Positions 1 to 32,326 of a stretch of 32,326 nucleotides of DNA are shown piece after piece (within the stretch, counting starts at the first letter, position 1; every line of letters starts with the position of its first letter). The DNA is taken from positions 1 through 32,326 of IMG/VR virus record IMGVR_UViG_3300035184_001258; one strand, given 5' to 3'. The translations under genes were made by a program, and so were the position numbers. Under the pieces are notes generated by a model. That model was not told the origin of the DNA. It did not search any database and worked only from the letters and a program-made list of their open reading frames with translations. This DNA comes from a virus.

Positions 1-3000
1 ACTGTAGATATTTTTGACGTAATGTACAAAAAGATTTATGAAATGAGGGATACTAAATTATGGATGCATGATTTATTAGACAAATTAAAAACATATGTAG
101 CAGATAAAAACTCAAACAAAATTACTGAATTTGTTCAAGCATTTAACAAGACGGAGGTAAATTACTTTGTTACGCAGGTAGACGGAGGTAAATTCTCTGT
201 AATTAATGCCACATCTACAAATAGCAGAAGAAGCCAATTGATGAATAGATGGAATAATGCATTTGTTTCTAGGTTTTTAGGAGAAAAAGGACAATTAGCT
301 AGTGAAGAAAGAACATTGCTGGCTGGCATACAAGAAGATCTTTTGTATAGTGAAAAACTATGGGCACAAGACGCGGTAGATGCGGGTGATTCTTTAGAAA
401 GGTCTGATGCTTATATTGCTGCGATTTATGAAGCAGGAGGACAGGCCACTGTAGATCTTGTTGACATCCTTCAAAGAATGGGAGCAACAGATATCAACTC
501 TGATGACATAAATAGAATGATAATCATGAATGGTGGTGAAAAGAAAGTGGAAGATACTTTAAATAACCTATACAAGTCTATCAATTATATTTTTAAAGAC
601 ATACTTAAGTCTGGACATCAATTTGCTTCAGAAGAAGGAGCGTTTAATAACATATTTAACAAGGAGAACTCTACGAGAGCATTTGCAGAGGCTGTTGGAT
701 GGAGAATGAGTGACATGGCTGATGCTTCTGTATTACTTAGTCAAGGTAAGACGGGATATACAGTTACTAATCCTACATATGTATCTAATACTATCAATGA
801 ATGGAAAAAGGATCCAAGTGTTTTACGTGCACTATCTATGGATGTTTCTAAAGAGAATTCATTATGGATAAGACACTTGTTAGCTTTAGATGAGTATCCA
901 GAAGATAGACAAAGAATAAGTAATGAGAGATTAGACAACTTAAAAGCTGGACTAGACGCATCATTTACTTCTAAAGGAAAAAATGACGCTGTAGATAACA
1001 CATCTATAACTACAAATGATAATATCAATGTCAATGCATTCCAAATGCTTAATGGGTTATTGAAAAAGACTAACAAATCAATGTTCCCAACGCTTATTGC
1101 CGCGGATAAATCAAGAAGAATTTTGTTACAAGGATTTGATCCTATAGCATTTAACATGCGTACTACTGAGGATGGGTCAATTTATGTCTCTCCCAGAGCT
1201 GTCGATATAGCTTATGGATACTTTCTCGATGAATATAACAGAATGAGAAGGGTTAATCAAGAGAACAAAGATGATAGTGTAGATAAGGTTGTTCATTATC
1301 ATGGAGAAGACGGTAATGGTATTCAATCTCAAATATTTCCTCAGTTTAGCAAGAACAATACAGACCCTGCATTTCAAGAATTGAGAGCAGCAATATATGG
1401 AAAGACATTTGAAAGTGACAAGTATAACGGATTGTCATTAGATCAACAAAAAATAGTTCACAAATTTATTGAAGAAAGTATCTCTGATAGAGTTAAAGAA
1501 CATGCAACTAAATTAGATAATATTGACGGACTAAGTAAGGAACTTAAAGATCATTATGGAGACATAAATGGGCTTGCTGGTGACTACTTTATGAACGGGC
1601 TTATAGCTTCTGTAGAATATACTAAAATGTTCTCAGGAGACCCTGCATTCTATAAAAATAATGCAGATTTAATTAAGCGTATTCCTGCAACTTATACTGA
1701 TGGATTACAATTAAGATTAGAAGATGGTGATTCACTTATCTTCAATCAAGCAACAGTTGAAGGTGTTGAAGTTGCTTCTAAATATATAGCTAAAATCTTA
1801 GAATCTGTTACAGATAAAAAAATTGCAGATGCATACAAAAGAGTTAATACTACTGATGCTCAAGCATGGATTACTCCTCGTAGATGGAGATTTCTTAAGC
1901 AGAAGTTAGGTCAGTGGGGCCCACAGCATGATAAGGTTTATGATCTTATGAAAACTGGTGGAAACATGAGTCCAGAACAAACTAAATTAGCAGCTCAGCC
2001 ATTAAAAGGTGTTTACTTTGAAATCAATCAGGGTAGACCAGTGTATTTAAAGTACTCTCAGGCTGTATTGATTCCTTCATTAGTAAAAGGAACTCCAATG
2101 GAGGGTCTTTACAATAAGATGACAAAGAATCCTGAAACAGGTGTTGAATATAGGGACGGTGAGGCTCACTTAGAGATTCATGAGGTGATAACTATAGATG
2201 GAGTTAAAGTTGGGGCTGTAGCGCCTACTAGAATAAACAAAGAAGGAACCACAGATATGTTGTCTGAAGCTGAAATGACTCTAAACCCAAAGGTACTTAA
2301 TAACAGGGGATGGAAATTACAACAGGATCTACCAATTAAGACAATGCATGAAACTAATGTTGGATCTCAAATTCAAAAGAACATCTTTGAAGGATTAAAT
2401 TTAACAGAGGATTACTTTATTAATGGAGAGCCTATTAATGGAAGTACTCTTGCTCAAAAAATACATGATACTGTATCTAAATTATCTAACATAGGTAAAG
2501 AGGATCTTAAAAGAAAGTTTGCTATTGACGAAAATGGAAAGATAAATGATAAGCAATACATCTATAATGCTCTAATAGAAGAGTTTAAAGATAGAGGTGC
2601 TAGTGAAAATGTAGTTGAAGCTCTTCAGAAACAAACACCACTTGATGCAATACCTCAGATTAGAGGTAAAGTAGAAAGTATATTTATGTCTATAATGAAT
2701 AGAAAATTGACTAAGATTACTACTGAAGGTGGTAGTTTTATTCAGGTATCTCCATTTGGATTAGAGAAAATTAGTGAAGATAGCGGTATTAAGATTGTAT
2801 CTAAAAATTACAATAGAGAAGGATTACTTCCTCCTCGTATTGATAAAAAGACTGGTGCAGTATTACCTGGTCAAGCAATGATACCTCATTCTCAGATAAT
2901 GAAGATTCTTAAAGCTAACAACATTAGTACAAAAGGAAAAACTCTTGATGAATTAGTAAGTCTTTTAGACCCTAGTTCTCTAGAATTAATTACATACAGA

Positions 3001-5565
3001 ATTCCTAACCAAGGGATGTCTTCTAATGATTATTTAGAAATTGTTGGAATATTACCTCCAGGAATGGGAGACAGTATTGTTGTTTATGATGGATTACCTG
3101 CAAAGACTGGTAGTGATTTTGATATTGATAAGTTATTTGCTATGCAGAATAACCTTGTATACAATACAGAAACAAAAACAGTAGAAAAATTAACTAAAGA
3201 GAATGAACGTTTTCTTGTTAAGAGTCCAGGGAAAGATGGATATGTAAAGAAAGATGGAACAATAGTCGAAGAAGTAGTAGCAAAATTATACACTGAATCA
3301 GAGGTAGAGAAAATGATTACTCAGAATGAATTGGTTGGTCAATACAAAGCTGTATTGAACTCTCCACTTACTTATGATGCAATGATGAGGTCTATTGATG
3401 GAGCTCAGCTTAAAGATGATATTGTTGGTACAAAAGGCAAGGACGGAAAATTAAAAGGAGGATTATTTCCTGCTCCAGTTATGAAAAACATGGAGTTATT
3501 CTCTCCACTTGTTCAACTTGAAACTAAGAGAGATTATTTATCAGGTAAAATGGGTGTAGGTCAAACTGCAAATCATTTAGTTGATCACGTAATGAATCAA
3601 TCATTAAATTTAAGATTTGATACATGGATCGGAATTGGTAACAAGAAAGAAGTAACGATTAAGAAGGGAAAGAGGAAAGGCCAAAAGAAAACTGTAACAT
3701 TTTTTGACAGTGAAACTACAGGAAAGTATTCAATAGCGGACAACCTGTCTGCATTCTTGAACGCGTATGTTGATATTGCAAAAGATCCTTACATTTCTAG
3801 AGCTAATCACAATTCAATTACAGCTGGTACCACTTTTATGTTATTAAGAGCAGGCGCTAGTATGGAGTGGGTAAATAGATTCATAGGTCAACCAATCTTA
3901 AAAGAATTAATTGCATTACAGCAAGAAAGTATGAGTATCACTGCTAGTGATATTATGCTTAAAGGTGATAAAGGAGAGACCAGTAAGGGTTCTGCTTTAG
4001 AAGCAATACTTGAAAGATATGGTTTTAATAAATTAGAATTCAATGCTGTATCTCACGCAGATGTTATCTCTAAGATGTCAAGCTCAGCACTTGAGAATAA
4101 CATCAAAGGGGAGAGAGATCAAACTTTAGATTATGATGTATTGGCAGCATGGACTTTCTTACAAGAACAAGCTAGATTTTTTGGTGATGGTGTTACGGCA
4201 GCAAAATCAGATACAGCAGGAGCTGGAGGAAGTAATGTAGAGAGATTAGTGAATGAGAACAAGGTAAAACAAGTGTATCTAGATAAGAAATTACTTGGAT
4301 ACGAAGCTAAGTTTCAAGGAACAATGCTTGGTACATATCGCGAGAACACATTGAACTGGGTTAAGGACATTATAAGAAGTTCAGATTTATTTTTATCTGG
4401 TACCCAAGGCGCAATGGATACTTATAATAATGTATCTCATGAGACTGCAAATGGTGAGCTCTTAACAGATCTTAAGTTAGCTAAGGCTATTGATGGTGCT
4501 TTCTACTCTTACACAATGTCAGGATTAACATTATTCCAAGACAATAATAAAGACTACGATGAGTTAAGCCGTGGTATTCCAAATAAGGTTATGGAAAGAC
4601 AAGCAGAAATAGTGGAAGGTACTGCTGACAGAAATTACCTGATAGAAGAATTAGAGGTTAGTACATGGAGAGATAACAAGTACATGGGTATTAACAATCA
4701 AAACAAACCAACGTATTATCAAACACAGATATACAGAGGTTGGTTAGATTTGTATAATAAACATTACACTAATGAAGACGGTACGATAGATACTGAAACT
4801 GTTCATCCTGACAAGAAACTTGCAATAGATTTAGCTAGATATGCATTTTTAAGTTCTGGATTTCAAAACAATCTGTCTCAATTCTTTTCATTCATTCCTC
4901 ATCAAATCTTAAAAGATTTTAATGTTAGTAGTGAAATTAGAGAAGCTATCAGAAATGCCGATCAAATGCCTTCTGATTCAAATTTTTCGGATCAAATACA
5001 GAGACATAGCAAAAATAACTCCAAAATAGTGAAGTCATTAAACGTTGACAACATGGACGGGGGAAGGAATGTATTCATTTATAAGCCTGCTAAAAATAAA
5101 AGTCAAGAATTTGGCTCAAGTGACGGATTTTTTCCTAAATTTGTAAATGGTAGATTTTCTGACTATATTAATGGATGGACTGTTTCATCTGACTTTCTTT
5201 ATGAAAGAAAAGGAACTGTAATTAGAAAAGATGCAGACGGACTTGACATAAGAGTTCCTGTGTATGCAAGAACTTTTGAATTAGGATCTTCTAAAGGTAA
5301 ATTCAAGAGTATAGAATACAGTAAAGGAAACATGGTAACTGAATCTAGTATTCCTTCAAACAATATAAATCCAGCTGTCGAAGCTGAAATTGAGAAAAGA
5401 ATGGATGATGTTATGATGAAAGAAGAATCATTCAAAGACAACAACGGTTCTAAGTTTGATGAACTTTCAGTAGACAATGTTGCAGAAACTAGATCTTCTG
5501 ATGCAAGTATAATAAAACAAAATTTAAGTCAGATAATCTCTGATAAAAACATTAAATGTAAATAA
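1..5565 (+). CDS. Virion-packaged single-chain RNA polymerase of crAss-like phage (5' end outside window)
   Basis: The frame is open from base 1 with no upstream stop, so the gene is probably truncated by the window; the first ATG is at 22 and gives 1847 residues. Residues 1032-1036 (from that ATG) read DFDID, inside AKTGSDFDIDKLFAMQ. This matches the DxDxD catalytic metal-binding signature of double-psi-beta-barrel polymerases of the crAss-like/YonO/QDE-1 type. A conserved-looking basic segment MNRKLTKITTEGGSFIQ lies about 130 residues before it. Family knowledge: in Cellulophaga phage phi14:2 this enzyme (gp66, about 2180 aa) is packaged, injected and transcribes early genes. Here the missing N-terminus would be about 300 residues if lengths match (inference). 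The downstream giant gene starts 5 bases after the stop, so they are co-transcribed. No Shine-Dalgarno site is expected or visible. Confidence 0.9.
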   Translation, partial: TVDIFDVMYKKIYEMRDTKLWMHDLLDKLKTYVADKNSNKITEFVQAFNKTEVNYFVTQVDGGKFSVINATSTNSRRSQLMNRWNNAFVSRFLGEKGQLASEERTLLAGIQEDLLYSEKLWAQDAVDAGDSLERSDAYIAAIYEAGGQATVDLVDILQRMGATDINSDDINRMIIMNGGEKKVEDTLNNLYKSINYIFKDILKSGHQFASEEGAFNNIFNKENSTRAFAEAVGWRMSDMADASVLLSQGKTGYTVTNPTYVSNTINEWKKDPSVLRALSMDVSKENSLWIRHLLALDEYPEDRQRISNERLDNLKAGLDASFTSKGKNDAVDNTSITTNDNINVNAFQMLNGLLKKTNKSMFPTLIAADKSRRILLQGFDPIAFNMRTTEDGSIYVSPRAVDIAYGYFLDEYNRMRRVNQENKDDSVDKVVHYHGEDGNGIQSQIFPQFSKNNTDPAFQELRAAIYGKTFESDKYNGLSLDQQKIVHKFIEESISDRVKEHATKLDNIDGLSKELKDHYGDINGLAGDYFMNGLIASVEYTKMFSGDPAFYKNNADLIKRIPATYTDGLQLRLEDGDSLIFNQATVEGVEVASKYIAKILESVTDKKIADAYKRVNTTDAQAWITPRRWRFLKQKLGQWGPQHDKVYDLMKTGGNMSPEQTKLAAQPLKGVYFEINQGRPVYLKYSQAVLIPSLVKGTPMEGLYNKMTKNPETGVEYRDGEAHLEIHEVITIDGVKVGAVAPTRINKEGTTDMLSEAEMTLNPKVLNNRGWKLQQDLPIKTMHETNVGSQIQKNIFEGLNLTEDYFINGEPINGSTLAQKIHDTVSKLSNIGKEDLKRKFAIDENGKINDKQYIYNALIEEFKDRGASENVVEALQKQTPLDAIPQIRGKVESIFMSIMNRKLTKITTEGGSFIQVSPFGLEKISEDSGIKIVSKNYNREGLLPPRIDKKTGAVLPGQAMIPHSQIMKILKANNISTKGKTLDELVSLLDPSSLELITYRIPNQGMSSNDYLEIVGILPPGMGDSIVVYDGLPAKTGSDFDIDKLFAMQNNLVYNTETKTVEKLTKENERFLVKSPGKDGYVKKDGTIVEEVVAKLYTESEVEKMITQNELVGQYKAVLNSPLTYDAMMRSIDGAQLKDDIVGTKGKDGKLKGGLFPAPVMKNMELFSPLVQLETKRDYLSGKMGVGQTANHLVDHVMNQSLNLRFDTWIGIGNKKEVTIKKGKRKGQKKTVTFFDSETTGKYSIADNLSAFLNAYVDIAKDPYISRANHNSITAGTTFMLLRAGASMEWVNRFIGQPILKELIALQQESMSITASDIMLKGDKGETSKGSALEAILERYGFNKLEFNAVSHADVISKMSSSALENNIKGERDQTLDYDVLAAWTFLQEQARFFGDGVTAAKSDTAGAGGSNVERLVNENKVKQVYLDKKLLGYEAKFQGTMLGTYRENTLNWVKDIIRSSDLFLSGTQGAMDTYNNVSHETANGELLTDLKLAKAIDGAFYSYTMSGLTLFQDNNKDYDELSRGIPNKVMERQAEIVEGTADRNYLIEELEVSTWRDNKYMGINNQNKPTYYQTQIYRGWLDLYNKHYTNEDGTIDTETVHPDKKLAIDLARYAFLSSGFQNNLSQFFSFIPHQILKDFNVSSEIREAIRNADQMPSDSNFSDQIQRHSKNNSKIVKSLNVDNMDGGRNVFIYKPAKNKSQEFGSSDGFFPKFVNGRFSDYINGWTVSSDFLYERKGTVIRKDADGLDIRVPVYARTFELGSSKGKFKSIEYSKGNMVTESSIPSNNINPAVEAEIEKRMDDVMMKEESFKDNNGSKFDELSVDNVAETRSSDASIIKQNLSQIISDKNIKCK

Positions 5566-5570
5566 AAATT

Positions 5571-8500
5571 ATGAGTTGTAAACTATTTTTATACAAAGGG
5601 TCAGAGCTTAATGAGCAGGATCTAATTACTGCTCTTGCTAGAGATGCACAAGTAGTAGAAGACTATAGGTCTCAGGAAGAAAGAGAAGGTACTGATTACG
5701 AAAGAGAGGATTCAATAACCTTTCAAAAGAAAGTTGATGCCTTACAAAAATCAATGAATGTTGAAGTTATTTATGATGACAATATTGAAAGCTCAAGATT
5801 ACTTGGGCTTAACGATCCAAGAACCAAAGCTGCAGGTAAGCCTGTAATTCTTATTAATCCTAACCAGTTATTTAAGACTACTGCAATCCATGAGTTTGCG
5901 CATGTATTCATTGATTCATTTCCTGGAGGATTAGAAAACAAAAGATTACAAAGAGCTCTTGATCAACTTAGAGACTCTGATTTATGGACAGAAGTTAAGG
6001 CTTTATACCCTGAGCTGTCTACAGATATGCTGCATAAGGAAATACTAGCAACAGCTATCGGAAGAGAAGGATCAGAGATTTGGGCAGATGCAGAGAATAA
6101 GAGCCAATGGGAGTCTTTTATGGCGTGGCTATCAGATTACCTCTCTAGAACTTTTGGGTTAGAGAGAAGTGAGGTGGTGAGCTTATCTAAAGAACTTTTG
6201 AGCAATAAGGTGAAAGCTATCGATGTTACAAAGACAGAAGTAATTGCCCAACAGATGAAAGGGATAAAAGTTAAAGGAGCAACTGATACTAGAACTGAAG
6301 TTGAGAAAGATTTTGATGCTTTACAATCTAAGGTTGAGAAAGGATACAATGAATTAGTCAATGTTGTTACTAAGGTTTATAAAAACCAGAAGAATAGGGT
6401 TTCAACTCCAGCAGGAATGAAGAAAGAGGCTAGAAATTCTAAGAGACTTGCAAAAAAGAGTAAGAAACTAAAACTAGCAACTCCTCAGCAAACAAGATTA
6501 GAGTCTATTACAGGTCTTAAAGAGAAACTAGATAAATACGATAGCGCTGATAGGAAGATGGGTTTTGTAAGATATTTAAACTGGGCCAAGAATGAATTGT
6601 ATTTTATGAAAACTGAAATAGACAAGAGAGAGGATGAAGGTTCATTAGATTCAGAAACTCTAAGAAGAGCTTATGACTGGAGCGCATCATTTAGTGTATT
6701 AGAAGATGTTCAGTCTTTACTGGAAAACTTACAGGCCACAAGTGAATTAGACCCTAAAGAAGTAAAAACTATCAGGGAATTGATGTCGTACCTTCAGGGT
6801 ACAAGAAAAGAGATAGATTCAAAATTACTTAAAGGATCTCGTGCAATTTACGCAGGTCTGTTAGCTAAGTATGATACTCAAACTGAAGAGAAGTATAAGA
6901 TTGGATTTAGAGAAACTTACGCTGAATTAGGTGAAGAGAGTACTGGAATGCAGGAAGGTGAATATGTAATTCAAGAGTTATCAAAACATAAACTAGAGAT
7001 AGAGGATGTTAAGTTAAGAATTGCTGAAGCAAGAGCTGAAGAATCTCTTACAAGAATGAGTAAACTATCAATGGTTCTTCTTTCTGAAAAAGAAATGAAG
7101 GCTAAGGATATTCAATTAATATCAACACTTCTTGACAAAGCTCAGCAGGGTGTAGAAAAGTACGCAACTGAAGAGGCAACCAATGTAGATGTTGCTAATA
7201 AAAAATTTAGAAGCAATGTATCTGACAGCAGAAACATGAAAACTAAATACAAGAACATGTATACTGTATCTCAAAGTGGTGAATCTTATTATACTGGTGA
7301 ATATAGCCCTGATTTCTTAGAGGATATGGACACTATGAATAGAGAATCTGGAGATGATACAATATATGATGAAAAATACAAAGGTGTCGTAGTGACTCCA
7401 AAAGTATTAGATTCAGGGGTTACTGTTTATGAGTATGAGTCTAACATTTTAAATAAAAATGGAAATAAAATAAAGAGACAACTTATTCCAGGAGATGAAG
7501 TAAGGATTGAAGGTGCAGAGAACTTGAAAGAAGGAGAGAGAGCTATGCATGTATCAATCAAACTTGATAGTGGAAAGAGAATGACTTTGGGATTAAACCA
7601 AGCTATTGCAAGAAGTGAAAGCAAATACTGGATAAAAGAAAATACAAAAGAATATAAATGGGTTGACACTAACGGAATGAGTAGATCAAAGGAAGCGCCT
7701 ATTGAAAAGTGGGAAAATCCAGTATGGAAAGAACTACAGAAAGATAAAGGTAGAGCTGATGAACTTGTTAAACTTAAAGAGAATGCTGAGTTGGCAAACA
7801 AAATGTATGAAGATAAATCATCTCTTATTACAAGGTACAAGGGAGTTAAGTTTATGAGATTACCTGGAGCTATGAAAACTTCAGCATCAAGAATAAGAGA
7901 AGGACAGTCTGTAAAGACTATGAGTAAAGCTGAGTTGAGTAAGATGATAGAAACTCAGCAGGATGATTTTGATGTTCAATCATACACTGACTTTAAGGAA
8001 GGTGAGACGTTAAGAATACAAACACCTTATAGAGCTAGACTTCAAGAAACAGATCAGTCGTATGATTTACACACTATCGGATTGCTTCATTCTATTATGG
8101 CTAAGAATTATCAAGAGAAAAAAGCAATTGAGTCTTCTTTGATTATTATTACTGAAGTTATGCATAAAAAAAAGTATCCAGTTATGGATTTAACATCTGG
8201 ATCGCAAAAAATAGATGCTCAAACAGATGCACTTTTATGGGAAAGAGAAAAAGATTCGGAGGAGTATAACAAAGCAATGTCTATTCTTGAGAATAGATTG
8301 TATGGTATTACAACTAAGCAATCTGTGGGATTAAAAATAGGAGACAAAGTTGTTGAAGCACAGCAGGTAGTTAAAACTGGATTAAAGTATTTCGGAATGG
8401 TTTCTCTTGTATTTAATTATGCCAATAGTATGATCAACACCACTACTGGTACTTTCTCGAATCTTATTGAGGCAATTGGAGGGGATGTGTATAATTTATC

Positions 8501-9686
8501 AGATTATAAACAAGCTCAACAATGGTACAATTTTGATCTTAAAAACATTATGAAGGATATTGGAAGTAACGTAAGTACGTCTAAAACTAATTTATTAATG
8601 TCTAACTTTAATGCAATGGGCCCAGCTCATCTTAATACAAACTTTGAGAAGGGAAGTAAAATGGAAGGGTTATTCAAAGAGGATAGCTTGAGACCATTAG
8701 CAAACATGGGAGAACATATGATGCAAGCAAAAGTAATGTATGCTGTATTATCTTCTATTAAGGCTCAAAATTCAAAAGGTACTTGGATTGATGTAAATGG
8801 AAATCCTGTTAAAAGTAAAAAACAAGCTGCAAGTTTGAAAGAAATGATTTCTTTTAAAGAGAATGCTCAGGGTGGTCAAGAAATGGTATTACATCCTTCA
8901 GTTCAAAATACATCATTCACAACTACTGGTGGTCAGGAAAGTATTCTTTTAGAAACTAGAAACTTGATAAGAAGTAAGATTGATGAATTACATGGTCAAT
9001 ATACTAATGATATTCAAGCTCACGCTCAAAGACATATTCTAGGTAAACTAGGGTTCTTCTTAAGAAAATGGATGATACCAGGATATGTTCGTAGATTCAG
9101 AGGAGCAACAACATCATTTAAGCATGCAAATGCAGATTTAACTGAAGCTCAAGAGTTTTATTCTTCAGATCAGAAAGTTAATATGGAAGGTTACTATATT
9201 TCTACCATGAGATTTTTGTCAACGATAGTTGCTGATGCAAGAGAAGATGGTGTTAATATTTCTAAAAGCTGGAATTCACTAAGTCCTAAGCAAAAAGCTG
9301 GTGTTAGAAAAAGTATGGTTGATATTGCGTCAATGACTGCTATAACTTTAGCATACGCAATTTTAGAAGGTGATGGAGATATTGATGATGAAGACATATT
9401 CTTAGCGTATTTACTTAGAAGACAACAGTCTGAATTAACAACATTCATAAACCCTATTGAAGCATTTAAGATTGCTTCGACTCCAACGGCAGCTGTAGGT
9501 AATTTAAAAAACATGTTTAAAGTTATGAATTACATGCTTCCTGCAAATTGGGGTGAAAGATACGAAGTTGGAAAGAATAAGGGCGATCTTAAAATATTTC
9601 ACAAATCAAGAAAATTAGTTCCATGGCCAAAAGGAACTGATGATTTTAGAGTGTCTTTAGATTTTTTACGAACTACAGCTAAATAA
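5571..9686 (+). CDS. Giant virion cargo protein with N-terminal zincin (HExxH) domain
   Basis: A protein of 1371 residues. It starts at ATG 5571, five bases after the polymerase stop, behind an A/T-rich leader. Residues 107-111 are HEFAH in the context TTAIHEFAHVFIDSF. A plausible third zinc ligand is E157 in HKEILATAIG, a gluzincin-like arrangement. Residues of roughly 230-560 are rich in Lys/Glu/Arg and look helical or coiled-coil. There are hydrophobic stretches near residues 940-970 (YFGMVSLVFNYANS) and near 1255 (AITLAYAIL). Family knowledge: crAss-like phages place very large cargo proteins next to the virion polymerase, and some carry predicted metalloprotease domains. Inference: it is packaged in the capsid and ejected with the polymerase, and the peptidase acts during maturation or entry. 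The specific function is not known. It ends before a bidirectional terminator. Confidence 0.75.
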   Translation: MSCKLFLYKGSELNEQDLITALARDAQVVEDYRSQEEREGTDYEREDSITFQKKVDALQKSMNVEVIYDDNIESSRLLGLNDPRTKAAGKPVILINPNQLFKTTAIHEFAHVFIDSFPGGLENKRLQRALDQLRDSDLWTEVKALYPELSTDMLHKEILATAIGREGSEIWADAENKSQWESFMAWLSDYLSRTFGLERSEVVSLSKELLSNKVKAIDVTKTEVIAQQMKGIKVKGATDTRTEVEKDFDALQSKVEKGYNELVNVVTKVYKNQKNRVSTPAGMKKEARNSKRLAKKSKKLKLATPQQTRLESITGLKEKLDKYDSADRKMGFVRYLNWAKNELYFMKTEIDKREDEGSLDSETLRRAYDWSASFSVLEDVQSLLENLQATSELDPKEVKTIRELMSYLQGTRKEIDSKLLKGSRAIYAGLLAKYDTQTEEKYKIGFRETYAELGEESTGMQEGEYVIQELSKHKLEIEDVKLRIAEARAEESLTRMSKLSMVLLSEKEMKAKDIQLISTLLDKAQQGVEKYATEEATNVDVANKKFRSNVSDSRNMKTKYKNMYTVSQSGESYYTGEYSPDFLEDMDTMNRESGDDTIYDEKYKGVVVTPKVLDSGVTVYEYESNILNKNGNKIKRQLIPGDEVRIEGAENLKEGERAMHVSIKLDSGKRMTLGLNQAIARSESKYWIKENTKEYKWVDTNGMSRSKEAPIEKWENPVWKELQKDKGRADELVKLKENAELANKMYEDKSSLITRYKGVKFMRLPGAMKTSASRIREGQSVKTMSKAELSKMIETQQDDFDVQSYTDFKEGETLRIQTPYRARLQETDQSYDLHTIGLLHSIMAKNYQEKKAIESSLIIITEVMHKKKYPVMDLTSGSQKIDAQTDALLWEREKDSEEYNKAMSILENRLYGITTKQSVGLKIGDKVVEAQQVVKTGLKYFGMVSLVFNYANSMINTTTGTFSNLIEAIGGDVYNLSDYKQAQQWYNFDLKNIMKDIGSNVSTSKTNLLMSNFNAMGPAHLNTNFEKGSKMEGLFKEDSLRPLANMGEHMMQAKVMYAVLSSIKAQNSKGTWIDVNGNPVKSKKQAASLKEMISFKENAQGGQEMVLHPSVQNTSFTTTGGQESILLETRNLIRSKIDELHGQYTNDIQAHAQRHILGKLGFFLRKWMIPGYVRRFRGATTSFKHANADLTEAQEFYSSDQKVNMEGYYISTMRFLSTIVADAREDGVNISKSWNSLSPKQKAGVRKSMVDIASMTAITLAYAILEGDGDIDDEDIFLAYLLRRQQSELTTFINPIEAFKIASTPTAAVGNLKNMFKVMNYMLPANWGERYEVGKNKGDLKIFHKSRKLVPWPKGTDDFRVSLDFLRTTAK

Positions 9687-9715
9687 CGTATTTAAGTAAA
9701 AAAAAGCTAGCAAAA

Positions 9716-9750
9716 AAAAGCCCTTATCAGATAAACTGGTAAGGGCTTTT
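9716..9750. terminator. Bidirectional intrinsic terminator between convergent units
   Basis: The arms AAAAGCCCTTATCAG (9716-9730) and CTGGTAAGGGCTTTT (9736-9750) pair over 15 positions with one G-T wobble and a 5-base loop. The stem is flanked by an A-run on the left and a T-run on the right, so it has a U-tract on both strands. It sits 30 bases after the cargo gene stop and ahead of the 3' end of the - strand unit. This is where converging transcripts would need to be stopped. Confidence 0.9.
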
Positions 9751-9816
9751 AAAATAAACATAACATTAATCCAAATCACCAAATTAATTTCTTCACGATT
9801 CCCTTTTCATAGTGTT

Positions 9817-9936
9817 TTATAGAGTTAATCTCTCTTTGATTTGAGTGTCTAGTATATCTAGCTTATTTTGCAACCAAACATTATCTCCGTTTGCAGCAAA
9901 TTGTTTAAGTAATTCTAAAGTTTCTTCCATTACCAT
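9817..9936 (-). CDS. Small hypothetical protein, 39 aa
   Basis: ATG at 9936; the peptide begins MVMEETLELLKQFAANGD and ends DTQIKERLTL. It is amphipathic, probably helical, and acidic/basic mixed. Its start overlaps the stop of the upstream small membrane peptide by 7 bases (ATGGTAATG), which supports translational coupling. It is the last gene before the terminator. I do not recognise a family. Codon use and the coupled arrangement are the main arguments that it is real. Confidence 0.55.
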   Translation of the reverse strand: MVMEETLELLKQFAANGDNVWLQNKLDILDTQIKERLTL

Positions 9937-10034
9937 ATATTTGTTAGAACTATCATTATAACTATGATAGCCATTACTCCTAAATATACTTTATCTGAAA
10001 ATGTTAGATTGTATTCTTCTTCTGGATTTTCCAT
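9930..10034 (-). CDS. Small single-pass membrane peptide, 34 aa
   Basis: ATG at 10034. A charged, acidic N-terminus (MENPEEEYNLTFSDKVY) precedes one hydrophobic segment LGVMAIIVIMIVLTNIW that reaches the C-terminus. A 17-residue C-terminal helix of this type would anchor the peptide in the inner membrane. It lies 21 bases after the zinc-knuckle peptide and overlaps the next small gene. The family is not recognised. Possible roles include superinfection or lysis accessory functions, but nothing in the sequence decides between them. Confidence 0.55.
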   Translation of the reverse strand: MENPEEEYNLTFSDKVYLGVMAIIVIMIVLTNIW

Positions 10035-10055
10035 GTCTTTTTTGTTTTAATTTGA

Positions 10056-10154
10056 CTATTCTTCACAGTCGTTAAATTCCGTGTGCTCTTTGCAATCTCC
10101 GCATAGGTCAGTTCCTAAGTATCTATCAGCGCCACAACAGCTTGATTGTTCCAT
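10056..10154 (-). CDS. Small Cys-rich (zinc-knuckle-like) protein, 32 aa
   Basis: ATG at 10154; it begins MEQSSCCGADRYLGTDLCGD and ends EHTEFNDCEE. The CC(x)nCxxC-x-EH arrangement resembles the very short CCGA...CxxCxEH zinc peptides often seen in phage genomes (recognised by pattern, not by search). There are five cysteines and one histidine in 32 residues, enough for one zinc site. It is the first of three tiny genes at the end of the - strand unit. Confidence 0.6.
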   Translation of the reverse strand: MEQSSCCGADRYLGTDLCGDCKEHTEFNDCEE

Positions 10155-10293
10155 AATGTATTGTTTTGGTATTAGTTAATAAAAAAGGAGACAGCTTTTA
10201 CCGTTTCTTTTGTTAGTTTTAAAAAGTGGTGCAGCCATACTCACGTATAACTAGCGATAATTAATATGAAGAGTCAGCTACACCTACTTAAAT

Positions 10294-10608
10294 TTAATTT
10301 TTTTTCATTCTAAGATACAATTGTTCATATCTTAAGTCTATTGCAGCAACACATTTCATCATGTCTTCTGGCTCAGCTTGGCTGTACAAAATATTATTTA
10401 AAGGTTTAAAGTTAACTCCCTTTTGAATAAATATTCTAACCATAACACTATTGTTAGCTTGAGCTGATGTGTAAATGGTTAAACCCTGTTTATTACACCA
10501 ACTCATTGCCTCCCAATTTCTTTCGAAATACCTGCGTATTATATCCTGCTCTGCTTTACTCTTGAGCGTCCTTTTCTGAAGTCCCGTTAATTTTCTGTTC
10601 ATGTTCAC
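10294..10608 (-). CDS. Hypothetical protein, 104 aa
   Basis: Begins MNMNRKLTGLQKRTLKSKAE; the second Met (10602) is an equally possible start. The N-terminus is strongly basic, followed by a mixed alpha/beta-looking segment (LTIYTSAQANNSVMVRIFIQ) and a charged C-terminus. It may contact nucleic acid, but no motif is recognisable. It follows the 155-aa gene by 36 bases and precedes about 140 bases without a convincing gene. Its first 53 bases overlap a possible short GTG-initiated ORF. Confidence 0.7.
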   Translation of the reverse strand: MNMNRKLTGLQKRTLKSKAEQDIIRRYFERNWEAMSWCNKQGLTIYTSAQANNSVMVRIFIQKGVNFKPLNNILYSQAEPEDMMKCVAAIDLRYEQLYLRMKKN

Positions 10609-10657
10609 ATTCTTTTATCATTTCTTCAAGAGTTATTTGATGACCTACTGCTGCCAC
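10556..10657 (-). CDS. Possible overlapping small ORF, 33 aa, GTG start
   Basis: Reads from GTG 10657 to TAA 10556 in a frame shifted from both neighbours. The peptide includes AVGHQITLEEMIKECEHEQK, which looks like a natural amphipathic helix rather than noise. An internal ATG (10627) gives a 23-residue version. It overlaps the end of the 155-aa gene and the first 53 bases of the 104-aa gene, which is a reason for doubt. The family is not recognised. Confidence 0.3.
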   Translation of the reverse strand: MAAVGHQITLEEMIKECEHEQKINGTSEKDAQE

Positions 10658-11112
10658 GAGAACTCTTCTTTAAGATTATAATTAGAATTAACTAAATTAT
10701 AAATAGTTTGCTTGACATTATATCTCAAACTCTCATGATTTGAAGTTTTTGCCAAAGATAGTGAATTTCTATTAACTAGAAAAGACTTACCTTCAGTAAG
10801 AATTTTTCTCACTCCATAACCATACTCGTCTTGACTTATTGCAAGAGGTATGATTTCAACAATTTCATTTCCAAAAACGCTATTTCCTTTAACATAAGCT
10901 AATGAAATATCTGCAAATGGAATCTGGTTGTTTATTTGTCTTGACTTTTTTAATATCCAGCTAGAAATTTCCTGATTATTCTGCTCTGAATAATAGGCTG
11001 CTGAGATTCTAGAATAAGATGGCTTTTCCTTTGCTATCTCTATAACATCTGGTTTTATTGTGCACATCATTCCAGGCCCAACTGGTATTGCTTCTCTTCG
11101 TTTAAATATCAT
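10645..11112 (-). CDS. Hypothetical protein, 155 aa
   Basis: Starts at ATG 11112 (MIFKRREAIPVGPGMMCTIK) and ends FSWQQ. It looks like a small mixed alpha/beta soluble protein with a basic start and no cysteine motif, signal peptide or membrane segment. It lies 36 bases after the DnaA-like HTH gene, with an A/T-rich leader. I recognise no family. Position in the replication operon suggests an early function (inference only). Confidence 0.75.
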   Translation of the reverse strand: MIFKRREAIPVGPGMMCTIKPDVIEIAKEKPSYSRISAAYYSEQNNQEISSWILKKSRQINNQIPFADISLAYVKGNSVFGNEIVEIIPLAISQDEYGYGVRKILTEGKSFLVNRNSLSLAKTSNHESLRYNVKQTIYNLVNSNYNLKEEFSWQQ

Positions 11113-11148
11113 TTGATTTGATTTAATTGTTATGTTAATGATTTATTT

Positions 11149-11685
11149 TTAATATTTTTTATTCTTTATTGAATCTGAATAGGGCTTCATTCTATATTGA
11201 ATAAAATCAAGTCTATCAGACTTACTCCATCCTGTACACAGCTTAAGCATTGGTGCAAAAACCTTTAACTTCTTTGCGTCACTTTCTAGTGTATCAATCT
11301 TGTTTTTAAGTTCTTCAATAAGAATCTCATATTCAGCTCTAACCATCACTTCTTCAGTTTCTTCATTAAATGGAATAGATAATAGTTCTTTGTCACTTAT
11401 TTTTGGTATAACTTTATATACATTTAAAAACCTATTGTAAATAGCCATATCTACATCTAGTACAACGTTAAATGAATTATAATGATGCATAATTAATGAA
11501 TGTGAACACCCAATTGTATTACCAATACTTTCATAAGTATGATTGTGATCTTTTGCAAGTTTAACATACACCTTCCTGGCATATATCACTTTTCTTTTTC
11601 TAGTTCCCTTAAAGAGGCTGAAGCCATACATAGCTTCAACCAAATCTTTAATACGGGAAAGTTCTTTAGATTTAGATATTTCCAT
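11149..11685 (-). CDS. DnaA domain IV-like helix-turn-helix protein, 178 aa
   Basis: Residues 27-71 (from GTRKRKVIYARKVYVKLAKD through YESIGNTIGCSHSLIMHHYN) align by eye with the C-terminal DNA-binding domain of DnaA. They show a basic helix with the ARK/ARQ element, then a helix-turn-helix in which IG..IG.sHS.i.Hhy parallels IG..fg.RdHsTVlha. There is no AAA+ ATPase: the rest is a helical segment (residues 100-145) and a short basic tail. Family knowledge: the DnaA domain IV fold binds DnaA boxes. Inference: it could bind a phage origin, borrow host DnaA boxes, or act as a repressor. The start ATG 11685 is behind an A/T-rich leader. Confidence 0.6.
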   Translation of the reverse strand: MEISKSKELSRIKDLVEAMYGFSLFKGTRKRKVIYARKVYVKLAKDHNHTYESIGNTIGCSHSLIMHHYNSFNVVLDVDMAIYNRFLNVYKVIPKISDKELLSIPFNEETEEVMVRAEYEILIEELKNKIDTLESDAKKLKVFAPMLKLCTGWSKSDRLDFIQYRMKPYSDSIKNKKY

Positions 11686-11715
11686 ATCTAAATTTTATTA
11701 CTTTTTTTACTTTCA

Positions 11716-12222
11716 TTAGAATATATTTTCTGGTTTAATTATTATTGTATCAACTTGCTTACTTACTGTTTCTAAATCCACATCAGGGGCTGCAGATTTT
11801 GCATTCTGATTCTTATTTAATAACTCACTTATTCTTAGAACATTATTAAAACCCATGTCTCTCATGTATTCTATTATTATGCTCTTGTGATTGTCAGTAA
11901 AGTCTTTACACCTTCCCTCTATAAACGCTCGCCTACCTCTCTTCATGAGATGAGTTAGTCTAAATTTGTAAACAACCTTCTCTCCAAAATCAGCATGACC
12001 AACATACATTGGATGCTCCATTAATTTTCCTTCGTATTTTAGAAAATCTGGATTGCTTGACCAGCTGTACATTACACAAAATAACTCATCACCACTATCA
12101 AAAGACATATATGAATTTAGTAAAAACTGATTAAATTTGAATTTAATCTCAGAATTAACCAAGGGGAACATATAGGTCAAGCTTTTATTCTTAGCCAATG
12201 TAATCTTATAGGTGTCTTTCAT
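11716..12222 (-). CDS. Hypothetical protein, 168 aa
   Basis: Starts at ATG 12222, sharing one base with the stop of the nuclease gene (TAATG), so translation is likely coupled. It begins MKDTYKITLAKNKSLTYMFP and looks like a beta-rich soluble protein with a basic middle (HLMKRGRRAFIEGRC) and a helical DMGFNNVLRISELLNKN segment. No catalytic motif, signal or membrane segment is visible. Coupling to the PD-(D/E)XK nuclease suggests a partner in DNA processing (inference). Confidence 0.75.
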   Translation of the reverse strand: MKDTYKITLAKNKSLTYMFPLVNSEIKFKFNQFLLNSYMSFDSGDELFCVMYSWSSNPDFLKYEGKLMEHPMYVGHADFGEKVVYKFRLTHLMKRGRRAFIEGRCKDFTDNHKSIIIEYMRDMGFNNVLRISELLNKNQNAKSAAPDVDLETVSKQVDTIIIKPENIF

Positions 12223-13313
12223 TATCTGCTTGTTATTGAGTCAAAGGTCATCTCAACCAATCCGTTGTTTTGTACTTCCTCGAAGGAGTATTCCGCATTA
12301 TTGTTCTGAACACTATAATAGTAGTCATCCAATAAGTCAAGAACACCTCTGTGAGAATAGCCGTATCTATCAATAAATCCATTCATAGCCGCGGTGTGCA
12401 TATCTTCTGATACACGAAACCTCATTGGCTTGTTGGGATTTAATTTAGATATATAAACAAATTCAAATGGCTGAACAGTATAGTCCATCAACTCAAAATC
12501 ATTAGTAGCAATAGCCATTAATGCTTCTCTGTATAAAGCTCCCTGTATATGATACTTATGCATCGTGTACAACATTGGAAAATCCTTACAAGCAGACTCA
12601 CCTGTCTTTAAATCTACTGGTATTATCAACTTCAGGTTGTGATTAATCACTAAGCAGTCTAACATACCTTTGCATCTTCTTCCTTGAACCATAGTGTCAA
12701 ACTTGTATTGATAAATGATTTCAACACCAGGGACATTTTGTACAAAATACTTTGCAGTATATGGATGTGTTATTAATGTGGCTGCCGTGTGAGCACATTG
12801 ATTCCACATCTCAGGTTTGATTAAAATCTTACCTCTACACTTGATTTTGTCTTTAAAGTATTCTGAACCAGCGCTAACTACTGTATTATACACTTTGTCT
12901 TCAGTGTAATTCTTATAAACACCTAGTTTAGTTGCTGCCAATTTTATATCAGAGGCATAATCACCAATCAGGGAAGATATCTTTGCAGACTTTCTTCTTC
13001 CTAATACTGTAACTCCTTTAGATATTTGACCCTCTTTACCATCTAAGCCCTGTAAGACTGCATCACAAATGTTCTTAACATTAGTTGTTGGTGGTTTTGC
13101 TGCAACTCCTCTGTAAAATGTATCGTCAACCCTGTGAGGTTCAAAACACATCATATCAACTAGACTACCAAACTTTAAATTAAAGCTCTGTTTAACGCCT
13201 CCCACGACATCTAATCCTTGTTTATCTATACTAGATAACATTGAATAAGATGGTATCTCTAAGTCTCGGTACTGTTGTTCCGTCAACTTAAGATTATGGT
13301 CTTGTATTGCCAT
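12222..13313 (-). CDS. PD-(D/E)XK exonuclease, RecE/Cas4/RecB-like
   Basis: 363 residues. Conserved features in order: N-terminal YRDLEIPSYSMLSSID (the start-of-domain S-x-S element of RecE-like nucleases), KFGSLVDMM around residues 47-55, and the catalytic core KGMLDCLV (D219) ... IPVDLKTG (D234, K236). A later YHIQGALYREAL helix supplies the QxxxY-type motif of the RecB/Cas4 group. This fits the putative exodeoxyribonuclease VIII-like phage family. The likely job is 5'-3' resection feeding the Sak4-type recombinase in the same operon. Both ends overlap neighbours by one base through TAATG junctions. Confidence 0.85.
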   Translation of the reverse strand: MAIQDHNLKLTEQQYRDLEIPSYSMLSSIDKQGLDVVGGVKQSFNLKFGSLVDMMCFEPHRVDDTFYRGVAAKPPTTNVKNICDAVLQGLDGKEGQISKGVTVLGRRKSAKISSLIGDYASDIKLAATKLGVYKNYTEDKVYNTVVSAGSEYFKDKIKCRGKILIKPEMWNQCAHTAATLITHPYTAKYFVQNVPGVEIIYQYKFDTMVQGRRCKGMLDCLVINHNLKLIIPVDLKTGESACKDFPMLYTMHKYHIQGALYREALMAIATNDFELMDYTVQPFEFVYISKLNPNKPMRFRVSEDMHTAAMNGFIDRYGYSHRGVLDLLDDYYYSVQNNNAEYSFEEVQNNGLVEMTFDSITSR

Positions 13314-13522
13314 TAATGCTTAAACATTTTTATTTGATTTAGATCAATGTGTTGTAGTAAAAACGTACCATCTTCTTCACATTCTTCACCATGCTCATCT
13401 TCATAACCAACAAGAAATACCTCGTCCTGTGTTATTTTAATGTCATTGTTATTAGCATCTTCTAACGTAACAACTTTGTCTTCAAAACCCATTCTTGCGA
13501 ATATTTTATTTGTCTTTCTCAT
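13313..13522 (-). CDS. Small acidic hypothetical protein, 69 aa
   Basis: ATG 13522 to stop 13313, with one-base TAATG overlaps on both sides between the RusA-like and PD-(D/E)XK genes. It begins MRKTNKIFARMGFEDKVVTL. The middle is very acidic (YEDEHGEECEEDG). No domain is recognised. The tight coupling between two nucleases could mean an accessory or inhibitor role, but that is inference. Confidence 0.75.
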   Translation of the reverse strand: MRKTNKIFARMGFEDKVVTLEDANNNDIKITQDEVFLVGYEDEHGEECEEDGTFLLQHIDLNQIKMFKH

Positions 13523-14016
13523 TAAAATATTTTAATCCATACTCCAGAATTATCCTTGTCTACACTGTATAAAGGAAATTCTCTGGGGTTTAATTCGTTA
13601 ATTAATCTCCCATCTATGCTCATTGGCACTGGGAACACGTACTTTACGTTGTCATCTTCAATAAAGTCATGCGCTGTCATTAAATCCTGAAGGATCTCAA
13701 CGCTATTACTAAAATCAAAAAGTCTTTTACTATTTCTTACTTGATGGTAACCAATTATTAATGGATCACCCTTTCCTGCCCTCATCGTCTCGAACTTAAC
13801 TCGTAATGCTTCAAATTCATTAGGTCTAGCCTTATCTACATATCCTTTAACTTCTTTTTTACGAGAGTTAAATCCTTGTATACCTAGCTTCCTAATGTAC
13901 TTTGAAACAGTAGGACTAGCAAAGATTCCCTTGCTAGTCTTGACTTTACTGTTCTTTAATGAAGGAACGTTGTGTGGAATAAAAATCATATCCACTGGTT
14001 TCTTACGTTCTAACAT
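13522..14016 (-). CDS. RusA-like Holliday junction resolvase
   Basis: 164 residues. The N-terminus has IPHNVPSLKNSKVKTSKG, matching the P-S-x-N strand of RusA. The catalytic block is LFDFSNSVEILQDLM (D101, N104, D111) followed by FIEDDNVKYV (D121, D122), parallel to RusA's DxDN...K...D...DD. Family knowledge: RusA dimers cut four-way junctions and resolve branched replication intermediates before packaging. The second aspartate of the RusA DxD is Ser here, so catalysis may rely on the neighbouring acidic residues. The gene lies 11 bases after the VWA gene. Confidence 0.75.
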   Translation of the reverse strand: MLERKKPVDMIFIPHNVPSLKNSKVKTSKGIFASPTVSKYIRKLGIQGFNSRKKEVKGYVDKARPNEFEALRVKFETMRAGKGDPLIIGYHQVRNSKRLFDFSNSVEILQDLMTAHDFIEDDNVKYVFPVPMSIDGRLINELNPREFPLYSVDKDNSGVWIKIF

Positions 14017-14027
14017 AATTTCTATTT

Positions 14028-15485
14028 TTAATTACAATAATCAAATTTACTTGTATCTGAATTATAAGATACACATTGTTTTGATGACCTATAAGTCTCA
14101 AAAGCATCACTATACCCTTGAAAAGTAGTACCACCAATACCAACCCAGAACGCGCCCTTTGTGTATTCTTGACAATCATCATACCCATCAGTAATAACTA
14201 CAGAGTTATTTCCAGTTCTTTTAATGTTATCTACAACATTATTAAAATCAGTTCCACCTCCTTTGGAGAAGGACAAAATAGATAGTTCGTTCGGATTCTC
14301 TATTGGAATTAAACCTCCATTAAAGAAATACAAATTCTCAATCATACCCATTCTGTACAATACCATGCCAATACCTTTTGCAAGGTCAATCATTCTGATC
14401 TTGGTTCCTTCAAATGTCTCAGTATCATTCATAGAACCAGAGCAATCAAGATATAAATCCATCTTACCTTTGTAAATTCTACTCTCATTACCAACATTCA
14501 TTATCTCAGCATTCTTAAAGATAGGATGTAAAAATTCTAATCCAAATAAGTCTTCACAATCTTCACATTCAAACAAAGATTCTTCAACTCTTTTGTACTT
14601 ACTAGAGAAATAATTCATAGACTCATTAAGTATTTTCTCTAAAACTTTACGGATACTATCCTTGCTTATTGAAATTTTACTTAACCTGTCTTTTAATTCA
14701 TCAATCTTTTCTAAAAACTCAGGGTCTTGATCCATAAGGTCTTTCATTGCTTCCTTACCTAATTGATCTTCTAAATCCTTAATCTTCTTGTCAGCATTAG
14801 TTTTGGCTTTTTCAATCTTCTTCTCTGCCTTATCAAGAGCATCACTAGCTATATCTTCAATAGATTTTCTATTGTTTCCACCACTACCTTTACCTGCTAC
14901 TTTTGCATTTTGTCCCGCGCTGTCATCTCCTCCTTCACCTTCACCATCACCTTGTCCTTGTCCATCACCTTGTCCATCTGAAGGATCTGTAGAAGACTCT
15001 AAGCCCTCGCCACCATCACCTTCACCGCCATTTTGCTTCTTCTCTTCTTCTTTCATCTCATCATCAACTGTCTGCAATACTAATGCAAGTTCTCTAGTTA
15101 ATATTTGAGTATACAATGAAGAATCAACTGTAACAACCTTGGTTAATGAGTCATAAACTTTATCAAGAACCTGATGACGTATGTTATTGTTATCAGATTG
15201 AGGTCTCCTCTTAACATCTTGATTAACATAAATACTATAAACATCATTGATTAGTTCTTGTGATAAAGTACAGGGTTTCCCTGTCTCTTTTTCAACATAA
15301 TCCTTAACTTTTCTTAAGCTATCCTCTTCATAAGAGGTAACACCAGGAATAACTACATGATTATCTTTTCTAAATCCAAATATACCGCTTCCGCTATTTT
15401 GGTACTGTCCATATGGATCGTAACTAGGGACATTTACGCCCCCAGTTTTATTTTCAGATCCATCCTTTCTAGAGAAAAGGCTCAT
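14028..15485 (-). CDS. VWA-domain (MIDAS) protein partnered with MoxR ATPase
   Basis: 485 residues. N-terminal region to about 145 is helical. Residues 150-200 are an acidic Gly/Asp/Gln-rich low-complexity linker (TDPSDGQGDGQGQGDGEGEG). Residues 210-300 are charged and probably coiled-coil. The C-terminal von Willebrand A domain starts near 340 with KMDLYLDCSGSM, whose DCSGS (347-351) is the MIDAS metal site, followed by GGGTDFN (MIDAS Thr) and VITDGYDD. Family knowledge: MoxR AAA+ ATPases work with VWA proteins (RavA-ViaA, MoxR-CoxE types) as metal-insertion or remodelling chaperones. It starts 2 bases after the MoxR gene. The target is unknown. Confidence 0.88.
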   Translation of the reverse strand: MSLFSRKDGSENKTGGVNVPSYDPYGQYQNSGSGIFGFRKDNHVVIPGVTSYEEDSLRKVKDYVEKETGKPCTLSQELINDVYSIYVNQDVKRRPQSDNNNIRHQVLDKVYDSLTKVVTVDSSLYTQILTRELALVLQTVDDEMKEEEKKQNGGEGDGGEGLESSTDPSDGQGDGQGQGDGEGEGGDDSAGQNAKVAGKGSGGNNRKSIEDIASDALDKAEKKIEKAKTNADKKIKDLEDQLGKEAMKDLMDQDPEFLEKIDELKDRLSKISISKDSIRKVLEKILNESMNYFSSKYKRVEESLFECEDCEDLFGLEFLHPIFKNAEIMNVGNESRIYKGKMDLYLDCSGSMNDTETFEGTKIRMIDLAKGIGMVLYRMGMIENLYFFNGGLIPIENPNELSILSFSKGGGTDFNNVVDNIKRTGNNSVVITDGYDDCQEYTKGAFWVGIGGTTFQGYSDAFETYRSSKQCVSYNSDTSKFDYCN

Positions 15486-15487
15486 TA

Positions 15488-16525
15488 TTAGTTAAATTTG
15501 TTTAAAACATCTGATGCATCATCCTTTAAGAAAGGTAATTTAGACTCTTCGTCTGCCAATCTCTTCTTAAGATCATTCTCGTCTGAAGGAAGTAATAATT
15601 TCTTAGCATTAGCTTCGCCATAAGCCATCTCTAACTTATCGTATTGTCTGTTATAGTCTTCATTGTTTAAAGTCTGACCAATAGCATCAATAATGTCATA
15701 GATTTCTCTGATTTCCTTAGCAACTAAAGTTTTAGCTAATTCTTTAGCAACAGCCTTACCAACTAATAATTCAGCAGTCTTCACCAAACCTCTGTCTTCA
15801 TTCATTCCCCAAACACACATTACATTCTTAACCAATACTGGCAAGAAAGACAATGCTCTATCTGAAAGATCTTTATGACAAACATTAAGTACTTTCTGTA
15901 ACTTAGCTTGAGTCAATTTGATTGCATCAATATCAGTTTTTTCTGGCATAGTAATACTCTGTTGTTGAGAGAATGCCTTACCACCTTTTGCATAATACTT
16001 AAGCATGTCAGATTGAGATAATCTAGTAACTTCATGGGTGATTAAAAATCTATCCCAAAATGGAGAATCAACTTCGTCATCTGGTATTTCATTACAAGTT
16101 GCAATGAAGTTGTCCCATTGACAAGGAATCTTCTCTGTACCATTAAATAGTACTTTCTCATTCATGATGCCTAATAAACTGTTTCTTAAAGAGGCTGATG
16201 CTTTATCAATCTCATTAATTACAACTACCTTGGCTTTAGTCACTGGGGAATTTATCTTATACTTATTCGTTGTGGTTAGAGCCTCTAAATCTATATTACC
16301 TTTTACAGCAGTAGACTTAGTTCCTTCATCAGTTTCTAAAAGAAAAAGATCTGCTCCACCTAACTTTCCTAAAGATGCTTTTGCAAAATCAATTACAGCA
16401 GCAGTTTTGGCAACACCTGGAGGGCCAATTAATAAAATTGGAGTATTCACAGCTTCACCAAGAGCCATTACTCTGAATGTCTCTTCTTTTTTCATTAAAT
16501 TTGTACTAATAGTTCTTGTTATCAT
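15488..16525 (-). CDS. MoxR-family AAA+ ATPase
   Basis: 345 residues. Walker A GPPGVAKT at 34-41. The Walker B region reads VVVINEIDKASASLRNSLL (100-118), where canonical MoxR has DEI; the aspartate position is N104, with E105 retained. Sensor-1-like FIATCNE follows, then PFWDRFLI, the arginine-finger region. Family knowledge: MoxR proteins form hexamers that act on VWA partners, and the VWA gene follows directly. Its ATG overlaps the primase stop by 4 bases (ATGA). The Walker B substitution could lower hydrolysis or be a phage-lineage variant. Confidence 0.88.
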   Translation of the reverse strand: MITRTISTNLMKKEETFRVMALGEAVNTPILLIGPPGVAKTAAVIDFAKASLGKLGGADLFLLETDEGTKSTAVKGNIDLEALTTTNKYKINSPVTKAKVVVINEIDKASASLRNSLLGIMNEKVLFNGTEKIPCQWDNFIATCNEIPDDEVDSPFWDRFLITHEVTRLSQSDMLKYYAKGGKAFSQQQSITMPEKTDIDAIKLTQAKLQKVLNVCHKDLSDRALSFLPVLVKNVMCVWGMNEDRGLVKTAELLVGKAVAKELAKTLVAKEIREIYDIIDAIGQTLNNEDYNRQYDKLEMAYGEANAKKLLLPSDENDLKKRLADEESKLPFLKDDASDVLNKFN

Positions 16526-17583
16526 GATTTGTTATTTTTAATGTTAATGTTAATTAGTGTGGAGATTAACTCCTGTAATTTTAATTTCCCGTATTTCTCT
16601 ATAAAATCTGAAGGATCTTTTACTCCGTATTCATCTGGGATTTCTATTTGAGTAAATCCAGATTGACTACATAACTTAACTCCTGCAACTCTACCTCTAT
16701 TAATTGAGCTGTTGAAGTCATTGTCATAGAGAACATAAATGTTCTCAAATCTTCCTTTCAATTCATTAATTACACTTTCCTTTGCATTTACACTTTCACT
16801 TTGTAGCGAGCATGAGGTAAGTATCTCTGATGAGAAAATAGTTTTTAATACTGCAGCATCTTTACGACTACTAGCTATTATTAGATTCTTACCTGATTTA
16901 GGCATTTGAGTCCATAATTCCCATGTCGAAAAGTCATTATTGTTAATCCATTTATCATCTTTTCCTGCAAATGGTTGATAAATCTTAAAAGTCTGTACAT
17001 TGTCTTTCTCTTCTACGAATGCATACGCTAAACTTTCAGCTTCTGAACAATATCCATTAACAAAGAAGTGAGAAATAGGAAATATTTTACAAAACTCTAA
17101 CTGATTTTTATTCAATCCGTATATATTTTGCCAATATTCTTTATCTCTAATCTTCCAATCCCTAGTCCTTACACTTATTCTTACTTTTGTGTTTTTAATA
17201 GTTTTTATTCTATTCTCTTTTTTTACAAAAGTCTGTCTTGAATAAGCACGAGAAGACGAATTTAGTTCGAACTGAGTTAAAGCAAAATCAGAAGCAATCT
17301 TGTTGAATGTCTCAACTTTACTTCCTAATTTAAATAATCTCATAACAAATAAAAAGCAATCTCCTGATTCACCTGTAGCAAAATCCTTAAAGAATATCTT
17401 ATTGTGCTCATCACTTTTAAATAAACTAAATGATGGTGTAGCATCTCCTCTCAATGGACTACTTATAGCCTTTTTTGGGATACCGCCTAAATAATATTCG
17501 AATATTTCGAAATCACTTACGCATTCTAAAATTCTCTCACTTGTTGGTAATAATTTGTGTACTTTGTTTCTTCCAAATGACAT
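16522..17583 (-). CDS. DnaG-type primase with degenerate zinc-binding domain
   Basis: 353 residues. Residues 25-85 resemble a CHC2 primase zinc domain in layout (SSPLRGDATPSFSLF ... FFKDFATGESGDCFLFVM), but the Cys/His ligands are gone. The Toprim-like part spans about 225-320: NLIIASSRKDAAVL replaces the usual Glu-containing motif, IYVLYDNDF supplies the DxD, and KDPSDFIEKYG the last motif. Family knowledge: several phage primases show a KD motif without the Toprim Glu. Role: RNA primer synthesis for the DnaB-like helicase encoded upstream. It starts at ATG 17583 just after a terminator hairpin, so it may have its own promoter. Confidence 0.78.
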   Translation of the reverse strand: MSFGRNKVHKLLPTSERILECVSDFEIFEYYLGGIPKKAISSPLRGDATPSFSLFKSDEHNKIFFKDFATGESGDCFLFVMRLFKLGSKVETFNKIASDFALTQFELNSSSRAYSRQTFVKKENRIKTIKNTKVRISVRTRDWKIRDKEYWQNIYGLNKNQLEFCKIFPISHFFVNGYCSEAESLAYAFVEEKDNVQTFKIYQPFAGKDDKWINNNDFSTWELWTQMPKSGKNLIIASSRKDAAVLKTIFSSEILTSCSLQSESVNAKESVINELKGRFENIYVLYDNDFNSSINRGRVAGVKLCSQSGFTQIEIPDEYGVKDPSDFIEKYGKLKLQELISTLININIKNNKS

Positions 17584-17608
17584 AATTTTGTAATTAAAAT
17601 TAATAAAA

Positions 17609-17636
17609 AAAGGGCTATAAATTAATATAGCCCTTT
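17609..17636 (-). terminator. Intrinsic terminator after the 306-aa gene
   Basis: Perfect 11-bp stem AAAGGGCTATA / TATAGCCCTTT with a 6-base loop. On the - strand it is followed by TTTTATTAA. It lies 20 bases after the stop of the 306-aa gene and 26 bases before the primase start. Confidence 0.85.
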
Positions 17637-17656
17637 AAACTTACTTATTGGGGATA

Positions 17657-18577
17657 CTATCCGTTTAACCAATCATCTGACTCTGCTGTTACGCCATCTT
17701 CAGAAGGTGTTGCTACTGCAAACACATCCATTTGACTAGCATTCTCTGTAGAGATAGCTGTTGGTGTAATATTATGCTCACGAAGAGATAAATCTCTTGG
17801 GCCAAAATCAACATTACCAAAAGCACCTGCTGCTTGAGACTCGTCTAAATCTTTAAGGACATATTTGAATTTCTCAGCTCTTGAACTTGGTATTACATAC
17901 TGACGCATAGTGTGTCTATTGAAAGTAGTTTGCACTAATTTCCCATCACCTTTTGTCTTAACACCTAACAATACACCAATCTTGTTGTTTGTATTGTCAA
18001 TTAAACCTTTTAATAAAGACGTATCTCCACCAAAGATTGCTGCCCACTGCTCTTTACTGATACTTGCATAAGCTTCAGAAACATCTGATACTTTGTCTAA
18101 ATTGAAAGGTAGGTTTAATAAATTAACCATAAAAGAGATTAATTCTACTTCTCCTCTCTTTGCAACTTTAACTCCATCAGATCTGTACCAATGCATGTTG
18201 TCAGGGACTACTTTAGTCTTGATAGCTTCACCATCTAACCAAGTATCTCTACCAAAAGCATTAATTACTTTGTACTTACCAGTCTGAGACTTGTGGTGAG
18301 TATCTGCAATATAAAATTGTAATTTAGTCGTCAAACTGTTGTCTTCGTTAGCTAAATAGAAATCTAATCTAACTTGTGGAACTTCACGTTCACCATCACT
18401 ATCTGTAACCTTTGTGGTTCCAACATATTCTGGATCAAAATTAATTTCACGGCCATACATAACCTCTAACTCAGCTTTTGTTGGATTAATACCAACTACT
18501 TTGAAGTTTTCAGCTCCTACATACAATTTTCTTACTGCACCTCCACTTACTTCTACTTCTTTTCCGAATCCACTCAT
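17657..18577 (-). CDS. Candidate single-stranded DNA-binding protein with acidic tail, 306 aa
   Basis: Starts MSGFGKEVEVSGGAVRKLYV and looks beta-rich through the first half (QVRLDFYLAN, TTKLQFYIADTHHKSQTG), which would suit an OB-type fold. The last 25 residues are acidic and end with SEDGVTAESDDWLNG, the kind of acidic aromatic tail SSB and gp2.5 proteins use to recruit partners. It sits alone between two terminator hairpins, near the Sak4-like ATPase, which in other phages needs an SSB. No family was recognised directly, so the SSB call is inference. Alternative: another abundant early DNA-binding protein. Confidence 0.45.
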   Translation of the reverse strand: MSGFGKEVEVSGGAVRKLYVGAENFKVVGINPTKAELEVMYGREINFDPEYVGTTKVTDSDGEREVPQVRLDFYLANEDNSLTTKLQFYIADTHHKSQTGKYKVINAFGRDTWLDGEAIKTKVVPDNMHWYRSDGVKVAKRGEVELISFMVNLLNLPFNLDKVSDVSEAYASISKEQWAAIFGGDTSLLKGLIDNTNNKIGVLLGVKTKGDGKLVQTTFNRHTMRQYVIPSSRAEKFKYVLKDLDESQAAGAFGNVDFGPRDLSLREHNITPTAISTENASQMDVFAVATPSEDGVTAESDDWLNG

Positions 18578-18608
18578 AATATAATATTTGTTTTAAAATT
18601 TAAAATGT

Positions 18609-18631
18609 GGGGATATTTTAAGGCTATCCCC
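18609..18631 (-). terminator. Hairpin between the 235-aa and 306-aa genes
   Basis: 7-bp perfect stem GGGGATA (18609-18615) / TATCCCC (18625-18631), 9-base loop. On the - strand it is followed by ACATTTTAAATTTTAAAAC, a weak U-rich tail, so it may be an imperfect terminator or a processing or stability hairpin upstream of the 306-aa gene. Confidence 0.6.
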
Positions 18632-18659
18632 TTCACCTTTTACTAATAATTTTTGTTAA

Positions 18660-19367
18660 TTAATTCCAATCAGAATCAACATCAGATACTAAGTCTTGTT
18701 CAAATGAACTAGTCTCAACTTTCTCAGCAAATACCTCTTCAGCAATTACTTCTTGATCAAATATTGGATCAGCTGCTTGAGCTTTTTGAACTTCAGCAAT
18801 TGTTTCGTTTACTACATCTTCAGCAGTAACAACAGCATTGTTAGTTTCAATTACTCCTTCAATAACTGCATCAACAGAAGGAATTTCATTTACTGTATCT
18901 GATGTAATAGATACTAAAGAAAACGCTTCTAAATCAGGGTTGTCAAATGAACTCAATCTGAATTCAACATTAGCTGTATCATTTAACGATAAGAAAGAAA
19001 ATATCTCTCTACATGCATGAGATGATGTAATTGCTTTACCTTTCTCAGATGTATCTTCTCCATAAGAAACTCTATTCTTAGAAGTTTTGTAAGTTACATC
19101 AACTTCTGACGGAAGTGTAGAAGCGTTAGCAATTAATACCTGGGTAGGTACTTCAGAACCTGCTTCAACAGATGCAAAAACTAAATGCTGTACATCTCCA
19201 ACTTCACAGTTTAATAATTCTGCTGCAGTTTTGTTTAATAAAATTCTTCTTGACTTTTTAGCTCCTTTAAGCCCTTCAACAGTAATCACAGGAATACCTG
19301 GGTATTTTTCTGATGTTGCTGCTGTTTGAATTTGTCCTAATTTTTTTGTTCCGAAAATAATATTCAT
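18660..19367 (-). CDS. Hypothetical protein with acidic D/W tail, 235 aa
   Basis: I chose ATG 19367 (MNIIFGTKKLGQIQTAATSE) because a leader of A/T matches other genes; an upstream ATG at 19424 would run through a terminator hairpin. Residues 1-150 look beta-rich with a basic patch (GLKGAKKSRRILLNKTA). The C-terminal third is acidic, with repeated Glu/Asp/Val, and ends LVSDVDSDWN. That ending echoes the DDWLNG tail of the 306-aa neighbour. Both genes are isolated by hairpins. Possible roles: a second ssDNA-binding or recombination-accessory protein. No family is recognised. Confidence 0.7.
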   Translation of the reverse strand: MNIIFGTKKLGQIQTAATSEKYPGIPVITVEGLKGAKKSRRILLNKTAAELLNCEVGDVQHLVFASVEAGSEVPTQVLIANASTLPSEVDVTYKTSKNRVSYGEDTSEKGKAITSSHACREIFSFLSLNDTANVEFRLSSFDNPDLEAFSLVSITSDTVNEIPSVDAVIEGVIETNNAVVTAEDVVNETIAEVQKAQAADPIFDQEVIAEEVFAEKVETSSFEQDLVSDVDSDWN

Positions 19368-19403
19368 AATATTTATTTTAATTTTATTGTTTTTTTTTAA
19401 AAA

Positions 19404-19422
19404 GGGAGAGCTCTCATCTCCC
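19404..19422 (-). terminator. Intrinsic terminator after the Sak4-like gene
   Basis: GGGAGA (19404-19409) and TCTCCC (19417-19422) form a 6-bp stem. On the - strand the stem is followed by CTTTTTAAAAAAAAAC. It lies 40 bases after the Sak4-like stop and 36 before the next start. Confidence 0.7.
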
Positions 19423-19462
19423 AATGCTTATAATTGAGTATGACTAATAGGTCTAAACGACA

Positions 19463-20161
19463 CTACTCTCCATCCTCATACTTTCTTATTGACTCAAGTG
19501 CTGCAGCCATGTCGTTGTCAATTATTTGACCACTAAACATATCTTTAGGACTTTTAGCCATATTAGTTGTATTGTTTTGAGTCATGAAACCATAATGAAC
19601 ATCATTACCTTTCTTCTCAACAACAGTTTCTAATATAATACTAAACATACCTTCTGGCTTAACTACATCCTGAACTAACTTACCACCTGGTACTCCAAAT
19701 ACAGTTCTGTCAACACCATTAAAGCTCTTAACTTCTGTATGCGCCATAACTATTACAGTTAAATCTTCTCTAAGCCCATCAATAGATTTTAATGTTTTGT
19801 AAACATTATCACCCATCTCAGTAAACTTGGCAAAACCTACTGTTTTGGCTTTTTCCATAAACTCACCAATCATAGCATATGTAATAGTATCTATTACAAC
19901 ATTTTTGATGTCAAGTCTATTTTTACTTATAAAAGCCATACCTCCTCTAATCTTTTCCCAATTAGTGGTTTTAAGAAAATTACATGTATTTGGATCAAAC
20001 ATACCTTCCTTATTTTTCATAACGTAATTCTTCTTCCATCCTCTGAATGGTAAAGCTTTTTCGTCAGGAGAAATAATAAAAGTCTCTTTAGGATCTAATG
20101 TACCCAATGAATAAGTCTTACCTGTTCCTGAATAACCTGTTACTAAAATCTTATTTGCCAT
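19463..20161 (-). CDS. Sak4-like RecA/RAD51-family ATPase (AAA_24-type)
   Basis: 232 residues. Walker A GYSGTGKT at 9-16 and a Walker B-like NVVIDTITYAM (87-97); then LTVIVMAHTEVK, typical of RecA-fold sensor strands. The length and motif layout fit the phage nucleotide-binding/Sak4 group. Family knowledge: Sak4 proteins are single-strand annealing or recombination ATPases that depend on an SSB. The context fits, with the PD-(D/E)XK nuclease, RusA-like resolvase and candidate SSB in the same operon. It starts one base after the preceding stop. Confidence 0.8.
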   Translation of the reverse strand: MANKILVTGYSGTGKTYSLGTLDPKETFIISPDEKALPFRGWKKNYVMKNKEGMFDPNTCNFLKTTNWEKIRGGMAFISKNRLDIKNVVIDTITYAMIGEFMEKAKTVGFAKFTEMGDNVYKTLKSIDGLREDLTVIVMAHTEVKSFNGVDRTVFGVPGGKLVQDVVKPEGMFSIILETVVEKKGNDVHYGFMTQNNTTNMAKSPKDMFSGQIIDNDMAAALESIRKYEDGE

Positions 20162-20162
20162 A

Positions 20163-20477
20163 TTACTTGGTTTCTTTTAATGTGTTAATACTATCATTGT
20201 ATGCTGACTGAAGTAAGTCTTTAGACATTAAGAAGCATATCTCTCTATGAGAAAATGTTTCTTCCAGCTTTTTACAAACTGTTGCAACTGGATTATCTTG
20301 GCTTGAATCAACAGTTAAAGATGAAAACATCTCTTTGTGTCTAGACATAAAACCCTCTACATCTGTAATTCCGCAAGAAACCAAATCATTGTCAAAGTTT
20401 TTAGCATCATACTCACTGTGTGTAGGAAGTCCTAGCTTAGCCTTTCCTTCCTTTCTTTCGAAAAAATCTTTACTCAT
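20163..20477 (-). CDS. Hypothetical protein, 104 aa
   Basis: Starts MSKDFFERKEGKAKLGLPTH, overlapping the upstream coiled-coil gene by 8 bases. Helical, soluble, with three scattered cysteines and no clear zinc motif. It precedes the Sak4-like gene by a single base, so it may be a partner of that ATPase (inference). No family is recognised. Confidence 0.75.
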   Translation of the reverse strand: MSKDFFERKEGKAKLGLPTHSEYDAKNFDNDLVSCGITDVEGFMSRHKEMFSSLTVDSSQDNPVATVCKKLEETFSHREICFLMSKDLLQSAYNDSINTLKETK

Positions 20478-20697
20478 TTTTCTTTAAAATTTGTTTAATA
20501 AATCTAATTTTACTACAGGCGTTAAAGATAGTGTTTTTACTTTGAACTATCAAACTTATCTTAGAAATTTCTTCAATAAATGTATCTTTTTGTAGCTCTT
20601 TATTCTTTCTTCTAAGACTTCTGTTTGATTTCTCAAGTGCCTTTACTCTTGTGAGTAATCTTGATGTATTCTTGGCTTTTTCTCCGTCTTTACTCAT
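20470..20697 (-). CDS. Small basic coiled-coil protein, 75 aa
   Basis: MSKDGEKAKNTSRLLTRVKA begins a strongly basic, heptad-like helix continuing LEKSNRSLRRKNKELQKD, then a second helix ending IRFIKQILKKNE. This looks like a bZIP-like or DNA-binding dimer, but no family is recognised. It overlaps both neighbours by 8 bases. Confidence 0.7.
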   Translation of the reverse strand: MSKDGEKAKNTSRLLTRVKALEKSNRSLRRKNKELQKDTFIEEISKISLIVQSKNTIFNACSKIRFIKQILKKNE

Positions 20698-21076
20698 ACT
20701 TTTTGTCTATTATTTTATGAATTTCATTCCAATGGGGCAATCCCATTAGACACTTGTCATCAATATACATATCTGCAGAAATCTTACGACAATCTGCGCT
20801 GTATTGTTGAATAACATGAGGAAAATTACAATTAAAAAAGTGATAAGGTATGTTGTGAGTATCTAACCAATGTATAGCATCAGCTGCTGCCAATCCATCT
20901 CTACATGTGTTAATAATCACTCCATATCCATCTGCCACTAATTTTCTTATAGCATTTCCTGCTCCTTCTCGTTCCAATCCTAACTTAGGATAATGACTCA
21001 TACATATTGTAAGGTCAAAATCAATAGCTAAGATTGCTTTAAATTCTGGGTAGTACCCTCTTATTTGACTATTCAT
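20690..21076 (-). CDS. HAD-superfamily hydrolase (BT0820-like), 128 aa
   Basis: Motif I DFDLT at 19-23 (ILAIDFDLTICMS), motif II Thr in INTCRDG (T57), and the late acidic motif ISADMYIDDKCL (D102, D106, D107). The small size without a cap matches short HAD phosphatases of the BT0820-like kind. The probable role is nucleotide or sugar phosphate hydrolysis. It lies next to the dATP/dGTP diphosphohydrolase-like gene, so a nucleotide-pool role is reasonable. Overlaps both neighbours by 8 bases. Confidence 0.8.
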   Translation of the reverse strand: MNSQIRGYYPEFKAILAIDFDLTICMSHYPKLGLEREGAGNAIRKLVADGYGVIINTCRDGLAAADAIHWLDTHNIPYHFFNCNFPHVIQQYSADCRKISADMYIDDKCLMGLPHWNEIHKIIDKKYE

Positions 21077-21512
21077 CTAATCTTGTATTTTTTTTACATT
21101 TAAAACAAATACCACGAAAATCTGTGTTGGGTATAACACAACATGGTTTATCTTCTAAATTCTCATCAATATATCTGTCATCCATATCCTTTCTGAATAA
21201 AGACATATAAGAGAGAAACATTGCATTACATAAGATATGTCCAACATGAGATAACTTGCTCTCAGGGTCGTCATTTTCACCCTCAATAAATGAATTGAGG
21301 TGTCTTTGAAGGCTCTCAGTTACTTCTGTGTACTTGAGTCCTTTCTTCCAATTATGGTCATCATATTTTTCAGCTCCAAACATCAGAACTCTAACCATTG
21401 GAGCTAGTGCCTTCCAAGACACTAAACTCCACTTCAACTTTCCTGTATTGAACCTCGCACCTGTCTTAACAGCTAAAGGGTCTTTACAGTTTTCAAGATA
21501 TTCATCACTCAT
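21069..21512 (-). CDS. dATP/dGTP diphosphohydrolase-like (MazG/MazZ-type) protein
   Basis: 147 residues. Diagnostic stretch: ARFNTGKLKWSLVSW (19-33), FGAEKYDDHNWKKG (45-58), then HLNSFIEGENDDPESKLSHV (71-90). The conserved Glu/Asp/His set (E48, E78, D81, D82, E84, H89) would hold Mg2+. The pattern fits the phage dATP/dGTP diphosphohydrolase N-terminal family (DUF5664-like). Family knowledge: relatives (MazZ) remove dATP/dGTP in phages with modified purine metabolism. The C-terminus has CxxC (GICFKCKKN), possibly a zinc knuckle. No PurZ is visible in this window. Confidence 0.72.
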   Translation of the reverse strand: MSDEYLENCKDPLAVKTGARFNTGKLKWSLVSWKALAPMVRVLMFGAEKYDDHNWKKGLKYTEVTESLQRHLNSFIEGENDDPESKLSHVGHILCNAMFLSYMSLFRKDMDDRYIDENLEDKPCCVIPNTDFRGICFKCKKNTRLDE

Positions 21513-21530
21513 AATTAATATTTAGATTTT

Positions 21531-22586
21531 TTATTTGTCAAGTCTAAATCCATACATAACTGGATGTCTAGGAACTCCTGTGTCAGAATACTCAAAGAAT
21601 CTTAATTCACATGTTTTGCCGATGTGCTTAGCTTTATTAGCTAACAAGTCTTCAGCTTCAGCGTGAGATAACGAAATACCTGCACCTAGCCTGTTGTTCT
21701 CAGCTCCTTCCCAAGAGAAAATAGGCTTACCATGCGTAGGTCTTTTCTCTGATGGTATTACATCCAATAATGTTAAAGACATGTCTTCAAAATCTTTCAA
21801 TTTCAATAGACTAGAACTTCTTCCATTAAGTTTGTATCCATCATCACCGTGACGAACAATAGTCCCTTCGTATCCTTGAGAGATATTGTAAGCATGGAGT
21901 TCCATTAACTCTTTTTTACTCTCAACAACTGTAGTTGGAACATATTCTAATACATCTGAGTGTTTTGAACATAAATCCTGAACAACATTTAATCTATCTT
22001 TAAATGGGTTATCCATAACGACATCATAAACATGATACTTAACATTCTCAGTTTTACCTGGTCTATATTTCTTTATCATTCTCATGTTCTCTTGAAATGT
22101 CTCACCATGAGCATACAGCTCACCATCAAGTACAACTCCTAAATAAGGAAGCTGACTTGTGATGTGTCCTAAAGTCTCAATATTATTACCAGATCTCGAA
22201 GTTAAAGTACTAAGATTGCAATCACCTAATCCACGCATACCATCTAACTTTGGCTGAGCGTAACAAGGATATGTTACTTTCCTTTCTTCTTTCTCAAACA
22301 CTTTTGCAAGCATTGGAAGTATTACTACCTGGTCAACTGCCTCTTGCTGTGTTGTAAAGTAACCTTCCTTAAGTTTCTTTACAAATTTAGCATTAGCTTC
22401 TAACGTTGCTTGATATTCAGGTGTAGTTTCATTGGATCTACCAATATTCTTGCCTTCACATTGACCAACATGTCTTACTTGCTTTCCTCCAAGAAGACCT
22501 GAAATCTGAATAACAGCTGAACCTTCTGTATCAATACCTAGGAACCTAATCTTCCCCTTACTATCCTTTTTAAATAGCCTGTACAT
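21531..22586 (-). CDS. ATP-dependent DNA ligase
   Basis: 351 residues. Motif I KLDGMR at 113-118 (nucleophile K113), motif III VVLDGELYAHG, motif IV YEGTIVRHGDDG, motif V SSLLKLKDF, then a C-terminal OB-like region with CELRFFEYSDTG. Residues 1-75 precede the catalytic core and look like a small WGR-like beta domain (VIQISGLLGGKQVRHVG). It seals nicks during phage replication and repair. The start shares one base with the preceding stop (TAATG). Confidence 0.92.
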   Translation of the reverse strand: MYRLFKKDSKGKIRFLGIDTEGSAVIQISGLLGGKQVRHVGQCEGKNIGRSNETTPEYQATLEANAKFVKKLKEGYFTTQQEAVDQVVILPMLAKVFEKEERKVTYPCYAQPKLDGMRGLGDCNLSTLTSRSGNNIETLGHITSQLPYLGVVLDGELYAHGETFQENMRMIKKYRPGKTENVKYHVYDVVMDNPFKDRLNVVQDLCSKHSDVLEYVPTTVVESKKELMELHAYNISQGYEGTIVRHGDDGYKLNGRSSSLLKLKDFEDMSLTLLDVIPSEKRPTHGKPIFSWEGAENNRLGAGISLSHAEAEDLLANKAKHIGKTCELRFFEYSDTGVPRHPVMYGFRLDK

Positions 22587-22819
22587 TACTCAGAAAATAA
22601 TTTACGAATCTTACCACTAAGTTTTGCATTACGGAACTGAATAACCTCTAATGCAGCTTTCTGCTCTAGAGCGGCATTAATAGTAGACTGAGTTGCATTG
22701 ATGTCACCTTCGATGCTTTGTTGATCTGCATCAATATTATCCAATGTCTTCTTGAATATTGATAATGCGTTTTCACTGTTAATTTGGTGTTTTTTTACAA
22801 CATCTGTTTTGAATAACAT
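22586..22819 (-). CDS. Small helical protein, 77 aa
   Basis: MLFKTDVVKKHQINSENALS starts a mostly alpha-helical protein with a probable coiled coil (LDNIDADQQSIEGDINATQS) and a basic tail. It is coupled to the DNA ligase by a TAATG junction and follows the DnaB-like helicase by 22 bases. No family is recognised. Confidence 0.75.
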   Translation of the reverse strand: MLFKTDVVKKHQINSENALSIFKKTLDNIDADQQSIEGDINATQSTINAALEQKAALEVIQFRNAKLSGKIRKLFSE

Positions 22820-22841
22820 AGTTCTTGTTTTAATTATTTAA

Positions 22842-24074
22842 TTAAATAGTTTGTCCAAAATTTTTCTGGGCTCTTGGCTTACCCACTCTTCCGAGTAATC
22901 TATCTGCTGATACTTCATAAGGCAACATTTTGTCCCTTTCGTCTGCTTTAGGCAACTCTTTAAATCTATTAGTTGCTCCAGCGAATAAGAAGTGATGGTA
23001 CTTGTTCGGAGCGCCAAATCTATTTTTCAATATCTTTGCTGCCCTAAAACAATCCCTAAATCTTCGTATATCATAACCATGATAATCATCAAATCCATAT
23101 CTGTCTGGTGAATAAACACCAATAACAACCTTTGCATCACGCTGAATCTCCTTGTTGTTTGCAAAATTAGCTAAAGATGGTTCAGTTTTCTTTTGAACAC
23201 TTTCTCCTTTATTAGTAAATTGCTCCTTCTCACCTGATTGTTCTTGTTGAATTACATTTACAACAGCCCAATTCCAGTGTTTAGTTATTTGCTTCAACGC
23301 GTAATTAGTACTCCAATGCGCCATAGTTTGATGTTGACTCATCATATTATTGGTTCCTTTTACTTTTTCAGGTGTAAGTAAACTCATATGATCAACAATA
23401 ACTATAGTAAATGCATTAGTGTCATTAGGTATGTAATGACTATAAACTTTAGTAGTTTCTTTCATTGTTATCTTTTGACCATAAGTTTTGCTGTCAGGGT
23501 GTGTATCAATTTTATTCTTGATAAAATCCCTGTCTTCAAATACATGTGTACCATTCTTATCTGCATAATCTCTACAATACTTGTAGATTCCTGTTGGATT
23601 ATAAACTGAGTCTATAATTTCAACCTTATCTAATAAGGCTTCTACGTCATTAATGTGTGAATCAATAAGATCTAAACTTGCTTGGTCAAGAGATTTCTCC
23701 TTGTATCCTTGAAGCGTTAGTAGATCCATTTGAATATTACATCTTGATGATATAAAATTACATATCATAGTATCAATAAACTCTGCTTTAGATTCCTCTA
23801 ATGCAAAATAGAATATCTTTAAATTGATGTTGTGCTTTAACGCGTATTCTAATGGCTCTCTAACATAAAGAGCCTTAGTTAACTGAGTTTTACCAACACC
23901 TGAACCAGCAGTCACCATCTGTATCATACCTGGAACAACTCCTGGAACAGATTGTGACAATTTAGGGTAATTCTCAAAAGGAATACAGAATATTGCGCCT
24001 GCATCCTTCTTTGCTTTAATATCCTTTAATTCTGATACTCTTTGGTGTACTTTACCAATTATTTTGTCATCCAT
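22842..24074 (-). CDS. dnaB: DnaB-like replicative helicase (RecA fold)
   Basis: 410 residues. Walker A GSGVGKT at 57-63 (MIQMVTAGSGVGKTQLTKAL), a conserved Glu after FYFALEES, and Walker B with the following His, FTIVIVDHMSLLTPE (D228, H229), typical of DnaB-type hexameric helicases. Then WNWAVVNVIQQEQSGE and a late Arg segment (VIGVYSPDRYG). It lacks the DnaB N-terminal domain of about 150 residues, as in several phage helicases. It unwinds the fork with the primase encoded downstream. ATG 24074 overlaps the zinc-ribbon gene by 8 bases. Confidence 0.88.
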   Translation of the reverse strand: MDDKIIGKVHQRVSELKDIKAKKDAGAIFCIPFENYPKLSQSVPGVVPGMIQMVTAGSGVGKTQLTKALYVREPLEYALKHNINLKIFYFALEESKAEFIDTMICNFISSRCNIQMDLLTLQGYKEKSLDQASLDLIDSHINDVEALLDKVEIIDSVYNPTGIYKYCRDYADKNGTHVFEDRDFIKNKIDTHPDSKTYGQKITMKETTKVYSHYIPNDTNAFTIVIVDHMSLLTPEKVKGTNNMMSQHQTMAHWSTNYALKQITKHWNWAVVNVIQQEQSGEKEQFTNKGESVQKKTEPSLANFANNKEIQRDAKVVIGVYSPDRYGFDDYHGYDIRRFRDCFRAAKILKNRFGAPNKYHHFLFAGATNRFKELPKADERDKMLPYEVSADRLLGRVGKPRAQKNFGQTI

Positions 24075-24504
24075 TGAGATCCTCCTCTCTATAATCTACT
24101 TCCTTGAATGGAGGTAAATCAGCATCTGGATCAACATTATCATAATGTTCACCTGTATTGCCATTCTGACCAATAATTCTCATTCTAGCCTCACCTGCAT
24201 CTTCATCATAATCAATTATAGGTGAACCAGTTTGAAGTGGTACAGGCCTTTTATTAGTATAACCAAAAGCTCCTTCTCTATCTTCTTTACTTACTAGAAT
24301 CTCTCCAGTTTCTATAGTCTTGTGAGAATGAGCTAGCATGCTTCCAATTTGCTTACCAGGCTGTCTAAATTTAATAGAGTTTATTTTGCTTTCAACTTCT
24401 ACCAGATCACATATGTGGCCATCATCCCAATTAGGGCTTGGCGGTGCTTTATCGCCTGTGGTACTAAATCCTGTACCACACTCCCTGCATCTATAACCCT
24501 TCAT
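24067..24504 (-). CDS. Zinc-ribbon protein, 145 aa
   Basis: I prefer ATG 24504 (MKGYRCRECGTGFSTTGDKA): upstream in-frame Met at 24660 would overlap the previous gene by 170 bases, and the zinc motif then begins the protein. Ligands: CxxC at residues 6-9 and H/C in GHICDL near residue 30. The rest is acidic and Gly/Asp-rich (DYDEDAGEARMRIIGQNG). It overlaps the DnaB-like gene by 8 bases, which suggests a helicase loader or accessory role (inference). Confidence 0.72.
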   Translation of the reverse strand: MKGYRCRECGTGFSTTGDKAPPSPNWDDGHICDLVEVESKINSIKFRQPGKQIGSMLAHSHKTIETGEILVSKEDREGAFGYTNKRPVPLQTGSPIIDYDEDAGEARMRIIGQNGNTGEHYDNVDPDADLPPFKEVDYREEDLNG

Positions 24505-24802
24505 ATTGCCTATACTTGTTTTCTTCAGGTATAATAACTTCTTTGCCGTCTTTGTATTTTGTTTGTCTACCGTTAAGTATACTGTTGATAAATTTAGGTG
24601 AAATCTCCTCAGTAGCACATATTTGGCTTTTAGTTGAGTTAAATGCCTCAAAGTGACCATCTAATTCTTTTCTTAGCGCCATAATCTGAGAAGTAATCTC
24701 GTGTTCTTTCTTGTTGTAGGCTCTTTTGTGAATTAATAAACTCTTACAAACCTTCTCTACATGTCTTGACTTTTGATCTGGATTCATTTCTGATCTTCTC
24801 AT
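24491..24802 (-). CDS. Hypothetical basic helical protein, 103 aa
   Basis: MRRSEMNPDQKSRHVEKVCK; Met6 is an alternative start. The first 60 residues look like a helical pair (YNKKEHEITSQIMALRKELD), then SPKFINSILNGRQTKY, which could be an HTH recognition helix. No family match is recognised. Its end overlaps the next gene by 14 bases. Confidence 0.7.
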   Translation of the reverse strand: MRRSEMNPDQKSRHVEKVCKSLLIHKRAYNKKEHEITSQIMALRKELDGHFEAFNSTKSQICATEEISPKFINSILNGRQTKYKDGKEVIIPEENKYRQYEGL

Positions 24803-24814
24803 AATATAGTTTTT

Positions 24815-25033
24815 TTAGTTGTTATTATTTTTTTTTGGTAAATCTCCCTTTAATGTCATCTCGTCTATTTTTGTAGACAATTCATCTCCAATCATAGAGA
24901 AGAATCCAGGTGCATAAAGTAATCTGTTACCTTTTTTCTCATGTTTCTTAACCTCTTTCTCAAGTTTAGCAACATGGTTCTTTAAAGCTTCTTGTAACAT
25001 GAATCTCTCCATGCCATTAAATTTCTTTGCCAT
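24815..25033 (-). CDS. Hypothetical coiled-coil protein, 72 aa
   Basis: MAKKFNGMERFMLQEALKNH continues VAKLEKEVKKHEKKGNRLLY, a basic coiled coil, then a short segment ending DLPKKNNNN. Soluble, with no signal or membrane segment. It sits between small genes ahead of the helicase block. No family is recognised. Confidence 0.7.
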   Translation of the reverse strand: MAKKFNGMERFMLQEALKNHVAKLEKEVKKHEKKGNRLLYAPGFFSMIGDELSTKIDEMTLKGDLPKKNNNN

Positions 25034-25063
25034 TATTTAGTTTTTAAATTGTTTGTGATAACC

Positions 25064-25246
25064 TTAATGTACCTCTTCTTTTACTTCGTAATAAAACTTC
25101 TTACCAGTTTCCTGAATTAACATATCAACTGACAAGCGAGCAATAGGACGTACTAAATCGTAAGGTATTACATTTCCTTCGTAATCACTAAAACTCTCTA
25201 ATTTCTCAATTAGAGCATCCGCATATTCCTTGGGTGTTCTTTCCAT
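25064..25246 (-). CDS. Small hypothetical protein, 60 aa
   Basis: MERTPKEYADALIEKLESFS is followed by GNVIPYDLVRPIARLSVDML and an acidic end. It looks helical and soluble. Its start lies 41 bases inside the end of the preceding gene in another frame. No family is recognised. Confidence 0.65.
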   Translation of the reverse strand: MERTPKEYADALIEKLESFSDYEGNVIPYDLVRPIARLSVDMLIQETGKKFYYEVKEEVH

Positions 25247-25415
25247 CTTTTGTTTTTAACCTAAGTTCTCTTAATTGGTTTCTCCAATAAGCTATTCCTG
25301 TATAAATACTGTCACAGTAATCTTGATATTCTACTTCAGATGCTTCTGTATCTTCAAACATATCACAGCTCTTCTGTAACTGTCCTATAATTTGTTGTAT
25401 TTGTTGCTCTGTCAT
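25206..25415 (-). CDS. Small hypothetical protein, 69 aa
   Basis: MTEQQIQQIIGQLQKSCDMF begins an acidic helical N-terminus; the C-terminus is basic with CxC (GICGCSN). The start shares one base with the 183-aa stop (TAATG). The last 41 bases overlap the 60-aa gene, so its C-terminus is less certain than its N-terminus. Confidence 0.65.
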   Translation of the reverse strand: MTEQQIQQIIGQLQKSCDMFEDTEASEVEYQDYCDSIYTGIAYWRNQLRELRLKTKDGKNTQGICGCSN

Positions 25416-25966
25416 TACATATAATCTTCGTTAATATAAACATTATCTCCTTTATCACTATCTATAAGAAACAAATTCTTCTCATGATAGCCTTCGTTTA
25501 ACCATCTTGTAGCTTCGACCATGTATTCTAAATCACCTGATTTAGTTTTGTCTTTAACCTCAAGTTCTAGTACTCTAATAGCTAGGTGTTGTTTCTGTGT
25601 GTCTTTCCTAAATACCATTTCCCATTTCTTTCTTAATTTCTTACCTAATATTGTACCTGGATCAGCAGGGGACAAAGCCCTCTGTCCTCCATGCTTCTTT
25701 TTTACAGAAGTTGGATATGTCTTAAGCCACTTTACGAATAAATCATCATTAACAGCAAAGAATATGGAAGCCTTATCTCTAAGAAATACACCATCTTTAC
25801 TCACCTTTATGAATCCCTTTACTTCTAATCCCGTAAGGGTTTGCAAGCTAGTCTCTAGCAGACCAGTTATAGCAAACCCATTGGCAATGTTATAAAGTAT
25901 TAAGTATTCATTTATTGATATCTTGTTCTTAACAATGTCATCAACGGGTATTGTGATATTATCCAT
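25415..25966 (-). CDS. Putative winged-helix protein, 183 aa
   Basis: Residues 15-70 (ISINEYLILYNIANGFAITG ... LTGLEVKGFIKVSKDGVFLR) resemble a winged helix-turn-helix of the kind found in replication-initiation and loader proteins. The rest is basic (KKKHGGQRALSP, LGKKLRKKWEMVFRKD) and then helical (MVEATRWLNEGYHEKN). I do not recognise an exact family. It follows the SF2 helicase by 18 bases. It could be a DNA-binding replication accessory protein (inference). Confidence 0.6.
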   Translation of the reverse strand: MDNITIPVDDIVKNKISINEYLILYNIANGFAITGLLETSLQTLTGLEVKGFIKVSKDGVFLRDKASIFFAVNDDLFVKWLKTYPTSVKKKHGGQRALSPADPGTILGKKLRKKWEMVFRKDTQKQHLAIRVLELEVKDKTKSGDLEYMVEATRWLNEGYHEKNLFLIDSDKGDNVYINEDYM

Positions 25967-25984
25967 GGTAACTTCTTAGTCTTC

Positions 25985-27241
25985 TTAACTCCATGTTATA
26001 AAGTCTTGATTAAAATTATTCATTGATTTATTAAAATATACGACATCTTGTGTATCCTGAACTACAAGTAAATGTAATTCTGGAAACTCATGTCTTAAGC
26101 ATCTACCTAACATCTGAAAGAAAGAACCAATACCACTATCTAATTGTGTAATGATTCCTTTCTCTATATTTGTTAGGTTAATTCCTTCTCTAAGCATCTT
26201 GACAGCAAATAGTTCAGAGCATTCTAAATTGTTAAAGCAGTCAATCAAATCTTGATTAACTTCATTTTTATTCTTAGAATGCACTGCACTTTTTGATCCA
26301 AGCTCTTGTACTTGATTAATTGAACCTGTAAAGCAAATAAACCTTGTATCATCTGACCTGAATTCCTTAACCAGATCTTTTACAGTTTGTGTCTTAACTT
26401 CTGCAATAAATTTCTTCCTTTGGGAAGCTATATTTAGAAACTTGTTTCGACACCCTGTGCGAATGGGATAAGGAATTTTCATGTCATCAGATAACCCTTG
26501 ATAATAAGTCATTTGTTTAGTCAATGCATCATAATGTTCTTGTTCAGTTCCTCTACAGATAACTCCAAATTCTTTTGGTGTATTCTTAAGTTTCATGAAC
26601 AGTTCTTTATGGGTGCAATATTTAAACTTATTGGACTTCTTATCTTTTGGCATTTTTGCTTTAAATTCCCAATACTTACCTCTAACTATCTTCTTGTTAA
26701 GAAATACTTTATGTACCACCAACGAAGGAGTAGGAAGCAAGTCTAATTCGAATGCTTTATTCAATGATATTGTATCGTAATGAATTCTATTTCCACAGAA
26801 TTTATTAATCATACTCTTTTTATCATCAGGAATAGTAGCTGATAGGAAAATAATCTGGGTATTCCGCTGAAGAATTTGTTTTAAAGCTTTAATTCTCAAT
26901 GGCGTCAATGCATGACACTCATCAAGAATTATAAAATCAGCCTTAACTTTCTGGTTCTTTAAAGAAGCATACAGAACAGTTTTTAATGACTTAGTCATCT
27001 TGCTTTTCTTATGTTTCTTTATATCTAACAACCAATTCTTCTTATGCGTACTCTCTTTACAAATCAAGTAACCTTGAGCATTAGGATTCTTTTTCAAGAT
27101 TCTTTCTACAATCTTCAATGAAGCAAGTGTTTTGCCAGTTCCTGTTGCCCATTCTAGGCACAAGAATCTATTTTGTTCACTTAACTTTACTGCTTTAGAT
27201 TGTATTTTAGTCTTCGGATGAATCTTCTTCATTTGCTCCAT
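25985..27241 (-). CDS. Superfamily 2 (SNF2/DEAD-like) helicase, 418 aa
   Basis: Motif I WATGTGKT (31-38), motif II FIILDECHAL (DECH 107-110), motif III SATIP (134-138), later ICFTGSINQV, and motif VI QMLGRCLRH. These match the SF2 ATPase/helicase commonly listed as SNF2-type in crAss-like phages. At 418 aa it is a minimal two-domain helicase. It is involved in early replication or recombination unwinding (inference). The start ATG 27241 or 27232 lies inside the end of the upstream 159-aa gene (26-35 base overlap). Confidence 0.88.
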   Translation of the reverse strand: MEQMKKIHPKTKIQSKAVKLSEQNRFLCLEWATGTGKTLASLKIVERILKKNPNAQGYLICKESTHKKNWLLDIKKHKKSKMTKSLKTVLYASLKNQKVKADFIILDECHALTPLRIKALKQILQRNTQIIFLSATIPDDKKSMINKFCGNRIHYDTISLNKAFELDLLPTPSLVVHKVFLNKKIVRGKYWEFKAKMPKDKKSNKFKYCTHKELFMKLKNTPKEFGVICRGTEQEHYDALTKQMTYYQGLSDDMKIPYPIRTGCRNKFLNIASQRKKFIAEVKTQTVKDLVKEFRSDDTRFICFTGSINQVQELGSKSAVHSKNKNEVNQDLIDCFNNLECSELFAVKMLREGINLTNIEKGIITQLDSGIGSFFQMLGRCLRHEFPELHLLVVQDTQDVVYFNKSMNNFNQDFITWS

Positions 27242-27686
27242 TAATCATTTCATCGAGAATTCTGTTGACTTCTTCGTCAGTGATATTGTCTATATCATCT
27301 GCCTTGATAGCTAAAGCTTTTGTTCCATCTGGAAGTGTTACTTTTGCTGATCTGTCACTACCCATTTTATCGATTAAATCTTTAAGTCCAGAAGGCATAC
27401 TGTCTAGTGATTCTTTTCTTTCTTTTGCATCATGTCTTGAAGCAATATCTTTCAGGATATCATCAAGATCAGAATGCTCATTTGCTATTGACTCTAACAT
27501 TTTTCTTATATCCCCTCCATTTCCTTGAACAAGATGTGTTCCTCTTGATCCCTGCTTTGTCAATACTATTGCAGAGACTTCTTTATCGGTTTCTAATAAT
27601 GCGTGTATTTGTTGAACTAAGTCATCTACTTGTTCAGAAACTGACTTTACTGCTACTACTGGCTTTTTTCTGTTGAATAATCCCAT
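27207..27686 (-). CDS. Hypothetical acidic protein, 159 aa
   Basis: MGLFNRKKPVVAVKSVSEQV then a mostly helical, acidic protein with GSRGTHLVQGNGGDIRKMLE and a very acidic end (NGANEEDSSED). No catalytic motif is visible. It follows the 124-aa gene by 2 bases and overlaps the SF2 helicase, suggesting a helicase partner (inference). Confidence 0.75.
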   Translation of the reverse strand: MGLFNRKKPVVAVKSVSEQVDDLVQQIHALLETDKEVSAIVLTKQGSRGTHLVQGNGGDIRKMLESIANEHSDLDDILKDIASRHDAKERKESLDSMPSGLKDLIDKMGSDRSAKVTLPDGTKALAIKADDIDNITDEEVNRILDEMINGANEEDSSED

Positions 27687-27688
27687 AA

Positions 27689-28063
27689 CTATTTTATATT
27701 TAATTTGTTAAAATTTAAATAAGGAAGTATTTCCTCACTTAATTGAAATCTGTTTAAAAAATCTGTAATATGTTGGTGCCTTTTAATAGCTCCTTCATAA
27801 CCTTTTAGGATTTCATCATCAGCTCTCCTTGCTAAACCCTCAATTAACTTCTTGGCTAATCCTGGAGGCATTCCTTCAGATTGATCTTGAATTTGCTTAA
27901 TGCCATCATCACTTTTTGCTCTAAATTTTTCTCTTGCTGCGTGAATTTTTGTCAATTGCTTGTATTCATGTCTAGCTACCTTTAAAATGGATTCAAACTC
28001 ATTTATTGGTACTGCATTTTTGAAATCTTTAAATGCTAATTCCTCACTCTGTTCCTTGCTCAT
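27689..28063 (-). CDS. Hypothetical helical protein, 124 aa
   Basis: MSKEQSEELAFKDFKNAVPI starts a highly charged, helix-rich protein (HEYKQLTKIHAAREKFRAKS, LAKKLIEGLARRADDEIL). No cysteines, signal or membrane segment. Its start overlaps the 90-aa gene by 20 bases. It is probably part of the early complex around the helicase, but no family is recognised. Confidence 0.72.
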   Translation of the reverse strand: MSKEQSEELAFKDFKNAVPINEFESILKVARHEYKQLTKIHAAREKFRAKSDDGIKQIQDQSEGMPPGLAKKLIEGLARRADDEILKGYEGAIKRHQHITDFLNRFQLSEEILPYLNFNKLNIK

Positions 28064-28316
28064 CTTCTTTTTTTTTAGTTAGTGTTCTGTATATTAATTC
28101 TGATTCGAGACATTCAAATATTGAATCATCCATGTATTCTTTCTTGTCAAATAGTTTTAGTATATTCTTTATGTGATTGAGGTCTAGTTGTTTTACTAGG
28201 TTTTTTCTACCATTCTGTGATTCCCAAATCAATTCACCTCCTTTTGACTCAATGTGTTGTTTAATTCTGTCACTATCTAATGACCACTTGAACTCTCTTC
28301 TAGGTTTTAGTCCCAT
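28044..28316 (-). CDS. Hypothetical protein, 90 aa
   Basis: MGLKPRREFKWSLDSDRIKQ, basic N-terminus with a possible small DNA-binding fold, then LDLNHIKNILKLFDKKEY and an acidic end (KKKEDEQGTE). It follows the 99-aa gene by one base. No family is recognised. Confidence 0.72.
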   Translation of the reverse strand: MGLKPRREFKWSLDSDRIKQHIESKGGELIWESQNGRKNLVKQLDLNHIKNILKLFDKKEYMDDSIFECLESELIYRTLTKKKEDEQGTE

Positions 28317-28317
28317 A

Positions 28318-28617
28318 TTAAAAGTTTACAAATTTAATGTGTGATCTTACTTCCTTTTCATTCTTGTGTCTTTTGGCATATAAATTACCTCTTAAATCAG
28401 GATTATGTTCCTGTAGCTTTCTTCTAGCTCTAGTTATTGCTCCTGGCGTTGTTACTTTACCTGCGCCAAATTCAATAAGAAAATCTTTGAATGTACTTGC
28501 ATTTGATTCCTGCCACCATATCTTAGCTACCAACTTATTGTCATCATCTCTAAGTGCTGGATTGTTAGTAAGCAATTCCTCAACTTTACCACTTGTTTTT
28601 ATTATTGCGTTTAACAT
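28318..28617 (-). CDS. Hypothetical protein, 99 aa, first gene of main replication operon
   Basis: MLNAIIKTSGKVEELLTNNP; the second half is basic (AITRARRKLQEHNPDLRG, YAKRHKNEKEVRSHIKF) and HTH-like. Similar small basic proteins with an RARRKLQE.NP.LRG stretch occur in many phages (recognised by eye). It sits directly downstream of a folded intergenic element and a hairpin, so its transcript leader is probably regulated or processed. Confidence 0.72.
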   Translation of the reverse strand: MLNAIIKTSGKVEELLTNNPALRDDDNKLVAKIWWQESNASTFKDFLIEFGAGKVTTPGAITRARRKLQEHNPDLRGNLYAKRHKNEKEVRSHIKFVNF

Positions 28618-28668
28618 TTGTTTTTGTTTTAGATTGTTAGTTCTTCCCTCACTACACTAAATGTTGAC

Positions 28669-28685
28669 ACACCCTAAGTGGGTGT
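28669..28685 (-). other. Stable leader hairpin before the replication operon
   Basis: ACACCC / GGGTGT, 6 bp perfect, 5-base loop, located 52 bases upstream of the 99-aa gene start. There is no U-tract after it on the - strand, so it is more likely a leader or processing structure than a terminator. Confidence 0.55.
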
Positions 28686-28701
28686 TAATTGTAACTATTA
28701 A

Positions 28702-28777
28702 AAAAATACAAGACACCTCAATTGTAGAGGCTCGAGCCTAATAAGGAAGCATGTCTTAAAAAAGGGCTTGTATTTTT
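28702..28777 (-). terminator. Branched structured element with terminator-like ends
   Basis: An 11-bp perfect stem (AAAAATACAAG 28702-28712 / CTTGTATTTTT 28767-28777) encloses inner stems: CCTC 28716-28719 / GAGG 28727-28730, the palindrome GGCTCGAGCC 28729-28738, and GACA/TGTC near the base. On the - strand the outer stem runs into TTAATAG, giving a U-tract. It lies 13 bases after the 145-aa stop. It may be a terminator with an elaborate loop, an attenuator, or a small stable RNA. Confidence 0.55.
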
Positions 28778-28790
28778 ACTGTGTATGTGG

Positions 28791-29228
28791 TTATTGTTTA
28801 TATTCTCTTCTTGTTGCACTTTTCTTGTACAACTCTTGATCCATCATCATATTTAATGCTTCTTCTGATGATAGGTTTTTTGCAGTCTCGTCATCTATAT
28901 CTAAATAGTGCTGTAAGAATTCTGCTTCATTTGCAAATACGCTTTCTGTATCCTTCTCCAACGATAACAATGGTTCAGGTAAATTGTAAGGTACTTCACA
29001 ATTAGATCTAAATATTGCAGCACCTCTACATTGAGATACTGTTTCAGGGTTAGATCCGTGTCCTTGATAATTCTTGTCTTTGTGGCATGGTAACCAAAAT
29101 GGCCCTCTTGTTTGTCCTATGTATACAAATGGATGTGATCCTCCTGGATTTGGTTTCTCATTTGTATTCACTCTTTTAAATGGACATCCACCACAAGCTT
29201 TAGTGCTTTTTGTTTGCTTGAAGTTCAT
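28791..29228 (-). CDS. Cys-rich DUF6283-like protein, 145 aa
   Basis: MNFKQTKSTKACGGCPFKRV, then GPFWLPCHKDKNYQGHGSN and SQCRGAAIFRSNC. The CGGCPF ... PCHKD ... CRGA pattern recalls the small DUF6283 family found in phages (recognition from memory). The ligand set C12, C15, C48, H49, C67 could bind zinc or a metal. The C-terminal half is acidic and helical. The function of the family is not known. The 5' end overlaps a 50-aa ORF by 29 bases. Confidence 0.7.
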   Translation of the reverse strand: MNFKQTKSTKACGGCPFKRVNTNEKPNPGGSHPFVYIGQTRGPFWLPCHKDKNYQGHGSNPETVSQCRGAAIFRSNCEVPYNLPEPLLSLEKDTESVFANEAEFLQHYLDIDDETAKNLSSEEALNMMMDQELYKKSATRREYKQ

Positions 29229-29352
29229 TAGTTAGTTGTTTAAAAATGTATTTATCAAAATTACTTGGATTCACTAATGAAACTATTGCTATCTCGTGCT
29301 TTGTAAATGCACATGCTACTGGTTTCACTATTGTGTTAATGCTTGGTATCAT
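29200..29352 (-). CDS. Small hypothetical protein, 50 aa
   Basis: ATG 29352 behind an A-rich leader (TTTAAAATCAAATC) typical of this genome. The peptide reads MIPSINTIVKPVACAFTKHE, then IAIVSLVNPSNFDKYIFKQL and a basic tail. It overlaps the next gene start by 29 bases. No family is recognised, but the sequence looks protein-like and it directly follows the 29.4-29.8 kb folded region. Confidence 0.5.
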   Translation of the reverse strand: MIPSINTIVKPVACAFTKHEIAIVSLVNPSNFDKYIFKQLTNELQANKKH

Positions 29353-29396
29353 GATTTGATTTTAAATGATTAATTATTGTTTATGTTTTTATTAGC

Positions 29397-29765
29397 ACCC
29401 TCTTTCTTATTAGTAATGAGTAACTTGTTTCAGATTACGTTCTTAATAAGAGTAGGGTCACATAGTTAAAGTTCGCATCCACCCTATAGGTTACTTAACG
29501 TTTCAACTTAACTACTTGCTGAGAACTCATTTGTGTTGGTTGGCCCATTTTATCAACAACTTTGATAGAATTTCCTTTCTCAAGGGAACAACACATCTAG
29601 CATCACTGCTATCCGACTCTCTTGGCGTGGTTCACAACCAACTCTCCAAGCGTGGATTATCCTGTCAATTCAGGATTAGTATTTTTATGTAATTGTAGCT
29701 CTAACCTACTATATCAATTTCCATCAACGCTTACTTAAAAGCTCAGGTTTTATACTTACAAAGGT
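29397..29765 (-). ncRNA. Candidate structured non-coding RNA, about 370 nt
   Basis: No convincing coding frame here. On the - strand several stems are visible. ATCCTG/CAGGAT is at 29659-29676. CTTGG...CCAAG at 29621-29650 has an inner TGGTT/ACCA. TAGCA-GTGA-TGCTA at 29598-29611 has a GNRA (GUGA) tetraloop. TATCAA/TTGATA is at 29551-29567. GTTGGTTG/CAACCAAC is long-range, between 29635-29642 and 29535-29542. TAGGGT/ACCCTA joins 29481-29486 and 29453-29458. TCTTATTA/TAATAAGA joins 29444-29451 and 29405-29412. The GNRA loop exists only on the - strand, which supports that orientation. The class is unknown; boundaries are approximate. Confidence 0.55.
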
Positions 29766-29773
29766 TTCAATGT

Positions 29774-30058
29774 TTAACCTATAATTTTAAGTTTATTTAA
29801 TTTTTTAAGCTTAAATTCAACATTTTTATCAATAACTTTTGTTCTTTTTAAGCTAGCTTGAATCTTTTCTCTTTGTATTTGTTGGTGATTTGCCAACATG
29901 GCTCCCTCAGCAATAGCTTTGATTGCTTTACCAGATACTCTTGATATTGCCGTAGCCTGGTTAATGCTTAGTCTTCCTTCTCTTAGGTCAATTACATCTT
30001 GACATAATCCTGAAGAAATTGTATTCATGATTTTCAGTTGATTGTTAATTGGTATCAT
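29774..30058 (-). CDS. Hypothetical HTH-like protein, 94 aa
   Basis: MIPINNQLKIMNTISSGLCQ; Met11 is an alternative start. DLREGRLSINQATAISRVSG followed by KAIKAIAEGAMLA reads like a helix-turn-helix of ParB/KorB type (S-I-N-Q-A-x-A-I). The C-terminus is very basic (VEFKLKKLNKLKIIG). It may bind DNA or RNA and lies between two folded non-coding regions. Its start overlaps the end of the frameshift-extended upstream gene by 14 bases. Confidence 0.65.
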   Translation of the reverse strand: MIPINNQLKIMNTISSGLCQDVIDLREGRLSINQATAISRVSGKAIKAIAEGAMLANHQQIQREKIQASLKRTKVIDKNVEFKLKKLNKLKIIG

Positions 30059-30562
30059 TTTGCTTATGGTTTTTAAGTTCTCTGTGTAATTTTAATTGAT
30101 TTCTTTTTAACTCTATAAGGTTATTTGGAAGTTTACCTACTTTGACTCTAAGAACACTTCCGCATATATAATTGTCTGATAGAGTTTCTCTTGATATTTT
30201 GTTGCATTTTTTTTTAATTCAATATATTTATAACTGTTTTTTAAGTTGTAATTATATTGATTTTCTTTAATGCAGTTTTTGCATTTATGATCGTAAAGAT
30301 TAGAGCTTTTTGTTTTTTTATCACATTTATTACAAAAATAAAATCCAAAGTGCTTTTTTAATAAAGAACTTACAGTGAAATTAAAGTTCCCTTTCTTTGA
30401 GAAGAGTCTTAAACTTACGTTTTTACCGCTTTTTTTAATAGGCTTATTGCAATTTGTATATGTAATATTCCCTTTCCACGTTCTTTTATAATGAATAATT
30501 ACTTCTCCATCTTCTCTAATAGAGTACTGTTTATTAGTTCCTTCAATGTATTTAGTTTTCAT
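30045..30562 (-). pseudogene. Frameshifted NUMOD4-like/zinc-ribbon protein
   Basis: From ATG 30562 (MKTKYIEGTNKQYSIREDGE) the frame runs to a stop at 30137 (141 aa; an upstream Met at 30628 is less likely). The N-terminus resembles NUMOD4/HNH-associated modules (QYSIREDGEVI), then a zinc ribbon FCNKCDKK ... HKCKNCIKE. After a run of nine A (30207-30215) the -1 frame continues with a natural-looking C-terminus, ISRETLSDNYICGSVLRVKV then LPNNLIELKRNQLKLHRELK, to a stop at 30045. One extra A or a -1 slip would join them into about 172 residues. It could be a real mutation, programmed frameshifting, or a homopolymer error. Confidence 0.7.
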
Positions 30563-30706
30563 TTGATTTAGTTTAAAATCAATATTATTGCAGCCACTTA
30601 TAAAATGTAAACTTAGGTTGTATGTCATTGTAATTGTATAGAATTTCTCTATAACTAACTTTTAACTTAATACAGCATAACGAGCCTTATTTACATTATA
30701 TTTTAA

Positions 30707-30817
30707 AAACTCTCACAAGGTTGCACCTTGACTTCTTTCGGTAAAAATTGTTTATAAAATACCTCTATTTTATCATCACTACCTATTGGTAGTTTACCTG
30801 CAATTGGATGAGAGTTT
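30707..30817 (-). other. Multibranched 3' domain of the large RNA candidate
   Basis: Perfect outer stem AAACTCTCA (30809-30817) / TGAGAGTTT (30707-30715). Inside: GGTAAA/TTTACC (30793-30798 with 30740-30745) enclosing hairpins ACTACC-AATA-GGTAGT (30778-30793) and ATAAAATA-GAGG-TATTTTAT (30754-30773). Outside that helix lies CAAGGT-GCA-ACCTTG (30716-30730), which stacks directly on the outer stem. On the - strand the outer stem ends in a U-rich tail (TTTTTAAAA), so this may also terminate the RNA. Confidence 0.7.
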
Positions 30818-31380
30818 AATTTTTACTGTTATTTTAATAATAAGGCTATAATTTTCCTTTCTGTTTAATAATAAATGTAGGGAGGTATTCGTGGAATTTG
30901 ACCTAAGTACAAGACTATCTTCAGCCTAGCGTATTAACTCCCCAGCTATTCATACATAATTGAGGGCTCTATACCTCGGTTATTACTATGCACCATCCTC
31001 GCTTACATTTATGTTTTAAAATATCACTGCAGCCCTCCGCACTTGGGAACTCAACCACCTGTCTTGCCTAATAGAGTACTCGAACAACTCTCTACAATGA
31101 TAGTTTGTGGATTCGAACCACTCTCTTCTTCAATTTTATAACCCCGCAATTCACAAGGCCCAGCGCTCTATATGTGAACTTTAGCCTGATCATCCGTGTT
31201 TTCGCTCGTCCTAATACCCAATTTTAATTAGAAGGAAACTACTCGTGGACTATTGCGTGTACGCCTTACGGAGGTTAGTGGTTGACCTTATAGATAGAAA
31301 CACTGTTCTACCAAATTAAGATTTGTTTTTGATTGTTAATATTAATTTTTAGTTACTAATGCACTTGATGGCTTAAATAA
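30707..31380 (-). ncRNA. Candidate large ornate non-coding RNA, about 670 nt
   Basis: A gene-free stretch that is clearly GC-richer than the genes (30 of 60 bases G/C in 31021-31080). - strand stems: AGTTCACA/TGTGAATT (31173-31180 with 31148-31155); GTGG-TTCGAAT-CCAC at 31107-31121, a TΨC-like arm; TAGAG/CTCTA (31090-31094 with 31072-31076); a 9-bp ATAAATGTA/TACATTTAT stem closing 30871-31012 and continuing with GCGAGG/CCTCCC (one mismatch); and the nested 30707-30817 domain. I could not fold a canonical tRNA. It may be GOLLD/ROOL-like or intron-like. Ends are estimates. Confidence 0.55.
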
Positions 31381-31397
31381 TAATTAACTTAATATGC

Positions 31398-31574
31398 TTA
31401 TACTATCTCTACCTTATTGCCAAAGTTATTCTTACTCCACTCGTCTGCATCAAACCCTAACTCTACATATTTATCGTACACCTTTCTATTTATCTTTAGA
31501 CCTACATAAAACTTATCAGTGTTTATCTTTCCAAAGTCTACGTGTGAAAATCCTACTATTGTTATATACTGCAT
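31398..31574 (-). CDS. Small hypothetical protein, 58 aa
   Basis: ATG 31574: MQYITIVGFSHVDFGKINTD, then KFYVGLKINRKVYDKYVELG and DADEWSKNNFGNKVEIV. It has the balance of a small folded alpha/beta protein, likely real. The leader AAAATATAAAATATAAATC is typical for this genome. It ends just before the large non-coding region. No family is recognised. Confidence 0.65.
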   Translation of the reverse strand: MQYITIVGFSHVDFGKINTDKFYVGLKINRKVYDKYVELGFDADEWSKNNFGNKVEIV

Positions 31575-31604
31575 GATTTATATTTTATATTTTATATTTT
31601 AATC

Positions 31605-31775
31605 CTAATAATATTCTACAACTCTAAACAAACTACACAAAGAGTATTTATGAGTAATTCTTTTCCCGTCTTTAATAAACATTACACAATACATACTTCC
31701 TTTTGTACAGGCATTCTCTACTGTATCATATACAATAGGGCAACTTGTTTCATTTCTCTGTATTTCTATTTTCAT
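31605..31775 (-). CDS. Small Cys-containing protein, 56 aa
   Basis: ATG 31775: MKIEIQRNETSCPIVYDTVE, then NACTKGSMYCVMFIKDGKRI and THKYSLCSLFRVVEYY. Four cysteines and an alternating beta pattern suggest a small beta-barrel or metal-binding domain. It sits 7 bases after the basic 37-aa peptide. No family is recognised. Confidence 0.6.
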   Translation of the reverse strand: MKIEIQRNETSCPIVYDTVENACTKGSMYCVMFIKDGKRITHKYSLCSLFRVVEYY

Positions 31776-31782
31776 AATCTAT

Positions 31783-31896
31783 TTAAGTTGTTCTTCTTCG
31801 TCTCCACGCTTTACTTGGGTTTAATACTACTTTCCTTTTACTGTTGTCGACTGCTTCTACTCTTTTGGCGTGTCTATCTTCTGTTCTTGTAATCAT
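31783..31896 (-). CDS. Small very basic peptide, 37 aa
   Basis: ATG 31896: MITRTEDRHAKRVEAVDNSK, ending KAWRRRRTT. The Arg/Lys-rich composition suits nucleic-acid or ribosome contact. Its ATG shares one base with the stop of the upstream membrane peptide (TAATG). No family is recognised. Confidence 0.5.
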   Translation of the reverse strand: MITRTEDRHAKRVEAVDNSKRKVVLNPSKAWRRRRTT

Positions 31897-31988
31897 TATC
31901 TATTCATTACTAAAGTTGTTATTAATCCTATAAAGGCTATTACTACCAATGATGCTAGAAGAAATAATACTAGCCCTTCAAAAGCATT
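31896..31988 (-). CDS. Small membrane peptide, 30 aa (start uncertain)
   Basis: ATG 31988 gives MLFEGLVLFLLASLVVIAFI followed by GLITTLVMNR, one transmembrane helix. An upstream ORF from ATG 32019 (MKKKKKKNRLNAF) stops inside it in another frame. Removing one T of a five-T run would fuse them into a 40-residue basic-then-hydrophobic peptide of very natural form. So this may be a frameshifted or sequence-error version of a longer gene. Confidence 0.5.
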   Translation of the reverse strand, partial: NAFEGLVLFLLASLVVIAFIGLITTLVMNR

Positions 31989-32026
31989 TAATCTATTTTT
32001 TTTCTTTTTCTTTTTCATTTTTGTAA

Positions 32027-32209
32027 TTATTTATTTTTTTCTTTACATCTCCAATTCGTTAAAAATTTTTTTCTATCCTCACAATCTATTGGAGACGTTG
32101 CTTGTGAGCTTAAAGGGTTTAGTATAATAAAAGAACCAAGAGCAGTTAATGCTGCATACCTACCTATCTTTTTAATTGCTTCTACTCTTGTAATTTCTTC
32201 GTTATTCAT
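32027..32209 (-). CDS. Small exported protein with Tat-like/secretory signal, 60 aa
   Basis: MNNEEITRVEAIKKIGRYAA then LTALGSFIILNPLSSQATSP. The N-terminus looks like the R-x-E-A-I-K-K-I-G segment of flavobacterial Tat-type signals with a hydrophobic core and an A-x-A-like end (SQAT), though the twin arginine itself is absent (TRVEA). The mature part is short (DCEDRKKFLTNWRC, two Cys). It is probably exported or membrane-tethered. Small peptides of this form are common in Flavobacteriia, which supports the host guess. Confidence 0.65.
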   Translation of the reverse strand: MNNEEITRVEAIKKIGRYAALTALGSFIILNPLSSQATSPIDCEDRKKFLTNWRCKEKNK

Positions 32210-32261
32210 ATAGGAAAATTTAGTATTAATTTATTTACTGTGCAAGTTTTATTTTACTACC

Positions 32262-32307
32262 AACATTAAAACGTTGGTCAACAGTTGATAAAAAACATTG
32301 AAACGTT
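32262..32307. repeat. Imperfect direct repeat upstream of the right-end genes
   Basis: AACATTAAAACGTT (32262-32275) and AACATTGAAACGTT (32294-32307) differ at one base of 14 and are 32 bases apart, about three helical turns. Each copy is nearly palindromic (AAC...GTT). They lie 53-98 bases upstream of the 60-aa gene start, where a promoter or operator would be expected. Candidate protein-binding sites only. Confidence 0.4.
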
Positions 32308-32326
32308 TTTTTATCTTGGTGTTGTA

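Follow-up and report, generated by a model that had tools for sequence, protein, structure and literature searches.

Comparison with homologues in other phages indicates that positions 30700–31385 of the window (the whole stretch of viral DNA analysed, 32,326 bases) hold a tandem of separate RNA domains. The preliminary description had proposed one ornate RNA of about 670 nt, a claim left unsupported, since the pieces recur singly, in other orders and places, each with its own closing helix. In the window, two giant ORFs on the plus strand precede a long block of replication genes on the minus strand (DnaB-like helicase, a second helicase, DNA ligase and exonuclease); this layout matches that of crAss-like phages, and the window is from a crAss-like phage of marine Bacteroidota. 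Cellulophaga phage phi14:2 (Crassvirales) has the same layout, with giant genes that encode RNA polymerase subunits. Since the genes near the finding are located on the minus strand, the RNA is to be read on that strand. No tRNA or tmRNA was found in the window by ARAGORN or by Rfam at gathering cut-offs. Relatives of the window were gathered via the neighbouring helicase.

The predicted domain array in the window

The predicted features are listed below in their order on the minus strand.

31139–31278, minus strand: RNA module M1, with a closing helix containing one bulged base, two hairpins, and conserved UCCACGAGUA, ACGGAUGAU and ACAUAUAGAGC
31023–31124, minus strand: RNA module M2, with conserved AGAGUGGUUCGAAUCCACAAA (TPsiC-like arm, 31104–31124), closing helix P1 and hairpin P2
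30873–31010, minus strand: RNA module M3, a core with UUCCACGAAYACCUCC on a closing helix
30708–30820, minus strand: RNA module C, with a closing helix, invariant UCCAAUUGCAGG and UCAAGGUGCAACCUUGU (possible pseudoknot UUGCA:UGCAA) and a variable arm
30603–30694, minus strand: M5, an arm of the P2 type known from block-B RNA, which in the window stands outside block B and adjoins the endonuclease-like gene
30137–30628, minus strand: zinc-ribbon endonuclease-like ORF, start likely near 30562; the downstream frame continues as LRVKVGKLPNNLIELKRNQLKLHRELKNH
29774–30058, minus strand: 94-aa ORF between the endonuclease-like ORF and block B
29392–29780, minus strand: complete copy of the block-B RNA, with fixed elements AGGUUAAACAUUGAA ... 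AAGAAAGAGGGUGCUAA
29392–29459, minus strand: M4, the 3' domain of block B, with invariant GACCCUACUCUU and AAGAAAGAGGGYGCUAA around a variable hairpin

M1, M2 and M3 are consecutive, with linkers of only about 15 nt. The GC content of 30872–31290 is 0.422, compared to 0.332 for the whole window, and is in the top 0.1% among stretches of equal length; stop-free runs within 30700–31385 reach at most 67 codons in any frame. GC content, open frames and comparative evidence agree with the earlier account of a GC-rich, gene-free and structured region. The multibranched domain that this account placed at 30707–30817 is recognized here as module C and its domain at 30871–31012 as M3, and its TTCGAAT TΨC-like arm is located at 31111–31117, within GUGG-UUCGAAU-CCAC of M2. 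The proposal of two blocks flanking a disrupted gene holds for the second RNA block (29392–29780) and for the disrupted endonuclease-like gene, whereas the single RNA of about 670 nt that went with it is unsupported.

The minimum free energy of 30870–31345 is no better than that of shuffled sequence (z 0.0), and that of 30700–30860 is moderately better (z −2.5). As the main block has no energy signal, energy was dropped as evidence; thermodynamic folding alone would miss the finding. The case for the predicted structure rests on comparison, namely compensatory change in M1, M2, M3 and C together with out-of-sample covariance-model matches. Used as a direct DNA query against phage records, the whole region gave no match, whereas single modules did match.

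The endonuclease-like ORF, which separates the two RNA blocks of the window, is probably disrupted by a frameshift near its 3' end. It shares 35% identity with an ORF of Flavobacterium psychrophilum phages, and its closest cultured relative, in FpV21, likewise adjoins module C; no Pfam family, and no nuclease family match in Pfam or PHROGs, was obtained for it. FpV21 also contains a short ORF at the same relative place as the 94-aa ORF of the window, a likeness by position alone. M5 has its match in the block-B P2 arm of phi14:2, in a comparison of two sequences only.

Comparison of modules M1, M2, M3 and C between phages

The helices of M1, M2 and M3 change sequence completely between phages with their pairing kept: in four helix sets, own partners pair at 100%, compared to 35–59% for partners swapped between phages. 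The counts, obtained with 4–5 sequences per module, are 33/33 pairs vs 0.59 swapped for P3 of M1, 37/37 vs 0.42 for P1 and 19/19 vs 0.35 for P2 of M2, and 39/39 vs 0.48 for the closing helix P1 of M3. The strands used in these helix tests were selected by eye, a choice favouring pairing; despite this choice, the swapped-partner control indicates that the pairing belongs to each sequence. P2 of M3 in the window was 0/5 paired with the strands as entered.

Homologues of M1 are present on contigs L022, L024 and L039, with DNA identities of 72–87% for L022 and L024. A weak covariance-model match in L017 (E 0.034) has a fitting closing helix, which reads AAGCC[C]UGCUG/CAGCAGGCUU when the bulged base is allowed. 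M2 has homologues in L003, L109 and L110, and the copy in L109 is located between two tRNA-like genes (arrangement at L109:3409–3745). M3 was found in L022, L039 and L076, and a new covariance-model match was obtained in L055 (E 9e-7), which was absent from model building; its closing helix consists of unrelated sequences across phages (by context, AAAUGUA/UACAUUU, AACAGUCAGU/ACUGACUGUU, GUAGUUA/UAACUAC and AUUAAUAC/GUAUUAAU). L022 contains M3 at 2349 and M1 at 4477, approximately 2 kb apart, with genes between them and in the order opposite to that of the window.

The models R1 and R3 are RNAalifold consensus structures of four sequences, which reproduced the manually recognized helices only in part and served for searching alone. 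Matches of model R1 in phi4:1 (E 0.06–0.2) were rejected. The first search pattern for M2 yielded a single chance match, within a coding gene of L005. In the first of the tRNA-like genes flanking M2 in L109, the anticodon region is enlarged, and the Rfam tRNA match extends over 114 nt.

Module C is found on nine contigs, the window and eight others. All 162 cells of its helices are paired, 6/8 closing pairs are changed on both sides, and the covariation score is 0.306 compared to 0.132 for shuffles. The stem and candidate pseudoknot around GGUGCAACC are invariant, and so give no covariation signal either way. Covariance-model searches located C in the cultured Flavobacterium psychrophilum phage FpV21 (E 2.8e-14), which was outside the training set, and three copies in L107, the extra copies with E 9e-8 and 1.5e-6. 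The exact C pattern had no match among 84,980 prokaryote (bacterial and archaeal) species. The order in L105 is C, block B and permuted tmRNA. Permuted tmRNA genes (RF04321) downstream of C were detected at L104:6857–7213 (64 bits) and L105:3463–3817 (60 bits).

Block B and the exchange of domains

Block B is recognized from its shared sequence blocks, in 46 non-redundant contexts, as a conserved predicted RNA of ~250–450 nt on 44 distinct contigs. Its 3' pattern alone occurs in 56 IMG/VR stretches, on contigs of up to 373 kb; the exact M4 pattern is absent from the 84,980 bacterial and archaeal species. The cultured phage phi14:2 contains block B at about 2905–3370, in a gap where RefSeq removed spurious ORFs, and phi4:1 (Lightbulbvirus, unrelated to phi14:2) contains the 3' domain only. 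Across 40 distinct M4 hairpins, 199/320 cells are paired, compared to 164 (maximum 193) with shuffled partners, and G.U (28) is more frequent than A.C (13), which points to an RNA of this strand.

A tRNA or tmRNA is located within 5 kb of block B in 20 of the 44 distinct loci, with 88 tRNA/tmRNA genes near block B on the same strand and 0 on the opposite strand; in several phages, a tmRNA neighbours block B or C. L066 contains block B and, elsewhere on the contig, a true GOLLD (5021–5439, minus strand, 292 bits), together with a tmRNA and more than 20 tRNAs. Since GOLLD was found there by the same Rfam search, at another place, this search is able to detect GOLLD, and block B is a separate class.

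In L039 and L076, M3 forms the variable insert of block B between AAGUAGUUA and UAACUACGU, and in L055 another block-B helix carries an M3 relative. M5, which in phi14:2 serves as the block-B P2 arm, is outside block B in the window. A further domain, M6, stands alone in L022 and phi4:1, and an M6-like sequence, seen by eye only, is present in the block-B P2 of L069. Each of M3, M5 and M6 is thus found on its own as well as within block-B helix tips, so that peripheral domains are exchanged between helix tips and between phages. Homing endonuclease genes are found within block-B loci (GIY-YIG in L076, NUMOD4/HNH in L081 and HNH in L098), and may help the exchange of domains.

RNA domain swapping has seldom been documented, and the same domain occurring alone and nested in a larger RNA is direct evidence of it. 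It is conceivable, with somewhat less than an even chance, that Bacteroidota phages share a pool of RNA domains that are recombined at helix tips into varied large noncoding RNAs, across unrelated phage families, and that serve the translation island; if true, RNA evolution would here be modular, in a way comparable to the shuffling of domains in proteins. Several new RNA families are involved, with block B and GOLLD coexisting in one phage, and these RNAs are common to crAss-like phages, Lightbulbvirus and Fipvunavirus. As cultured phages that infect Cellulophaga baltica and Flavobacterium psychrophilum contain some of them, expression, processing and knock-out are testable. Structured phage RNAs with no known function, such as GOLLD and ROOL, are a known kind, and domain swapping is the unusual part. 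A large-scale catalogue of phage structured RNAs reportedly exists; a literature search of incomplete coverage found no paper on the RNAs described here, some of which an earlier large-scale survey may have predicted.

Known RNA families and candidate explanations

The layout of block B resembles that of GOLLD (RF02032), of which a homo-oligomeric nanocage is a feature. The tRNA-island setting typical of GOLLD applies to block B in the 20 loci above and to M2 in L109; the window itself has no tRNA. GOLLD RNAs are large and structured, are encoded by phages near tRNA islands, and combine a conserved 3' region with a variable 5' region; their function is unknown (PMC12286853). In contrast, no module, nor block B, has an Rfam match, and the modules are short, separable and fit different helices. 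ROOL is also phage-encoded, often near tRNA islands, and has no known protein partner (PMC12286853). The modules differ from ROOL in spreading one by one rather than as one compact RNA, and the Rfam covariance model of ROOL had no match in the window, in 29200–31700 at E≤5 or in the relatives searched.

Rfam 15 contained no family match for the window at gathering cut-offs or for 29200–31700 at E≤5, and ARAGORN, run on the window, gave no match in the main block. The search with the GOLLD, ROOL, HEARO and intron models, as had been recommended, thus produced no match to explain the region; its assignment to neither GOLLD nor ROOL was borne out, and, with homologues in other phages, the region appears to encode structured noncoding phage RNA that is undescribed, as first supposed. 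HEARO and the IscB omega RNA were rejected for want of an Rfam match and of a nuclease family match (Pfam, PHROGs) in the neighbouring ORF. For tRNA (RF00005), ARAGORN and Rfam found no complete cloverleaf in the window, only the TPsiC-like arm in M2; this arm is also a likeness to tmRNA (RF00023, RF04321), for which the window has no match and no tag reading frame.

The explanation that we favour, with roughly even confidence, is that the region encodes an array of noncoding RNA domains that are exchangeable and act in trans, similar to GOLLD and ROOL and most probably together with the translation machinery. The minus strand would encode at least four domains that fold independently (M1, M2, M3 and C) and the stray arm M5, followed downstream by a broken homing-endonuclease-like gene and an intact block B. 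The modules would be transcribed with early genes or with a tRNA/tmRNA island, would fold as exchangeable domains, and would act as phage noncoding RNAs, while recombination, aided by homing endonucleases, would spread and reshuffle them. Sequence comparison establishes homology across phages, pairing through sequence change, solo and nested occurrence, and co-direction with genes and tRNAs. As the window contains no tRNA or tmRNA, the suggested link to translation stems from other phages, mostly from block B.

Because M1, M2 and M3 follow each other so closely, a single ornate RNA of about 480–790 nt, made as one transcript and acting as one molecule, retains some probability for the window phage. 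Relatives contain long ORF-free multi-domain arrays, of 1.1 kb in L034 and of about 2.5 kb in L107, which are consistent with such an RNA; however, each tested module is found elsewhere without the others and with its own closing helix, and we consider this explanation unlikely. The modules might also be selfish mobile RNA-coding cassettes, spread by homing endonucleases with no benefit to the phage. The endonuclease genes in or beside block B in L076, L081 and L098, the block-B 5' end that flanks the gene on both sides in L076, and the endonuclease-like ORF between the two RNA blocks of the window argue for such cassettes, but most block-B copies have no endonuclease nearby and compensatory RNA pairing would be needless for selfish DNA, so that we regard such cassettes as improbable. 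We assign little probability to cis-regulatory leaders or riboswitches of downstream genes: block-B copies often end 10–100 nt ahead of a start codon, and C is about 50 nt ahead of one in L083 and L106, but the downstream gene differs per copy and many copies are followed by RNA, tRNA or tmRNA.

Endonuclease genes of the GIY-YIG or HNH type in or beside structured RNA are a likeness to group I introns with homing endonucleases. That the modules are remains of self-splicing introns, group I or II, is nevertheless very improbable, as Rfam gave no intron match, including the catalytic cores, at E≤5 (29200–31700), and the flanks of block B are, by inspection, intergenic and variable between copies, with no joinable exons seen. 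Degeneration from tRNAs or tmRNA would explain the conserved TPsiC-like arm of M2 and the location of M2 among tRNA-like genes in L109, and yet D arm, anticodon arm and CCA are all absent, the window gave no match to tRNA or tmRNA, and the sequence 3' of the arm is a separate conserved domain; we consider this origin highly doubtful. An element that acts at the DNA level, for example an origin or a packaging site, would suit the intergenic, palindrome-rich location, but has a very slight probability given that several different modules occur per genome, always co-directional with tRNAs, and that M4 tolerates G.U more than A.C.

Several oddities were observed in relatives. In phi4:1 (L042), a tRNA-Ile is located inside the anticodon loop of a second tRNA (143200–143346), with M6 just upstream; the outer tRNA was recognized by ARAGORN once the inner one was removed in silico. 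L107:482–3037 is a stretch of ~2.5 kb almost without open frame, which contains the three copies of C and apparently many other structured domains. A shared array of other closed RNA domains, 70–95% identical, is found at L034:375–1510, L025:1–965 and L017:1–620; Rfam gave no match for it in L025, L034 and L016 (a relative of L017). Further ORF-free blocks that appear to be structured are present at L022:1–1264, 1738–2345 and 4860–5070, and L022:4890–5118 is 80% identical to L021:2059–2286.
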